Assembly: GCF_008107625.1 (NCBI RefSeq)
Contig: NZ_SDKK01000018.1
Location: 1 to 64,000 of the forward strand
Origin: Zoogloea oleivorans
GTDB taxonomy: Bacteria > Pseudomonadota > Gammaproteobacteria > Burkholderiales > Rhodocyclaceae
DNA: 64,000 bases
Direction of reading: 5' to 3'
In this document: positions 1 through 64,000 of the stretch, in pieces
Layout of the letters: the number at the start of each line of letters is the position of its first letter
Position numbering within the stretch: position 1 is the first letter of the stretch
Made by a program: the position numbers and the translations under genes
Notes under the pieces: generated by a model
Seen by the model: only the letters and a program-made list of their open reading frames with translations
What the model was told of the DNA's origin: nothing
Databases searched by the model: none

Positions 1-2
1 AA

Positions 3-46
3 GCAGCGAAGAGGTGCGCACTATACAGAGCTTTCAGACTCTGTCA
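3..46. repeat. Imperfect ~45-bp direct repeat, copy 1
   Basis: This segment begins GCAGCGAAGAGG, continues with CGCACTATACA and ends ACTCTGTCAA. A second, diverged copy lies at 164-208. Both lie downstream of the dnaB stop codon, in an AT-rich stretch where I see no gene. I do not recognise the element; a noncoding or regulatory role is inference. Confidence 0.45.
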
Positions 47-163
47 AGCTTTCGTGAAATCTTTTTTAAACCCGATTTCCAAAAAACCTGAAACGCCAGC
101 ACTGCGACTCTCTGCAGCACTTCCCACTTCACCACCCCGTTCGCGTTTCGTTTCCGGCAACGC

Positions 164-208
164 TGCAACGAAGAGGCCGCATTATATATAACAATCAAAC
201 TCCGTCAA
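164..208. repeat. Imperfect ~45-bp direct repeat, copy 2
   Basis: This is the second copy of the element at 3-46: GCAACGAAGAGG, then CGCATTATATA, then ACTCCGTCAA. The starts and ends of the two copies match closely, while the middle differs. It sits about 40 bases beyond the 3' end of dnaB. Confidence 0.45.
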
Positions 209-245
209 CATCATTGCGAAAATAAATTCAGAAAAACAAGTCGAT

Positions 246-1646
246 TTAATAATCTGGCCCCGAGCCAGTATAAGTGCCCGAATAATTCTCAAACCGGGTG
301 AACTCGCCAAGAAATGTCATTCGGATTGTCCCAGTAGAGCCGTTACGGTGCTTTGAGATAATCAACTCCGCCATCCCTTTGTCGGGCGAATCCGGGTTGT
401 AGATTTCATCACGGTAAATAAACATGATGATATCCGCATCCTGCTCAATTGCCCCCGACTCACGCAGGTCAGATGCCACCGGGCGCTTGTTGGGGCGCTG
501 CTCGAGACTTCGGTTCAACTGCGACAGCGCAATAATCGGAACATGCAACTCCTTGGCGAGCGACTTCACTGAGCGCGAAATTTCTGAAAGCTCGGCAGAT
601 CGATTGTCGCTCTCCTTAAGCGACGTCATCAGTTGCAGATAGTCGATCACGATCAACCCCAGCCGGCCACACTGGCGATGCAGACGCCGACAGCGGGCCC
701 GCAGGTCGGTAGGATTAAGTCCGGGCGTCTCGTCAATGAAGATGGGCGCCTCATGAAGCTTGCCCAAGGCATAGGTGAGACGCTGCCACTCCTCGTCAGT
801 GAGCTTGCCCGTCCGAATCTTGTGCTGATCAATCCGCCCCACCGACGAAAGAAAACGGGTCGCCAACTGAGCCCCCGGCATTTCCATCGAGAACACCGCT
901 ACCGGCAAACCAGCCTCGACCGCCACATGCTCGGCAATATTGAGCGCCAGCGATGTCTTGCCCATGCCAGGACGAGCAGCAAGAACGATCATATCGGAAG
1001 GCTGAAGACCAGACGTTTTCTCATCCAGGTCAGTCAGACCAGTGGGAACACCGGTAATGCCCGACGGCGAATCCCGGTCGTACAGCTCCTGAATCCGGTC
1101 AACCACCTGCCCCAAAATCGGCTGAATCGGCACAAAACCACTGACCGTGCGGGCGCCCGCTTCAGCGATTTCAAAGACCTTGGCCTCCGCCTCATCCAGA
1201 AGGGTCTTGGCATCCTTCCCCGAGGGCGTGAGAGCACTGGCGGCAATCTGATCCCCCACTGAAACCAGCTTTCGAAGTATTGCCCGCTCGCGAATGATTT
1301 CGCCATAACGACGAACGTTGGCGGCAGATGGGGTGCTATTGGCAATTTCACCAAGATAGGCCAGGCCACCCACGTGCTCAGCCTCGCCATTCTTTTCCAG
1401 CGCCTCATAGACCGTCACGACATCCGCAGGCTTGCCGTATTCAATCAGCTTCGCGATGTGCCGAAAAATCCGGCGATGATCATCTCGGTAGAAGTCAGCT
1501 TCATTGACGACATCCCCGACCCGCTCCCAGACAGTATTGTCGATCAGCAAACCGCCCAGCAGCGACTGCTCCGCCTCGATGGAGTGCGGAGGCAGGCGCA
1601 GGGCAGACATGACCGGATCATCGACAGGGTTTTGAGATTTACGCAT
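246..1646 (-). CDS. dnaB: Replicative DNA helicase DnaB
   Basis: Hexameric 5'-3' helicase that unwinds DNA at the replication fork and recruits primase. The 466-residue length matches the family. The N-terminal helical domain covers about residues 15-120 and contains the conserved HSIEAEQSLLGGLL. The RecA-like motor domain has a Walker A AARPGMGKT near residues 223-231, a Walker B region ending in VIDYLQLM, and the later conserved SQLNRSLEQR and DLRESGAIEQDADI segments. The ATG is preceded by GAGGTCCC. It follows the rplI operon on the same strand but is separated from it by a terminator, so it probably has its own promoter. A DUF721/DciA-like protein, the family that loads DnaB in bacteria lacking DnaC, is encoded at 34148. 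Confidence 0.97.
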   Translation of the reverse strand: MRKSQNPVDDPVMSALRLPPHSIEAEQSLLGGLLIDNTVWERVGDVVNEADFYRDDHRRIFRHIAKLIEYGKPADVVTVYEALEKNGEAEHVGGLAYLGEIANSTPSAANVRRYGEIIRERAILRKLVSVGDQIAASALTPSGKDAKTLLDEAEAKVFEIAEAGARTVSGFVPIQPILGQVVDRIQELYDRDSPSGITGVPTGLTDLDEKTSGLQPSDMIVLAARPGMGKTSLALNIAEHVAVEAGLPVAVFSMEMPGAQLATRFLSSVGRIDQHKIRTGKLTDEEWQRLTYALGKLHEAPIFIDETPGLNPTDLRARCRRLHRQCGRLGLIVIDYLQLMTSLKESDNRSAELSEISRSVKSLAKELHVPIIALSQLNRSLEQRPNKRPVASDLRESGAIEQDADIIMFIYRDEIYNPDSPDKGMAELIISKHRNGSTGTIRMTFLGEFTRFENYSGTYTGSGPDY

Positions 1647-1697
1647 GGGACCTCAGCAAGGCAAACAGCCCGAAACCAGTCGTCCGAGCCGAAAAAC

Positions 1698-1728
1698 AAA
1701 AAGGGCTGCACAAGGCAGCCCTTTTTTG
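1698..1728 (-). terminator. Rho-independent terminator of the rpsF-rplI operon
   Basis: GGGCTGC (1703-1709) and GCAGCCC (1715-1721) form a 7-bp stem with a 5-base loop, flanked by A and T runs on both sides. On the minus strand the stem is followed by TTTTTGTTTTT. It lies between the rplI stop and the dnaB start and so separates the two transcription units. Confidence 0.85.
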
Positions 1729-1755
1729 ACGGGGAGCCGAGGCCCCTCCTTCTGA

Positions 1756-2205
1756 TTAGCTTTCGCCAACCACTGCAACGTTGATGGTAGCAGTCACATC
1801 GGTGTGCAGGGAGACAACAAGTTGCGTCTCGCCGACAACCTTCAGCGGGCCTTCCGGCATCCGGACAGCAGACTTCTCGACGGCAAAACCGGCAGCCTTG
1901 AGGGCGTCAGCGATGTCAGCGTTGGTCACGGAACCAAACAGGCGACCATCCACACCAGCCTTGCGGCTGATCTTGACGGACTGACCTTCCAGCTTTGCGC
2001 CTTCAGCCTGGCAAGCAGCCAGCTGCTCGGCCGCAATGCGCTCAAGCTCGGCACGACGAGCTTCGAACTCGGCCAGGTTGGCGGTATTTGCACGCTTGGC
2101 CTTGCCCTGCGGGATCAGGTAGTTACGAGCGTAACCATCCTTGACCTTGACCACATCGCCCAGACCGCCCAGATTGACAACTTTATCCAAAAGAATGATT
2201 TGCAT
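1756..2205 (-). CDS. rplI: 50S ribosomal protein L9
   Basis: Structural protein of the large ribosomal subunit that binds domain V of 23S rRNA. The N-terminal L9 signature is complete ([19 protein letters not shown], then [13 protein letters not shown]). The long connecting helix is rich in Glu and Ala (residues about 45-75), and the C-terminal domain ends at residue 149, the usual length. It is the last gene of rpsF-priB-rpsR-rplI, 15 bases after rpsR, and is followed by a strong terminator. Confidence 0.98.
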
Positions 2206-2220
2206 GCTTTTTCTCCGGGA

Positions 2221-2490
2221 TTACTGATGCAGGTCGGTGTACGGCAGCAGCGCGAGGAAACGCGCACGCTTGATCGCGGTCGACAGCTGGCGCTGGTAGC
2301 CCGACTTGGTGCCGGTGATGCGCGCCGGCATGATCTTGGCGTTTTCGGTGATGAAATCCTTGAGGATATCCACATCCTTGTAGTCGATCTCTTCAATCTT
2401 CTCTGCGCTAAAGCGACAGAACTTGCGACGCTTGAAGAGACTGCGACCGCCACGGTCGTCCTTACGCTTCGTTGCTGGCTTGAATGCCAT
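2221..2490 (-). CDS. rpsR: 30S ribosomal protein S18
   Basis: Small-subunit protein that pairs with S6 on the 16S rRNA platform. The 89-residue product carries the family core ([19 protein letters not shown] and [18 protein letters not shown]). A longer reading frame extends upstream, but I chose the ATG at 2490 because GGAAGGAAC lies just before it and the protein then has normal length with [10 protein letters not shown] at its N-terminus. Its start overlaps the 3' end of priB by 29 bases, which suggests translational coupling. Confidence 0.97.
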
Positions 2491-2851
2491 TATTCGTTCC
2501 TTCCAAAAATTCGATCGTATCGATGTGCAGCACAGGCGCCCTGCTTCGCAGACTTTTCGCCGCGAGGAAGCCAGTAAGCCGCGCAGTGGAGCCGAGACTG
2601 GCAAGAGCGAGAATTTTCGCTTTGTCACCTACGGCTACTACCTGCAACTCAACTCCCACTTCCCGCGCAACACCAGCCTCTATCTGCCTTGACCGGTGCT
2701 CAATGCGCCCCGCCAGCACCGGCACACCACCGGGGGAGAAACGCACCTGCCCGACTTCGGTCAGGACGCCATCAATCTCAAAACTGTTGCGAACCAGCCC
2801 CTGCAACTCAGGCGGCAGGTTGCTGCTCGGCCGGCTTGGCGGCCTCTTCAC
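2462..2851 (-). CDS. priB: Primosomal replication protein N (PriB)
   Basis: Single-stranded-DNA-binding OB-fold protein of the PriA-PriB-DnaT replication-restart primosome. The recognisable core is [20 protein letters not shown] followed by [19 protein letters not shown] and a conserved VAVGDKA segment. Its place between rpsF and rpsR is standard in beta- and gammaproteobacteria. The start is uncertain. A GTG at 2851 overlaps rpsF by 44 bases, and a TTG at 2806 overlaps the rpsF stop region by a few bases and gives an N-terminus closer to family length. Neither has a strong ribosome binding site, so coupled translation after rpsF is likely. Confidence 0.88.
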
Positions 2852-3197
2852 CTGCAGCGGAAGTCAGGGAGCGAGCCTTTTCTTCCTTCATCATCGGCGA
2901 CGGCGTGGTCACAGCCTTCTTCATGCGGATGGACAGGTGACGCAGCACGGCATCGTTGAACTTGAAGCCATGCTCCAGTTCGGCGATTGTGGGCTGATCG
3001 CACTCGATGTTCATCAGAACATAGTGAGCCTTGTGGATCTTGTCGATCGGGTAGGCCAGCTGACGACGACCCCAGTCTTCCAGACGATGAATCTGGCCGT
3101 TCTGGGCGGTCACGAGGGCACGATAACGCTCGATCATCGCGGGCACTTGCTCGCTCTGGTCGGGATGGACGATGAATACAACTTCGTAATGCCGCAT
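2808..3197 (-). CDS. rpsF: 30S ribosomal protein S6
   Basis: Small-subunit ribosomal protein that forms a heterodimer with S18. It begins [18 protein letters not shown] and contains [19 protein letters not shown], both family hallmarks. The C-terminal tail after about residue 100 is a low-complexity Ala/Glu/Lys/Pro extension, common in betaproteobacteria. The ATG at 3197 is chosen over a more upstream start because AGAAGGAG lies six to seven bases before it. It is the first gene of the rpsF-priB-rpsR-rplI operon. Confidence 0.97.
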
Positions 3198-3336
3198 GAA
3201 TTCTCCTTCTGAGTAAAAACCCTCCGTCATGCGAACGGTAGGGCAAGGTAATAATCAATCCCGGACAATCGCCCGACAAAACGAAGCAATGCGCGCACCA
3301 AGAAAACTTGGCACACGCAAACTATCCGGGGGAATT

Positions 3337-3429
<93 letters not shown>

Positions 3430-3473
3430 AGATGGAGGCAGAACTATACATTAATAATTCTGGAAGTCAAAGC

Positions 3474-5522
3474 CTATTTTGCAGCTTCGTGCACATTACC
3501 GATTCGATCGGGAAGTCGAACGTAGTCCACCAGTGCCTGGACTTCAGCTGACGGAGGAGGCGTAAGCAGGCTCACGATGGTAATAACGATGAAGCCGACA
3601 GGTACGCCAAACACCCCGCTCGAAATGGGGTGAATATCGAACCAGGCATCTCCCATGTTGCCGCCAAAGAACGGGTGCGTGCGCATGATGTAATAAAGCG
3701 TGATGCCGAGGCCGGCGATCATGCCGGCAATAGCCCCCCATTTGTTCGCACGCCGCCAGAAAATGCCCAGTACGAGGGCGGGGAAGAAGGCCGAAGCGGC
3801 AATCGAAAATGCCAACCCCACCATCAGGAGAATGCTGTCCGGTCGAAGGGATGCCACCCAGGCCGCCACCACTGCCACCACCAGCAACTGGGACTTGGTG
3901 ATCACCAGCCTCCGCTGGGTGGAAGCCTGGGGATTGATCATCTTGTAGTAGAGATCATGAGACAACGAGTGGGAGATGGTCAGCAACAGCCCATCTGCAG
4001 TGGACAGGGCAGCAGCCAGACCGCCAGCCGCGACAAGCCCTGAAACAACATACGGCAAGCCTGCGATCTCCGGGACCAGCAGCAGGATCACATCGCTGTT
4101 CAGGGTCAGTTCAGCCAACTGCAGGATGCCATCGCCATTGATGTCCTCGACCTTGACGAGCCCGACCCGCCCCCAAGATGTCACCCAGTGGGGCAAGGTG
4201 CCAATATTCGACCCTACGAGATTGCTGTACACCTCCCATTTGGCAAAAACGGCATAAGCCGGAGCAGTGACATAGAGGAGGAAAATGAAAAACAGCGACC
4301 AGAACACCGAACGCCGTGCCGAACTCACGCTCGGCGTCGTGTAGTAACGCACCAGGATATGCGGCAAAGCGGCGGTGCCGACCATCAGCACGAAAGTCAG
4401 GGCAATGAAATTGTTGCGCGCGCTGTTGCGGCCCGCCTGGTCAACCCCGGGATGAGGCTGCGCATGGGGCGCTGGATGAACCGTTCTGGCCAGGCTGTCC
4501 TGGCGGACACGCTCCCACTTGAGGCGGGCTTCGTCGGGAGTGCGGGGTAGATCCCGGAGGGTCCTCTCGGCAGCGGAGATATCCCGGGCCGGCGCCCCCT
4601 GGGTACGCAATTCGGTAACCCGCTGCACCTGCCCCATTCGCTCGGCCACCAGGGAGTCGGGAAGGTCGGAAATCTTTCGAGCGTACTCTTCAGCCCGATA
4701 GCGGTACTGGGCACGCACTTCGTTTTCCCGCGGCTCGGAGAAAAGCTCGAGTTCCTTGACACCAAGATCCTGGAGAACCTTGCCATACATCACCTGCGGC
4801 AGGGGAACCCCGGTCACCTTGTATGACAAGATCGTCACCGGCACCAGGTAGGCAATGATCAGAATCAGGTACTGGGCGACCTGGGTCCACGTGACAGCGC
4901 GCATCCCGCCAAGAAAGGAACAGACCAGAATTCCAGCCAGCCCGACAAAAACGCCAATCTCGAACTCGACACCGATGAAACGACTGGTGATCAGGCCCAC
5001 ACCGTAGATCTGCGCAACAACATAGACGAAGCTGGCCAACACCGCCGCAAACACACCAACCATCCGGGCAAAGTGCCCCTCGTAGCGGGCACCCAGAAAA
5101 TCCGGGATGGTGAACTGACCGAATTTACGCAGGAACGGTGCCAGCAGCAAAGCAACCAGAACATAGCCGCCGGTCCAGCCCGTCACGAAGGCGAGCCCTT
5201 CGAAACCCGAGTAATACAAGGTACCGGCGAGCCCGATGAAGGATGCGGCGCTCATCCAGTCCGCCGCAGTGGCCATGCCATTGAACAGCGCCGGCACTCG
5301 ACGCCCCGCCACGTAATACTCCGAGACGTCGGACGTCCGGCTCATGACGCCGATCGATGCGTAAATCGCGATGGTCGCAAACAGGAAAATCTGCCCGATC
5401 CAGCGCGCCGACAAACCAAACTGTTCGGCAACCGCAAGCAGACCGACGAGGCCGATGAAGCCGACGACGTAAAATGCGTAGTAGCGTCCGAGGCGGCGGA
5501 ACAGGGCGGGTGTCGTACTCAT
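3474..5522 (-). CDS. Sodium:solute symporter (SLC5, VC_2705/ActP-like), with EF-hand motif
   Basis: Inner-membrane Na+-coupled symporter of the SSS family, closest in layout to the acetate/organic-acid transporters partnered with a DUF4212 subunit. The core is recognisable from YYVAGRRVPALFNGMATAADWMS and the later GLAAALSTADGLLLTISHS. At 682 residues it is longer than ActP (about 550). The extra length is mainly a charged hydrophilic insert at about residues 250-370, rich in Arg and Glu and probably partly helical. A canonical EF-hand loop DINGDGILQLAE lies at residues 460-471 in another extramembrane loop. The DUF4212 gene is 12 bases upstream. Acetate as substrate is inferred from the linked acs and CrbS-like genes. 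Confidence 0.9.
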   Translation of the reverse strand: MSTTPALFRRLGRYYAFYVVGFIGLVGLLAVAEQFGLSARWIGQIFLFATIAIYASIGVMSRTSDVSEYYVAGRRVPALFNGMATAADWMSAASFIGLAGTLYYSGFEGLAFVTGWTGGYVLVALLLAPFLRKFGQFTIPDFLGARYEGHFARMVGVFAAVLASFVYVVAQIYGVGLITSRFIGVEFEIGVFVGLAGILVCSFLGGMRAVTWTQVAQYLILIIAYLVPVTILSYKVTGVPLPQVMYGKVLQDLGVKELELFSEPRENEVRAQYRYRAEEYARKISDLPDSLVAERMGQVQRVTELRTQGAPARDISAAERTLRDLPRTPDEARLKWERVRQDSLARTVHPAPHAQPHPGVDQAGRNSARNNFIALTFVLMVGTAALPHILVRYYTTPSVSSARRSVFWSLFFIFLLYVTAPAYAVFAKWEVYSNLVGSNIGTLPHWVTSWGRVGLVKVEDINGDGILQLAELTLNSDVILLLVPEIAGLPYVVSGLVAAGGLAAALSTADGLLLTISHSLSHDLYYKMINPQASTQRRLVITKSQLLVVAVVAAWVASLRPDSILLMVGLAFSIAASAFFPALVLGIFWRRANKWGAIAGMIAGLGITLYYIMRTHPFFGGNMGDAWFDIHPISSGVFGVPVGFIVITIVSLLTPPPSAEVQALVDYVRLPDRIGNVHEAAK

Positions 5523-5534
5523 GCAGGGCCGCTC

Positions 5535-5798
5535 TCAATCCTCGTTATACATTCCGTAGCGCCGTTCGATCCGGGTCATCCAGCGATCGTAGAGCCAGAC
5601 AATCAGCAGAAAAACAATCAGTGCACCCTGTGCCGCCATGTAGAAACCCACTGGCCAGCCAAGGAAAACGATCGTATTCATCTCCTCCGCAAACCAGCCA
5701 GGCAAGAAGCTCACGCCCCCCCAAAGCAGCAACAGCACAGCCGTCAGCCGCATCGTGGCGCGCCAGTAGGCCTGTCGTCTTGCGTCGGTATCGCTCAC
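5535..5798 (-). CDS. DUF4212 small subunit of the symporter
   Basis: 87-residue membrane protein with two predicted transmembrane segments (about residues 17-36 and 45-70). This is the family of small subunits encoded directly before VC_2705-type sodium:solute symporters. The GTG start has GGAGGGGCGAGA just upstream. It ends 12 bases before the symporter gene, so the two are almost certainly co-translated. The short charged C-terminus RIERRYGMYNED is expected to be cytoplasmic. How it assists transport is not known from the sequence. Confidence 0.88.
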   Translation of the reverse strand: MSDTDARRQAYWRATMRLTAVLLLLWGGVSFLPGWFAEEMNTIVFLGWPVGFYMAAQGALIVFLLIVWLYDRWMTRIERRYGMYNED

Positions 5799-5871
5799 TC
5801 TCGCCCCTCCTGCCAGCCCAACACCGAGCCGTCGTGATTGCAGCGGAGTATAGCGTCGCCCGACCAGAGCC

Positions 5872-7311
5872 CTACAATTGATAACGAATTTGGAGTTTTT
5901 GCTGAAGTTTCCGGGCCTGCCGGAAGGACTCCTTCAGGAAGGACCGCTCCAGCTCGCTGAGGTCATCCGGGGCAACCAGATTGGCCTGGCTGGCGGGGAC
6001 CCTCTGTCGGCGCAGCCTCAACTGCTGGATAAAATGCAAGGCCTCCACCAAGGAGTCGGTTTCCCTCGGCGCCCAGCGCAGCGCAGCGCCGGCGCCCCGC
6101 AAGCGCCCGGCGGTGGATGTTTCCTCGATCCCCAGAGCCAGTGCGTAGATGCGGGCCGCGTCGACAAAAGGCCGAACGCCATCGCGCTTGAGGTCGAGAA
6201 AACCTGTTTGCCGATCCACTACAAAATCACGGATACGTCCGAGCGGCGGACCGCTGCGCAACGCATTGGCAGCCATGAAACGAAGGAACAGCGGATTGTC
6301 ACCGGCTGCGGCAAGCAGCCACTCCTTGAGCGCGACGGCCAGACCCTGCTCGCCGGCAAGGGGCCGGAAGTCGAAAAAAATCGTTGCATTGAGCAGGTCA
6401 TCCGGACTGGCAGAACGCATCCACTCGATGAACTGCCCTCGCCACTCGACGAGAGACAGGCACCACTTCGGATTACCGGCCATCACCCCACCCTTGCACA
6501 GCGGAAAACCACACAGATCGAGCAGTTCATTGACCCGTCGGGCAAAAGGCAGGAAGCAGCTGCGCAAACCGTCGGCGTCCTGTTCGGATTCCGGTGCAAA
6601 GATGAGACCGTTATCCTGGTCTGTATCGAGGGTCTGTTCGAGACGCCCCTCGGAACCGAAGGCCAGCCAGCACCAGCGCACGAGAGGCAGATCGAATTCC
6701 GCCTCGGCGATGTCGATGGCCGCCAGCACGATCAGATCATTGAGGGTCGCAATCCACTCGCTGACGTACTCGGCACTGGCGCCCTGATCCACCAGAACAC
6801 CTGCGGCATGGCCCACCTTCCGGGCCGCATCGACCAGGGTGGGCACATCGAAAACGGCCTGGATCACCTCGACCAGATCCTCAGTGTGGAGACGCCTGGA
6901 CGCATAAAGGTCTCCTCGGGACACAACGCCCGCAAAACGCCCCGTTCCATCGACAACAACAAGGTGACGCAGGTCGTAACGAGCCATGGCGAGTCGCGCC
7001 TGATGGGGACTCGCCGTCAGCGGCAGGGAGACCACTCCGCCGGTCATTACCCCCGCCACCGCTTCGTCGAGATCGCCGGCGACCAAGGCGACACGCTCGA
7101 TGGCGTCGCGCTGGGTCAGGATGCCCAGGGGCCGCAGGCTGGCCGGATCGACCACCACAACCGCGCCAACACGCTCCGCACACATGCGCCCAAGCGCGTC
7201 GCGCACGCTCGTGTCGGGCGCCACATGCACCGGGGCGCGACGCAACAGCGCAGCAAGGCCGCCAGACGGCCTGGACTCGCCCTCCTCCAGCCCTGCCAAG
7301 ACGGTGCTCAT
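5872..7311 (-). CDS. CBS-pair / DUF294 nucleotidyltransferase-like protein
   Basis: Predicted cytoplasmic signalling protein. A tandem CBS domain pair fills about residues 22-140 and is expected to bind an adenosine nucleotide. It is followed by the DUF294 putative nucleotidyltransferase domain, whose polymerase-beta-like motif FGSEGRLEQTLDTDQD (residues 218-233) retains the GS and the DxD metal ligands. A C-terminal helical substrate-binding domain runs to residue 479. The N-terminal cyclic-nucleotide domain found in some relatives is absent. Genes of this class recur beside ActP-type symporters together with an exonuclease, and that neighbour pair is present here. The substrate is unknown; nucleotidylation of a protein partner is a reasonable inference only. 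Confidence 0.85.
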   Translation of the reverse strand: MSTVLAGLEEGESRPSGGLAALLRRAPVHVAPDTSVRDALGRMCAERVGAVVVVDPASLRPLGILTQRDAIERVALVAGDLDEAVAGVMTGGVVSLPLTASPHQARLAMARYDLRHLVVVDGTGRFAGVVSRGDLYASRRLHTEDLVEVIQAVFDVPTLVDAARKVGHAAGVLVDQGASAEYVSEWIATLNDLIVLAAIDIAEAEFDLPLVRWCWLAFGSEGRLEQTLDTDQDNGLIFAPESEQDADGLRSCFLPFARRVNELLDLCGFPLCKGGVMAGNPKWCLSLVEWRGQFIEWMRSASPDDLLNATIFFDFRPLAGEQGLAVALKEWLLAAAGDNPLFLRFMAANALRSGPPLGRIRDFVVDRQTGFLDLKRDGVRPFVDAARIYALALGIEETSTAGRLRGAGAALRWAPRETDSLVEALHFIQQLRLRRQRVPASQANLVAPDDLSELERSFLKESFRQARKLQQKLQIRYQL

Positions 7312-7323
7312 TACTCCCCTGAC

Positions 7324-9489
7324 CTAGTACTTGACCCGTGCGTAGTAGGTTTTTTCAGACGCACGGCGGGCTTCGCCGAGAGTCCGGATACCCATCTCCG
7401 CCAATAACGGAATCATGCGCAGGAAGACTTCACCCGTAACAATCGCATCACCGATCGCCGTATGACGCCCCATGATATTCACCCCCATCCGCTCGCAGAT
7501 CGCCTCCAGCCGGTGGGACTCCTGGGCCGGATGGATCACCGCCGAGAGCAGCAGGGTATCCAGTACCGGCTGGGCAAAGCGGATGCCGGAGCTTTCTTCC
7601 TTGAGTTGCAGAAAGCGCATGTCGAAGGCCGCGTTGTGGGCAACCAGCACCGTATCTTCGGCAAAAGCGTGGAAGGCGGGCAGAACCTTGCTCATGGGAG
7701 GCTGCCCCAGCAACATTTCCGGCGTAATGCCGTGAATTTTGGTGGAGGCCTCGGGCAACTCGCGGAGGGGATCGACCAGTTGATCGAAGGACTCCGACTT
7801 CAGAAGCTTCCCGTTCACGATCCGGGTTGCACCGATCTGGATGATCTCGTCCCCTTCGGACGGGTTGAGGCCGGTCGTTTCCGTATCGAAGACGGTAAAG
7901 GCCAGCTCGGCGAGCAGACGATCATCGAGCTCGCGGCTAACTTCGGTCTGCTTGAAAAGATCGAAATCGTAGTATTCCGGACGACTGTCCTGCTTCAGAT
8001 AGGTCGAAGCCTGGACCTGATCCTGTGGTGCAGCCGATGGCAACAGTAGACGGAAGAAAGCCCGATGCTGAGTTTTCTCGCGCTGCAGCCAGATTTCACC
8101 GTCGTGACGCGCGATAACGTCACGCACCGTCAGCGGCGAACTCTCACCGGCGAAAGTCATCGGCTCAAGCTCCCAGGCCATCACGGTTTCCGTGCTCATT
8201 GCCTGCCCCGACCAGATAAGATCCAGATGCACCAGGCGCCCAGCAGAAGTCAGCCGGAAACGCACCTCGCGCACCTCGAACTCGTCCGACAGGCGGCTGG
8301 CCAGATAACTGATCGCCTGCAGCAGGGAGAAGCTGTCCACCTTCACCCACACAGCAGGATCCACGTCCTCCAGCTTGGTGGGAAGACCCAGCTTTTTCTC
8401 GACACGCCGCTGGGCCGCGGCAATCAGATCTGCGCCGAGCATTTCATCAAGGGGCCAGCGCGTCTTAAGGGAATCGGCAAAGGCATTGGCGGTGTCGTCG
8501 AGACGAACGCTCATGCCCTGCACTTCATCACGAACCACCTTCAGGAAGCGATCCTTCAACTCTGCATCGAGATCCGGATACTCCAGCATCTCGGCAGCCG
8601 CCCGCAGGTTGGCCAGCGACGAGCGGCTCCCTTCGGTAAGGGTATGCAGCATCTGGTCGCGCTTGGTTTCAGCCTCGAAATTGCGCGTGATGTTGTCGAG
8701 CATCAGCACAAAGCCGGACACCACCGACTCCGCCTCGCCCTCGACGGCAGACAGCACCGGCGCCATCTGCACCCGCAGCAGCTGACCCGCGCGGGTCGTG
8801 GTCACGAAGTTGGCAACCGGCTGAGAGCTCTCGCGGCGAATCCGTTCCTGGATGCTTTCCAGCGCATGGACAATCAGGCTGCGCTCGAAAACCATGTAGA
8901 TCGAGCGCCCGAGGCCGATGATTTCCCCCCCGCCCGCCGCCGTCGGCGCATCGGACAGCGCCTTGAACTGCAGCCGCGCCCGGTTGTTGTAAAGCAGGAT
9001 GCGCCCATCCAGGTTGCACACGACGACGCTCTGGTTGAGCTCCGACATCAGCGCCGCCAGACGGTTACGCTCCTCCTCGACGGACAGGCGGGCTTCGCGG
9101 ACACGCAACTCCACGTCCTCCTGAAGACTGCGCCGCTGATCGGCAAGCAGATTGACCGACTCGGCAATCCGCTGCAGCTCGGGCGACCCTGTCGGCTTGA
9201 GACGCCGGGACGGATCGGTTCCGACGATCAGGCCCAACTCATCGGCCAGCAGCGCAGGCGCCGCCAGATTGGCCTGGACGAAGGACTTCATCATCACCGC
9301 CGCCATGCCGGCCCCCACCAGCCCGATCATGATCAGCAAACCGAGCCGCGGATTGAGAATGGGCTCCAGCACCTCCCGCTCATAGGGGCTTAGATCGCGC
9401 CACACGGTAATGCCGGCCGCCGCCAGCACCCCCACAACAAGAACGCAGGCAGAAACAATCGCCAGCGCCTGCCTTGACTTGAGGCTCAT
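7324..9489 (-). CDS. Membrane pseudo-histidine-kinase fused to DEDDh 3'-5' exonuclease
   Basis: 721-residue chimera. Two N-terminal transmembrane helices (about 8-28 and 48-66) are followed by a HAMP-like linker, a coiled segment, a PAS-like domain (about 145-270) and a histidine-kinase-like dimerisation and ATPase region (about 275-485). The C-terminal 190 residues form a DnaQ/PolC-type exonuclease with all DEDDh residues visible: D535 and E537 in FDTETTGLNP, D623 in HNAAFDMRFL, and H676 and D681 in GRHTAIGDAI. In the kinase part the H-box position reads LTEGSRSSLANLRAAAEML, with Glu where the phospho-accepting His should be, and no N-box Asn is evident. Kinase activity is therefore doubtful while nuclease activity looks intact. 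It sits between the DUF294 gene and a receiver gene. Confidence 0.85.
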   Translation of the reverse strand: MSLKSRQALAIVSACVLVVGVLAAAGITVWRDLSPYEREVLEPILNPRLGLLIMIGLVGAGMAAVMMKSFVQANLAAPALLADELGLIVGTDPSRRLKPTGSPELQRIAESVNLLADQRRSLQEDVELRVREARLSVEEERNRLAALMSELNQSVVVCNLDGRILLYNNRARLQFKALSDAPTAAGGGEIIGLGRSIYMVFERSLIVHALESIQERIRRESSQPVANFVTTTRAGQLLRVQMAPVLSAVEGEAESVVSGFVLMLDNITRNFEAETKRDQMLHTLTEGSRSSLANLRAAAEMLEYPDLDAELKDRFLKVVRDEVQGMSVRLDDTANAFADSLKTRWPLDEMLGADLIAAAQRRVEKKLGLPTKLEDVDPAVWVKVDSFSLLQAISYLASRLSDEFEVREVRFRLTSAGRLVHLDLIWSGQAMSTETVMAWELEPMTFAGESSPLTVRDVIARHDGEIWLQREKTQHRAFFRLLLPSAAPQDQVQASTYLKQDSRPEYYDFDLFKQTEVSRELDDRLLAELAFTVFDTETTGLNPSEGDEIIQIGATRIVNGKLLKSESFDQLVDPLRELPEASTKIHGITPEMLLGQPPMSKVLPAFHAFAEDTVLVAHNAAFDMRFLQLKEESSGIRFAQPVLDTLLLSAVIHPAQESHRLEAICERMGVNIMGRHTAIGDAIVTGEVFLRMIPLLAEMGIRTLGEARRASEKTYYARVKY

Positions 9490-9496
9490 TGGGAGC

Positions 9497-9871
9497 TCAC
9501 GCCGGAATTTCCAGCAGGGATTTCACCTTGGAAACCAGCTCCCTTGTCGAAAATGGCTTGGTCATGTAGGCATCCGCTCCCATCGCCAGGCCCTTGGTCA
9601 CTTCGGTTTCGCGACCCTTGGCCGTCAGCATCAGGATCCGCGTGCCCTGCAGAGCCGGCTCGGCGCGGATTTCCTGGCACACCTCGTAACCGTTCTTGCG
9701 CGGCATCATCACGTCGAGGAGCACCAGATCGGGCAACTCGCTGCGCACCAGGTCAAGCGCTTCCTGACCATCATTGGCGATGCACACAGTGAAGCCCTCG
9801 CGCTTCATCAAAAATTCCAGAGAAATGACGATGTTTTGCTCGTCATCAGCGATCAATATTTTTTTGGTCAT
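9497..9871 (-). CDS. Single-domain response regulator (CheY-like receiver)
   Basis: 124-residue receiver domain with the acidic pair D9/D10 (IADDEQN), phospho-acceptor D53 in LVLLDVMMP, T83 and K105 in TKPF, all in place. There is no DNA-binding or other output domain. That differs from the LuxR-type CrbR/ErdR regulators that partner CrbS-like kinases in Vibrio and Pseudomonas. A strong GAGGGAGGGG precedes the ATG. It is encoded between the CrbS-like kinase and the pseudokinase-exonuclease, so it may relay a phosphate or bind one of these partners. The partner is inferred from position. Confidence 0.9.
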   Translation of the reverse strand: MTKKILIADDEQNIVISLEFLMKREGFTVCIANDGQEALDLVRSELPDLVLLDVMMPRKNGYEVCQEIRAEPALQGTRILMLTAKGRETEVTKGLAMGADAYMTKPFSTRELVSKVKSLLEIPA

Positions 9872-9950
9872 TCGGTCCCCTCCCTCTCATCGTCATCCGG
9901 AGCGGGGCTGCAGACATGCGAGCCTCATCCCCGGCGCGAGAATTCATAGT

Positions 9951-12704
9951 TTATCCTGCCTCATCTTTCGTTTCTGTTGATTTGCCGCAAGGCATCAGAA
10001 ACGAGAAGGTCGCCCCCTCCCCGGCGACACTGTCCACCCACAACCTGCCGCCGTAATGCTCAACGATCTGGCGGCTGATCGGCAGGCCAAGCCCGGTGCC
10101 CTGGGGCTTGTCGGTCATCGTGTTCCCCCCCTGCCGGAATTTCTCGAAAACAATCTGCTGCTCGGTCGGCGTCAGACCCGGGCCGTTGTCACGCACATCG
10201 ACGCGCAGCCCCCCATCAGCCTCAGACAGCGTGACCAATACCCGCCCCTTGCCCCGGACAACAAACTTCACCGCGTTGGAGAGCAGGTTGAGCATCACTT
10301 GAACCAACCTGTCCCGGTCGGCCAGCAGGCTCGGCGCCTTACCCGGCAGGCTCATTTCCAGAGCCACGCCTTTATCCTTGAACAGCTGGCTGGTGGACGC
10401 TGCCGCCTGCTCGATGACCTCAACCAGACTCACCTCCTCGTTATCCCATTCCGCATGGCCCGACTCGATCTTGGCCATGTCCAGCACCTGGTTGACCAGG
10501 CGGGTCAAACGTTCGGTCTCACTGACGATAATGCCCAGAAAGCGCCTCCGGTCGGCCAGATCAATCCTCGGGTCTTCCAGCAGCATTTCCGAAAAGGCGC
10601 GGATCGAGGTCAGCGGCGTACGCAACTCGTGGGTCACCGAGGACATGAAATCATCCTTCAGGCGATCGAGCTCCTTGAGGCGCTCGTTGGCACTGCGCAA
10701 CTCGCGGGTGGCCGCTTCGAGCTCCTGCGATTTCTGCTCAAGACGTTTCGAATAGGCCCGCACCTGCGACGCCTCATCCAGAATGTTCAACACTTCGTCG
10801 AGCCCCAGCGGCTCCTCCTGCACCACGGACGCCACCATCACGCGCGCCGAGGCGCTGCCGATGGCGCCTGCCAGCGTTGTCTCGGCGAAATGCACCAGCC
10901 CAGCATCCGCCTGCAGCGCCTCGACACCTGCCACGCCGCGCGTCCGGGCGTACTCTGCAAAGGCGCTACGCGCACGCTCCCGGCCAATGAAACGACCGAT
11001 CAGCGGCAGCAGGTCGGCCACCCGGGCACTCCCGCGCCAGAACGCACCGCCTGTCGGCAGACTTTGCTTGAAGACATCGACAAACAGGGTCGCCTGGCCA
11101 GCCTCAACGGCATTCGGTCGGCGCATCAGCGACACCCACACATAGGCACCAAGATTGACCAGCAAGCTCCAGAACAGACTGTGAGCAATCTGATCCATCC
11201 CCTTGAGGCCGAACAACTCATGGGGACGTAGCAATTCCAGCCCGAACAGACCGTTCTGCAGGAAGTCGGCCGGCAACCAGCCAGACTTGGCGAAGGACGG
11301 CAGCAGCAAGGTGTAAAGCCACACGGCGAATCCCCCGGAGAGGCCCGCCAGCGCCCCACTCCGGGTGGCGCCACGCCAGTACATGCCACCGATCATCGCC
11401 GGTGCAAACTGGGCCACTGCGGCAAAACTGATCAAACCAATACTGACCAGCGCATGCGCCTCACCGGCCAGCCGGAAATACAGGTACCCCAACAGCAAAA
11501 TGAAAATGATCGCACTGCGCCGAATGCCCAGCAGCAGACCGGAGAGATCCTCCTCCCCCTGCAGGGCCAGCCAGCGGTAGCGCAACAACAAGGGCATCAC
11601 CAAGTCATTGCAGACCATCGTGGACAGGGCGATGGTCTCGACGATCACCATCCCGGTGGCTGCCGACAAGCCGCCGATAAACACCAGTAAAGCCAGCCAG
11701 CCGTGTCCGTAGGCCATCGGCAGGGTCAGCACGAAGGTATCCGCATCCACATCCTGCCCGGCGAAATGCATCAAGCCCCCCAACGCGATCGGCAGGACGA
11801 AGATGTTGATCAGCAAGAGGTACAAGGGAAACAGCCAGATCGCCCGGCGCAGATGGTTCTCATTGACGTTCTCGACCACTGCCACCTGAAACTGGCGCGG
11901 CAGGAACATCACCGCCAGCATCGACAGCAGGGTCAGCGCAAACCAGTTGCCATAGCCGTTGCCACCGGCCCCCATCGTCATCAAGGCTTGCAGGTTCGGA
12001 TCCTGGGCGGCCCGGGAAAACAGATCACCGAAACCATCGAAAATACCGAAGGTGACGTAGATGCCGACCCCCATGAAAATCAGCAGCTTGACCAGTGACT
12101 CGAAGGCGACCGCCGCCACCATGCCCTCATGGCGCTCCGTGGCGTCGAGATGCCGGGTACCGAAGAGAATCGTGAAGGCCGCCATGATCAGCGCGATGTA
12201 GAGCGTCGTGTCGGCCAGCCACGGCACCGTGCCAGCCTTGGCAGGCATGACGATCGCCGGGTAGCTGGTGAGGATCGTAAAGCTGTTCGAGACAGCCTTG
12301 AGCTGCAGCGCGATGTAGGGAATCACGCCCAGCACGGCGATCACAGTAACCAGGCCGCCCAGCAGATGGCTCTTGCCATAGCGGGAGGCGACAAAGTCGG
12401 CGATGGAAGTAATCCGGTTGGTCTTGCCGATGCGAACCATTTTCAGCATCACGAACCACCACAGGGCGACGACCAGTGTCGGCCCGAGGAAAATCGGCGC
12501 AAAACCAAGCCCCGACGAGGCCGCTCGCCCGACGCTCCCGTAATAAGTCCAGGTAGTGCAATACACCGCCAGCGACAGGGCGTAGATGGTTGGGTTGGCA
12601 ATGATCGAGCGACCAGCGTCGGCCCGCTTGTCACCGACATACGCCACCGCGAAGAGCAGCGCGAGATACAGAAAGGAAACCACGACGATGGTGGAGCCAG
12701 TCAC
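9951..12704 (-). CDS. crbS: CrbS/CbrA-like sensor histidine kinase with SLC5 symporter domain
   Basis: Very large hybrid of transporter and sensor. A sodium:solute symporter-like domain with about 13 membrane helices fills residues 1-530, followed by a linker where CbrA/CrbS proteins carry the STAC domain, a coiled coil, and a complete kinase core. The H-box SSVTHELRTPLTSIRAFSEM has its phospho-accepting His near residue 692. The N-box LNLLSNAVKF, DNGPGL and GTGLGLPIS are also present. The GTG at 12704 is preferred over a start 11 codons upstream because GGAGGTG lies seven bases before it and the product then starts at the first helix. CrbS-family kinases control acetyl-CoA synthetase and acetate scavenging; acs lies just upstream. 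Confidence 0.88.
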   Translation of the reverse strand: MTGSTIVVVSFLYLALLFAVAYVGDKRADAGRSIIANPTIYALSLAVYCTTWTYYGSVGRAASSGLGFAPIFLGPTLVVALWWFVMLKMVRIGKTNRITSIADFVASRYGKSHLLGGLVTVIAVLGVIPYIALQLKAVSNSFTILTSYPAIVMPAKAGTVPWLADTTLYIALIMAAFTILFGTRHLDATERHEGMVAAVAFESLVKLLIFMGVGIYVTFGIFDGFGDLFSRAAQDPNLQALMTMGAGGNGYGNWFALTLLSMLAVMFLPRQFQVAVVENVNENHLRRAIWLFPLYLLLINIFVLPIALGGLMHFAGQDVDADTFVLTLPMAYGHGWLALLVFIGGLSAATGMVIVETIALSTMVCNDLVMPLLLRYRWLALQGEEDLSGLLLGIRRSAIIFILLLGYLYFRLAGEAHALVSIGLISFAAVAQFAPAMIGGMYWRGATRSGALAGLSGGFAVWLYTLLLPSFAKSGWLPADFLQNGLFGLELLRPHELFGLKGMDQIAHSLFWSLLVNLGAYVWVSLMRRPNAVEAGQATLFVDVFKQSLPTGGAFWRGSARVADLLPLIGRFIGRERARSAFAEYARTRGVAGVEALQADAGLVHFAETTLAGAIGSASARVMVASVVQEEPLGLDEVLNILDEASQVRAYSKRLEQKSQELEAATRELRSANERLKELDRLKDDFMSSVTHELRTPLTSIRAFSEMLLEDPRIDLADRRRFLGIIVSETERLTRLVNQVLDMAKIESGHAEWDNEEVSLVEVIEQAAASTSQLFKDKGVALEMSLPGKAPSLLADRDRLVQVMLNLLSNAVKFVVRGKGRVLVTLSEADGGLRVDVRDNGPGLTPTEQQIVFEKFRQGGNTMTDKPQGTGLGLPISRQIVEHYGGRLWVDSVAGEGATFSFLMPCGKSTETKDEAG

Positions 12705-12750
12705 AGTCCACCTCCGCGACGCACGGAAAACAACCACATGGCGACCGGCC

Positions 12751-12942
12751 TCATCGCTCGATGATCCATGCCATCAGCGCGATGGCGGCGGCCCACACGC
12801 CGAAAACATACAGGTAAAGGACCGGAATGCCGAACCACGCCCGCGGCACGTCGAAAACCGACAGGATCGGATAATTCACGAGAACCCAGCCAAGCAGGAA
12901 CAGCGCAACCAGACGCTGACCCGTCAACGTAGCCTTGATCAT
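12751..12942 (-). CDS. CbrX-like small membrane protein upstream of crbS
   Basis: 63-residue protein with two predicted membrane helices (about residues 9-28 and 38-60) separated by a short turn with Pro and Arg. The ATG follows GAGGAGGGGAG, a very strong ribosome binding site. It ends 46 bases before the crbS start. A similarly small two-helix protein, CbrX, precedes cbrA in pseudomonads and affects its translation. The analogy rests on position, size and topology, not on sequence identity that I can verify. Confidence 0.75.
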   Translation of the reverse strand: MIKATLTGQRLVALFLLGWVLVNYPILSVFDVPRAWFGIPVLYLYVFGVWAAAIALMAWIIER

Positions 12943-13103
12943 CTCCCCTCCTCGACACAGCTTTTTTTGTTTGTTCGGAACTTATAAACCGAAAAACGGG
13001 GCTTGGCGAGTGCCACGAGGGCAATTTGCGCAGCTTCCGCCAAGCCCTTGATACACAACACCACGGCAAGACCATCGTCGTATCCTCGACACAAACGACA
13101 GAC

Positions 13104-13135
13104 GAAAAAAAGGCGCGAAAAACGCGCCTTTTTCT
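13104..13135 (-). terminator. Terminator downstream of acs
   Basis: The inverted repeat AGGCGCG (13111-13117) and CGCGCCT (13123-13129) has a five-base A loop and is flanked by A and T runs. On the minus strand the stem is followed by seven T residues. It lies about 140 bases past the acs stop codon and before the crb operon. Confidence 0.85.
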
Positions 13136-13235
13136 CCCCCTCTACCCCCGGCCTGACAGCACCGGGTTCCTCCCCTGTTTTTTCTTTCGGCGGTCCGCGC
13201 TGTTGTTATTTCGGCGACAGCCGCTTGCGAACCGC

Positions 13236-13255
13236 CCCCGGCCAACGGGCCGGGG
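13236..13255 (-). terminator. GC-rich hairpin just after the acs stop codon
   Basis: CCCCGGCC and GGCCGGGG form a perfect 8-bp stem with the loop AACG, 18 bases after the acs stop. It lacks a T tract, so it is more likely a transcript-stabilising or pausing hairpin than a complete terminator. Confidence 0.5.
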
Positions 13256-13273
13256 CAGTAACAACGAACCCGA

Positions 13274-15232
13274 TTACTTGAGCTGTTCCAGGATGCCCGG
13301 GTTTTCCAGCGTCGAGGTGTCCTGGGTGATTTCCTCGCCCTTGGCCAGCTGACGGAGCAGACGGCGCATGATCTTGCCGGAACGGGTCTTCGGCAGGTTT
13401 TCACCGAAACGAATGTCCTTCGGCTTGGCGATCGGGCCGATTTCCTGACCAACCCAGTTCTGCAGTTCCTTGATCATCGCAGTAGCTGCATCGCCGGTCG
13501 GACGGGCGCCCTTCAGCACCACGAAGGCCACGATGGCTTCACCGGTCAGATCATCCGGACGGCCAACCACAGCCGCTTCGGCAACCTTCTCGTGGGCAAC
13601 CAGCGCGGATTCGATTTCCATCGTTCCCATGCGGTGACCGGAAACGTTCAGCACGTCGTCGATACGGCCGGTGATGGTGAAGTAGCCGGTGTCCTTGTCG
13701 CGGATCGCGCCGTCGCCAGCCAGGTACAGCTTGCCCTGGAAGTCGGCCGGGTAGTAGGACTTCACGAAACGGTCCGGGTCACCCCAGATGTTGCGGATCA
13801 TCGACGGCCACGGACGCTTCACGACCAGGATACCGCCCTGACCCCAAGGCACTTCGGTGCCGGTTTCGTCGACCACCGCAGCCATGATGCCCGGGAAGGC
13901 CAGAGTGCAGGAGCCGGGAATCAGCGGGGTGGCACCGGGCAGCGGGGTGATCATGTGGCCGCCGGTTTCGGTCTGCCAGAAGGTATCGACGATCGGGCAG
14001 CGGCTGCCGCCGACGTTCTCGTAGTACCACTCCCAAGCTGCCGGGTTGATCGGCTCGCCCACGGAACCGAGGATGCGCAGCGAGGACAGATCGTATTTCT
14101 TCGGATGTACAGCCGGGGTGTTGTCCGCAGCCTTGATCAGCGAACGAATCGCGGTCGGCGCGGTGTAGAACACGGTGACCTTGTGATCCTGGATCATCTT
14201 CCAGAAACGACCGGCGTCCGGGTAGGTCGGCACGCCTTCGAACACGATTTCGGTCGCGCCGCAGGCCAGCGGGCCGTAGGTAATGTAGGTGTGACCGGTA
14301 ACCCAACCGATGTCAGCCGTGCACCAGAAGACGTCGTCCGGCTTGATGTCGAACGTGTACTTCATGGTCAGGATGGCATGCAGCAGGTAGCCGCCGGTGG
14401 AGTGCTGAACCCCCTTCGGCTTGCCGGTGGAGCCCGACGTGTAGAGCAGGAACAGGGGATGTTCGGCTTCGACCCATTCCGGTTCGCAAACATCGGACTG
14501 GGTGGCGATCAGATCGTCAGCCCAAACGTCGCGGCCGGCAACCATGGCGGTTTCGCCACCGGTGCGCTTCACGACGATCACGTTCTTGATGGTGGGGCAG
14601 CCGCTGGCCAGCGCTTCGTCGGCGATGGACTTGAGGGGCAGAGCCTTGCCGCCGCGGTTCTGACCGTCGGAGGTAATCAGGGCCACTGCGCCAGCATCGT
14701 TGATGCGGTCAGACAGGGACTGGGCCGAAAAACCGCCGAAGACGATGGAGTGGGTTGCGCCGATACGGGCACATGCCTGCATGGCCACTACACCTTCGAT
14801 GGACATCGGCAAATAGATGACGACGCGGTCACCCTTTTTGACGCCGACGCTGCGCAGGCCGTTGGCGAACTTGCTGACACGGCTGAGCAGGTCACTGTAG
14901 GTAACCTTGGCGACATCGCCCTTGTCGCCTTCAAAGATCAGCGCAACCTTGTCGCCCAGACCCTTTTGGACCTGACGATCAAGGCAGTTGTAAGAAACGT
15001 TCAGCTTGCCGTCGGCAAACCATTTGAAGAAAGGCGCATTGCTTTCATCAAGAACCTCGGTAAACGGGGTCTGCCAGTCGATCAGTTCCTTGGCCCGCTT
15101 GCCCCAGAAACCTTCGTAATCCTGTTCAGCCTCCGCACACAAGGCCTTGTACGCTTCCATGCCCGACACGGCAGCGTTTTTTACCACCTCTTCAGACGGA
15201 TAGTAGAAATTCTGGGTGGTTTCGCTCGTCAT
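13274..15232 (-). CDS. acs: Acetyl-CoA synthetase (AMP-forming)
   Basis: Converts acetate, ATP and CoA to acetyl-CoA, AMP and pyrophosphate in the cytoplasm. The 652-residue product has family length. The adenylate-forming signature [18 protein letters not shown] is near residue 260. The C-terminal lid carries [14 protein letters not shown], whose Lys in SGK is the residue acetylated by Pat-type enzymes. The ATG at 15232 is chosen over the GTG at 15241 because GGAGAGG is eight bases before the ATG and would touch the GTG. Proximity to the CrbS-like kinase and symporter fits the acetate-switch regulon, in which acs is the main target. Confidence 0.97.
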
Positions 15233-15542
15233 TTTTTTCACCTCTCCTCGTGTTTTGAGTGTGCAACGTTGATAGCTTTGAAACCTTGCTGGCGGGGGTC
15301 ACGACCGTTTGGCAGTGCGTTCACCCTGTTGTGTTTTTCTTGGTGAACCGATCTTGGATCCGCCGCGTATTAAAGGCGATCAATCTTACACATGACTTAC
15401 ACCTGACAGCACCACTTCCCATACCGGGCAGTCGTTCTGTCCACCTGAAATCACCTGAAAAAGGTCACAGAAAAAACGAAACACCACCATAAAATTTTTT
15501 TGGCATAAAATAAAATGACAAAAGCACAAACCCGAAAACAAG
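15233..15542. promoter_or_regulatory. Divergent acs / msh intergenic region with phased CACCTGA repeats
   Basis: This 310-base region separates the divergent acs and msh genes and must hold both promoters. CCACCTGAAA and TCACCTGAAA stand head to tail with a 10-bp period (15441-15460), and a third CACCTGA lies at 15400-15406. They resemble a phased regulator site about 80-140 bases before mshL. I cannot assign clear -35/-10 hexamers for either gene; the last 60 bases before mshL are AT-rich. Confidence 0.5.
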
Positions 15543-17399
15543 ATGATCCATCGCATTCATCTTTTGCTCATCCTCACGCTTGCCGTCGCTGCGTGCGCCT
15601 CGCGGCCACCTGTACGGACATCGACAAGCCATCTGCGCGCAGAAGACGCCCGTTCGACGCCAGCCGCCATACCGCCGCTGGTGCCCCATGTCCTTCCCCT
15701 GCCGCGGCCGGCACCCACACCAAAAGTCGAGACCTACTCGGTCGTCGTTACCAATGTACGCATCCAGGACCTGCTGTTCGCCCTTGCCCGGGATGCACGC
15801 ATCAATGTAGATATCCATCCGGGCCTGACCGGCACCGTCACCCTCAACGCCATCAACCAGACCCTCCCGCAGATTCTCACCCGGCTGGCCCGCCAGACCG
15901 ACATGCGCTTCGAATTCGACGGCCCCAACCTGATGGTGATGCCGGACTCACCCTTCCTGCGCACCTACCGCATCGACTACGTCAATCTCAGCCGCAATGC
16001 ATCCGGCGCCGTCAGCACCAATACGCAGATTGCCACCAGCGGCACCGGCAACAGCAGCCAGGCTTCCAATAGCGGCATGGCAGCCACCGGAATCTCCAGC
16101 GGCGGCAACATCTCCGCGACCCGGATCGAGAACACCTCGCGCAACCAGTTCTGGGAGTCGGTGGAAAAAAATCTCCGCGACCTGCTGCGCGAAACCGACA
16201 AGATCCTGCCGGAGGGGTCCAGCGAAACAGTCACCGAAAACCTCGAAACCATCAGCACCACCGGCACAGGCGTCGCCTCGGCCAATACCGGCACGAACAG
16301 CCGCAATCGTAGCCGTCAAAACCAGCAACCAGTCGGCCTGGCCGCCAGCCCCAATCAGGCGGCCATGCAGAACAGCTCCACCACGGTCGTCCACAAGGCC
16401 ACCTTCCGCGAGGCCGCATCGGTCATCGCCAACCGCGAGAGCGGTGTGGTCACCGTCCGGGCAACGGGTCGCCAGCATGAAAAAGTCCGGGAATTCATCG
16501 ACGAAGTGATGGCCGCGGCCCGCCGCCAGGTACTCATCGAAGCCACCATCGTCGAAGTCAGCCTCGGTGACACCTATCGCCAGGGCATCGAATGGAGCCG
16601 CGTGCTCGCCAGCGGTACCCGCTTCGGCATCACCGCCCCGAGCCTCGGCAGCAGCACGGGCAATGCCATCAATCCATTCAGCCTCACCTACAAAAGCGCC
16701 GACGGTATCGACTCAACGGTGAAACTCCTGGAAGGCTTCGGCACCGTCAAGGTCCTCTCCAGCCCCAAGCTTTCAGTGCTGAACAACCAGACCGCCGCAA
16801 TCAAGGTGGTCGAAGAGTACGTTTACTTCTCCGTCAAGGCCGACACCATCCAGAGCACCAACGCCGGCGCCCTGACCACCGTCACCACCACTCCCCAGGC
16901 CGTATCGGTCGGGCTGGTCATGACGGTCACTGCGCAGATCAGCGAGAACGACGAAATCATCCTCAACGTCCGCCCGACCATCTCCAGCATTGCAGACTTC
17001 CGGCGCGACCCGAATCCCAATATCCCGCCTACCATCGCCAACCTTGTCCCGCAGATCCGGACCCGCGAGATCGAGTCCATCCTGCGCATCGAAAACGGCG
17101 AAACCGCCATCCTCGGCGGCCTGATGGAAGACCGCATCGACTACAAGACCGGCCGCATTCCGCTGATCAGCGCCATCCCTCTGCTCGGCGAACTGTTCAC
17201 CAACCACGACAACGCAATCCAGAAGACCGAACTGGTGATCTTCCTGCGCCCGGTGGTCGTGCGCGAACCCGGACTCGTCGCCGCCACCGCCCCGCTGCGC
17301 GACCGGCTCCCGGATGACAGCTTTTTCACCGATCAGCCCCGACCGGGCGGACGCAACTTTCCAGCCCCGCACCCCAACGCCGGAACCCGCACCCCGTGA
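15543..17399 (+). CDS. mshL: MSHA-type pilus secretin MshL
   Basis: Outer-membrane secretin forming the pore for a type IV-like pilus. A lipoprotein signal peptide ends at LAVAACAS, with the lipidated Cys at residue 18. A Pro-rich linker leads into secretin N-domains (VTNVRIQDLLFALARDARIN), then a Ser/Asn/Thr-rich insert (about residues 150-290). The C-terminal secretin domain (about 330-585) contains VEEYVYFSVKADTI, the conserved EIESILRIENGETAILGGL and IPLLGELF. The length (618) and insert fit MshL better than PilQ or GspD. It is the first gene of a six-gene operon; its stop overlaps the GTG of the next gene. Confidence 0.88.
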   Translation: MIHRIHLLLILTLAVAACASRPPVRTSTSHLRAEDARSTPAAIPPLVPHVLPLPRPAPTPKVETYSVVVTNVRIQDLLFALARDARINVDIHPGLTGTVTLNAINQTLPQILTRLARQTDMRFEFDGPNLMVMPDSPFLRTYRIDYVNLSRNASGAVSTNTQIATSGTGNSSQASNSGMAATGISSGGNISATRIENTSRNQFWESVEKNLRDLLRETDKILPEGSSETVTENLETISTTGTGVASANTGTNSRNRSRQNQQPVGLAASPNQAAMQNSSTTVVHKATFREAASVIANRESGVVTVRATGRQHEKVREFIDEVMAAARRQVLIEATIVEVSLGDTYRQGIEWSRVLASGTRFGITAPSLGSSTGNAINPFSLTYKSADGIDSTVKLLEGFGTVKVLSSPKLSVLNNQTAAIKVVEEYVYFSVKADTIQSTNAGALTTVTTTPQAVSVGLVMTVTAQISENDEIILNVRPTISSIADFRRDPNPNIPPTIANLVPQIRTREIESILRIENGETAILGGLMEDRIDYKTGRIPLISAIPLLGELFTNHDNAIQKTELVIFLRPVVVREPGLVAATAPLRDRLPDDSFFTDQPRPGGRNFPAPHPNAGTRTP

Positions 17400-18493
17400 G
17401 CCTTCTGATCGACGTCCTGCGCAAGACCGAGGAAGCCCGTCGCACACCGGACACCCAGCCTCCGCAGCGCACCGCCGTCACCCGTGACATTGAACTGGAG
17501 CCCCTGAACATCGAAGCCGGCAGCACCGATCCTGGCCTGCCCCCGGCAGCGCCTCCCCCAGGCGAGGCCCCCGGCGCGCACGCCCTCACCACCCCGTACA
17601 AGCCTCACCGCACCTCACCGTACTGGTTGCAGGGTTGCGCGGCACTCGGGGCTGCCGTCGCCATGGCCGGCTGGATCTGGCTCGAAGCACAGGCCACGAC
17701 TCGGCTCGACGCCCGACCACTTGCGCCCCCCGCTCAAACGCCCCCTTCACCGACAAGCACCGGGGACTCGCCACCCGTGCCCCTGGAGTCAGCCCCTTCG
17801 CTGCCAGCCCCTCACTCAATGCCACCAAGCCCAGGCGCCAGAATCGATAACGTGGCGACCAGTACACCCGGCGAGGCGCCACCACGCTTTCGTCCGGGCA
17901 CACCGCCCGCCGCCGATACGCCCCACCTCGCCCTCCGCGCCCACGAGGCCTACACGGCCGGCGATCTGCCCCTGGCACAAACGCTGTACCGGCAAGCGCT
18001 GCAAAACGATCCGGCAAACCTCGAGGCCGTCGACGGGCTCGGTGCCATCGCGCTACAGCAAGGCCTGCCGGAACAGGCTGAAATCCTCTTCCGCCGGGCC
18101 ATCCTCCTCACCCCCCACGACCCGGTTGCCCTTGCCGGCCTTAGCCAGACCGGCAACGCGGAATCGCGCCATGCCGAAACCCGGCTGCGGAACAGCCTCA
18201 ACGCACAACCCGACGTGATTGCCACGCGCATCGCGCTGGGCGACGCACTGGCCAGCCAGCAACGCTGGGCTGAAGCCCAACACGCCTACTTTCAGGCCCA
18301 CACCCTGGCACCGCAGGAGCCCGATATCGCCTACAACCTGGCAGTCAGCCTCGATCACCTCGGCCAGCAGCAACCCGCCGCCCTCTATTACCGCAAGGCC
18401 CTAGAACTGGCAGCACGGCATCCAGCCCGCTTTTCACACACACACGGCGAAGCCCGCCTGCACGCCCTTATCTCCCGGGAGCCCGGACCATGA
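17396..18493 (+). CDS. mshN: TPR protein, MshN-like pilus assembly component
   Basis: 365 residues. A short cytoplasmic start (MSLLIDVLRKTEEARRTP) resembles MshN/GspB-type proteins. It is followed by one membrane helix (about 77-97), a long Pro-rich periplasmic linker, and tetratricopeptide repeats from about residue 180 to 350 (for example GDLPLAQTLYRQALQNDPAN and QPAALYYRKALELAA). The GTG start overlaps the mshL stop as GTGA. The TPRs probably bind the secretin or periplasmic parts of the machine. The MshN assignment rests on context and architecture. Confidence 0.72.
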   Translation: MSLLIDVLRKTEEARRTPDTQPPQRTAVTRDIELEPLNIEAGSTDPGLPPAAPPPGEAPGAHALTTPYKPHRTSPYWLQGCAALGAAVAMAGWIWLEAQATTRLDARPLAPPAQTPPSPTSTGDSPPVPLESAPSLPAPHSMPPSPGARIDNVATSTPGEAPPRFRPGTPPAADTPHLALRAHEAYTAGDLPLAQTLYRQALQNDPANLEAVDGLGAIALQQGLPEQAEILFRRAILLTPHDPVALAGLSQTGNAESRHAETRLRNSLNAQPDVIATRIALGDALASQQRWAEAQHAYFQAHTLAPQEPDIAYNLAVSLDHLGQQQPAALYYRKALELAARHPARFSHTHGEARLHALISREPGP

Positions 18494-20199
18494 GCCTGCA
18501 TGCCGCCCCCCAGCGCATCGGCGAAACCCTGCTTCACATGGGGCTGATCAGCACCGACCAGCTCCACATTGCCCTGCATGAACAGGACCGCAGCGGCGAG
18601 CCCATCGGCCGGCAGCTCGTACGCCTTGGCTTTCTTTCGGAAGCGACGCTACGCGAAGCCCTAGCCCGCACCCTCGACCGGCCCAGCGTGGATCTCTCCG
18701 CCCTGCTGCCGGACGTGGATGCCCTCGCCCTCGTACCGCAACACGTCGCCCGGCGCTTCAACCTCATACCCCTCAGCTACGACGCCGGTCGACGGCACCT
18801 CGTCATTGCCTCGAGCGAGATCAACGACATCGTCACCCAGGACCAGTTGCGCAGCGTTCTGCCCGACGACACGAACATAGAAAGCCTGCTTGCCGGCGAC
18901 TCGGAAATCGCCCGCGCCATCGACCAGCTCTACGGCCACGAACTGTCCATCGACGGCATCCTCCACGAAATCGAAACGGGCGAGAGCGACATCCGCAGCC
19001 TCTCTGCCCGGGGCGACAGCTACGCCCAGCCGGTGGTCCGCCTCATCGATGCGCTGCTCACCGATGCGGTCAAGCGCGATGCCTCCGACCTGCATTTCGA
19101 GCCAGAGGCCGCCTTCCTGCGCATCCGCTACCGCATCGACGGCCTGCTGCGCCAGATCCGTGCCCTGCACAAATCCTACTGGCCGGCGATGACCGTGCGC
19201 CTCAAGGTCATGGCCGGCCTCAACATCGCCGAAACCCGCGCCCCCCAGGACGGACGCATCTCCCTGCTGGTCAGCGGACGCCCGGTTGATTTCCGCGTAT
19301 CCACCCAACCCACCATCCACGGCGAAAACATCGTCCTGCGCGTCCTCGACCGCCAAAAAGGCATCGTCGGCCTGCATGAGCTCGGCCTTGACGGCCCCCA
19401 GCTCAACCTCCTCAAGCTGATGATCGCCCGTCCCGAAGGCCTGATCCTCGTCACCGGCCCCACTGGCAGCGGCAAGACCACCACCCTGTATTCCATCCTC
19501 GGCCACATCAACGCCGAGGGCATCAACATCATGACTCTCGAGGATCCGGTGGAATACCCGATGACGATGATCCGCCAGACCGCCGTCTCCGACAGCACCC
19601 GTCTCGACTTCGCCAATGGCGTGCGGGCCATGCTACGACAGGATCCGGACGTGATTCTGGTCGGCGAAATCCGCGATGCCGACACCGCCCGCATGGCCTT
19701 CCAGGCCGCCATGACCGGCCACCAGGTGTTCTCGACGCTGCACACCAGCTCGGCCATCGGCGCCATTCCGCGCCTGCTCGACATCGGCATCCTGCCCGAT
19801 ATCCTGGCCGGCAACGTGATCGGTATCGTCGCCCAGCGCCTCGTCCGGCGACTCTGCCCGATCTGCCGCGAAGCCCATCCCGCCGAGGACTACGAATTGC
19901 GCCTGCTCGCCCACACCGGCACGCCTGAACGCCCCGTGCTGCACCGGGCAAAAGGCTGCCCCGCCTGCGCCTTCACAGGCTACCGGGGGCGCATGGCCAT
20001 CATGGAACTGATCCGCATGGACCCGGAACTGGACGAGCTGATCGCCCGTCGTGCCACCGCCAGAGAGATCCGTAGCGCCACCCGGGACAGGGGCTTCGTC
20101 AGCCTGGCTGAAGACGGCACCCGCCGCGTCCTCGAAGGCAACACCTCCCTCGACGAACTCACCCGGGTCATCGACCTGACCGAGCGCATGTTCCGATGA
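18490..20199 (+). CDS. mshE: MSHA pilus assembly ATPase MshE with c-di-GMP-type N-domain
   Basis: GspE/PilB-class extension ATPase. The N-terminal domain shows two successive copies of the MshEN pattern, RIGETLLHMGLI...L..ALHEQ and PIGRQLVRLGFLSEATLREAL (residues 9-58), the c-di-GMP-binding motif known from Vibrio MshE. The motor domain has Walker A VTGPTGSGKTTT (321-332), an Asp box NIMTLEDPVEYP, Walker B VILVGEIRDADT and a His box FSTLHTSSA. A CPIC...CPAC tetracysteine zinc motif follows. It overlaps both neighbours by ATGA-type junctions. Regulation of pilus extension by c-di-GMP is a supported inference. Confidence 0.92.
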   Translation: MSLHAAPQRIGETLLHMGLISTDQLHIALHEQDRSGEPIGRQLVRLGFLSEATLREALARTLDRPSVDLSALLPDVDALALVPQHVARRFNLIPLSYDAGRRHLVIASSEINDIVTQDQLRSVLPDDTNIESLLAGDSEIARAIDQLYGHELSIDGILHEIETGESDIRSLSARGDSYAQPVVRLIDALLTDAVKRDASDLHFEPEAAFLRIRYRIDGLLRQIRALHKSYWPAMTVRLKVMAGLNIAETRAPQDGRISLLVSGRPVDFRVSTQPTIHGENIVLRVLDRQKGIVGLHELGLDGPQLNLLKLMIARPEGLILVTGPTGSGKTTTLYSILGHINAEGINIMTLEDPVEYPMTMIRQTAVSDSTRLDFANGVRAMLRQDPDVILVGEIRDADTARMAFQAAMTGHQVFSTLHTSSAIGAIPRLLDIGILPDILAGNVIGIVAQRLVRRLCPICREAHPAEDYELRLLAHTGTPERPVLHRAKGCPACAFTGYRGRMAIMELIRMDPELDELIARRATAREIRSATRDRGFVSLAEDGTRRVLEGNTSLDELTRVIDLTERMFR

Positions 20200-21398
20200 G
20201 CGCCTTCGCCTATCGCGCCATGGACCCTCGCGGACGCATCGTGCGCGGCCGGGTCGACGCCGCCAACCTGGTCGACCTCGAACTGCGCCTGCGCCGCCTG
20301 GATCTGGACCTTGTGCATGGCAGCCCCATACAACCGCGCTTCTGGCAAACACAAAAGGGCGCATCCCGACGGGAGCTGATCAAGTTCTGCTTCCATCTCG
20401 AACAGTTCCTGCGCGCCGGCGTACCGATCATCGAAAGCCTCACCGACCTGCGCGACGCCATCCGCCGCCCGCACTTCCGGCAAGTGGTCGCCGCCACAGT
20501 CGAGTCCATCGAAGGCGGGCTCACGCTGTCGCAGGCCCTGGCGCAACACCCGACGGTTTTCGATGGTGTGTTCTGCAGCCTGATCCGGGCCGGCGAGCAC
20601 ACTGGCCGCTTGCCCGAAGTGCTGCACGCCCTGTCCGAATCCCTCAAGCGCGATGACGAACTGGCCGCCTACGCCCGGCGCATCGTCATCTATCCAGCCA
20701 TCGTCGGGCTGGTCATCCTCGCCGCCCTCGGTGTCGCCCTGATTTATGTCGTGCCCGAACTGGCCCGCCTGTTTCGCACCGTGGGCCAGGCCCTCCCGTG
20801 GCAGACACGCGCCCTCATTGCCGTTTCCGACGCCCTCCTCGACTACGGCTGGGCGCTGCTCGCCGTCATCGTCACCACCGTGATCGGTGCCCGTCAGGCC
20901 GTCCTCACACGCCCGGAAATCCGGCTGCGCTTCGACGCCGCCATGCTCCGCCTGCCCATCCTCGGCGCCGTGCGCCGCAAGATCATTCTCGCCCGCTTCA
21001 CCGGCCTGTTCGCGATGATGTACGCCTCCGGAATCACCATCATCGACGCCCTGCAGGTGGCCGAAGACGTGGTCGGCAACAGCGCGCTCAAAAACGGCCT
21101 GCAACAGGTCGGGCGCGGCATCGAGCAGGGCCGGAAGGTCTCCGAGGCCTTCCGCGCGGTCGAACTCTTCCCGCCCCTCGTCACCCGCATGCTGCGCGTC
21201 GGCGAAAGCACCGGCGCCCTCGACACCGCGCTGGCCAACGTCAGCTACTTCTACGACCGGGACGTCCGCGAGGCCATCGAGCGCCTGCAGGCCGGCATCG
21301 AGCCGACCCTCACCCTGATCCTCGGTGGCCTGCTCATGGCCGTGATGAGCGCCGTCATGATGCCGGTCTACGACATCGTTACCCGAATCAAATTCTGA
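20196..21398 (+). CDS. mshG: MSHA pilus inner-membrane platform protein MshG (GspF family)
   Basis: Polytopic inner-membrane platform of the pilus motor. The 400 residues contain the two repeated GspF domains, with the conserved FCFHLEQFLRAGVPIIESL and RFTGLFAMMYASGITIIDALQ blocks, and three to four membrane helices (about 165-190, 215-235 and 370-392). A MRAME-like amino-terminal segment (MSAFAYRAMDPRGRIVRGRV) is typical of the family. It follows mshE with a 4-base overlap. Confidence 0.9.
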   Translation: MSAFAYRAMDPRGRIVRGRVDAANLVDLELRLRRLDLDLVHGSPIQPRFWQTQKGASRRELIKFCFHLEQFLRAGVPIIESLTDLRDAIRRPHFRQVVAATVESIEGGLTLSQALAQHPTVFDGVFCSLIRAGEHTGRLPEVLHALSESLKRDDELAAYARRIVIYPAIVGLVILAALGVALIYVVPELARLFRTVGQALPWQTRALIAVSDALLDYGWALLAVIVTTVIGARQAVLTRPEIRLRFDAAMLRLPILGAVRRKIILARFTGLFAMMYASGITIIDALQVAEDVVGNSALKNGLQQVGRGIEQGRKVSEAFRAVELFPPLVTRMLRVGESTGALDTALANVSYFYDRDVREAIERLQAGIEPTLTLILGGLLMAVMSAVMMPVYDIVTRIKF

Positions 21399-21400
21399 GC

Positions 21401-22897
21401 ATGGCCGGGCAACGCATCCTCTACCTGAACGCCGACGGCCTGACCCCCTTCGTCGTGGAGCGCGGCGAAATCCACGCAGCCCCGCCCTTTTCCACCGGAG
21501 AGCAGGGTTTGACGGCATTCGACACCTACCTGCGGAACTGTCCGCCGGATACGCCACTGACCCTCCTGGTCGACCTGCCCGACGAGAGCCATCAACTGGA
21601 ATCCGTTCCCTTTGTCCGGGGACGGGACCGCCAGCCGATGATCGCCCGGCGCCAGAACCAGCTCTTCGGCGAAACCCCCTACCGGACCTACCTGTCCTTG
21701 GGCCGCGCAAAGGAAGGCCGGCGGGACGAGCAGATACTCTTCGCCGCCCTCACCCGGCCCGGCGTCATCCAGCCCTGGCTCGAGCGAATCCAGCACTCCT
21801 CCTGCATCCTCGCCCGAATGGTCTCGGTCGGCTTCCTGTCACGCACGCTGATCACCCCACACCGAGCCTCACCTTCACCACTCTTGCTGGCGCACGTCAC
21901 GCCGGCGGGGCTGCGCGTTTCCTGCTTCGACAAGGGCCAGCTCCGCTTTACCCGCCTCACCCCCCTCAAGCCCGGAGCTTGCCCTCCCTCCGGCAAGGTC
22001 CTCCAGACCGAAGTCCAGCGCAGCTTCGACTACCTGAGCGCCCAACGCATCCTGCCGCGCAAGGGGAAAACCACAGCGCATGTTCTCGCCCTGCCGGACG
22101 CCCCTGCGGAACCCATCACCGGAGAAAACACCGAACATGGACTGGCTTTCGAGATCCTCGATCCGCAACCGCTCGCCCAGATCCTGCGTCTCAAAAGCCG
22201 CCTCACCAGTGCCGACAGCCTGCCACTCCTTCTTCAGGCCCTTGCCACCACACCCCACCTTCCCCAGTTCGCCCCCGCAGAGGCCCTCGCCGAACATCGA
22301 CTCCGGCGGGCCGCTCAGGCCATCGGCGCACTCGGTGCGGCCACGCTCCTGATCAGCCTTGGCATCACCACCGCCAACCTGCTCGATGCCCGGGGGCAGC
22401 GACACCTCGCCGAAACCAGACTATTACAAGTCCGCGCCACGGAGAAACACCTGAAGGCCGTCACGGATGCAATGCCGGCAACACCTCTCCCCCTCGAACA
22501 GCTAAGCCTCACACTGGCCACTGCCAAGGCGCTGATCTCCACCAACGCCGGACCAGAGCCCGCCCTGCGTCAGCTTGCTGCCGCACTGGCACCGCTGCCT
22601 GGCTTCAAGCTCCGGCACATCGAGTGGACCGTCAGTGCGCCGACGGAAAGGCTGGCATTCCAGGCTCTCCGCGTGCACTTTTCCCTTCCTTCCGGCGCAG
22701 AGCATGCCCGGCAAAGAGTCGCCCAGACCAGGGCGCTCCTCACCGCCCTCGGTACGATGAGCACGGCGGACATCACAATCGAAAAGCAGCCCGCCGAAAT
22801 GAATGACACCCAGCCCCTGCGCATCACCGAGGAGGAGTCCGGCGCAGAGACGCCCCAGCTCACCGTACGCATTCAGTTTCCCCCAGACCACCCATGA
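21401..22897 (+). CDS. PilM/PilN-like (MshI-type) pilus biogenesis protein
   Basis: 498 residues. A cytoplasmic N-terminal half of about 300 residues is followed by one membrane helix (about 305-327) and a periplasmic C-terminal half with a coiled segment. The layout resembles a fusion of PilM- and PilN-type functions, as in MshI and GspL. The ATG at 21401 lies two bases after the mshG stop. A much longer open frame runs upstream, but it only shadows mshG. Assignment is by position and topology; I cannot confirm an ATP-binding site in the N-terminal half. Confidence 0.65.
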   Translation: MAGQRILYLNADGLTPFVVERGEIHAAPPFSTGEQGLTAFDTYLRNCPPDTPLTLLVDLPDESHQLESVPFVRGRDRQPMIARRQNQLFGETPYRTYLSLGRAKEGRRDEQILFAALTRPGVIQPWLERIQHSSCILARMVSVGFLSRTLITPHRASPSPLLLAHVTPAGLRVSCFDKGQLRFTRLTPLKPGACPPSGKVLQTEVQRSFDYLSAQRILPRKGKTTAHVLALPDAPAEPITGENTEHGLAFEILDPQPLAQILRLKSRLTSADSLPLLLQALATTPHLPQFAPAEALAEHRLRRAAQAIGALGAATLLISLGITTANLLDARGQRHLAETRLLQVRATEKHLKAVTDAMPATPLPLEQLSLTLATAKALISTNAGPEPALRQLAAALAPLPGFKLRHIEWTVSAPTERLAFQALRVHFSLPSGAEHARQRVAQTRALLTALGTMSTADITIEKQPAEMNDTQPLRITEEESGAETPQLTVRIQFPPDHP

Positions 22898-23499
22898 GCC
22901 CCCCCGCCTTTCTTCGTTTGCGCACTCCGGCCCTGTTCTGCGCACTCATGCTCCTCAGCAGCACCGGGCTGGTGTGGAGCAGTCACCAGTTACTCACCAC
23001 CACCGGGCAGGCCGCCCGCAGCGCCGCAGTGCGCCTGGTCGAAACGGAAAACAGACTTCACCAGCAACAGGAAACCGACCGCCTGACCCGGGACGCCCTG
23101 GCCGACTATCTGAACCTCCAGCAGGCCGGCCTCCAGCGACCAGTCGACCGCGTGACCTGGCAAGAGCGCCTGCAAGCCATGCGCATCCACCTCCAGGCGG
23201 AGGAGTTCAGCTATGAGATCGGCCCTGAACGGCCCCTGCGCATGGCTGGCGATGCGGAAGCCCACAGCCCGACGATTTTCACCAGCACCCTGCAGCTTCG
23301 CGCAAAAGTTCGTCATGAAGACGAGTTGCTGACGCTGATCAATACCCTGAAGCAGCCCGGCCAGGCCCTGCGTCCAACCCGCTGCACGCTCGCTCGCCCC
23401 GACGGCCCGGAGCGGGCTCAAGGGCTGGCCGTCAACTGCGACATCGACTGGATCAGCGTGCGCATACCTCCCGTGGAATCCAGGAACACACCCGGCTAG
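22894..23499 (+). CDS. PilO/MshJ-like small pilus assembly protein
   Basis: 201 residues with one N-terminal membrane helix (about 10-30), a coiled coil (about 40-75) and a mixed C-terminal domain that could adopt the ferredoxin-like fold of PilO/GspM proteins. It overlaps the preceding gene by four bases and ends the operon in front of a strong terminator. Function is inferred from context: PilO-like proteins pair with PilN-like partners, and such a partner is encoded just upstream. Confidence 0.6.
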   Translation: MSPPAFLRLRTPALFCALMLLSSTGLVWSSHQLLTTTGQAARSAAVRLVETENRLHQQQETDRLTRDALADYLNLQQAGLQRPVDRVTWQERLQAMRIHLQAEEFSYEIGPERPLRMAGDAEAHSPTIFTSTLQLRAKVRHEDELLTLINTLKQPGQALRPTRCTLARPDGPERAQGLAVNCDIDWISVRIPPVESRNTPG

Positions 23500-23504
23500 G
23501 GACG

Positions 23505-23537
23505 TAAAAATGGCGCCGGGAAGGCGCCATTTCTTTG
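23505..23537. terminator. Bidirectional terminator between the msh operon and argJ
   Basis: ATGGCGCC (23510-23517) and GGCGCCAT (23523-23530) form an 8-bp stem with the loop GGGAA, an A run on the left and TTTCTTT on the right. It can serve both the plus-strand msh operon and the minus-strand argJ transcript, whose stop codons face each other here. Confidence 0.8.
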
Positions 23538-23572
23538 TGAAGCAAGCCCACTTACGTGGCTCCGCCAAAGTA

Positions 23573-24811
23573 TCAGGAACGATAATCCGCGTTGATCTTC
23601 ACATAGTCGTAAGAAAAATCGCAGGACCACAGGGTAGCCATCGCGGCGCCCCGGGCGAGATCGACCCGTACGGTAATCTCCGCTTCCTTCATCACGCGGG
23701 AGCCCGCCTCTTCGCGATAGCTCTCGGCACGTCCGCCCTTTTCGGCCACCAGCACCTCTTCGCCTGCGCTGCCCAGCCAGACACGGATTTGCGACACGTC
23801 CAGATCGTCGATACCAGCATAGCCGATGGCCGCCAGAATCCGCCCGAGATTGGGATCGGAGGCAAAGAAAGCCGTCTTCACCAGCGGCGAATGCCCGATG
23901 GCATAACCCACCTTGCGGCACTCATCCCGGTCCTTGCCCCCTTCAATTTGCAGGGTGATGAACTTGGTCGCGCCCTCGCCATCCCGGACGATGGCCTGGG
24001 CCAGCCAGACGGACAGATCAAGCACGGCGGCACGGAAGGCGGCATAGTCGACCGAGCCGGTATCGGCAATGGTCGGATTGCCGGCCTGACCGGTGGCGAT
24101 CAGGATGAAGCTGTCGTTGGTGGAGGTATCGCCGTCGACGGTAATGCTGTTGAAGGACAGGTCGGCCACTTCCTTCAGTAGCGCATCGAGCACCGGCTGG
24201 GCCACATCGGCGTCGGTGGCGAGGAAACCGAGCATGGTCGCCATGTTCGGTTTGATCATGCCGGCGCCCTTGGAGATACCGGTCAGGGTCACCGTCTTGC
24301 CGCCGATGCTCACCTGACGGGAGGCGGCCTTGGGCACCGTATCCGTGGTCATGATGCCGTGACAGGCGTCGAACCAGCCATCGGCCTTGAGCGCATCGCG
24401 GGCCGCCGGCAAGCCGGCCACCAGCTTGTCCACCGGCAGCGGCTCGAGAATCACGCCCGTCGAGAAGGGCAGCACCTGGTTCGCCTCAATGCCCAGCACG
24501 TGTGCCACTGCCGCACAGGTGGCCTGCGCAGCGGCCAGACCGGGCTCACCGGTGCCTGCGTTGGCCACGCCGGTATTGATCACCAATGCACGAACTCCCC
24601 CTGTCGTCAGGTTGGCCCTGCAAACCTGCACAGGTGCGGCACAAAAACGGTTCTGGGTGAATACACCGGCAACACGGGCGCCCGGAGCCAGTTCGATGAG
24701 CGTGAGATCCCGACGGTTGAGCTTGCGGATGGCCGCCTCGGTCACGCCAAGTCGGACACCGGGAACCGGCAACAGGGCAGCAGCATCGGGAGGGGAAAGC
24801 AGAACGGGCAT
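23573..24811 (-). CDS. argJ: Bifunctional ornithine acetyltransferase / N-acetylglutamate synthase ArgJ
   Basis: Transfers the acetyl group of N-acetylornithine to glutamate in arginine biosynthesis, and in bifunctional forms also makes N-acetylglutamate from acetyl-CoA. The self-cleavage site [16 protein letters not shown] is intact; its ATM-L context marks the nucleophilic Thr at the start of the beta chain. The 412 residues match family length. The C-terminus [10 protein letters not shown] is characteristic. GGAG precedes the ATG by eight bases. It is followed by two permease genes transcribed in the same direction upstream. Confidence 0.96.
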
Positions 24812-24926
24812 GACAGGAACTCCAGGAACGAGCCGAATGGCAAAGTCTGCGATGATAATCCGGGGACGGTCGGCGATGCACCCACCTGACAGGCACGCAC
24901 CGCAAATCGAGGGCCTCAGGGGTCAG

Positions 24927-26147
24927 TCAAACGCCCTGCCGCAGCGCATCGACGATCGGCGTACGGATAATCTTGCGGGCCGGCAGGATGGCAGCCAGCA
25001 CCGTCGCCACGAAGCCGATGAACCAGGCATGCAATACCGTCCCGGGAACCACTCTGACGAAGGCCGTGTAGCCGACATTGGCGTTCGGCGGCGGCGGCAT
25101 GGGAATTCCGACGGCGGAAATCGCCAGCGCCGCCCCCACCCCGAGGAGTACCCCGATAGTCGCTCCCAGCACACCAAGAATGACGCTTTCGATCATCAGC
25201 AGCGTGAATACCCCCCGTTGCCGGTTTCCCAAGGCCTGCAGCGTGCCGAACTCGCTCATTCGCTCGAAAGTGCTCATATTGACGCTGTTGATCACCGACA
25301 ACAGCACCATGAACAGGATGATCCACTGCAGCACGCCAAACTGCCGGTCGTACAGCTCGATCGTCTTGTCGTAGAAATCCGACAGCTGATTCCAGCTGCG
25401 CAAATCGAGTTCCTTGCCGAGAATGGCCTGGATACCCTTGAAACTCTTGCCGGTTTCCTCGGTTTTATTGAGCGACACCACCAGCAGGTTGGCCCCCTTG
25501 GTGAGCATCAGCTCCTGCGCCGAAACCAGCGGAATCCGTACCGCCCGCGCATCGTAATCTTTCGAGAAACTCTGAAAGACGCCAACCACTTCAAAATCGA
25601 GCGAGTTAAGTGTGCCTTCGGCCGCATTCATTACCAGGGTCACCTGATCGCCAGGCTTGAGGCCGAGCGCATGCGCCACACCCTGCCCGACCATCAAGCC
25701 GAACTTGTCGCGGGACTCCAGCTGTCGCCCGGCCGTGACTTTCAGGTAAGTACCCAGCTCGGCTTCCTTTTCCGGCTCGATGCCCTCACCGACAATCGCG
25801 AGATCGCGCCGGCCATTGTTGAGCAGTCCCGCGAAATTCAGGCGGGCCGTTACATCCGACACCCCTTCGACTGCACGAATCCGCGCGCCAACGCCCTTTG
25901 GATCGGCGATGACGAACTTCTCCGGCTGGCGGGTTCCCTTGTCCAGAAAGTCACGGTTGAAAACCTGGATGTGGCCGGTCTGGGAGTGGATGATCGCTTC
26001 ACCCAGCTGGATGAAGATGTCCTGCACAAAACCGCCGGCCAGAATCAGGCCGGCAACGCCGGAAACGATGGCGACGAGCGTAATGGCGGTCCGCACCTTC
26101 TGGCGGAACACGTTGCGGAGGGCGAGGGTGAAAAGTATGTGGTTCAT
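24927..26147 (-). CDS. FtsX/MacB-like ABC transporter permease (second of a pair)
   Basis: 406 residues with the architecture of LolC/E- and MacB-type permeases: one N-terminal helix (RTAITLVAIVSGVAGLILAG), a periplasmic core domain of about 220 residues, and three C-terminal helices of the FtsX domain. The last loop holds a GIPMPPPP motif shared with the adjacent permease. It overlaps that gene by four bases (ATGA). No ABC ATPase is encoded beside the pair, although such permeases need one. The substrate is unknown; lipoprotein or envelope-lipid export is one possibility. Confidence 0.82.
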   Translation of the reverse strand: MNHILFTLALRNVFRQKVRTAITLVAIVSGVAGLILAGGFVQDIFIQLGEAIIHSQTGHIQVFNRDFLDKGTRQPEKFVIADPKGVGARIRAVEGVSDVTARLNFAGLLNNGRRDLAIVGEGIEPEKEAELGTYLKVTAGRQLESRDKFGLMVGQGVAHALGLKPGDQVTLVMNAAEGTLNSLDFEVVGVFQSFSKDYDARAVRIPLVSAQELMLTKGANLLVVSLNKTEETGKSFKGIQAILGKELDLRSWNQLSDFYDKTIELYDRQFGVLQWIILFMVLLSVINSVNMSTFERMSEFGTLQALGNRQRGVFTLLMIESVILGVLGATIGVLLGVGAALAISAVGIPMPPPPNANVGYTAFVRVVPGTVLHAWFIGFVATVLAAILPARKIIRTPIVDALRQGV

Positions 26148-27388
26148 TGCTGATGGCGCAGAGCATCAACGATATTCATGCGGGACGCCTTCCAGGCCGG
26201 GAAGACACTGGCCAGCAGGGTCGTGAGAAAGGCGAGCAGAAATCCATCCAGGGCCAGCGCGGGCGAAATCAGGATCTCCCCGATGTAGCCCCGGGCCATG
26301 CCGGGCGGCGGAGGCATTGGAATACCGATGTGCGAGATGAGCGCACCGAGCGACATGCCTCCCACCACACCCAGCACTCCGCCAATAATGCCCAGGATCA
26401 CGCCCTCCAGCATGAACATACCCAGAACTCCCCGGCGTCGCACACCGATGGCCATCGAGGTGCCGATTTCGTTGGTCCGTTCGATCACCGACATGGTCAG
26501 CGTATTGGAAATGCTCAGGATGACAATCAGCGCAATCAGGAGGCGGACCACCCCAACCTGCTTGGAGAACAACTCGACCGTCTTGTTGTAGAAGTCGGCC
26601 AGATCGCTCCAGGGAATGACCTCGAATGCCTTCGGATCCAGGCCTTGCCTGAGCACGGCCATCACCCCGCCGGTATCTTCGGTTTTTGAGAGCAGCACAA
26701 CCCAGGTCGTCGCACCTTCGACCCGCATCAGCTTGCGTGCCACGTCGATCGGCGCCCTCAACACCGCATCGTCGTAAGCCTTGGTAATGGTCGCAAAGAT
26801 TCCCGTGACCGTCAGTTCGACGGCGTTGACACTGCCAGTGCTTGTCGTGCCCATCAGCACGACCCGATCACCAACCGTGGCCCCCAGGTTGGAGGCCAAA
26901 CCCTCGCCGAGCGACACGGAAAGAGGCGGGCTTTCATGAAGCGCCTTGCCTTTCACGATGGTGATGGCACGGGAAATCGGTGCCTCCTTGAGCGGATCAA
27001 TGCCTTCACCGAGAAAGGAGATGGTCTCATCCCCTTTGCTCAGAAGCCCGCTGAAGGCCAGTCTCGGCGTGGTCGTGACAATCCGCGGATCCTGAGGCAT
27101 GGCATCCAGCCGGGATGGCAGCAAATACTTGTAAGGATCCCCCAGTCCATGGTCGAGATAACCCGGACGGGTAATCTGCACGTGCCCGAGCTGGGAATGA
27201 ATCGTGGATTCACGGAGATCCTGGAACACCCAGTGGATGAATCCTCCGGCAAGGAGAAAGGCCATGACACCGCCGCTGACAGTGACCAATGCCAGCGCAC
27301 TGCGCCTCCTCTGGCGAGCCAGATTCTTCACGGCCAACTGGACCTGCAACCAGGCGCGCGGGAGTTGAGCTTTGATGGAATCGAGCAT
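26144..27388 (-). CDS. FtsX/MacB-like ABC transporter permease (first of a pair)
   Basis: 414 residues. It has an N-terminal helix (about 38-58), a MacB-like periplasmic domain and three C-terminal helices, with GIPMPPPPGM in the last periplasmic loop. I use the ATG at 27388, which gives MLDSIKAQLPRAWLQ; 13 further codons are open upstream. It is paralogous to the next permease, and the two probably form a heterodimer. Without a neighbouring ATPase the system must borrow one encoded elsewhere. Confidence 0.8.
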   Translation of the reverse strand: MLDSIKAQLPRAWLQVQLAVKNLARQRRRSALALVTVSGGVMAFLLAGGFIHWVFQDLRESTIHSQLGHVQITRPGYLDHGLGDPYKYLLPSRLDAMPQDPRIVTTTPRLAFSGLLSKGDETISFLGEGIDPLKEAPISRAITIVKGKALHESPPLSVSLGEGLASNLGATVGDRVVLMGTTSTGSVNAVELTVTGIFATITKAYDDAVLRAPIDVARKLMRVEGATTWVVLLSKTEDTGGVMAVLRQGLDPKAFEVIPWSDLADFYNKTVELFSKQVGVVRLLIALIVILSISNTLTMSVIERTNEIGTSMAIGVRRRGVLGMFMLEGVILGIIGGVLGVVGGMSLGALISHIGIPMPPPPGMARGYIGEILISPALALDGFLLAFLTTLLASVFPAWKASRMNIVDALRHQQ

Positions 27389-27522
27389 GGGAGCGGCTGT
27401 TCGGGAAAGCCTAGTGCATAAACGCATTCATTGGACACGATGCCAGACATTCGCGCAACTGCGCGCCCCCAAAACGCTCGGGGAACATCGACGCGCCCTC
27501 ATGGCAAACGCGGCACGGCACA

Positions 27523-28566
27523 TCAAACCCCATCCGCATCGCCAAACACTTTGGCGAGCGGCAGGCGCAGGGAACGCACGGGCATCCGGGTCGGCTTTCC
27601 AACCCGAAGCATGATGTGGAGGCGCTCACCCTGCCTCAACCCCAGGTGCGCCGACACGCCATCAACGGCCTCGCGAACCCGGAGCTCCCAGGGAGATGAA
27701 GCAAGGCGCCCATTCAGAAGCCGGGTCTGCTGATCAGCAATCACATAATACGGATGCACCGCCCAGCCACGGCGGTTCAGCTCTATCCAGGCCCGCTCCA
27801 TGAGGCGACCCGCATCCGGTATATCCTGGGTGGCCCCTGAGCCCACCACCGACAGAATCATGGAGGCGTTGGTCAGCGACTGGATCTCGGCCTGCGCCAT
27901 GATCCGGTAAATGTGCACCTTGTTGAGCAGCGCCATCCGGGACCAGTCCTGAATGAAACGCATGAAAAGCCCGCCGCCCGGAGGAAGGTTGACCGTCCGG
28001 ATGTCGAGCCCGTCCCCTCGGGCCACTTCCTCCTCGCCAAAACGCAAGCTGCCCATCAACCACTCGTGAAGTTCCCGGGTACAAAACCGGGCATGACAGC
28101 AAACCCGCGCAGCTGACGCCAATGAGGCGAACGAAGGCGCACCGACTGCCAGATGCAGGCGCGCAGAGCCTTCTGTCATCGCTCCCAACACCCCGAGCAA
28201 ATCGGCCTCCGGCGCTGGCGTCGTGAAGGGAAAGCGATTGGTGTGCCGTGCAAACAAGGGATGACTCAGGTCACCGGGGAGCGGCGCAGCGGGAATCCGT
28301 GCCCTGAAGTAAGGCGCGCCGTCCATCTCCCGGCGCCACACCACCGTAGTCAGGCCGCACATCTGGGCCAGATTTTCCGCAGCAGCCCCCACCGAAATCA
28401 AGGTCCCATGTCCTGCGACACCAAAGGGGTCTTTTCCCTCATGGGGCCGATAGCTGACTTCGATTTCGTCACCGACCCGCTCGATCCGGCACGGCTGGCT
28501 GTTGTCCGCCGACGGCGCGGCAGAAATCGCTCGGGCCGCCATCAGAAAACGGTTCATCTCGTTCAT
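27523..28566 (-). CDS. Nitroreductase-fold protein (Acg/Rv3131-like)
   Basis: 347-residue cytoplasmic protein with the N-terminal AARAISAAPSADNSQPCRIE segment typical of flavin-dependent nitroreductase-like proteins, and two halves suggesting an internally duplicated fold, as in the Acg family. Many relatives are flavin storage proteins or reductases of unknown substrate. It is the first gene upstream of the permease pair on the same strand, separated by about 135 bases, so operon membership is uncertain. No N-terminal signal is seen. Confidence 0.7.
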   Translation of the reverse strand: MNEMNRFLMAARAISAAPSADNSQPCRIERVGDEIEVSYRPHEGKDPFGVAGHGTLISVGAAAENLAQMCGLTTVVWRREMDGAPYFRARIPAAPLPGDLSHPLFARHTNRFPFTTPAPEADLLGVLGAMTEGSARLHLAVGAPSFASLASAARVCCHARFCTRELHEWLMGSLRFGEEEVARGDGLDIRTVNLPPGGGLFMRFIQDWSRMALLNKVHIYRIMAQAEIQSLTNASMILSVVGSGATQDIPDAGRLMERAWIELNRRGWAVHPYYVIADQQTRLLNGRLASSPWELRVREAVDGVSAHLGLRQGERLHIMLRVGKPTRMPVRSLRLPLAKVFGDADGV

Positions 28567-28672
28567 ACAGGGTTCCGATCTTGCAGGGATGGAGAAGAGA
28601 AGGAGCCGCGGTAAGCCCCGGCTCTTCCTCCGGCTAGTTTAGCAACTGCAATGAGATCATCATTTCAGAAGG

Positions 28673-28709
28673 CAAAAAAAACCGCTGCAATGGCAGCGGT
28701 TTTTTTTGT
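28673..28709 (-). terminator. Terminator of the PEP-CTERM gene
   Basis: ACCGCTGC (28681-28688) and GCAGCGGT (28693-28700) form an 8-bp stem with the loop AATG, with runs of A and T extending the pairing on both sides. It is a textbook intrinsic terminator readable on both strands, about 45 bases past the PEP-CTERM stop codon. Confidence 0.9.
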
Positions 28710-28711
28710 CG

Positions 28712-28733
28712 GTGACCGATCTGCATCGGTCAC
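28712..28733 (-). repeat. Second hairpin between the PEP-CTERM gene and its terminator
   Basis: GTGACCGAT and ATCGGTCAC form a perfect 9-bp stem with the loop CTGC. It sits between the stop codon of the PEP-CTERM gene and the intrinsic terminator, so the mRNA would end in two tandem hairpins. It could protect the 3' end of an abundant transcript. Confidence 0.6.
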
Positions 28734-28751
28734 TGGCGACGCCAATTAATA

Positions 28752-29522
28752 TTACTTGGCGCTGCGACGACGAGCAAAGCCCAGGCCGGCGATGCCCAGA
28801 GCGGACAGCAGCATGGAGGTCGGCTCAGGGATGGAGTTACCCTTCAGCTCGCCCGTGCCGAACAGGCCAAAGCCGTCCGGGGTCACGTAGCCGTTGGGGA
28901 GCGGCTGGTAGGAGGAGCTGAAGGAGAAGTCAGCACCGTGGCCGTCATTGGCGAGCACGGAGTTGGTGTCGAAGTGCGGAGCAGCCAGGCCGCCAACCAC
29001 GTCGAAGAGGCCAGCGCCGCTGCCGTCGTCATTGCCGGTGCCCAGGGTGCCCTTGGCGATTTCGCCGAACAGGCTGGTCACCCAACCGTTGGACTGGATG
29101 TCGTTGTAACCAACCAGATCAAGCCACAGCACGCCGTCATTGGCAGAGGCCTTGACGTCGGCATCAAAGTTAGGGGTGGAATCGACATAAATCTTGAGCC
29201 AGCCGCCGGTGAAGCCGAGGATGTCGTCGGTCGCGGAAGAGAACGGATCGACGTAGGTCAAGGTGTGGCCGCCGAATTCAAAGGTCAGCTCGCAACCCGG
29301 GCAGAAGGTGTTGTTGTTGGTATTGTTGAGGATATTCACGACACCGATGCCGCCCAGGGTGCCGCCCGGGCCCACGGCGGTTTCAAAGATTGCACCTTGG
29401 GAGGTGAAGTCGAAACCGGAAGCCGGGTTCCAAACAACGCCACCGACGTTGATAGCGAAGGCGTTGACGCTGGCAGCCGCGAAGAGGCCTACAGCGATCT
29501 TGGTCAGAGTGGTTTTTTTCAT
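28752..29522 (-). CDS. PEP-CTERM sorting-domain exported protein
   Basis: 256 residues. The Sec signal peptide (MKKTTLTKIAVGLFAAASVNAFA) is followed by a Gly/Asn/Asp-rich beta-type exported domain containing one closely spaced Cys pair (FCPGCEL). The C-terminal tripartite PEP-CTERM signal comprises IPEPTSM, a hydrophobic helix LLSALGIAGLGF and the basic tail ARRRSAK. Proteins of this class are cleaved by an exosortase (EpsH/XrtA) and often end up in biofilm or floc matrix. No exosortase is encoded in this window. The gene stands alone, with an AT-rich upstream region and its own terminator. Confidence 0.9.
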   Translation of the reverse strand: MKKTTLTKIAVGLFAAASVNAFAINVGGVVWNPASGFDFTSQGAIFETAVGPGGTLGGIGVVNILNNTNNNTFCPGCELTFEFGGHTLTYVDPFSSATDDILGFTGGWLKIYVDSTPNFDADVKASANDGVLWLDLVGYNDIQSNGWVTSLFGEIAKGTLGTGNDDGSGAGLFDVVGGLAAPHFDTNSVLANDGHGADFSFSSSYQPLPNGYVTPDGFGLFGTGELKGNSIPEPTSMLLSALGIAGLGFARRRSAK

Positions 29523-29681
29523 GATTTAGTGTCCTATTGGCTGAGTTGAGAACCGCGATCTACACTAGCACCAACCATGCCACCCACTACCAAAGAAAAA
29601 ATATGCAAAAAAATCATGGTGTTAAAAACGTATAAAAATGTGCCGATTTGCAAATGTAAAAATTATCGACAGTCCACATCC

Positions 29682-29716
29682 GGCTTGATCGGCACCTGAA
29701 TCGGCATCATCAAGCC
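29682..29716. repeat. Inverted repeat upstream of the PEP-CTERM gene
   Basis: GGCTTGAT (29682-29689) and ATCAAGCC (29709-29716) form an 8-bp inverted repeat around a 19-base spacer that contains ATCGGCA twice. It lies about 160 bases upstream of the PEP-CTERM start and just past the HDOD gene stop. It could be an operator or a weak terminator of the HDOD gene; there is no T run. Confidence 0.35.
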
Positions 29717-29739
29717 ATCAGGTCTCGGCAAATTCCCGC

Positions 29740-31170
29740 TTAGCGCAACGGGCTTGAAGAAGCCTCGATTTCCAGCGCCAGACTGGCCTGCAGGGCAAAT
29801 TGCCGTACCGCGCGACACCCTTCCTCATCCATCGGCTTGCCATTGCGGTCAGCGTAGAGCACGCCAATCCGCTGGGCGGAAGTGCCGAAGGGCACCAGGA
29901 ATGCCTCATTGCAGGCAGTCACCTTGATCAGACGCCCGGCGCCCGGCGCATCCGGACGAGTGACATGAATGTGACAGGATTGTCCGCTGTCGATCGCCGC
30001 ATCCAGCACGTCATCCGGCTCGCCCTCCATCGGGAAGACGAAGCGCCCGCACAAGGCATCGGCACCGCTCCCCAGCGCCACCCGCCCCACGAGCTTCAAT
30101 CTGTCTTCAGCCAGAAAGGCGATGACGACCCGCTCACAACCCGCACCGCGGTACACACCTTCGACAACCAGTTGCAGGATGTCGACAATGCCCGCCCGGC
30201 TCATGATCATCTCGGTCAGATCCTGGAGAATGCGCAGTTGCAATTGCGCATCGGGGCCGGACGGCGCGGGCGGTGCGAGAGGCTCGGACGGAAGCCCGCC
30301 CAAGGGGATCATCTTTGCGGCTTCCGGAGCACCGAATGTACGAGCAATCCTGGCAGCCTCACCGGCGTTGGCAAGGATCTCTGCCTGCACGGCGGCGGCA
30401 GGCAGCCCAACGTAATCAGCCACTTCCCGGAGGCATTGCCGCCCAGCCGGTGTATCCCAGCCTTCCTCCGCCGCGCGGGCAAGGCGCAGCCCCAGCAGCA
30501 CAGCCCGCTCCGGCCCACGGCTGCGCGGATCAAGCTCGAGGGCCGCACCGACCAGGGAGCCCAGTTTCCACTCCCGCACCAAGCCAACGGAAAGCTGCCG
30601 CAGGGGAAACCCGAGGACGATCTGCTGCGCGTCCTCCTCCCGCACGGGGGACTGAAGCAGGCAGCGATCCAGGCTTTTCGCCTGTTCGCCTCCGAAACAC
30701 CAGAAGGCCATTTCACCCACGCGGGCAAGAAGTGCAGCAATGAAGACCTCTTCACTCCCCCCTTCACCCCGCCGCTGAGCCACCCAGCGGGCCTGCACCG
30801 CCGCATGGAAGCTGCGCGCCATCTCAGCATGAACGCGGCCGCGCAGCCCCCCTGTAAGCAGAGAGTCAATCAGCGAAACAGAGAGTGCGAGTTCGGCAAC
30901 AGGATTGAAACCGAGCACGACAATCGCCCGGGAGACTGTGCTGACCCCCTGCCGACCGTGGTTGAAGAAGGCGCTGTTGGCAAGCCGCAGTACCTTGGAG
31001 GTCATCGGTGCATCCATCAGGATCACCTTGGCCAGCGCCGATGCGGAGGCCCGGTCGTCACCGAGGATGGTCCGCAGGGCATCGATGGTGTGACTGAAGA
31101 CGGGCATCTCGCAACCGCGTATGCGGGCGATCCAGCCGGTCAGGTCGAGGGGTGGGTCGTTTCGTGTCAT
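29740..31170 (-). CDS. HDOD-GAF signalling protein
   Basis: 476 residues. The N-terminal HDOD domain (about 10-215), a noncatalytic relative of HD hydrolases, contains SKVLRLANSAFFNHGR and RAIVVLGFNPVAELALSVS. A Pro-rich linker leads to a C-terminal GAF-like sensory domain (about 315-470). Such proteins act in c-di-GMP-linked or stress signalling, but the ligand here is unknown. The ATG at 31170 is preferred because GAGGT precedes it by seven bases; an open frame extends further upstream without family similarity. It lies alone between the PEP-CTERM gene and secA. Confidence 0.85.
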   Translation of the reverse strand: MTRNDPPLDLTGWIARIRGCEMPVFSHTIDALRTILGDDRASASALAKVILMDAPMTSKVLRLANSAFFNHGRQGVSTVSRAIVVLGFNPVAELALSVSLIDSLLTGGLRGRVHAEMARSFHAAVQARWVAQRRGEGGSEEVFIAALLARVGEMAFWCFGGEQAKSLDRCLLQSPVREEDAQQIVLGFPLRQLSVGLVREWKLGSLVGAALELDPRSRGPERAVLLGLRLARAAEEGWDTPAGRQCLREVADYVGLPAAAVQAEILANAGEAARIARTFGAPEAAKMIPLGGLPSEPLAPPAPSGPDAQLQLRILQDLTEMIMSRAGIVDILQLVVEGVYRGAGCERVVIAFLAEDRLKLVGRVALGSGADALCGRFVFPMEGEPDDVLDAAIDSGQSCHIHVTRPDAPGAGRLIKVTACNEAFLVPFGTSAQRIGVLYADRNGKPMDEEGCRAVRQFALQASLALEIEASSSPLR

Positions 31171-31229
31171 TGGCTTACCTCTTTCCGATATCGGCAGGGA
31201 GCTCTTGTTGCTTGAGGCAGGACGTGAAC

Positions 31230-31260
31230 GCACAAAGCCGGCCACTGGCCGGCTTTGTGC
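31230..31260 (-). terminator. Hairpin terminator downstream of secA
   Basis: A perfect 14-bp inverted repeat (GCACAAAGCCGGCC, loop ACT) lies 15 bases past the secA stop codon. The stem is very stable, but the downstream T tract is limited to the TTTGTG end of the arm. Confidence 0.7.
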
Positions 31261-31274
31261 TCACCCCGCCAGAC

Positions 31275-34001
<2,727 letters not shown>

Positions 34002-34107
34002 TTGATTTGGAAGGGGAAATGCGGCAAAGGGCCAGATTCTATCATGGCGTCCGGACACGGCCGTGATGGAGGTCCGGGCAGCATCAAGCTTGTCCGGCCC
34101 GGTAGTT

Positions 34108-34149
34108 CCCCCTACGATGGGGGCGCTTTTACAAATTCCAAGCCCCCAT
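34108..34149 (+). promoter_or_regulatory. Alternative leader hairpins covering the DUF721 start codon
   Basis: CCCCC (34108-34112) can pair with GGGGG (34119-34123). The same G-rich segment, ATGGGGGC (34117-34124), is perfectly complementary over 8 bases to GCCCCCAT (34142-34149), which includes the first two bases of the DUF721 start codon. The two pairings exclude each other. No Shine-Dalgarno sequence is present. Translational control is inference. Confidence 0.4.
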
Positions 34150-34579
34150 GGCCACCAGCCCGATCGACAATTTTCTGGGGAGGGGTGATGCCCTCTCCCG
34201 CCTGCAAGCCCACGCGGGTCGTTTGCTGCGCCTGCAAAGACAGCTTTCCGAGTTGCTGCCCGACTACATGGCGAGCGCCTGCAAGGTCGCCAACCTGAAG
34301 GAAGATGAACTGGTGATCCTGGTGGACAGTCAGGGACTCGCGGTCAAGCTGCGCCAGGCGGTGCCGAGCCTGCTGGTGGACTTTGCCCGAATCGGCGTAC
34401 TGCTGCGGGACATAAAAGTGAAGGTGGCAGTACGCGAATACCGGCAAGCTCCACCCCCTGTCCCGCAGCGCCACGTCAGCGACACGACACGCTCGGGGCT
34501 CGACACCCTGGCAGCCTCCCTGCCCGCCGACTCCCCGCTCGCCAAGGCGCTCCAGCGCTTCGTCAAGCAGGCTGGCTAG
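34148..34579 (+). CDS. DUF721 (DciA-like) protein
   Basis: 143 residues with a DUF721 core at about 15-105: [19 protein letters not shown], then [18 protein letters not shown] and VKVAV. DciA proteins of this family load DnaB onto DNA in bacteria that lack DnaC. The C-terminal tail (about 105-143) is Pro/Ser/Ala-rich and probably flexible. It is divergent from secA, the same arrangement as in many proteobacteria. The upstream region has no clear ribosome binding site but can fold over the start codon. The DnaB-loading role is by family; the copy here is slightly divergent, so I give no symbol. Confidence 0.85.
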
Positions 34580-34764
34580 ACCAGGGGCACGAGCACCCGC
34601 TCGAGGATCAGCAAGGCAAAGAAAATCAGCGCCACCACAAGCCCGAAGCGAAACAGGCGCCACGCCAGCGTCAGATAACGGGGCTCGCGGGTGAACAGGA
34701 AGGCAAACACGGAAGCGCCGATCCCGATCCCCACCAGCACGGCAACGATGCGCAGGATCAGCAC
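34576..34764 (-). CDS. Small two-helix membrane protein
   Basis: 62 residues with two membrane helices (about 3-25 and 38-58) separated by FTREPRYLTLAWRLFR, a basic cytoplasmic loop. The stop codon region overlaps the DUF721 stop by four bases in convergent orientation. It starts nine bases after the lpxC stop, so it is probably the last gene of the dcw-lpxC transcript. I do not recognise the family. Confidence 0.7.
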   Translation of the reverse strand: MLILRIVAVLVGIGIGASVFAFLFTREPRYLTLAWRLFRFGLVVALIFFALLILERVLVPLV

Positions 34765-34773
34765 GGCGGGGCC

Positions 34774-35691
34774 TCAGGCGGTGGCGAGGTCGAACAGATG
34801 GGCGACCGAGGCCGGGGTAGTCGCCGCATCCTCGAAGGTGACAATCTCCCAGGCTGTACGGTCTTCGAGCAGGACGCGCAGGATCTGGTTGTTGAGCGCG
34901 TGACCGGCCTTGTAGGCACTGTAAGCGGCGAGCAGCGAGTGCCCGGCCAGGTAGAGATCGCCAATGGCATCCAGCACCTTGTGCTTCACGAACTCGTCGG
35001 CGTAGCGCAGGCCGTCAGCGTTAAGCACCCGGTACTCGTCCATCACGATGGCGTTATCGAGGCTGCCGCCCAACCCAAGGCCGTTGGCGCGCATGAACTC
35101 CACGTCCTGCATGAAACCGAAGGTGCGCGCCCGCGCGACTTCGCGTACGTACGAATTATTGGCGAAATCCACCGTCACCGACGTACCCGTGCGGTCGATG
35201 GCCGGGTGGTTGAAAAGGATCGAGAAGCTCAGCTTGAAACCATCATAAGGCTCCAGACGCACCCACTTGTCGCCTTCCACGTACTCCACCGGCTTGGTGA
35301 CGCGCAAAAAGCGCTTGGGGGCCTTCTGCTCTTCGATACCGGCAGACTGGATCAGGAAGACAAAGGGCCCGGCACTGCCGTCGAGAATCGGGATTTCGGC
35401 CGCATCCACGTCAATGTGGGCGTTATCCACGCCCAGACCGGCGAGGGCCGACATGAGGTGTTCGACGGTATTGACCTTGGCGCCATCGCGCTGCAGACCC
35501 GAGCACATGCGGGTGTCGCAAACGGCGTAGGGATCAGCCGGCAGATCGACGACCGGATCGAGATCCACGCGATGGAAGACGATGCCGGTATCCGGGGCAG
35601 CCGGACGCAGGGTGAGCGTGACCTTGTTGCCGCTGTGGAGACCCACGCCGGTAGCACTGACAACGGTTTTGAGGGTGCGCTGCTTCAACAT
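34774..35691 (-). CDS. lpxC: UDP-3-O-acyl-N-acetylglucosamine deacetylase LpxC
   Basis: Zinc amidase that catalyses the committed step of lipid A synthesis. The zinc ligands are visible: the His in [17 protein letters not shown] and the [17 protein letters not shown] segment with His and Asp. It starts [21 protein letters not shown] and the 305 residues match family length. It follows ftsZ in the same direction, separated by about 160 bases that hold a hairpin terminator, so it can be transcribed from its own promoter. Confidence 0.97.
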
Positions 35692-35784
35692 GATCCGGTT
35701 CCGCGTTCAAGTCATTGAATTTTAACATACACAGGATGCTGCATTGCAGCAAACGCGGTGCAGTGTTGCGGCCGTACAAAAGAC

Positions 35785-35823
35785 AAACGCGCAGCGGACG
35801 GAGGCACGTCCCGCTGCGCGTTT
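35785..35823 (-). terminator. Terminator between ftsZ and lpxC
   Basis: AAACGCGCAGCGG (35785-35797) and CCGCTGCGCGTTT (35811-35823) form a perfect 13-bp stem with a 13-base loop. On the minus strand the stem is followed by GTCTTTT. It lies 30 bases past the ftsZ stop. Confidence 0.75.
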
Positions 35824-35853
35824 ATCAGAGCCACCGAAGCGGCCCTGCCCCGG

Positions 35854-36990
35854 TCAGTCCGCCTGCTTGCGCAGGAAGGCCGGAATATCCAGCGTGGACA
35901 TGCCGTTGGCGCTCATCGCCTCGACCGTGGTGCGGGAGGTGCGACGAATGACCGCCGGCAGCTCCAGGTTGTTGTAATCCACTTCCATGCCGATGTTGTC
36001 GGTACCCGTCCGGATGACTTCCATCTTGCGGGGCATCGCGGCAGCACGCACGGCACCCAGGCCGGTAGCAACCACGGTCACGCGGATGCGGTCTTCCATG
36101 CTCTCTTCAAATACGGTGCCGTACTTGACGAAGGCCTCCGAGGCAGCAAAAGCCTGCACGGTACGCACGGCATCGCGAACTTCCGACATCTTCAGGTTGC
36201 GGCTGGCCGTGATGTTGATCAGCACGCAACGGGCACCGGACAGCTCGGTACCTTCGAGCAGCGGCGACACGGCGGCCTGTTCGGCTGCGATGCGGGCGCG
36301 GTCGAGACCGGAAGCCTGGGCCGAACCCATCATCGCGCGGCCCATTTCGGCCATGGCGGTGCGCACATCCTGAAAGTCCACGTTCACCAACCCGGGAACG
36401 TTGATGATTTCGGCGATGCCGCCGACGGCACTGGTCAGCACATTGTCAGCCGAACGGAAGCAGTCCTCGAAGCCGGCGTCGTCGCCATAAACCTCAAGCA
36501 GCTTGTCGTTGAGCACGACGATCAGGGAGTCCACCTGCTTGGAGAGCTCTTCCACGCCACTTTCGGCGACACGGATGCGGTTCTCGAAGTCGAAGGGCTT
36601 GGTAACCACCGCCACGGTGAGGATGCCCATCTCCTTGGCAATCTCGGCAACCACCGGCGCAGCGCCCGTACCCGTACCACCGCCCATGCCGGCGGTGATG
36701 AAACACATGTGCGCGCCTTCAAGAGCGGCAGCAATGGCATCGCGGGATTCCTGGGCGGCCGCACGGCCGGCTTCCGGCTTGGAACCGGCGCCGAGGCCGG
36801 TCTTGCCGAGCTGCACCTTGGTCGGGGACAGACAGCGGGACAGCGCCTGGGCATCGGTATTGGCGGTGATGAAATCCACCCCCTGAACACCTTCGCGGAT
36901 CATGTGGTCGACGGCGTTACCACCGGCGCCACCGACACCGATCACCTTGATAGTGGTGCCGCCGGATGCCTTCTCAACAATTTCAAACAT
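35854..36990 (-). CDS. ftsZ: Cell division protein FtsZ
   Basis: Tubulin-like GTPase that forms the cytokinetic Z ring. The signature GGGTGTGAAP is near residue 108, GGAGGNAVDHM marks the N-terminal nucleotide loop, and the 378-residue length is usual. The C-terminal conserved peptide TLDIPAFLRKQAD, which binds FtsA and ZapD-class partners, is intact; zapD is at 61612. GGAGGCGAGG precedes the ATG. About 150 AT-rich bases separate it from ftsA, leaving room for a separate promoter. Confidence 0.98.
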   Translation of the reverse strand: MFEIVEKASGGTTIKVIGVGGAGGNAVDHMIREGVQGVDFITANTDAQALSRCLSPTKVQLGKTGLGAGSKPEAGRAAAQESRDAIAAALEGAHMCFITAGMGGGTGTGAAPVVAEIAKEMGILTVAVVTKPFDFENRIRVAESGVEELSKQVDSLIVVLNDKLLEVYGDDAGFEDCFRSADNVLTSAVGGIAEIINVPGLVNVDFQDVRTAMAEMGRAMMGSAQASGLDRARIAAEQAAVSPLLEGTELSGARCVLINITASRNLKMSEVRDAVRTVQAFAASEAFVKYGTVFEESMEDRIRVTVVATGLGAVRAAAMPRKMEVIRTGTDNIGMEVDYNNLELPAVIRRTSRTTVEAMSANGMSTLDIPAFLRKQAD

Positions 36991-37142
36991 TTACCTCGCC
37001 TCCAAGTGAAACTGCGCTGATATTGCCAATGCGCAACCGGCGCCTGTATTTAGTATTAACAAAAAATTCTACAACTAAACAAGAGGCCGCTGCGCACAAT
37101 TATTCATATAAATTCAAACCGTTACACGGGCTTCTTCAAGTA

Positions 37143-38372
37143 TCAGAAATTACGCTCGAACCAGGAGCGCATTCTCGAAAAAACCTGCCCTACGTTGCGC
37201 GTCTGACGAGCCTGCAGCCCCCGCCGCTTCTGGGCTGCGCCCTCCATGACGAGACCCATTGCATTGGCATAACGCGGCTCGCACACCACGTCGGCGATGG
37301 CTCCCGAATACTTCGGATAGCCGATACGCACCGGCATGTGAAACACTTCTTCACCCAGTTCAACCATGCCCTGCATCACGGCGGCACCGCCGGCCAGCAC
37401 GATGCCGGAGGACAGCAGTTCTTCATAACCGCTGCGGCGCAGTTCTGCCTGCACCAGTTCGTACAGCTCGCACACCCGCGGCTCAATCACGTCGGCGAGG
37501 GCCTGACGGGAGAGCTTGCGCGGCGGACGGTCGCCGACACCGGGCACTTCGATCATTTCGGACGCATCGGCCAGCGTGTGCATGGCCACGCCGTGACGGA
37601 TCTTGATCTCCTCGGCCTCGGCGGTCGGCGTGCGCAGGGCCATCGCGATGTCGTTGGTGACCTGGTCGCCGGCGATTGGAATCACGGCGGTATGACGAAT
37701 CGCCCCCTGGGTGAACACCGCCAGGTCGGTGGTACCGCCGCCGATGTCCACCAGACACACGCCCAGCTCCTTTTCGTCCTCGGACAGGGTCGCGTAACTG
37801 GAGGCCAGCGGCTGCAGGACCAGGTCGAGCACTTCGAGACCGCAGCGGCGCACGCACTTGACGATGTTCTGGGCCGCCGACACGGCGCCGGTGACGATAT
37901 GCACCTTCACCTCGAGACGCACGCCGCTCATGCCGATCGGTTCGCGCACGCCATCCTGGCCGTCGATGATGAATTCCTGGGTCAGGATGTGCAGAATCTG
38001 CTGATCGGCCGGCAGGGGCATCGCCCGGGCGGTCTCGATGACCCGCTCCACGTCAAGGGGCGAGACCTCCTTGTCCTTGATCGCCACCATGCCGTTGGAG
38101 TTGAAGCTGCGGATATGACTGCCGGCGATGCCCGTGTAGACGTCGCGAATCTTGCAGTCAGCCATCAACTCGACTTCCTGGATGACCCGGGAAATGGCGT
38201 CAACGGTCGCCTCGATGTTCACCACCACGCCCTTTTTCAGACCCGACGAGGGCTGGGTACCAAGGCCGACCACATCCATGCGACCGTCCGGCTTGAGCTC
38301 GGCCACCACGCAAGTGATCTTGGAGGTGCCGATGTCGAGGCCGACGATCAGTTCCTTGTACTCTTTGCTCAT
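37143..38372 (-). CDS. ftsA: Cell division protein FtsA
   Basis: Actin-like ATPase that tethers FtsZ to the membrane. The phosphate-1 motif VGLDIGTSKITCVVAE lies at the start and the IDIGGGTTDLAVF phosphate-2 motif near residue 205. The C-terminal amphipathic helix VGQVFSRMRSWFERNF is the membrane anchor. I use the ATG at 38372, which overlaps the ftsQ stop as TGATG; a GTG one codon earlier is possible. 409 residues. Confidence 0.97.
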   Translation of the reverse strand: MSKEYKELIVGLDIGTSKITCVVAELKPDGRMDVVGLGTQPSSGLKKGVVVNIEATVDAISRVIQEVELMADCKIRDVYTGIAGSHIRSFNSNGMVAIKDKEVSPLDVERVIETARAMPLPADQQILHILTQEFIIDGQDGVREPIGMSGVRLEVKVHIVTGAVSAAQNIVKCVRRCGLEVLDLVLQPLASSYATLSEDEKELGVCLVDIGGGTTDLAVFTQGAIRHTAVIPIAGDQVTNDIAMALRTPTAEAEEIKIRHGVAMHTLADASEMIEVPGVGDRPPRKLSRQALADVIEPRVCELYELVQAELRRSGYEELLSSGIVLAGGAAVMQGMVELGEEVFHMPVRIGYPKYSGAIADVVCEPRYANAMGLVMEGAAQKRRGLQARQTRNVGQVFSRMRSWFERNF

Positions 38373-39244
38373 CACTTCCCTTTTCTTTCTTGCTTGCCTG
38401 CCGGCGCGGCGGGCGCTACCGGACGAAGGGCAAAACCACCGGGGTAGCGGAGATCCACCACCGCCACATTCATGTTCAGTTGTTCCCTGGCCTTGGGGTA
38501 ATTGTTGACGAAGCGGGCCAGCCGTTCGTCGATGGGTGCTTTCGGCTGGTCGTGGCCGAGCTCGATCGTCATCCCGTCTTCCATCTTGAGCTGCCAGGCC
38601 TCGCGCGCCGACAGGGACACACCGACCAGTTGCTTGCCCAGCGGACCGAGCTTGCGCGTAAATTCGTCAAACTTGGCAAGAAGGATTCCCGACGCACCTT
38701 CCGGCCCGCTGAAAACCGGCATACGCGCATTGCTCGCCGCAGTGAAAACCTCGCCGTAGCGGTTAACCAGGCGCATGTCACCGGTTTCACCCACCCGCCA
38801 GTAGGCCGAGGCGACGTGTTCCTCGAGACGCACTTCGATACCGCCCGGCCAGCGCCGGCGCACATCGGCACGGCGCACCCACGGCAGCTTCTCGAAGGCA
38901 CCGCGCACATCATCCAGGTCTACCGTGAAGAAATTGCCACGCAACGACGAACGCGCCGCATATTCGAGCTGGGCCGTCGTGACCTGCGCCAGCGGCGTGG
39001 TGACCACGACTTCCCGCAGCGGATAAACCGGCAGGCGCGACACCGAAGCCACCGCCGCATAACCGAGCCCGGCCGCACCGACCACCATCAGGGTGTCAGC
39101 GATCAGGTTGAGGAGCTGGGGACGATCCCACAGCCCGTTGCCACTCCCGTCCCGAACCGGGCGCGCACCACGCGCACGCTTCCCGCCGCCAGCTTTGCTG
39201 CCGACTTCGGGCGGAACATTGGAAGTGCTGCGCTGATCAGCCAA
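38372..39244 (-). CDS. ftsQ: Cell division protein FtsQ
   Basis: Bitopic divisome protein of the FtsQLB complex. A cytoplasmic tail is followed by a membrane helix (about 48-66), then the POTRA domain ([23 protein letters not shown]) and the beta domain ([20 protein letters not shown]). 290 residues. The start is TTG, overlapping the ddlB stop region; GGAG lies six bases upstream. An in-frame ATG does not occur in the N-terminal tail, so the TTG is accepted. Confidence 0.93.
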
Positions 39245-40151
39245 GGCGCGCTCCAGCCAGGATTTCCAGGCACAGCGCCTCGAAGGACAGACCGGCCACC
39301 CGGGCCGACATGGGCACCAGGGAATGGTTGGTCATGCCCGGCGCGGTGTTGATTTCCAGCAGGGTGAAGCTGCCGTCGTCACGCAGGATCAGGTCGGCAC
39401 GTCCCCAGCCGCGGCAACCAAGCACCTTGGCGCTGCGCACGATGGCCGCCTGGATGTCCTTTTCGAGGGCCTCAGGCAGGCCACTCGGACAAAAATACTG
39501 GGTGTCGTCGGTGAAATACTTGTTCTGATAATCGTAGTTGCCACCCGGCGCGACGATGCGCACCAGCGGCAGTGCCCGCTCGCCCAGGAAAGGCGCGGTC
39601 AGCTCCTGGCCGGTGACGAACTCTTCGGCCAGCACCAGCGAATCAAATTTGGCAGCCAGCTCCCAGGCACCCTTCAACTGGCTCGCCTCGGTCACCTTGG
39701 TGGCGCCCATGCTGGAGCCTTCATGCACCGGCTTGACGAAGATCGGCAGGCCGAGGTCGGCCGCCACGGCCTCCCAGTCGGAGCTGGCATCGAGAATCGC
39801 AAAGCGCGGCGTGGGCAGGCCGGAAGCCATCCACACCAGCTTGGTCCGCCACTTGTCCATGGCGATGGCAGAAGCCATCACGCCGCTGCCGGTGTAGGGA
39901 ATACCCATCAGCTCCAGCGCGCCCTGCACCGTGCCGTCCTCACCGCCGCGGCCATGCAGCACAATGAAGGCGCGGTCGTAGCCCTGCTCCTTGAGAATGT
40001 GCAGGTCGGTCTCGGCCGGATCGAAGGCGTGCGCATCCACACCGGCCGCCTGCAGGGCAGCCAGCACGGCACCGCCCGACATCAGGGAAATCTCGCGCTC
40101 GGCGGAAGTCCCGCCCAGCAATACCGCCACTTTTCCGAATTGACTGCTCAC
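39237..40151 (-). CDS. ddlB: D-alanine--D-alanine ligase
   Basis: ATP-grasp enzyme that makes D-Ala-D-Ala for peptidoglycan. It has [21 protein letters not shown] at the start, the [23 protein letters not shown] substrate loop and the C-terminal [14 protein letters not shown] metal-binding stretch. I prefer the GTG at 40151, four bases after the murC stop, because AGG and AAGGA precede it and the protein starts at the usual position. A GTG at 40169 inside murC would add six residues. Confidence 0.95.
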
Positions 40152-40155
40152 GTCC

Positions 40156-41550
40156 TTAAACCTCGCCACTCACCAGTTTGCCCGGCACACCGCCGATACT
40201 GCCGGCACCCATGGTGATCACCACGTCGCCATCCTGCGCCGAGGACAGGATTGCCCCCGGCATGTCTTCGATGCTCTCCACGAACACCGGCTCGATCTTG
40301 CCCGCCACGCGCAACGCCCGCGCCAGCGAACGGCCGTCCGCCGCCACGATGGGGGCTTCGCCGGCGGCATACACCTCACTCAGCAGCAGTGCATCGACGG
40401 TGGACAAGACCTTCACGAAATCTTCGAAACAATCCCGCGTGCGGGTATAGCGGTGGGGCTGGAAAGCCAGCACCAGGCGCTTGTCGGGGAAAGCCCCGCG
40501 CGCCGCAGCGATGGTTGCCGCCATCTCGACCGGGTGATGACCGTAGTCGTCGACGATGGTGGCCGTACCGCCATTGGGCAGCGCCAGTTCGCCATAACGC
40601 TGGAAGCGCCGGCCGACCCCCTTGAACTCGGCCAGTGCCTTGATGATGGCCTCATCGGAAACGCCCACTTCCGTCGCCACGGCGATCGCCGCCAGCGCAT
40701 TGAGCACGTTGTGGCGGCCCGGCAGGTTGAGGACCACCGAGATGCGGCTGGTCGTGCCATTGACGCGAACCACGTCGAACATCATCTTGCCGTCGGCAGC
40801 GTGAATGTTCTCGGCACGCACGTTGGCGGATTCGGAGAAGCCGTAACGGACGATCTGCTTGGACACCAGCGGCATGATCGAGCGCACGTGCTTGTCGTCG
40901 TCGCACAGCACGGCCACACCGTAGAAGGGAAGGTGCTGGAGGAAATCGACGAAGGATTGCTTGAGCCGTGCGAAGTCGTGACCGTAGGTTTCCATGTGGT
41001 CGGCGTCGATGTTGGTCACCACCGAAATCACCGGGGTCAGCAACAGGAAGGACGCATCGGACTCATCGGCCTCGGCCACCAGGAAGTCGCCCTTGCCCAG
41101 CCGGGCATTGGCGCCAGCCGCGTTGAGCTTGCCGCCAATCACGAAGGTCGGGTCGAGCCCACCCTCGGCGAGGATGCTCGCCGCCAGGGACGTGGTGGTG
41201 GTCTTGCCGTGCGTGCCGGCGATGGCGATGCCCTGCTTGAGGCGCATCAGCTCGGCCAGCATCTGGGCCCGCGGCACCACCGGAATGCCACGGGCACGGG
41301 CGGCGATCACTTCCGGGTTGTCGCTCTTGACCGCGGTGGACGTCACCACGACATCGGCTTCGGCAACGTTATCGGCACCGTGGCCCTGGACCACGCGAGC
41401 GCCCAGCGCCCTGAGGCGACGGGTGGCCACATTGTCGCCGAGATCGGAACCACTGATTTCATAGCCGAGATTGAGCAGCACCTCGGCGATACCGCTCATC
41501 CCGGCGCCGCCGATGCCGACGAAGTGGATGCTTTTGACTTTATGTTTCAC
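40156..41550 (-). CDS. murC: UDP-N-acetylmuramate--L-alanine ligase MurC
   Basis: Adds L-Ala to UDP-MurNAc in the cytoplasm. N-terminal Rossmann-like motif [20 protein letters not shown] loop [13 protein letters not shown] near residue 113, and a C-terminal Mur-ligase domain with [11 protein letters not shown]. 464 residues, normal length. It lies between murG and ddlB, 20 bases after the murG stop. Confidence 0.98.
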
Positions 41551-41570
41551 GTGTTTTCCAGTTCAGTTCT

Positions 41571-42629
41571 TCAGGCCGCGAGGCCGGCACATACGTCGGC
41601 CACACGGGCTGTCGCGTCCGGCCTGGCACACCCGCGGGCCTTTTCGGCCATGTCCAGCAGGCGTGCGCGGTTCATTTCGTGCAGCAGCGTGGCGAGGCGC
41701 TGCGGTGTCAATTCGGTTTGGGGCAGGAGCACCGCAGCACCGGCATCGGCCAGGAAGCGGGCATTGCCGGTTTGATGGTCATCCACTGCGTGCGGGAACG
41801 GCACCAGCACACTGGCCACGCCGACGGCCGCCAGTTCGGCCACGGTCAGGGCGCCGGCGCGGCAAATCACCAGATCCGCAGAGCCATAGCGTTCGGCCAT
41901 GTCGTCGATGAAGGGCAGCAGCTCGCCCTCCGCACCTGCCGCCTTGTAGGCCGCGCGGAGAGCGTCGATCTGTTTGGTACCGGCTTGGTGGGTCACCAGC
42001 GGCCGCTCGTGCGGCGCCAGCAAGGCCAGCGCCTTGGGCACGGCCTCGTTGAGGGCTGCGGCACCGAGGCTGCCGCCCACCACCAGCACCTTCAAGGGCC
42101 CGCTGCGACCAGCAAAACGCGCGGCAGGAGGCACAACGGCGGTGATCTCGGCACGCACCGGGTTGCCGATCCACGCGCCCTTCTTCAATACGTCCGGAAA
42201 ACCGGTGACGACCTTGTCGGCCACCCGGGCCAGCACGCGATTGGCGAGGCCGGCAACAGAATTCTGTTCATGCACGACAACCGGGCAGCCAAGCAATACC
42301 GCCATCATGCCGCCAGGAAAAGTCACGTAACCGCCCATCCCGAGCACCACGTCCGGCTTGACGCGGCGGATCTGACCGAAAGCCTGCGCGAAACCACGCA
42401 GCAGGTTGAAAGGAAGCAGCAACTTGCGCAGCAATCCCTTTCCGCGCAGCGCGGTAAAGCGCACCCAGGCAACCTCGTAGCCGCTGGCCGGCACGATGCG
42501 GGCCTCCATGCCATCCGGATTACCCATCCACACCACCCGCCAGCCGCGATCGCGCAGGGCATCGGCAACCGCCAGGCCGGGATAGATGTGACCGCCGGTA
42601 CCACCGGCCATGACCATCAGGGTCGGCAT
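41571..42629 (-). CDS. murG: Undecaprenyl-PP-MurNAc-pentapeptide GlcNAc transferase MurG
   Basis: Membrane-associated glycosyltransferase that converts lipid I to lipid II. The N-terminal glycine loop [20 protein letters not shown], the second loop [13 protein letters not shown] and [16 protein letters not shown] are present. 352 residues. Its start overlaps the ftsW stop by one to a few bases. Confidence 0.98.
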
Positions 42630-43864
42630 CAGGCCTTGCCTCCCCGCATGATCTGGCGGTTTTCCCAGTCGATCCGCAACAGGATGGCAATGGCCACGCA
42701 GTTGGCGAGGATGCCCGAACCGCCAAAGCTCATCAGCGGCAGGGTCAGGCCCTTGGTGGGCAGCAAGCCCATGTTCACGCCCATGTTGATGAAGGACTGC
42801 ACGCCGATCCAGATGCCGATGCCCTGGGCCACCAGCGCTGCGTAATTGCGTTCCAGCGTCACAGCCTGCTTGCCGATGGAGAAGGCGCGCTGGATGAGGA
42901 TGGCGAACAGCACGACGACGGTGAACACGCCAACAAAGCCCAGCTCTTCGGCAATCACCGCCAACAGAAAGTCGGTATGGGCTTCAGGCAGGTAGAACAG
43001 CTTTTCGATGCTGCCCCCCAGGCCAACGCCGAACCACTCACCGCGCCCGAAGGCAATCAGGGCGTGAGACAACTGGTAGCCCTTGCCATAGGCGTCCTGC
43101 CACGGGTCCATGAAGCCGAGAATGCGCTGGCGGCGGTATTCCGAGAAAGTGATCAGCAGCACGAAGCCGATCGTCGCGACGATCGCCAGCAATGCAAACA
43201 GGCGCACGTTGATGCCACCGAGGAAGAGCACCCCGAAGGCGATGGCGGTGATCACGACGAAGGCGCCAAAGTCGGGCTCCTTGAGCAGCAGGAAGCCGAC
43301 GAACAGGATGACTGCCGCCATCGGCGCAAAACCCTTCTGGAAGCTGCCCATCAGCGGCAGCTTGCGGGCGGTGTAATCGGCGGCATAAAGCGCTGCAAAC
43401 AACTTCATCAGCTCGGAGGGCTGCAGGTTCACCACACCAAGGGGCAGCCAGCGACGCGCACCGTTCACATCACGGCCCACGTGGGGAATCAGCACGATAA
43501 GCAACAGCACGACCCCGGCGATGAACAACCACGGGGCCATTTCCTGCCAGGCGCGCATGGGAATCTGGAACGCCACAACCCCGGCAATCACGCCAATCGC
43601 CAGAAAAACCGAGTGCCGGACCAGAAAGTAGGCCGGCTGGTGACCGAACATGCGGCTGCCTTCGGCTGTGGCGATAGAGGCCGAGAACACCATCACCAAA
43701 CCCAGCAACAGCAGGGCCGCGGCCGACCAGAGCAGCGCAGGATCAAGCTCCCGCTGCCGGCCGAGGGGACGCATCAGGCGACTGACGGCGCCGCTTGACA
43801 CCGGCGCAGCGGCGTCTCCGGCGTGGCGGGCAAAGAAACCGGTCAGGCTGGTGACGAGCTTCAT
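42629..43864 (-). CDS. ftsW: Lipid II polymerase / SEDS protein FtsW
   Basis: Polytopic SEDS peptidoglycan glycosyltransferase working with FtsI at the septum. About ten membrane helices. The conserved [20 protein letters not shown] and [25 protein letters not shown] stretches are intact. The N-terminus carries about 40 extra cytoplasmic residues before the first helix. It overlaps murD by four bases. Confidence 0.97.
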
Positions 43865-45261
43865 GCGGGACTCACTTCCGGCAAGCGCTTCACGGCGTCG
43901 ATGAAAACCTGCGCGCGATGGGCGTAATTGCGGAACATGTCGAGACTGGCGCAGGCCGGCGACAGCAGCACCACGTCGCCCGCTTCGGCGCGGAGATTGG
44001 CTTCAAGCACCGCCGCATCCATGTCGACCGCGTGGACCAGCGGCACGCCGCAGCCGGCAACGGCCGCCTCGATGGCACGCGCATCGCGGCCGATCAGCAC
44101 CACGGCACGGGCATAACGGGCGAAAGCGTCCTTCAGCGGGGAGAAATCCTGCCCCTTGCCGTCACCGCCGACAATCAGTACCACCTTGCGGCGCAGGCCT
44201 TCCAGCGCGGCGACGGTAGCGCCCACGTTGGTGCCCTTCGAGTCATCGTAATAGATGACGCCATCGGCACGCTCGGCAACCTTCTCGACCCGGTGCGGCA
44301 GACCGCGAAAGGCCTTCAGCGCCGCCAGCAACGGCGCACGCGGCAAGCCGGCGGCTTCGCACAGGGCCAGTGCAGCCAGTGCGTTGGCCACGTTGTGGCT
44401 GCCGGCCAGTTGCATATCGGCACGCTTGAGAAGCTTGTCGCTACCGCGCACCAGCCATTCGCCATCGTCGGCATGCAGCACGCCGAAATCGTCAGCGCCC
44501 GCCGGCACATCAACGCCAAAGCTCAGCACCTGTCGGCCCGGCAGCGCCATGGCTTTTACGCGGGCGTCCTCCCGGTTCAATACTTGTACACCGGCACCCT
44601 GGAAAACCGCGGCCTTGGTGGCAGCGTAGTCGTCCAGGCCGGGATAGCGATCCAGGTGATCGTCGGTGACGTTGAGCACCGTGGCCGAAACCGCCTCCAG
44701 CGCCGGACCGGTTTCAAGCTGAAAACTGGATAGCTCAAGCACCCACACCTGCGGCAGCGCCTGGCCAGCATCCAGCCGGGCCATCAGCACGTCCAGCGCG
44801 GCCGGGCTGATGTTGCCGGCAACCACGCCATCAAGGCCCGTTGCACGAACCATCTCGCCGGCCAGCGTGGTGGTCGTGGTCTTGCCGTTGGTGCCGGTGA
44901 TGGCAATGATTCTGGTCTCGGCACCCGACGCCTTCAGGGCCTCGGCCAGCAGGTCCATCTCGCCGACAAGCGAAATACCCCGTTCCTTCGCAGCCAGCAC
45001 CAGCGGCTGGCGGGGGTCGAGCCCGGGGCTGATCGCAATGCGCTCGACACCATCGAGCAGCGCCGTGGAGAACGGGCCGGTGACGATGTCGGCGGCCGGC
45101 ACGTCGGCGCGCAGGCGCTCCACGCCCGGCGGCGTCTCGCGGGAATCAGCCACCCGCAGGACCACGCCCTGGCGCGCCAGCCAGCGGGCCATCGCCAGAC
45201 CGGACTCACCGAGCCCGAGAACCAGCGTCAGGGAGGATTTAAGGGGCTCAATGTGCGCCAT
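43861..45261 (-). CDS. murD: UDP-N-acetylmuramoyl-L-alanine--D-glutamate ligase MurD
   Basis: Adds D-Glu to UDP-MurNAc-L-Ala. N-terminal [20 protein letters not shown] loop [17 protein letters not shown] near residue 120, and [17 protein letters not shown] in the C-terminal part. 466 residues. It is seven bases from mraY and overlaps ftsW. Confidence 0.98.
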
Positions 45262-45267
45262 GCCCGT

Positions 45268-46356
45268 TCACCGCAGCTTGAGGGTGGACAGCCCGAACAG
45301 CACGAGCATGATGGTGATGATCCAGAAACGAACGACCACCTGGGTTTCCTTCCAGCCGCCCAGTTCATAGTGGTGGTGCAGTGGCGCCATGCGGAAGATG
45401 CGCTTGCCGCCGGTGTACTTGAAGTACAGCACCTGGACCATCACCGACAGGGCTTCGGCCACGAACAGGCCGCCCATGATGAAGAGGACGATTTCCTGGC
45501 GGACGATCACCGCGATGGTGCCCATCGCTGCGCCCAGCGCCAGCGCGCCCACGTCACCCATGAAGACTTCAGCCGGGTAGGCGTTGAACCACAGAAAACC
45601 CAGGCCCGCACCGGCAATCGCCCCGCAGATTACCGCCAGCTCGCCCGCGCCCTGGATATAGGGCACGCCGAGATACTTGGAGAACCCCACGTGACCGGCC
45701 ACGTAGGCGAAGATCGCCAGCGCGGCGCTGACCATCACGGTCGGCATGATCGCCAGGCCGTCGAGGCCGTCGGTGAGGTTCACCGAATGGCTGGTACCGT
45801 TGATCACGAAGTAGCTCAGGATGATGAAACCGAGCACGCCCAGCGGGTAGGCAACGGCCTTGAAGAAGGGCACGATCAGCTCGATCTGGGCCGGCACCGT
45901 GGCCGTCAGGCCAAGGAAGGCCGCTGCACCAAGGGCGATTGCCGAGGTCCAGAAGTACTTCCAGCGACTCGCCAGCCCCTTCGGGTCGCGGTACACCACC
46001 TTGCGCCAGTCATCCACCCAGCCGACGGCGCCGAAGCCGAGGGTCACGAAGAGCACAACCCACACGTACTTGTTGCTCAGGTCGGCCCACAGCAGCGTGG
46101 TGACGACGATGGAAATAAGGATCAGCGCGCCCCCCATTGTGGGCGTGCCGGCCTTGGTGAGGTGCGACTTGGGGCCGTCATCACGCACTGCCTGGCCGAT
46201 TTTCTTGGCGGCCAGCCAGCGGATCACCGGCGGGCCGAACAACAGCGACAACAGCAGCGCGGTTCCCGCCGCCAGCATGGTGCGCAGCGTGAGATAGCCG
46301 AACACGTTGAAGAAGCGCGCGTCCTTCCCCAGCCACAAGGCGAGTTCAAGCAGCAT
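45268..46356 (-). CDS. mraY: Phospho-MurNAc-pentapeptide transferase MraY
   Basis: Inner-membrane enzyme that links phospho-MurNAc-pentapeptide to undecaprenyl phosphate. Ten membrane helices. The catalytic Asp-rich motifs GWVDDWRKV and [11 protein letters not shown] and the C-terminal [11 protein letters not shown] are intact. 362 residues, family length. About 60 bases separate it from murF. Confidence 0.98.
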
Positions 46357-46416
46357 GGAAAGCTCCCTGCTGCGTTACAAAAAATACTGCGGACAAACCT
46401 GCACTACACGACTTCA

Positions 46417-47793
46417 TCAAACCTTCTCCGCGATGGCGTCCACGACGCGTTCCATTTTCATGAAACGCGATCCCTTCACGAGCACCACCGTATCTGCATT
46501 GAGCTCCGCCTTCACCGCCACGACGAGATCGTCGAGCCGGTTGAAGTGGTATCCGCCTTCTCCGAAGTTGCGCGCGGCAACCTCGCTCATTTCACCCAGC
46601 CCGAACAGGTAATCGACGCCTTCGCTCTTCGCGTAGCCACCGATCTCGTCGTGGTACTGGAAACTCTGCTCGCCAATCTCCCCCATGTCGCCGATCACCA
46701 GGATCTTGCGGCCCGGGGTGGCCGCCAGCACCGCGATGCCCGCACGCATCGAATCGGGGTTGGCGTTGTAACTATCGTCGATGACCACTGCGCCACCGCA
46801 TCCCTGGCGCAGATGCAGACGACCGGCAGTGCCGCTGTAGCCACCCAGCCCTTCGGCCACCGCGTCCAGCGACATGCCGGCAGCCAGACAGGCCGCCGCT
46901 GCCGCCAGGGCGTTGCGAACGTTGTGCTGGCCGGGCACCTGCAGGCGAAAACGGGTTTCGCCCTGCGGCGAGCTGAGCATCACATCGCTAGCAAAGCCGT
47001 GGCTTGTGCATCGGGCCGACACGTCGGCGTCGGCACTGAGGCCGAAGGTAAGTGTCTGGCGCCCCGCGTTGAGGGCCTTCCAGTAACCGGCGAAAGCGTC
47101 GTCGGCATTGATCACCGCGACACCGTCGGCGGCCAGGCCTTCGTAGATGGCGCCTTTTTCGCGGGCCACCTCGTTCACGTTGCCCATGCCCTGCAGGTGT
47201 GCCCGCTGGGCGTTGTTGACCAGTGCCACGGTGGGCCGCGCCAGCTGGGTGAGATAGCCGATTTCACCGGGGTGATTCATGCCCATCTCGATCACCGCCG
47301 AGCGGTGATTGCCGGACATGCGCAGCAGCATCAGCGGCAGGCCGATGTCGTTGTTAAGGTTGCCCTTGGTGGCCAGCACCGCCAGATCGGGGTCGAAACC
47401 ATCCAGGCGGGCCTGGGCACGGAGAATCGCCGCGCACATTTCCTTGACAGTGGTCTTGCCGTTGCTGCCGGTCACGCCGATCAGCGGCATCTCGAAGCGG
47501 GCACGCCAGACCGCCGCCAGTTTGCCGAGGCCGAGGCGGGTGTCTTCGACGACCAGCAGGGGCAGCGGCACCGGATTGCCGGCGGCCCAGTGGCGATCGA
47601 CCATCGCTGCCACGGCGCCCTGGGCGGCCACACTGGAGATAAAGTCATGTCCGTCGAAACGGTCTCCGCGCAAGGCGATGAAGAGCTGATCGGACTGCAC
47701 GCTGCGGGAGTCGGTACTGACCGACAGGAAGGAAGCATTGCCGCCCACCGCAGTGCCGTCGGTTGCCAGGGCGGCTTGCTGGAGATCCATCAT
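46417..47793 (-). CDS. murF: UDP-MurNAc-tripeptide--D-Ala-D-Ala ligase MurF
   Basis: Final cytoplasmic Mur ligase. An N-terminal UDP-binding domain (SVSTDSRSVQSDQLFIALRG), the ATP loop GVTGSNGKTTVKEM near residue 110, and VIDDSYNANPDSMRAG are present. 458 residues. The ATGATG start overlaps the murE stop codon; the second ATG is equally possible. Confidence 0.97.
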   Translation of the reverse strand: MMDLQQAALATDGTAVGGNASFLSVSTDSRSVQSDQLFIALRGDRFDGHDFISSVAAQGAVAAMVDRHWAAGNPVPLPLLVVEDTRLGLGKLAAVWRARFEMPLIGVTGSNGKTTVKEMCAAILRAQARLDGFDPDLAVLATKGNLNNDIGLPLMLLRMSGNHRSAVIEMGMNHPGEIGYLTQLARPTVALVNNAQRAHLQGMGNVNEVAREKGAIYEGLAADGVAVINADDAFAGYWKALNAGRQTLTFGLSADADVSARCTSHGFASDVMLSSPQGETRFRLQVPGQHNVRNALAAAAACLAAGMSLDAVAEGLGGYSGTAGRLHLRQGCGGAVVIDDSYNANPDSMRAGIAVLAATPGRKILVIGDMGEIGEQSFQYHDEIGGYAKSEGVDYLFGLGEMSEVAARNFGEGGYHFNRLDDLVVAVKAELNADTVVLVKGSRFMKMERVVDAIAEKV

Positions 47794-49310
47794 TTGAGTT
47801 CTCCCTGGGCGTCGTTCCAGGCTTCGAGGGCTGCGCGCGTCTGCTCCACGTCGGAAAACGGGTAACGGACACCATTGATTTCCTGGTAGGGCTCGTGCCC
47901 CTTGCCGGCAATGACGATCACGTCATCAGGCGCTGCGCCCATGATCGTGTCGCGAATCGCCTGGGCGCGGTCGGGAATGATGCGGGCGCGCTCGCCGGCA
48001 GCCGCGGCGATTTCGCGGAGAATCGCTTCGGGATCTTCACCGCGCGGATTGTCGCCAGTCAGCACCACGTGGTCGGCCAGCCGGCTGGCCACTTCGCCCA
48101 TCAATGGACGCTTGCCCGGATCCCGCTCGCCGCCGCAACCGAAGACGCAGGTCATGCGCCCGCCGCGGGCCGTGACGGTGGCACGCACGGCGGTCAGGAC
48201 TTGTTCGAGGGCGTCCGGCGAATGGGCGTAATCGACCACTACCAGCGGATCACCGATGCCACCGAGGGTCTGCATGCGCCCCTGGGGCGGGGTCAGGTCC
48301 TCGGCAACGGTCACCGCATCTTCCAGCGAAAAACCGGAGGCCATCAGCGTACCGATGACCGCCAGCAAGTTGGACACGTTGAACTGCCCCACCAGGTTCG
48401 GGTAAAGATCGGCAGATTCGTTGCCACAGCGGGCCGTGAAGCGGATGCCGGCGGCCGTGGTGGTCAGCTTGTCGGCAACAATCACCCGGTGCGCCGGTGC
48501 CGCATCGATATTCGTCGGGATGAGGGTGTAGCCGATCACCTCGATCCCGTGGCCGGCCAGGCGGCGGGCCTGCTCCATGCCGAACCGGTCATCGAGGTTG
48601 AGCACCACCGAGCGCAGGCCGGGCATGTCGAACAGACGAGCCTTGGCCGCGCCATAGTTTTCCATGGTGCCGTGGTAATCAAGGTGGTCGCGGGTCAGGT
48701 TGGTATGCACGGCCACGTCGAAACGCAGGCCATTGAGGCGCCCCTGGTCGAGCCCGATGGACGACACTTCCATCGCCACCGCCTGGGCGCCGGCCTCGCG
48801 AAAATCGGCGAGCGTGCGATGCACGGTCAGGCTGTCCGGCGTGGTGTTCAGGCTTTCGGAAAGCGCACCGGGAAAACCAATGCCCAGTGTGCCGATCACA
48901 CCGCACTTGCGCCCGAGGGCCGCGAAGGCCCGGGACAACCACTGGGTAACCGAGGTTTTGCCGTTGGTACCGGTCACACCCACCAGCCATACGGCCTCGG
49001 AGGGACGACCGTAAACTTCGTGGGCCAGGTAACCGGACAGGGCGGACAGGCCATCGACCGGTAAATTGGCAACCTGCAACGACGCATCCCAGACGTGGTC
49101 GTTACGCTCCCACAGCACGGCGGCAGCACCGGCCTTTACGGCACCGGCGATGAAACGACGGCCATCGACCCGATGCCCCGGACAGGCCAGGAAGATATCA
49201 CCGGCACGCACCTGGCGCGAATCGGCACACAAACGGGTAACTTCGATTTCCTGGGCGGCCAGCCAGTCGAGAATCTCGCGGATTTTCTGCGGTGGTGCAC
49301 TGACGCTCAC
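47790..49310 (-). CDS. murE: UDP-MurNAc-L-Ala-D-Glu--meso-diaminopimelate ligase MurE
   Basis: Adds the third residue of the stem peptide. The ATP loop GVTGTNGKTSVTQWLSRA is near residue 112. The DNPR motif (GDNPRGEDP) marks specificity for meso-diaminopimelate, consistent with Gram-negative peptidoglycan. 506 residues. The GTG start overlaps the ftsI stop as GTGA, with GGGAGG five bases upstream. Confidence 0.97.
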   Translation of the reverse strand: MSVSAPPQKIREILDWLAAQEIEVTRLCADSRQVRAGDIFLACPGHRVDGRRFIAGAVKAGAAAVLWERNDHVWDASLQVANLPVDGLSALSGYLAHEVYGRPSEAVWLVGVTGTNGKTSVTQWLSRAFAALGRKCGVIGTLGIGFPGALSESLNTTPDSLTVHRTLADFREAGAQAVAMEVSSIGLDQGRLNGLRFDVAVHTNLTRDHLDYHGTMENYGAAKARLFDMPGLRSVVLNLDDRFGMEQARRLAGHGIEVIGYTLIPTNIDAAPAHRVIVADKLTTTAAGIRFTARCGNESADLYPNLVGQFNVSNLLAVIGTLMASGFSLEDAVTVAEDLTPPQGRMQTLGGIGDPLVVVDYAHSPDALEQVLTAVRATVTARGGRMTCVFGCGGERDPGKRPLMGEVASRLADHVVLTGDNPRGEDPEAILREIAAAAGERARIIPDRAQAIRDTIMGAAPDDVIVIAGKGHEPYQEINGVRYPFSDVEQTRAALEAWNDAQGELK

Positions 49311-51067
49311 ATGGCCTCCCGGACGTAGGGTACGGGGGCCGCGCCCTGACGTGCCATCTGCAGGGGCTTGAGCGGGGCATCCGCCGCGACACCAAGGGTG
49401 CGCAAGGCGCCACCCATCACTTGTGCGAACACCGGTCCGGCCACATTGCCACCGTAATGCTTGCCGTTGGTCGGCTCATCAATCATCACCGCAACAATCA
49501 GGCGCGGATCGGAGATCGGGGCGATACCAACAAAGGACGCCACGTATTTGAGGGCGTAACGCCCGCCAACCAGTTTCATTGCGGTACCTGTCTTGCCACC
49601 CACCCGGTAGCCTGGAATATTGGCTTGCGGCGCCGTACCGCCAGGCTGCACCACCATCTCGAGCATCTGCCGGACTTCTCGCGCGGTTTGCGGCGAAAAC
49701 ACCCGCGTGCCATGCAGCGGCGGCGCATCCATGCGGGACAGGGACAAGGGCACCATATCGCCGTCACGGGCAAAGACCTGATAGGCATTGGCCATCTGCA
49801 TGAGACTCACGGAAATGCCGTGACCATAGGACATGGTGGCCTGCTCGATCGGACGCCAGCTATTGGCAGGACGCAGACGCCCCCCCGCCTCGCCGGGAAA
49901 GCCCAGCTTGAGCGGCGCACCGAAGCCCAGATCGTCGAACATCTTCCACATCACATCCGGCGTGAAGCTCAGGGCCAGCTTGGCGGCGCCGATGTTGGAG
50001 GACTTCTGGATGACCTCTGCCACCGACAGGGCACCATGCGGGTGGGCGTCGGAAATGGTTGCGGAGCCAATGGTCATGCGACCCGGCGCGCAGTTGATGA
50101 TGGTGTTGGCGGTGAATTTCCCGTTCTCCAGCGCCATGGCGGCAGTGAAGGGCTTCATCGTCGAGCCCGGCTCGTAGGTATCGGTCAGCGCGCGGTTGCG
50201 GAGCTGATCGCCAGTGAGCTTGACCCGGTTGTTCGGATTGAAGGTCGGCGCATTGGCCAGGGCCAGCACCTCGCCCGTCTTCGCATCGAGCACCACTATG
50301 CCTCCGGCCTTGGCCTTGTGCTCGAGCATGGCCTGCTTGAGCGCAGCGTGGGCCAGGAACTGGATCTTGTTGTCGATGGACAGCGCCACTTCGCGGCCGT
50401 CCTGGGGCGGACGGATCGACTGCACATCCTCGACGACATTACCGCGCCGGTCCTTGACGACCCGCCGGGAGCCCGGCTTACCGGCCAGGGAGGACTCGAA
50501 GGCCAGCTCGATACCCTCCTGACCCTTGTCGTCCACGCCGGTAAAGCCGAGCACGTGGGCCATCACATCGCCGCCGGGGTAAAAGCGGCGGTATTCCTTC
50601 TGGTCGTGAATGCCGGGCAACTTGAGGGCGGCGATACGGTCAGCCAGCTCGGGCGACACCTGACGCTTGAGGTAGACGAAGTCCTTGTCGGTCGCGAGTT
50701 TCTGGTGGATCTCGTTGACGTCCATTTCCAGCAAGCCCGCCAGCTGACGGGTCTGGGCCGGATTCAGGCGGGCATCCTCGGGAATCGCCCACAGGGACTT
50801 GACCGGCGACGAGACCGCCAGCACATCCCCCTGCCGGTCGGTAATCTTGCCACGCGTGGCAGGGACCGCGAGCACCCGGGCGTAACGGGATTCGCCCTTG
50901 GCCTGCAGAAACTGATCATTGACCCCCTGCAGATAGACTGCCCGCCCGACCAGCGCGAGCGAGCCGCCAAGCAGGCACAGCAGCACGAAGCGCGGCCGCC
51001 AGGCCGGCAACTCCGAATGCAGGAGGGGATTGTGGTTGAAGGTGACGCCCTTCTTGGCCTTCGTCAT
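49307..51067 (-). CDS. ftsI: Septal peptidoglycan transpeptidase FtsI (PBP3)
   Basis: Class B penicillin-binding protein. N-terminal membrane helix (about 24-44), a dimerisation/pedestal domain, and a transpeptidase domain with the active-site PGSTMKPF (catalytic Ser), SSN in IQKSSNIGAAKL, and GGKTGTAMKL. The ATG at 51067 gives 586 residues and is preceded by GAGGAGGAG; it overlaps the ftsL stop. A longer open frame upstream lies inside ftsL. Confidence 0.97.
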   Translation of the reverse strand: MTKAKKGVTFNHNPLLHSELPAWRPRFVLLCLLGGSLALVGRAVYLQGVNDQFLQAKGESRYARVLAVPATRGKITDRQGDVLAVSSPVKSLWAIPEDARLNPAQTRQLAGLLEMDVNEIHQKLATDKDFVYLKRQVSPELADRIAALKLPGIHDQKEYRRFYPGGDVMAHVLGFTGVDDKGQEGIELAFESSLAGKPGSRRVVKDRRGNVVEDVQSIRPPQDGREVALSIDNKIQFLAHAALKQAMLEHKAKAGGIVVLDAKTGEVLALANAPTFNPNNRVKLTGDQLRNRALTDTYEPGSTMKPFTAAMALENGKFTANTIINCAPGRMTIGSATISDAHPHGALSVAEVIQKSSNIGAAKLALSFTPDVMWKMFDDLGFGAPLKLGFPGEAGGRLRPANSWRPIEQATMSYGHGISVSLMQMANAYQVFARDGDMVPLSLSRMDAPPLHGTRVFSPQTAREVRQMLEMVVQPGGTAPQANIPGYRVGGKTGTAMKLVGGRYALKYVASFVGIAPISDPRLIVAVMIDEPTNGKHYGGNVAGPVFAQVMGGALRTLGVAADAPLKPLQMARQGAAPVPYVREAM

Positions 51068-51333
51068 GGCCGCTCCTCCTCGATGGCGATGATTTGCCCT
51101 GACTGAGGTGGGCGCATCGCGAGTTTCTCGCGAGCGAGTTTTTCGATACGGGCGTGGGCAGCCCAGGTACTTTGCTCCAGCTGCAACTGGCCCCACTCGA
51201 CCTCCAGCTGCAGCGAACGCTGCTGCTCCCGCTCGACTGCAGAGTAGAGCTTGCGGGCCTGATGCTGGGACGCGACAACGCCAAGACTGCTCGCCACCAC
51301 CAGCATCAACAGGAATCCGGTCAGACGGGCCAT
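51064..51333 (-). CDS. ftsL: Cell division protein FtsL
   Basis: 89-residue bitopic divisome protein. An N-terminal membrane helix (about 4-22) is followed by a leucine-zipper-like coiled coil (YSAVEREQQRSLQLEVEWGQ) and a periplasmic tail. It forms a complex with FtsQ and FtsB. It is recognised by position between rsmH and ftsI and by architecture, since sequence conservation is low. Confidence 0.92.
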   Translation of the reverse strand: MARLTGFLLMLVVASSLGVVASQHQARKLYSAVEREQQRSLQLEVEWGQLQLEQSTWAAHARIEKLAREKLAMRPPQSGQIIAIEEERP

Positions 51334-51337
51334 GGCC

Positions 51338-52270
51338 TCAGTCCTCTACCTGCTTTTCGGCGATCCGCATCACCGCACTGCGCGAACGCGGGTTGACCGA
51401 CACTTCAGCGTCCGACGGACGCACAGCCTTGCCGATCAGGGCCAGCTTCGGCTTCGGCATGTCGGCCGCACGCACCGGCAAGCGGGCCGGCAACTGCGGC
51501 GGTCGCGACGCATCACGCATGAAACGCTTGACAATGCGGTCTTCAAGGGAATGAAAGCTGATCACGACCAGACGCCCCCCCGGCGCCAGCGCTGCCACTA
51601 CCTGCGGCAGGACTAGCGACAGTTCCTCAAGCTCTTGATTGACGCAAATCCGTAGAGCCTGGAAGGTGCGCGTCGCAGGGTGCTGACCCGGCTCGCGTGT
51701 CCAGACCGTCTTTTCCACGAGCGCGGCAAGCTGTCCAGTGGTTGCAATAGCCCCCCCTGTCCGAGCAGCAATAAGCGCCTTTGCAATCTCATAAGCAAAC
51801 CGTTCTTCACCGTATTCCCTCAGCACGCGGGTTATGTCGGCGACCGACGCTTCCGCCAGCCACTCCGCCGCGGTCATCCCGCGGGTCGTATCCATTCGCA
51901 TATCGAGCGGCGCATCGAACCGAAAGCTCATGCCCCGCTCAGCTTCGTCCAGCTGGGGAGATGAAACCCCCAGATCCAGCAGGACGCCATCCACCTGCGT
52001 CACACCCCGCTCTGCCAGCGCCTCGGCAAAGTCCGAAAACGGCGCATGCACCAATTCAAAACGGGGGTCATCCACGGCCTGACCGGCAGCCACCGCCACC
52101 GGGTCACGATCGAAAGCGATCAGGCGGCCCTGCGGCCCCAGACTCGCCAGCACCAGGCGACTGTGACCACCGCGCCCGAAAGTGCCATCCACGTAAATAC
52201 CGTCTGGCTTGATGGCCAGACCCTCTACCGCCTCTTGCAGCAGCACCGTGATATGCGGTGTAGCGCTCAC
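51338..52270 (-). CDS. rsmH: 16S rRNA (cytosine-1402-N4) methyltransferase RsmH
   Basis: SAM-dependent methyltransferase of the ribosomal decoding centre. It begins with [13 protein letters not shown], has the SAM-binding motif [16 protein letters not shown], the [16 protein letters not shown] motif and the C-terminal [18 protein letters not shown]. 310 residues. It overlaps mraZ by four bases. Confidence 0.98.
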
Positions 52271-52713
52271 AGCGGCAGGTTTTCCCAGCCAGCCGGCATG
52301 AGCTGCTCGCCGAGGGCGAAGATCGCCTCCTGCTGCTTTTGCCAGCCGGCATCCGACCAGAGTTCAAAGTGATCGCCCTGTCCCACCAAATGCACCTGCT
52401 TTTCAAGTTGGGCGAAGTTGCGCAGCTCCGGCGCAATCAACACACGACCTGCCGAATCCACCTCTTCATCGCGGGCAAAACCCACCAGAAGGCGTTTGAG
52501 CAGGGCGGAGTGCTGATCGAGGCTGGATCCGGCAAGCACCTTGTTGCGGATCGGCTCCCAAGCGGGAGCGGGATAAATAAGAAGGCAGCGATGGGGGTGA
52601 GCCGTAAGGATCAGCTGGTTCTCGGCGAGCTTGACCAGCGCGTCCCGATGCCGCGCCGGAATCGCCAGGCGACCCTTCGCATCAAGACTGAGCGCTGCTG
52701 CGCCTTGAAACAT
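52267..52713 (-). CDS. mraZ: Transcriptional regulator MraZ
   Basis: First gene of the dcw cluster. The 148-residue protein contains two SpoVT/AbrB-like domains, each with a DxxGRxxxP-type core: [17 protein letters not shown] and [14 protein letters not shown]. It forms ring-shaped oligomers that bind repeats at its own promoter and represses the operon in E. coli. Such repeats are present at 52751-52785. The ATG at 52713 is used because [15 protein letters not shown] is the usual N-terminus; a longer open frame crosses the operator region. Confidence 0.96.
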
Positions 52714-52750
52714 GAAACCCCCACTTCTGCACTTGAACAAACGGGAAAAA

Positions 52751-52785
52751 CTCACTTCCTCCCACTTTCGTCCACTCCATCCCAC
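52751..52785 (-). promoter_or_regulatory. MraZ operator: four 10-bp-spaced boxes
   Basis: On the minus strand GTGGG, GTGGA, GTGGG and GTGAG follow one another at exact 10-bp intervals (5' ends at 52785, 52775, 52765 and 52755), ending 38 bases before the mraZ ATG. Tandem TGGG-type repeats with a 10-bp period are the known MraZ-binding sites. They overlap and follow the -10 element of the mra promoter, which fits autorepression. Confidence 0.85.
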
Positions 52786-52812
52786 TTTAGAACAAAAGAA
52801 ATAGACGGTCAA
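52784..52812 (-). promoter_or_regulatory. Candidate sigma-70 promoter of the mra/dcw cluster
   Basis: On the minus strand TTGACC (52812-52807) is followed after exactly 17 bases by TAAAGT (52789-52784). The -35 matches 5 of 6 consensus positions and the -10 matches 4 of 6. The -10 overlaps the first MraZ box. The transcript would start about 65 bases before mraZ. Confidence 0.6.
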
Positions 52813-53056
52813 GCCGACCCAAACGTAAATCTCTTTTGGACACAAGCACTTACAGCAATGAGGGGGTATTCCGGGAAATCCGCTTATAAATCAATGCCGA
52901 TAGAAAGCATTGCCAAAGTGCTGGATTAATTGCGGGGTCTGCGCTAGCAGCAAAAGACCAACGCCGACCGTCAAGGCGGGAGGATGTTAAATCGCGTGTC
53001 TCGCCACGACAGGCACCTGAAGGGGACGTGCCGGTGGCGCAAAGTGAAAAACGGGG

Positions 53057-53448
53057 AAGGGAAGTTCGCCGATAAGCCGGGTTCTGTCGAGCGGGCCGAT
53101 CCGAAGATCTGCCCGCCGGGCAATCATTCCTCTGGTCGACGCGTTGCCACGTCGCTCTAGCAGCCTACCCGGGGACTCCGCGAGCAGCGTCAACGTCCCC
53201 CTATTTGGCCTTGCCCCGGATGGGGTTTGCCGTGCCGTCCGTGTCACCACGTCCGCGGTGGGCTCTTACCCCACCGTTTCACCCTTACCTGTGCTCAATG
53301 AAGAGCCATCGGCGGTCTGCTCTCTGTTGCACTTTCCGTCGCTTTGACCCGAAGGCTATGGCGCCCGGCCGTTAGCCGGCATCCTGCTCTATGGGGCCCG
53401 GACTTTCCTCGATGTGCGAACACACCGCGATTGCCTAGCGAACTTCCC
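53057..53448 (-). ncRNA. rnpB: RNase P RNA, bacterial type A
   Basis: Catalytic RNA that matures tRNA 5' ends. On the minus strand the universally conserved GAGGAAAGTCCGGGC (53410-53396) and the 3' ACAGAACCCGGCTTA (53087-53073) are present. The 5' GAAGTTCGC and 3' GGCGAACTTC pair as helix P1 at the two ends. The length of about 390 bases is typical of type A. The ends are set from P1 pairing and a TATACT box upstream. Its position next to mraZ is common in betaproteobacteria. Confidence 0.95.
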
Positions 53449-53455
53449 GGCGCGC

Positions 53456-53461
53456 AGTATA
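53456..53461 (-). promoter_or_regulatory. -10 box of rnpB
   Basis: TATACT on the minus strand lies seven bases before the inferred 5' end of RNase P RNA. It is followed by GCGCGCC, a GC-rich discriminator as expected for a stringently controlled stable RNA. I see no convincing -35 hexamer at the standard spacing. Confidence 0.55.
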
Positions 53462-53489
53462 GCCGCTCAGGCCACGGCGCGCCCCGAAA

Positions 53490-53918
53490 TCACTCGGATT
53501 CCCGCAAATCGGCAGCACTGGCGACAACTTCCTCCAGCACACAATCCAGCCGCGCATAAAAGGCCGGGCTCTTCGAGTCGCCCCAGGCGGTGATCGAGTC
53601 GCCAACCGCAATGCCCACCTCCAGCTTCCCACAGCCGTCCTTGCTGGCCAGGCCCGGCAGGCGTCCGGCCACCTTGCGGCCAAGGCGCCCTCCATTGGAA
53701 AAGACCACCACGACATCATCCGTCCGCCGGTCCACCCCCAGGCTGCTGATGCCGAGCGCCCGCAATGCAGGACCATGACGAGCCTCCACCTGTTCGGCGA
53801 TCGCTGGATCGGCCCTGGCCCGACGGTCAGGCGTGCGATCCTCCTGAAAGTAGAGAACGACCCCCACGGCAATGAGGGTAAAAACACAGAGAAAAACGAC
53901 TAGTTTGCGAACGTCCAT
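53490..53918 (-). CDS. Hypothetical single-helix envelope protein
   Basis: 142 residues with an N-terminal uncleaved-signal or anchor helix (about 5-25) and a small exported domain with two Cys (in DGCGKLE and LDCVLEEV) that could form a disulfide. I do not recognise the family. The ATG at 53918 is used; the frame opens four codons earlier at a TTG. It lies just upstream of rnpB on the same strand, and the rnpB -10 box lies about 30 bases past its stop. Confidence 0.65.
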   Translation of the reverse strand: MDVRKLVVFLCVFTLIAVGVVLYFQEDRTPDRRARADPAIAEQVEARHGPALRALGISSLGVDRRTDDVVVVFSNGGRLGRKVAGRLPGLASKDGCGKLEVGIAVGDSITAWGDSKSPAFYARLDCVLEEVVASAADLRESE

Positions 53919-54122
53919 GGTGAAAGACAAAAAGTTAAGTCACCATTTTTCACGTTTCTCCGATTCATTTCACCCAATTCCAGCACCTCACGGCAAAAGC
54001 GTAAGCAAATGCTGCAAAAAGCGGCTTTGACGCATCCGCTTACGTGTGTAAGCACAGCCAACACACCATGCGGTTCCCACGGTGCCGAGAATGACAGGAT
54101 TGAAGACCGGAGTGCTGCTGCG

Positions 54123-54686
54123 ATGAAAACCCGACTCGTCCGTCCTGTCCTGCTGGCCGCCCTCGTCACGGCCAGTGCCCTTGCTGCCCTGCCCGCGCAG
54201 GCCGATGGACCTCGTGGCCGCGGAGGGTTTCCGGGGCCACGCATGCACAGCCCCGGCCCGAGCCACTCGCATCACGGCTATCACGATGGCCGATGGGGCT
54301 TGTGGTGGCTTGCCGGTGCAACCTGGATGTTCTACCCGCAGCCGGTTTACCCCTACCCACCCGTGGTCGTCCAACCAGCCCCAGTCGAGCCGGTCATCAT
54401 CCAGCCCGCACCGCAGACCACAGCCCAGAACTGGTACTACTGCGACAGCGCCAAAGCCTATTACCCTTACGTGCAGGCCTGCACCGAAGGCTGGCGCGCG
54501 GTTCCAGCCACGCCGCCCGCCGCCCCCCAGCCCCCCGCTCCGGTCTCCCCCCAGAACAACTGGTATTACTGCGACAGTGCCAGGGCTTACTACCCCTACG
54601 TGCAGAGTTGCGCAGAAGGCTGGCGCGCAACCCCCGTCAACCCGGCTACCGGTACACCGAACATCGAGGGAGGACGGCAACCATGA
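54123..54686 (+). CDS. Exported protein with two WYYCD repeats
   Basis: 187 residues. The signal peptide (about 1-27) is followed by a Gly/Pro/His-rich segment, a short hydrophobic WWLAGATWMF stretch and a Pro-rich linker. Two near-identical repeats of about 25 residues (about 103-127 and 146-170) share NWYYCDS, YYPYVQ, C and EGWRA, so each repeat has two Cys. The motif recurs in betaproteobacterial envelope proteins of unknown function. The stop overlaps the start of the glycine-zipper lipoprotein gene, so the two are translated together. Earlier in-frame starts would remove the signal peptide from the N-terminus. Confidence 0.8.
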   Translation: MKTRLVRPVLLAALVTASALAALPAQADGPRGRGGFPGPRMHSPGPSHSHHGYHDGRWGLWWLAGATWMFYPQPVYPYPPVVVQPAPVEPVIIQPAPQTTAQNWYYCDSAKAYYPYVQACTEGWRAVPATPPAAPQPPAPVSPQNNWYYCDSARAYYPYVQSCAEGWRATPVNPATGTPNIEGGRQP

Positions 54687-55168
54687 AAACCCGCAACCTG
54701 TTGATCCCCCTGGCCTTGCTGACCGGCTGCGCCAGCCTGCCCAGCGGCCCGCGCGTTGCCGTCATGCCGGCGCCCGGCAAGCCTTTTGAAGTCTTTGTCG
54801 CCGAAGATCGCCAGTGCCGCAACTTTGCCGAGCAATCCATCGGCATCGCACCGCAGGATCTGGCCACCCAGAACGTCGTCGGCAACGCCGCCGTAGGCAC
54901 CGCGATCGGCGCCGCAGCGGGCGCCCTCGGCGGAGGCCGCAACGGTGCGGCAACCGGCGCCGCCATCGGCATGGTGGCTGGCACCGCCAGCGGTGCATCC
55001 CAGGCTGGCTACGCGGGGGCTGAAGCCCAGCGTCGCTACGACATCGCCTATCAGCAATGCATGTACGCCAGGGGCAACCAGCTGCCCGGTTATCCTTACG
55101 GTTATCGCCAGCCGGCTCCGCTCCCCAGCGGCACGCCCTACTACCCGCCGCCGCCACCTCCGCGCTAA
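54683..55168 (+). CDS. Glycine-zipper lipoprotein
   Basis: 161 residues. The lipoprotein signal peptide ends LLTGCASL, with the lipidated Cys near residue 16. The middle contains a YMGG-type glycine zipper (about residues 65-110: GNAAVGTAIGAAAGAL and GAATGAAIGMVAGTASG), which probably forms helical hairpins in or on a membrane. The C-terminus is Pro/Tyr-rich. GAGGGAGG precedes the ATG, which overlaps the stop of the WYYCD-repeat gene. A role in envelope structure with that partner is inferred from coupling. Confidence 0.82.
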   Translation: MKTRNLLIPLALLTGCASLPSGPRVAVMPAPGKPFEVFVAEDRQCRNFAEQSIGIAPQDLATQNVVGNAAVGTAIGAAAGALGGGRNGAATGAAIGMVAGTASGASQAGYAGAEAQRRYDIAYQQCMYARGNQLPGYPYGYRQPAPLPSGTPYYPPPPPPR

Positions 55169-55196
55169 GCGTCCAGACCCGCCGCGAGTGACTTCC

Positions 55197-55230
55197 CCTG
55201 CGCCCTCCGGCACAATCCGGGCGCAGGAGA
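55197..55230 (+). promoter_or_regulatory. Hairpin covering the ribosome binding site of the ubiH-like gene
   Basis: CCTGCGCCC (55197-55205) and GGGCGCAGG (55219-55227) form a perfect 9-bp GC-rich stem with a 13-base loop. The right arm runs into AGGAGA (55225-55230), the Shine-Dalgarno sequence of the following gene, so folding would hide it. There is no T tract, so termination is less likely than translational control. Confidence 0.45.
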
Positions 55231-55237
55231 CCAGCGT

Positions 55238-56401
55238 ATGAAATTCGATGTACTCGTCGTAGGTGCCGGCCTTGCCGGCGCAGCCCTCGCAGCAGCCCTG
55301 CGCAGCAGCAGTCTCAAGGTGGGCATTGTCGAAACCCGCCCCCCGTCCCGCCCGGCTGGCTGGGATGCGCGTATCTACGCCATCAGCCCCGCCAACATGG
55401 ACTTCCTCGCCGCCATCGGCATCTGGCAGCACCTCGACGCAAGCCGCATGGCCCCCGTGTACGACATGGAAATCCATGGCGACGCCGGCGGCAAGCTGAA
55501 CTTTTCGGCCTACGACTGCGGCCTGCGCGAACTTGCCTGGATCGTCGAGTCGAGCCTGATGCAGCAAGAGCTGTGGGAAACGGTCAAACGTCAGCACAAT
55601 GTCACACTGATCTGCCCGGCCGAACCGGCCGCCCTTGCCATCGACGACAGCACCACGCGCCTCACCCTGGCCGACGGCCGGCGCCTCGAAGCACGCCTGC
55701 TCGTCGCCGCCGACGGTCGTGACTCATGGGTGCGCCAGGCAGCCGGAATCGGTGCCAGCAATACGCCCTACAACGAAAAGGGCCTCGTCGCCAATTTTCG
55801 CTGCGAAAAACCCCACCGCAACACCGCCTTCCAGTGGTTTCGCAAGGACGGGGTGCTCGCCTACCTGCCGCTGCCGGACGGACTCATGTCAATGGTCTGG
55901 TCAGCGCCCAACGAACTCGCCGACGAACTCCTCGCCCTGACCCCTGCGGCCCTGTGCGCCAAGGTCGCCGAAGCCGGCGACTTCCGCCTTGGCGCGCTTG
56001 AGCTGGTTACCCCCGCGGCCGCCTTCCCGCTGCGCCTGATGCGCGTCGACACGGTGGTGCAGCCGCGCCTGGCCCTGATCGGCGATGCTGCCCACGCCAT
56101 CCACCCACTGTCCGGCCACGGCATCAACCTGGGCTACCAGGACGCCCGCGTACTGGCCGAACAACTGGCGACACTGCCGGCCTGGCGCGATCCAGGCGAG
56201 CTGTCCATCCTGCGCACCTATGCCCGTGCCCGCGCCGAGGAAACCGCGCTGCTCCAATACACAACGCACGGCCTCAACCGGCTTTTCAAGCCGGCCGACC
56301 CGCTGCTGTCCGGTCTGCGCAATTTCGGACTGAACCTCACCAACCGTCTGCCGGTCCTACGCAATGCGCTGGTCCGCTATGCCATTGCGGGCCGCTTCTG
56401 A
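55238..56401 (+). CDS. UbiH/UbiF/COQ6-family FAD monooxygenase
   Basis: 387-residue flavoprotein hydroxylase of the aromatic-ring monooxygenase family that hydroxylates ubiquinone precursors. FAD motifs in order: [15 protein letters not shown] at the N-terminus, AADGRDSWVRQAAG near residue 158, and LIGDAAHAIHPLSGHGINLG near residue 280, which is the UbiH/COQ6 signature. The ring position modified cannot be read from sequence. It is followed 42 bases later by dsbC. Confidence 0.9.
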   Translation: MKFDVLVVGAGLAGAALAAALRSSSLKVGIVETRPPSRPAGWDARIYAISPANMDFLAAIGIWQHLDASRMAPVYDMEIHGDAGGKLNFSAYDCGLRELAWIVESSLMQQELWETVKRQHNVTLICPAEPAALAIDDSTTRLTLADGRRLEARLLVAADGRDSWVRQAAGIGASNTPYNEKGLVANFRCEKPHRNTAFQWFRKDGVLAYLPLPDGLMSMVWSAPNELADELLALTPAALCAKVAEAGDFRLGALELVTPAAAFPLRLMRVDTVVQPRLALIGDAAHAIHPLSGHGINLGYQDARVLAEQLATLPAWRDPGELSILRTYARARAEETALLQYTTHGLNRLFKPADPLLSGLRNFGLNLTNRLPVLRNALVRYAIAGRF

Positions 56402-56443
56402 ACCCTGCTGCTTCTGAATCCCCCTGTTTCCTGGAGATCCTGG

Positions 56444-57172
56444 ATGAAATTCACCTTCGCACGCTCGCTGCTCGTCACCCTTCTTTGTGCAGCAGGCGTC
56501 GCCCATGCGGCTGACGAAGCCTCGGTCAAGAAAGGCCTGGAGAGTTTTCTCAACGCACCGGCCGTAGAAAACGTCAAAAAAACCCCTTATGGCGGACTGT
56601 ATGAAGTCTTGCTGAAATCCGGCGAACTGCTGTACACCGACGCCAACGTGACCTTCATCCTCGACGGCGCCCTGATCGACGCCAAGAGCCGCAAGAACGT
56701 CACCCAGGCCCGGCTGACGCAATTGCAGAAGATCGACTTCGCCAGCCTGCCCCTCGATCAGGCAATCAAGCAGGTTCGTGGCAACGGCAAGCGCGTCATC
56801 GCCAGCTTCGAAGACCCGAACTGCGGCTACTGCAAACGCTTGGCCAAGGACTTGCTGGGCCTGAAGGACGCCACCGTTTACACCTTCCTGTACCCGATCC
56901 TCAGCCCGGACTCCACCGAGAAATCGAAGAACATCTGGTGCGCCAAGGATCGCGCCGGCGCCTGGAATGACTGGATGACTGCCGGCAAGGTACCCGCCGC
57001 CGCACCCGCCGGTTGCGACACCAGCGCCGTCGACAAAAACGTCGCCCTCGGCCAGAAGATCAAGGTCAGCGGCACGCCGACCATCTTCACCGCTGACGGT
57101 CACCGCCTGCCTGGCGCTGTCCCCCTGGCCCAGCTGGAACAGGCCATGACCCTGGCCGCAGAGGGCAAGTAA
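56444..57172 (+). CDS. dsbC: Periplasmic disulfide isomerase DsbC
   Basis: 242 residues. A signal peptide (about 1-22) is followed by an N-terminal dimerisation domain (about 25-85) and a thioredoxin-fold domain with the active site CGYC (127-130, in EDPNCGYCKRL) and the cis-Pro loop SGTPTIF. A second Cys pair lies at about 165 and 190. Corrects wrong disulfides in exported proteins. The Cys-rich WYYCD-repeat protein encoded upstream is a possible client by context only. Confidence 0.92.
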   Translation: MKFTFARSLLVTLLCAAGVAHAADEASVKKGLESFLNAPAVENVKKTPYGGLYEVLLKSGELLYTDANVTFILDGALIDAKSRKNVTQARLTQLQKIDFASLPLDQAIKQVRGNGKRVIASFEDPNCGYCKRLAKDLLGLKDATVYTFLYPILSPDSTEKSKNIWCAKDRAGAWNDWMTAGKVPAAAPAGCDTSAVDKNVALGQKIKVSGTPTIFTADGHRLPGAVPLAQLEQAMTLAAEGK

Positions 57173-57182
57173 GCCCCGCCGC

Positions 57183-58031
57183 TCAGGCCGCCTCGCGAGG
57201 GCGACGCGGCCTGGGCAGCGGCAGGCAGGCCGGAGCCGGCCGGCCGAGCAGATAACCCTGCAGCCAATCCACACCCGCCTCCCGCGCCGCCTGCAATTGC
57301 AGGGGATTCTCGATGCACTGGCACACCACCAGTACGCCAAGCCGGCGGATTTCTCCGTTCAGTTCCGTCATCACCCGCTTGGCCAGACTCAAATGCCCAG
57401 CGTGGCCGATCAGGCTACGGTCCAGTTTGACGATATCCGGCGCCAGACTTTCCAGCCGCTCCAGATCCGCGGAGTGGCGCCCGAAGTTGTCGATGGCGAT
57501 CCGATAGCCCCGCTCCCGGTAACCGGCAAGCGCGCGCGTCAGCCGCGGCAGGCTTTCAAAACCATCGTCCGACACCTCCATCACGATCCGTTCCGGCGTC
57601 AGTCCGCAGCGGGCCAGAATGGACTCGAAGACCTGCCCGTGGTGCTCGCGCACGGTGCGCAGCAACTGGGGGTGCACGTTGAGGGACAGGAAGCCGCCAT
57701 GCTGCTCCCGCTCCCGCAGGAAGTTCAGCGCATGCAGCGTGCGCACCAGACGATCAAGGTGCACCAGCTCCTCATCATCCCGGGCGGCCAGGAAGATCGC
57801 CGACGGCGGCAGATCGGCCTCCCCGCCCTCCAGCAGCTGCAGATGCGCTTCGTGGCCGATCACCTGCCCGCTGGCACTGGCCACCACCGGCTGGAACACG
57901 GTGCCCAGCAGGCAACCGCCAAAACGCACGTGCACCCGACCTTCCGCCAGCTCGAAGCTGTCTTCAGCCGCTCCGCCGCGGGTCAGCCGGCTGCGCTTGT
58001 TGAAGTAATGGACAAGTTCGGTGAGGGGCAC
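57183..58031 (-). CDS. Degenerate EAL-domain protein
   Basis: 282 residues, mostly one EAL-type TIM barrel. Active phosphodiesterases have EALxR, DDFG and AEGVE. Here these read EAHLQ (residues 61-65), DNFG (181-184) and CQCIE (227-231). N118 (LSLNVH), E152 (IVMEVSD), K202 (VKLDRSL) and Q248 (LQGYLLGRP) are retained. Loss of the EAL Leu, the second Asp and the AEGVE Glu suggests no c-di-GMP hydrolysis, leaving binding or protein interaction. A short N-terminal region (1-40) has no recognisable domain. It is convergent with dsbC. Confidence 0.85.
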   Translation of the reverse strand: MPLTELVHYFNKRSRLTRGGAAEDSFELAEGRVHVRFGGCLLGTVFQPVVASASGQVIGHEAHLQLLEGGEADLPPSAIFLAARDDEELVHLDRLVRTLHALNFLREREQHGGFLSLNVHPQLLRTVREHHGQVFESILARCGLTPERIVMEVSDDGFESLPRLTRALAGYRERGYRIAIDNFGRHSADLERLESLAPDIVKLDRSLIGHAGHLSLAKRVMTELNGEIRRLGVLVVCQCIENPLQLQAAREAGVDWLQGYLLGRPAPACLPLPRPRRPREAA

Positions 58032-58168
58032 GGGAGTCTCCGGATACAGGCGAATACGATGGCGTCAAAAAGACGGACGCGAGCTTCGCACGATACGGGA
58101 CACGTCCAGACTGAAGAACCAAGAATTTACGCAAAAGTTATTACAAATCGACGGACTTCCCATCCGGA

Positions 58169-59392
58169 CTAGCGCGGCACCTGGTCCCGCGGCCACAGCA
58201 CCCACATTTCGCCCTTCTGGCGCATCCGGCCAGCCAGGGCACCGGCCTCGGCACCGAAACCCCAGTAGAAGTCGCCCCTGACGCCGCCCTTGATCGCGCT
58301 GCCCGTATCCTGGGCCAGCATCAGGCGCTGCAAGGGCTGGGTGCTGTTCGGATGGGTGGTGGCCAGAAACACCGGCGCACCCAGCGGAATGCTGCGCGGA
58401 TCGACGGCCAGACTGCGCCCTTCCGTTAGCGGCTGGCCCAGCGCGCCCACCGGTCCAGCGTTCGAGCTCGGCCCTTCACGAAAAAAAATGTAGCTCGGGT
58501 TGGCGTTGAGCATTTCCTGCAGACGATGCGGATTCGCCCTTGCCCAACTTTTGATGCCCTCCATGGAGGCCTGCTCGACCCGCAGCTCGCCCCGGTCGGC
58601 CAGCCAGCGGCCGATTGACTGGTAGGGATGGCCATTGGTGTCCGCATAGGCCAGACGCACCACACCGCCATCAGGCAACTGCACCCGTCCGGAACCCTGC
58701 ACCTGCAGGAAAAACAACTCGACCGCATCCTCGGCATAGAGAATCGTCTTGCCGGCGAACTTGTCCTTGAGCCGGTCCACATCGGCACGGGAGTAATACG
58801 GCACGACCTTGTTACCGACGAGCCGGCCACGCACCCGCTGGCCCTTCAGATCCGGATACACCTCTCCGAGATCAACGCTCAACAGATCATCCGGGACCCC
58901 CAGCACCGGCCAGGCGTAAGCCTTCGAGCGAGTCCGGCTGCCCTTGATCAGGGGTTCGTAGTAGCCGGTGACAAGGCCTTCACGGCTGCCATCCGGATTC
59001 ACCACGCGCCAGGGCAACAGCCGCGCCTCCATGAAGCTGCGCACAGCCGTCGCCGTGGGGCGCTCACCCAGACCACGCGCCGCCTCGCACACCGGTTGCC
59101 ATACGACCTGCCTGGTCAGCGCCCGGCACGAGGCCTGGAAGGCCGGCCATGCCTCGCCCAGCGGATCGTTGCTCCAGCCAGGCAGCTCACCCCAGGCCGC
59201 CGGCAACAGCGGCTTGCTGAGGGGAAGCGGGGTAGGCGCAGTACCGGATGGAGTCGGCACAGGCGCCGGGGACGGCGTTGAAACGGGAGCAGCCGGCTTG
59301 CCCGGCTCGCTCACCGGTCGCGGCGCCGTGGCGCAGGCAGACAGCAGGAGCACGGACAGTGCGAGGGGAAGGCGGGAAAAAGTGCGCAACAT
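58169..59392 (-). CDS. mltA: Membrane-bound lytic murein transglycosylase A
   Basis: Outer-membrane lipoprotein that cleaves peptidoglycan glycan strands. The lipobox LLLSACAT puts the lipidated Cys at residue 20. A Pro-rich linker leads to the MltA domain (TGYYEPLIKGSRTRS, then LKGQRVRGRLVGNKVVPYYSR) and the 3D domain (LMLAQDTGSAIKGGVRGDFYWG), with its Asp residues. 407 residues. The open frame continues far upstream, but I chose the ATG at 59392 because the signal peptide follows it. No clear ribosome binding site is seen. Confidence 0.93.
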   Translation of the reverse strand: MLRTFSRLPLALSVLLLSACATAPRPVSEPGKPAAPVSTPSPAPVPTPSGTAPTPLPLSKPLLPAAWGELPGWSNDPLGEAWPAFQASCRALTRQVVWQPVCEAARGLGERPTATAVRSFMEARLLPWRVVNPDGSREGLVTGYYEPLIKGSRTRSKAYAWPVLGVPDDLLSVDLGEVYPDLKGQRVRGRLVGNKVVPYYSRADVDRLKDKFAGKTILYAEDAVELFFLQVQGSGRVQLPDGGVVRLAYADTNGHPYQSIGRWLADRGELRVEQASMEGIKSWARANPHRLQEMLNANPSYIFFREGPSSNAGPVGALGQPLTEGRSLAVDPRSIPLGAPVFLATTHPNSTQPLQRLMLAQDTGSAIKGGVRGDFYWGFGAEAGALAGRMRQKGEMWVLWPRDQVPR

Positions 59393-59478
59393 GGATGGGG
59401 TAAACTCGCGGTTTGCAATCAATACCCGCCCGAGTATAACCACCGGCTCGCCGGCCCGGGCCGCAGAAGGAGAGTTCC

Positions 59479-59589
59479 ATGTGGATGATCGGTATCGAAC
59501 TCGGCGTGGTCGCCGTACTGCTCGCCATCGTCGGCCTGGCCCTGCGCGGCCCGAAAAACAAGGATACGGACGCCCCTCCCCATGACTGA
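59479..59589 (+). CDS. 36-residue membrane microprotein coupled to the DUF815 gene
   Basis: Small gene with ATG at 59479, preceded by AGAAGGAGAG, one of the strongest ribosome binding sites nearby. The product has one membrane helix (about residues 4-23) and a charged tail rich in Lys, Asp and Pro. Its last eight bases overlap the start of the DUF815 ATPase gene, which has no good ribosome binding site of its own. Translational coupling is therefore likely. The family is not recognised. Confidence 0.65.
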   Translation: MWMIGIELGVVAVLLAIVGLALRGPKNKDTDAPPHD

Positions 59590-60445
59590 CCTGACCCACT
59601 TTCTCACCCGCGCCGAACAGCTCCTTGAGCGCCTCGAACGCCTCCTCCCGACCGCCCCCGCCGCCCCCGACTGGCACGCCTCGACGGCCTTTCGCTGGCG
59701 CCGCAAGGGCAACGCAGCAGCCCTGCAGCCGATCCCCCGGCCGCACCAGATCCGCCTCGACAACCTGCAGGACATCGACGACAAGAAAGAGCGCATCGTC
59801 GCCAACACGCGCCAGTTTCTGGCCGGCAAGCGCGCCAACAATGTGCTCCTCACCGGCGCCCGCGGCACCGGCAAATCCTCCCTGGTCAAGGCCCTGCTGA
59901 CCGAGTTCGCCGACCAGGGCCTGCGCCTCATCGAGGTGGACAAGGACGACCTGATCGACCTGGCCGACATCGTCGAACTGGTCGAAGGCCGCCCCGAGCG
60001 CTTCATCATCTTTACCGACGACCTCTCCTTCGAGGACGGTGAGCCCGCCTACAAGGCCCTCAAGAGCGTCCTCGACGGCTCCGTCGCCGCGGTATCGGAC
60101 AACGTGCTGATCTACGCCACCTCCAACCGCCGCCACCTGATGCCGGAATACTTCGACGAAAACGCCGCCACCAAGCACAAGGACGGCGAGGTGCACCCTG
60201 CCGAGGCGGTCGAAGAGAAAATCTCCCTGTCCGAGCGCTTCGGCCTGTGGATCTCCTTCTACCCCTTCAGCCAGGACGAATACCTGAAGGTGGTGAACCA
60301 TTGGCTGGGCGAATTCGGCGTGCCGGCCGACGCCATCCCCACGTCCCGCGGCGAGGCCCTGCAATGGGCGCTCATGCGCGGTGCCCGCAGCGGCCGGGTG
60401 GCCTGGCAGTTCGCCCGTGACTACGCCGGACGGTTCGAAGCATGA
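59582..60445 (+). CDS. DUF815 AAA-type ATPase
   Basis: 287-residue P-loop ATPase. Walker A LLTGARGTGKSSLVKAL is near residue 90, a Walker B-like IIFTDDLSFEDGEPAYK near 140 and sensor-1 IYATSNRRHLMPEYF near 178. The N-terminal 60 residues are helical. Family members are widespread but their cellular role is not established. It overlaps the microprotein upstream and the Nudix gene downstream by four bases. Confidence 0.88.
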   Translation: MTDLTHFLTRAEQLLERLERLLPTAPAAPDWHASTAFRWRRKGNAAALQPIPRPHQIRLDNLQDIDDKKERIVANTRQFLAGKRANNVLLTGARGTGKSSLVKALLTEFADQGLRLIEVDKDDLIDLADIVELVEGRPERFIIFTDDLSFEDGEPAYKALKSVLDGSVAAVSDNVLIYATSNRRHLMPEYFDENAATKHKDGEVHPAEAVEEKISLSERFGLWISFYPFSQDEYLKVVNHWLGEFGVPADAIPTSRGEALQWALMRGARSGRVAWQFARDYAGRFEA

Positions 60446-61398
60446 AGAAGATCGTGCATGTGGCGGCCGCGGTGATCACCCGGCCGGATGGCAGCTTCCT
60501 GCTCGGCCAGCGTGCCGCCGACACCTTCTACCCGGGCTACTGGGAGTTTCCCGGCGGCAAGGTCGAAGCTGGTGAAACCCCGCGGGAAGCCCTGATCCGC
60601 GAGCTCAACGAAGAGCTCGACATGGAGGTGGACGTCGCTTGGCCGTGGCTCACGCGGGAGCACGTATATGAACACGCCCACGTCAACCTGCATTTCTTCG
60701 AGGTGCCTGCCTGGCACGGCGAAATCCACGACCGCGTCCATGCCGCCCTCAGCTGGCAGCACGCCGACAGCATGAGCGTCGCACCGATGCTGCCCGCCAA
60801 CGGCCCGATCCTCAAGGCCCTGCGCCTGCCTCGGATCATGGGCATCACCCACGCCGGCGAGATCGGCATCGACACCCAGCTGGCGCAACTCGACAACGCT
60901 CTTGCCGGCAGCCTGCGTCTGGTGCACATCCGCGAGCCGGATCTTTCCCCAACCGACCGGGAAGCCTTCGCCCGGGCTGTTGTCGAGCGCTGCCGACATG
61001 CGGGAGCCATCACGCTGGTGAATGGAGATATCGAGCTGGCCCGGCGCATCGGGGCCAACGGCGTGCACCTGCCTGGTCATCAATTGATGACGCTGGAGTC
61101 ACGACCGGAATTTGAATGGGTTGGTGGCGCCTGCCACACGCGCGCAGAACTGGAGAAAGCGGCCAGACTCGAGCTCGACTATGCCCTGCTCGGTGCAGTC
61201 AAGCCGACCCTCAGCCACCCGGGGCGGGCAGCACTGGGCTGGGAGGCTTTTGCAGAGAAGGTGCACACCCTGTCGATTCCGGTGTTCGCCCTCGGCGGAC
61301 TGCGACCGGACGAGCTGAATACAGCCAAGGCCGCCGGCGCCCACGGCATCGCGGCGATCCGGTCGATCTGGCAGGACCAAGGTGAAGAGATGGACTGA
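60442..61398 (+). CDS. Nudix hydrolase fused to a ThiE-like domain
   Basis: 318 residues. The N-terminal MutT-like Nudix domain (1-135) has a complete Nudix box GGKVEAGETPREALIRELNE followed by EL, so it should hydrolyse oxidised nucleotides such as 8-oxo-dGTP. The C-terminal domain (about 135-318) resembles thiamine-phosphate synthase, with a TIM-barrel layout and ANGVHLPGHQL and VFALGGLRPDEL segments, but its catalytic role is uncertain. The fusion is common in proteobacteria. It overlaps DUF815 by four bases. Confidence 0.9.
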   Translation: MKKIVHVAAAVITRPDGSFLLGQRAADTFYPGYWEFPGGKVEAGETPREALIRELNEELDMEVDVAWPWLTREHVYEHAHVNLHFFEVPAWHGEIHDRVHAALSWQHADSMSVAPMLPANGPILKALRLPRIMGITHAGEIGIDTQLAQLDNALAGSLRLVHIREPDLSPTDREAFARAVVERCRHAGAITLVNGDIELARRIGANGVHLPGHQLMTLESRPEFEWVGGACHTRAELEKAARLELDYALLGAVKPTLSHPGRAALGWEAFAEKVHTLSIPVFALGGLRPDELNTAKAAGAHGIAAIRSIWQDQGEEMD

Positions 61399-61414
61399 GC
61401 GGCGGGACGGCCGT

Positions 61415-61615
61415 TCAGGAGCGGGCCAGCGGATCGCTTTCGTCGTCGAGGGGGACTTCCCCTTCGACCCGATAGGCGTCCGAAGCCCAGGCACCCAGAT
61501 CGATCAGGCGACAGCGGTCGGAGCAGAAAGGGCGATGGGGGCTTTGCGGCCCCCACACGACGCTGGTTCCACAGATCGGGCACTTGACCTGGCGCGGCTT
61601 GACGGTTTGGTTCAC
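61415..61615 (-). CDS. yacG: DNA gyrase inhibitor YacG
   Basis: 66-residue zinc-finger protein. The four Cys ligands are in CPICG (residues 12-16) and [15 protein letters not shown] (about 30-44). Binds GyrB and inhibits its ATPase in E. coli. The coaE-zapD-yacG order is conserved in beta- and gammaproteobacteria. It overlaps zapD by four bases. Confidence 0.95.
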
Positions 61616-62367
61616 AGATTGCAGAAAGTCAGTTCGAAGGGAATGTCCGCATCAGTCTGACCGGGGCGGACCACCGTGTCGGCATTCATGAAACGGATAT
61701 TGAGGGCGTACTTGTTGGCGCTGGTTTCCGGTACGCACATGGCGCCGCCATGCAGCCGCAGGCGGATCATCTGCGCCGTGCGTCCCGCCATGGTTTGCTG
61801 AAAAGCGCCGTGCAGGGCAATCAACTCTTCCGGCCGGCCGCTGGCGCGCAGCAGGCGCAACACGATGGCCAACCCGTCACGGATGGGCAGCAGCGGCTGG
61901 ACCCAGGCGAGCAGATCACGGCGGCGGGATTCGACTTCGCGGTTCAGCCAGTGGTGATAGGACGGCAGGTCGAACTCACACGCGCCACCGGGAATCGCCG
62001 CACGACTGCGAATGTTCATCAGCCACTCGTTCTCGCGCAGGTACTGGCCGGTCTTGCCGGCCATGGCAAGCAGCGATGCGGAAGCCTGCTCGATTTCGTA
62101 GAGGGCGCCGGACAGGGCTTCTTCGGAAATCTGCGGATTATTGCGAAAAGACAGCAGGATCTGGCGCTGGCGTTCGAGTTCCTGGACGAGATCGACCTTG
62201 AGATCGGCACGGCAGGCCACTTCAAGAATCTCGAACAGCGTAACCAGCGCGACATGATGCTCCAGGGCGCCTTCGGCCCGAACAAAATGCAGGACTTTTT
62301 CGAAAAGGGCTTCAAGCCGTAGAAGCGTGCGGATCCTCTCGTTGAGCGGATATTCGTAGGTGATCAC
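61612..62367 (-). CDS. zapD: Z-ring-associated protein ZapD
   Basis: 251-residue cytoplasmic protein that cross-links FtsZ filaments through the FtsZ C-terminal peptide. It begins with [18 protein letters not shown] and contains the helical and beta domains, including LPSYHHWL and [20 protein letters not shown]. The cognate FtsZ C-terminal peptide is encoded in the same window. 55 bases separate it from coaE. Confidence 0.95.
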
Positions 62368-62421
62368 GCGCGCGCCTGAATGAGGAATGGGGATATATCG
62401 GTCTGACCGGCGCGAATCATA

Positions 62422-63045
62422 TCACACGCCCCCCGCCCGCGCCGCGAGCGCCAGGTAGGTCTGATGCAGCGCAGCGACCTGTTCCTGCAAATCCTCGAGC
62501 GGGCCGCCATTGTCCACCACGTCATCGGCGGCAGCCAGGCGTACGGCCCGGCTGGCCTGGGCGGCCATGATCGCACGCACCTGGCTCTCCTCCAGCCCGC
62601 TGCGCTGCATGACCCGCGCCACCTGTATCTCCTCGGGGCAGTCGACGACGCACAAGCGCCGAACCCGCCCGCGGTAAGTACCCGATTCGACCAGCAAAGG
62701 CACCACCAGCACCACGTAAGGCGCGGTGGCCACACGGCACTGACGATCGCTCTCGCTGCGAATCATCGGATGCAGGATGGCTTCGAGCCGTTTGCGCACC
62801 GCCGGATCTTCGAACGCCAAGGCACGCATGGCCGGCCGGTTGAGGGAACCATCCTCGGCCACCACACCGGCACCGAAGGCAGCACGGATATCAGCCATCG
62901 CCGCGCCATCGGGGGCCGTGAGCATGTGGGCGATGCGGTCGGTATCCACCAGCGCAGCACCGAGTTCGCCAAACAGGTCAGCCGCCGCACTCTTGCCGCT
63001 GCCGATGCCGCCAGTCAGGCCGACGATGAAAGGCTGATCGCTCAT
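62422..63045 (-). CDS. coaE: Dephospho-CoA kinase
   Basis: Last step of coenzyme A synthesis. P-loop [17 protein letters not shown] at the N-terminus, [10 protein letters not shown] and the [15 protein letters not shown] lid region. 207 residues. The ATG at 63045 overlaps the stop of the SPOR gene (ATGA); a GTG three codons earlier is possible. The 3' end of coaX, the first CoA-pathway kinase, lies one gene further upstream. Confidence 0.96.
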
Positions 63046-63779
63046 GGGGCGCACCCGATACGGCTGACGCCGCGCAAACGCTCGGAAAGATCGCTGGCCA
63101 GGGTGGACAGGCTGTCGCTCGGGCCCTTTACTTCGAGCCGGACGGTGCCAGTGCCGCGGGTGGCAATCTGGGCGCTGCGCACTCCCTTGTCCTTGAGGGC
63201 CTCCAGGTGACGGGTGGCGGCCTGCTCATTCTTGTAAAGGCCAAGGGAAATCGCAAACTGGCTGGGACCGGGCTCCTGCATGATGAAAAGGTCGTCGATA
63301 CCGAGCCGGCGCAATTCGGCGGCTTTCTTGTCGGCGCCATCCCTGGAACCCTGAGATGGCACATGCACCCACCACGAAGAAGGCACCTCACTACGACTTT
63401 CGGTCAGCTTGAAACCAGTGCCGGACTTGGCGATGCGAGCCGACAACTCACGAGCCTGGTCGGTGCTCAACCCGGCAAAAATCACGCAAGCCTGGGGCGC
63501 CACCGCTTCGGGAGCCGGAGGCGGAAGCGGAGCCGGAACAGGCGGCTCGACTTTCTCTTCGACCACCGGCACATCGACCGGCACCGGAGCAACGACAAGC
63601 GGCTTGGCCAGCGGCGGGCGGGCCTCTGCCATCAGACGAATCTTGTCCGGATTCAACTGGTTGGACAGCCGCTCGGGCTCGCCATGGGACGGTCCGCCGC
63701 CAAGCCAACCCTTCCAGATGGCCAGAGCGAGCAGATTGGCGAAGAGCAGGACAATGACGACAACACGTAAAGGGGTCAT
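63042..63779 (-). CDS. SPOR-domain membrane protein
   Basis: 245 residues. N-terminal anchor helix (about 4-25), a Pro/Val-rich periplasmic linker (about 60-100) and a C-terminal SPOR-like domain (about 155-230) with the [20 protein letters not shown] pattern. SPOR domains bind denuded peptidoglycan at the septum. The ATG at 63779 is used; an open frame extends 16 codons upstream. A role in the CoA pathway is not implied by its position between coaX and coaE. Confidence 0.85.
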
Positions 63780-63853
63780 GGCCGCAAGACTAACTGATCC
63801 CGACCACGCCGAAAAGTCGCCCACCATTCCTGCGGCCCTGCTGCGCGCCCGGC

Positions 63854-64000
63854 TCAGGCCCCATCGAGCATGCGGGCAAGCCCTTCCAGCACCAGGTTAT
63901 CCACCACCCGAACGGGGCATTCGAGCCGCGGCGCAAGGGCCGCGGCCGCCCCGCCGTTGAGCAGGCAGACACTGCCCTCCTCGGCCGCAACGAGCCGGAA
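63854..64000 (-). CDS. coaX: Type III pantothenate kinase CoaX, C-terminal part (cut by window edge)
   Basis: The last 48 residues of a gene that runs off the right end of the window. The visible end contains LNGGAAAALAPRL and VVDNLVLEGLARMLDGA, matching the CoaX C-terminus (Gly-Gly-Ala then the terminal NLVLEGL helix). It phosphorylates pantothenate, the first step towards CoA, and lies upstream of the SPOR gene and coaE. Confidence 0.85.
   Translation of the reverse strand, partial: FRLVAAEEGSVCLLNGGAAAALAPRLECPVRVVDNLVLEGLARMLDGA

Follow-up and report, generated by a model that had tools for sequence, protein, structure and literature searches.

A membrane-anchored dead histidine kinase joined to an intact DEDDh exonuclease in an acetate-linked operon of Zoogloea oleivorans, a possible receiver-gated effector

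How does a membrane protein that is built like a sensor kinase, lacks the residues of an active one and ends in a nuclease receive its signal, and on what does it act? The question is raised by one gene in a 64,000-nucleotide stretch of Zoogloea oleivorans DNA (the window, the whole of the DNA that was analysed). The gene runs on the minus strand from 9489 to 7324, starts with ATG, encodes 721 amino acids and has no internal stops. The first-pass annotation of the window had placed in an acetate-sensing operon a pseudo-histidine kinase that continues into a complete DEDDh exonuclease, and this anatomy proved correct. The parts of the gene are listed below.

7324..9489, minus strand: fusion gene, membrane-anchored pseudo-histidine kinase plus DEDDh exonuclease, 721 aa (open reading frame, profile and alignment evidence)
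9406..9465, minus strand: membrane helix 1, residues about 9-28 (hydropathy)
9283..9345, minus strand: membrane helix 2, residues about 49-69 (hydropathy)
8689..9042, minus strand: PAS-like domain, residues about 150-267 (PAS_4 weak in the window protein, stronger in relatives)
8467..8679, minus strand: DHp-like helical hairpin, probably the part on which the receiver docks, residues 271-341 (AlphaFold2 models, Foldseek/VIA, loss together with the receiver)
8632..8634, minus strand: E286, at the place of the phospho-acceptor His (alignments)
8035..8448, minus strand: Bergerat-like (CA) fold, residues 348-485, in which the N, G1, F and G2 motifs are absent
7954..7986, minus strand: conserved linker motif SRPEYYDFDLF, residues 502-512 (39-row alignment)
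7396..7899, minus strand: DEDDh exonuclease domain, residues 531-698, with D535, E537, D623, H676 and D681 (RNase_T, PolC exonuclease match, residues)

Hydropathy analysis located both membrane helices that had been noted earlier, and the loop between them has only about 20 residues. The PAS-like domain of the first-pass annotation is weak in the window protein (PAS_4, 15.3 bits, under the cut-off of 23.1) and better seen among the relatives: PAS_4 was detected at E ≤ 0.05 in 26 of the 39 fusion members scanned, and PAS_9 exceeds its cut-off in the Paracoccus denitrificans relative. The HAMP-like linker is a weak assignment, detected in one of the 39 members (E 0.017). The linker motif in front of the nuclease is strongly conserved, with R503, P504, E505 and Y507-F512 invariant in the 39 rows.

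The kinase-like core was not recognised by Pfam at E ≤ 1 in the window protein, and no HisKA or HATPase_c match was found anywhere in it; a functional His kinase elsewhere in the protein, which would have undone the pseudo-kinase description, is thus not found. HisKA was detected in five of the 39 members, with a best E of 0.0043. For the kinase-like region, which had been proposed for structure prediction, AlphaFold2 with Foldseek/VIA gave a predicted DHp-CA fold for residues 268-488 (pLDDT of the DHp hairpin 54-79), the fold of a sensor histidine kinase. The catalytic motifs are gone. The H-box place reads LTEGSRSSLAN in the fusion and LTHELRTPLTS in the neighbouring kinase, with E286 in place of the His. 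Position 286 is E in 91, D in 4, Q in 2 and a gap in 1 of 98 distinct rows (of 125). The Glu reported earlier is therefore real, yet an acidic residue is not general: distant rows also carry T, R, V, L, N, Q, M, P or A there, and E286 as a general phospho-mimic was dropped for this reason. His occurs at this position in none of the 98 rows, nor in an alignment of 152 distinct fusion genes. The N-box, LLQAISYLASRL, lacks its Asn as noted earlier; it is replaced by R in 96 and K in 2 of the 98 distinct rows, the G1 Asp by W in 97 and C in 1, and the GLGL place in the window protein reads SPLT. The fusion thus has neither the phospho-acceptor His nor the N, G1 and G2 ATP motifs of an active kinase.

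The C-terminal domain is of the opposite kind. RNase_T (PF00929) matches residues 533-689 with E 1.2e-34 (120.7 bits against a curated cut-off of 24). All five DEDDh residues are present in the window protein, as had been claimed, and nearly all relatives keep them: D535 and E537 in 98/98 distinct rows, and D623, H676 and D681 in 96/98, the other two being gaps. The nearest solved structures are of the PolC/DnaQ type (2p1j_A, a PolC exonuclease, 9.3e-34; 9qpc, 9.6e-24). The fused domain differs from these proofreading exonucleases in its setting, as the operon has no polymerase gene and the domain is joined to a membrane pseudo-kinase.

The possibility of a functionless chimera or an assembly artefact was considered, given a decayed second copy (G006:C8) and a copy in two frames (G014). 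The sensor and exonuclease parts lie in one frame in 95 of 98 stretches (L031-L128), cultured named strains included. One of the 95 (L036) has its first part missing and located in another frame; of the remaining three, L048 is an unrelated stretch of 1 kb, L037 is a second copy in decay, and L098 breaks off inside the gene at the end of its contig. Rough dN/dS estimates against three same-genus relatives, with several dS values above 1, were 0.028-0.047 for the pseudo-kinase, 0.016-0.031 for the exonuclease, and 0.061-0.167 for the membrane part, higher than for both folded domains. Both halves are under purifying selection and kept for a purpose. Conservation refutes the artefact reading, which is given almost no credence.

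The fusion is also widespread. It occurs in 34 of 60 relatives (G000-G023, G025-G032, G034 and G045); the gene is split in two of them, at contig ends in G001 and over separate frames in G014. In named genomes, at least 568 stretches were confirmed by the sensor pattern. The best 80 of these belong to Zoogloea, Azoarcus, Aromatoleum, Thauera, Rhodoferax, Polaromonas, Hydrogenophaga and others, and the closest named loci among them are from Zoogloea (a Z. oleivorans MAG at 95%). In the class sample, the sensor profile matched 21 of 369 genomes, three of which have a decayed exonuclease. In the phylum sample, the pseudo-kinase profile matched 124 of 398 genomes, although by frame length and coverage most of the weaker matches look like ordinary kinases; E was below 1e-20 in 40 genomes besides the own one. 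Wherever phylum loci were retrieved the fusion was present (20/20 with the own locus included, then 12/12 and 8/8 further). It was also found in 18 plasmid records, from Paracoccus (14), Cupriavidus (2), Aestuarium (1) and Ciceribacter (1). A dead sensor kinase joined to an intact nuclease is therefore a conserved membrane protein of many Proteobacteria.

The operon provides further information on the possible input. The fusion is the third gene on the minus strand, in the order kinase, receiver, fusion, transferase, symporter small subunit and symporter, and seven bases separate the receiver stop from the fusion start. Its neighbours are listed below.

13274..15241, minus strand: gene upstream of the kinase, which we take to be acetyl-CoA synthetase-like
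9951..12737, minus strand: sensor histidine kinase with intact HisKA (His703) and HATPase_c (Pfam; structure match)
9497..9871, minus strand: receiver-only response regulator, 124 aa, D53 codon at 9713-9715 (Response_reg, 3.5e-29)
5872..7311, minus strand: CBS-DUF294-DUF294_C putative nucleotidyltransferase (domain match, co-occurrence)
5535..5798, minus strand: symporter small subunit (DUF4212, TIGR03647; profile)
3474..5522, minus strand: VC_2705-family sodium/solute symporter (TIGR03648, 779 bits; profile)

Relatives of the presumed acetyl-CoA synthetase-like gene are found close to the kinase at many compared loci. In P. denitrificans PD1222 a single run of genes has the order transferase, small gene, kinase, receiver and fusion. 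Residues 16-483 of the window kinase match 10ed_A (5.1e-73), a solved chain named histidine kinase. The window kinase itself has no SSF match; its Paracoccus relative has one at 4.2e-4, below the SSF cut-off. A search of the window for ACTU-type CrbR boxes was uninformative, with five matches at no more than two mismatches against 7.7 expected. At 80 loci carrying both genes, the neighbouring kinase has the H-box His in 79 and its consensus retains DNGPG and GTGLGL; none of these is found in the fusion at the same loci. When the pseudo-kinase profile was run against its own genome (52 candidate stretches scored), only the operon kinase was found besides the fusion itself (E 1.9e-12; next, 0.11). 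The pseudo-kinase core is thus akin to the operon's own kinase. A signal of co-evolution between the two was not detected: in DHp alpha-1 there is no excess of own-pair similarity, kinase and pseudo-kinase identity being 0.288 within loci and 0.292 across loci.

The first-pass annotation had proposed that the membrane sensor drives degradation by itself. In its full form, this alternative holds that the membrane and PAS part senses a ligand or the symporter and drives the nuclease, and that the receiver plays no role. It would account for the retention of the PAS-like domain and both helices. However, a receiver-only gene (at most 16 residues beyond the receiver match) lies directly upstream on the same strand in 115 of the 121 fusions with at least 700 bases of upstream sequence, out of 130 distinct ones. 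The six exceptions are L034, where a weak 38% receiver is present, L132, L133, L135, L138 and L148; the opposite-strand receiver at L135/L260 counts against a receiver-reading core. D53 is kept in all 115 receiver relatives, and the phosphorylation residues are retained.

The loss of the DHp hairpin is more informative. Among 152 distinct fusion genes, 147 could be assessed, by a receiver in the stretch or by 500 or more bases of upstream sequence, with the long frames L039, L100, L107 and L260 counted as receivers and L267 placed in the DHp-lost group. The hairpin is missing in L268 and L269, about one third of it is missing in L148, and it is unrecognisable in any frame in L267. None of these four stretches, which come from two lineages, has a receiver-only gene, although a hybrid kinase in L267 contains a 34% receiver. 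Where the hairpin is retained, the receiver is present in 139 of 143. The pattern is clearest within the genus g386. G440, G446, G449 and G468 have the hairpin together with a 62-66% receiver, and three of the four have the kinase at E ≤ 1e-60. In G476, G559 and G574 no hairpin is recognisable, and the PAS, CA and nuclease parts are kept, as is the transferase; among at most 150 candidates per genome, neither a close receiver (best 41-43%, in long frames) nor a kinase at E ≤ 1e-60 was found in them. These absences are limited by completeness, which is 97% for G476 and only 74-75% for G559 and G574. G384 represents a second lineage with loss of the hairpin. The joint loss of hairpin and receiver adds confidence that the core reads the receiver.

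Some loci fit this explanation poorly. G677 and G273 retain the hairpin although their genomes show nothing closer to the receiver than 36% and 35%, which is in line with direct sensing; G127 and G258 each have one such copy, and there the receiver adjoins the other copy. The CA part persists where hairpin and receiver are lost, so it must have a use of its own besides receiver reading, and in the lineage of G476, G559 and G574 another input must suffice. Nevertheless, a plain PAS-to-enzyme linker would not predict that the hairpin is lost only where the receiver-only gene was not found. Taking together the short loop, the linkage of kinase and receiver, and the loss of the hairpin with the receiver, the phosphorylation state of the receiver is the likelier input, and direct sensing as the whole explanation seems unlikely.

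A core that interacts with a receiver might also be a phosphotransferase like ChpT or Spo0B, which would take the phosphoryl group from the receiver on H282, a helical turn ahead of the usual position. This residue is on the same helix and is conserved as His in 71 of the 98 distinct rows, and the Foldseek matches include the ChpT structures 4fpp and 4fmt. On the other hand, this place is Q in 20, N, E or L in 6 and a gap in 1 of the 98 rows, and many distant rows lack the His. A second response regulator was not found as a constant neighbour in searches with one receiver query. This alternative is considered quite improbable. Probably, by analogy with DivL, the core reads the receiver and gates the nuclease.

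The action of the nuclease may be related to the transferase. A separate exonuclease adjoining ActP-type symporters had been mentioned earlier, and such a gene does exist, both as PP_0353 in the available part of PMC9927547 and in our survey of 40 regions around CBS-DUF294 genes: a free DEDDh-class exonuclease adjoins the transferase in 29, the fusion in three and neither in eight. The PP_0353-type enzyme belongs to the same module and class as the fused domain; the two differ in that the former is a separate protein with another class of profile score. Of those 29 free exonucleases, 27 were aligned. With the profile of the free type, the window fusion scored 114 bits and the free type at least 171, with a gap from 171 to 132; the fused domain was therefore rejected as a PP_0353-type member. 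The two are 25-36% identical, and the motif II Asp is often Glu in the free exonucleases. The fused domain is not simply the product of the free gene; it seems to stand in for that gene's function and not to be that gene in fused form.

The transferase is present in 66 of 229 class-sample genomes. Among the matches listed, 48 of the 55 transferase-bearing genomes without the fusion have a free exonuclease beside the transferase, against 1 of the 11 with the fusion (Fisher 9e-7, ignoring kinship; 58 free-exonuclease places). Exclusivity of the free and fused forms over the whole class was not upheld, as both occur in three of 369 genomes against 3.7 expected, again among the matches listed. The transferase accompanies the fusion in 34/34 fusion-bearing relatives, and it is also found in 12 of the 26 relatives without the fusion. 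It was detected in 46 of 49 further fusion genomes, some matches being partial, including 8/8 added strong phylum matches. The three misses (G110, G249 and G354) are from one genus, whose C-terminal domain has no catalytic residues, and represent one evolutionary event, not three; the other 46 keep the nuclease catalytic residues. The transferase thus accompanies the intact fused nuclease in 80/80 tested genomes (34 relatives and 46 others, with G001 and G014 counted though in two pieces).

Two possible substrates were considered. DEDDh enzymes degrade RNA, and the nuclease might be an RNase that trims acetate or pyruvate transcripts, with the receiver also acting elsewhere and the pseudo-kinase as a mere anchor or dimeriser. 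In line with this, decay of TCA, glyoxylate or transporter mRNAs by PP_0353 is a speculation in the available part of PMC9927547. This reading leaves unexplained the near-constant order of receiver and fusion, the joint loss of hairpin and receiver, and the tie to the transferase, and it is regarded as improbable. Alternatively, a DEDDh eraser gated by the phosphorylated receiver might strip nucleotides written by the CBS-DUF294 enzyme on a protein (or RNA) of the uptake module. DEDDh enzymes hydrolyse the p-nitrophenyl ester of TMP (PMC6768110, partial text). This aryl 5'-nucleotide ester is chemically like tyrosyl-NMP, and its cleavage is the chemistry needed for an eraser. The studies of Hamdan (2002) and Park (2008) reportedly bear on this hydrolysis, as far as their titles go. 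A literature search for a precedent of oligo-AMP removal from protein gave nothing useful. The Pseudomonas fluorescens transferase Pflu5625 is predicted to nucleotidylate proteins and its mutant had no phenotype, according to excerpts of PMC5715377; in P. putida, deletion of PP_0353 slows growth on pyruvate and deletion of the transferase gene PP_0354 does not (PMC9927547, in part). Since transferase deletions are without phenotype while the PP_0353 deletion slows growth, a simple writer/eraser pair is disfavoured. The eraser proposal is thus tentative, and we consider it rather doubtful in this specific form.

Our preferred reading, favoured with modest confidence, is that the fusion acts as the effector in a two-component system that has been rewired, such that a dead kinase that reads a receiver gates a nuclease working with the transferase. 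The upstream kinase, presumably SLC5-type by relationship, would phosphorylate the receiver-only protein. The receiver, probably in its phosphorylated form, may dock on the DHp hairpin of the dead core. Docking would alter the PAS/DHp unit, and the fused exonuclease at the membrane might be switched either on or off. The nuclease would then work with the CBS-DUF294 transferase of the acetate/monocarboxylate uptake module, in place of the free exonuclease; its likeliest job would be the removal of nucleotides added by the transferase to a protein or RNA target. If so, a two-component signal would switch an enzyme directly rather than genes, and would end in a nuclease by way of a receiver-reading dead kinase. 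A joint role is also offered for the exonuclease and CBS-DUF294 genes that lie unexplained beside acetate symporters. If the eraser proposal is true, reversible nucleotidylation would exist in a second type besides that of GlnD/GlnE, one in which a fold known from DNA proofreading takes the modification off.

A variant in which a receiver-reading pseudo-kinase acts through a nuclease was not found in our literature search; among the matches listed, the titles and abstract starts of the open-licence literature contained no description of the fusion. Several known systems share parts of it. DivL of Caulobacter is the example known to us of a dead kinase that serves to read a receiver. To our knowledge, no enzyme domain follows its core. 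As in the fusion, DivL has a histidine kinase fold with the His replaced, a PAS domain before the core and a single-domain regulator as partner (DivK~P), and its kinase domains are a phospho-specific response-regulator input sensor, so that information passes from the receiver to the kinase fold (PMC4211667, partial text). The fusion has the dead fold, by motif loss and prediction, and the single-domain regulator, by linkage and joint loss; we claim a match of fold and not membership. DivL acts on another kinase, CckA, whereas the core of the fusion ends in an exonuclease and has also lost the ATP motifs. In CrbS/CrbR (MxtR/ErdR) of Pseudomonas and Vibrio, the kinase, there of SLC5 type, is likewise tied to acs, actP, a CBS-nucleotidyltransferase and an exonuclease (PMC9927547 and PMC5715377, both in part). 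CrbR/ErdR binds promoters and activates transcription; a DNA-binding partner of this type is not found in our locus, where the receiver has no output domain (receiver-only in 115/115) and its neighbour is the fusion. EpsW-EpsZ of Myxococcus resembles the proposal in that a phosphorylated single-domain regulator switches a membrane enzyme post-translationally; the enzyme is unrelated, and the abstract of PMC12802240 names no kinase-derived docking domain. In the GlnD/GlnE systems, the modification is removed by an HD domain or by the same enzyme. Here the remover would be a DEDDh exonuclease, working with a transferase whose DUF294_C domain has been grouped with the C-terminal domains of GlnD and GlnE (PMC3710099, partial text).

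In one lineage, the receiver and the pseudo-kinase are both retained, and the exonuclease of the fusion is decayed.

L136, L137 and L139, loci of this lineage in genomes G249, G354 and G110

No CBS-DUF294 gene was found in these three genomes by the transferase search. The open reading frame adjoining L136 gives a weak IMS_C match, and the one adjoining L139 contains a PHP domain; these neighbours resemble those in a mutagenesis cassette of the imuB/dnaE2 type. The receiver/pseudo-kinase pair may have been repurposed in this lineage.

Damaged or split copies of the fusion were also observed elsewhere. In G006, the fusion is present a second time at C8:33000-39923, together with the transferase and the symporter; this second copy is decayed and interrupted by several stops, and an intact copy lies at another place in the genome. 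In G014 (contig C121, L022/L036), the fusion is broken near residue 128 into two frames, which may be an assembly error or a true break.

The free exonucleases in the alignment of 27 such proteins are of two kinds, distinguished at motif II. Most rows carry Glu in place of the motif II Asp, which is retained in those of L186, L192, L193 and L198.

The genome that contains the window also carries a second, longer CBS-DUF294 gene.

G000:C19:39747-41153 (L184), additional CBS-DUF294 gene, 643-codon frame

No exonuclease or symporter match was found near this gene in the 10 kb fetched.

CrbR-box-like matches in the window are no more numerous than expected by chance. One such stretch (13067-13083), in the interval that separates the kinase from the acs-like gene, is similar to the P. 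fluorescens acs CrbR box.
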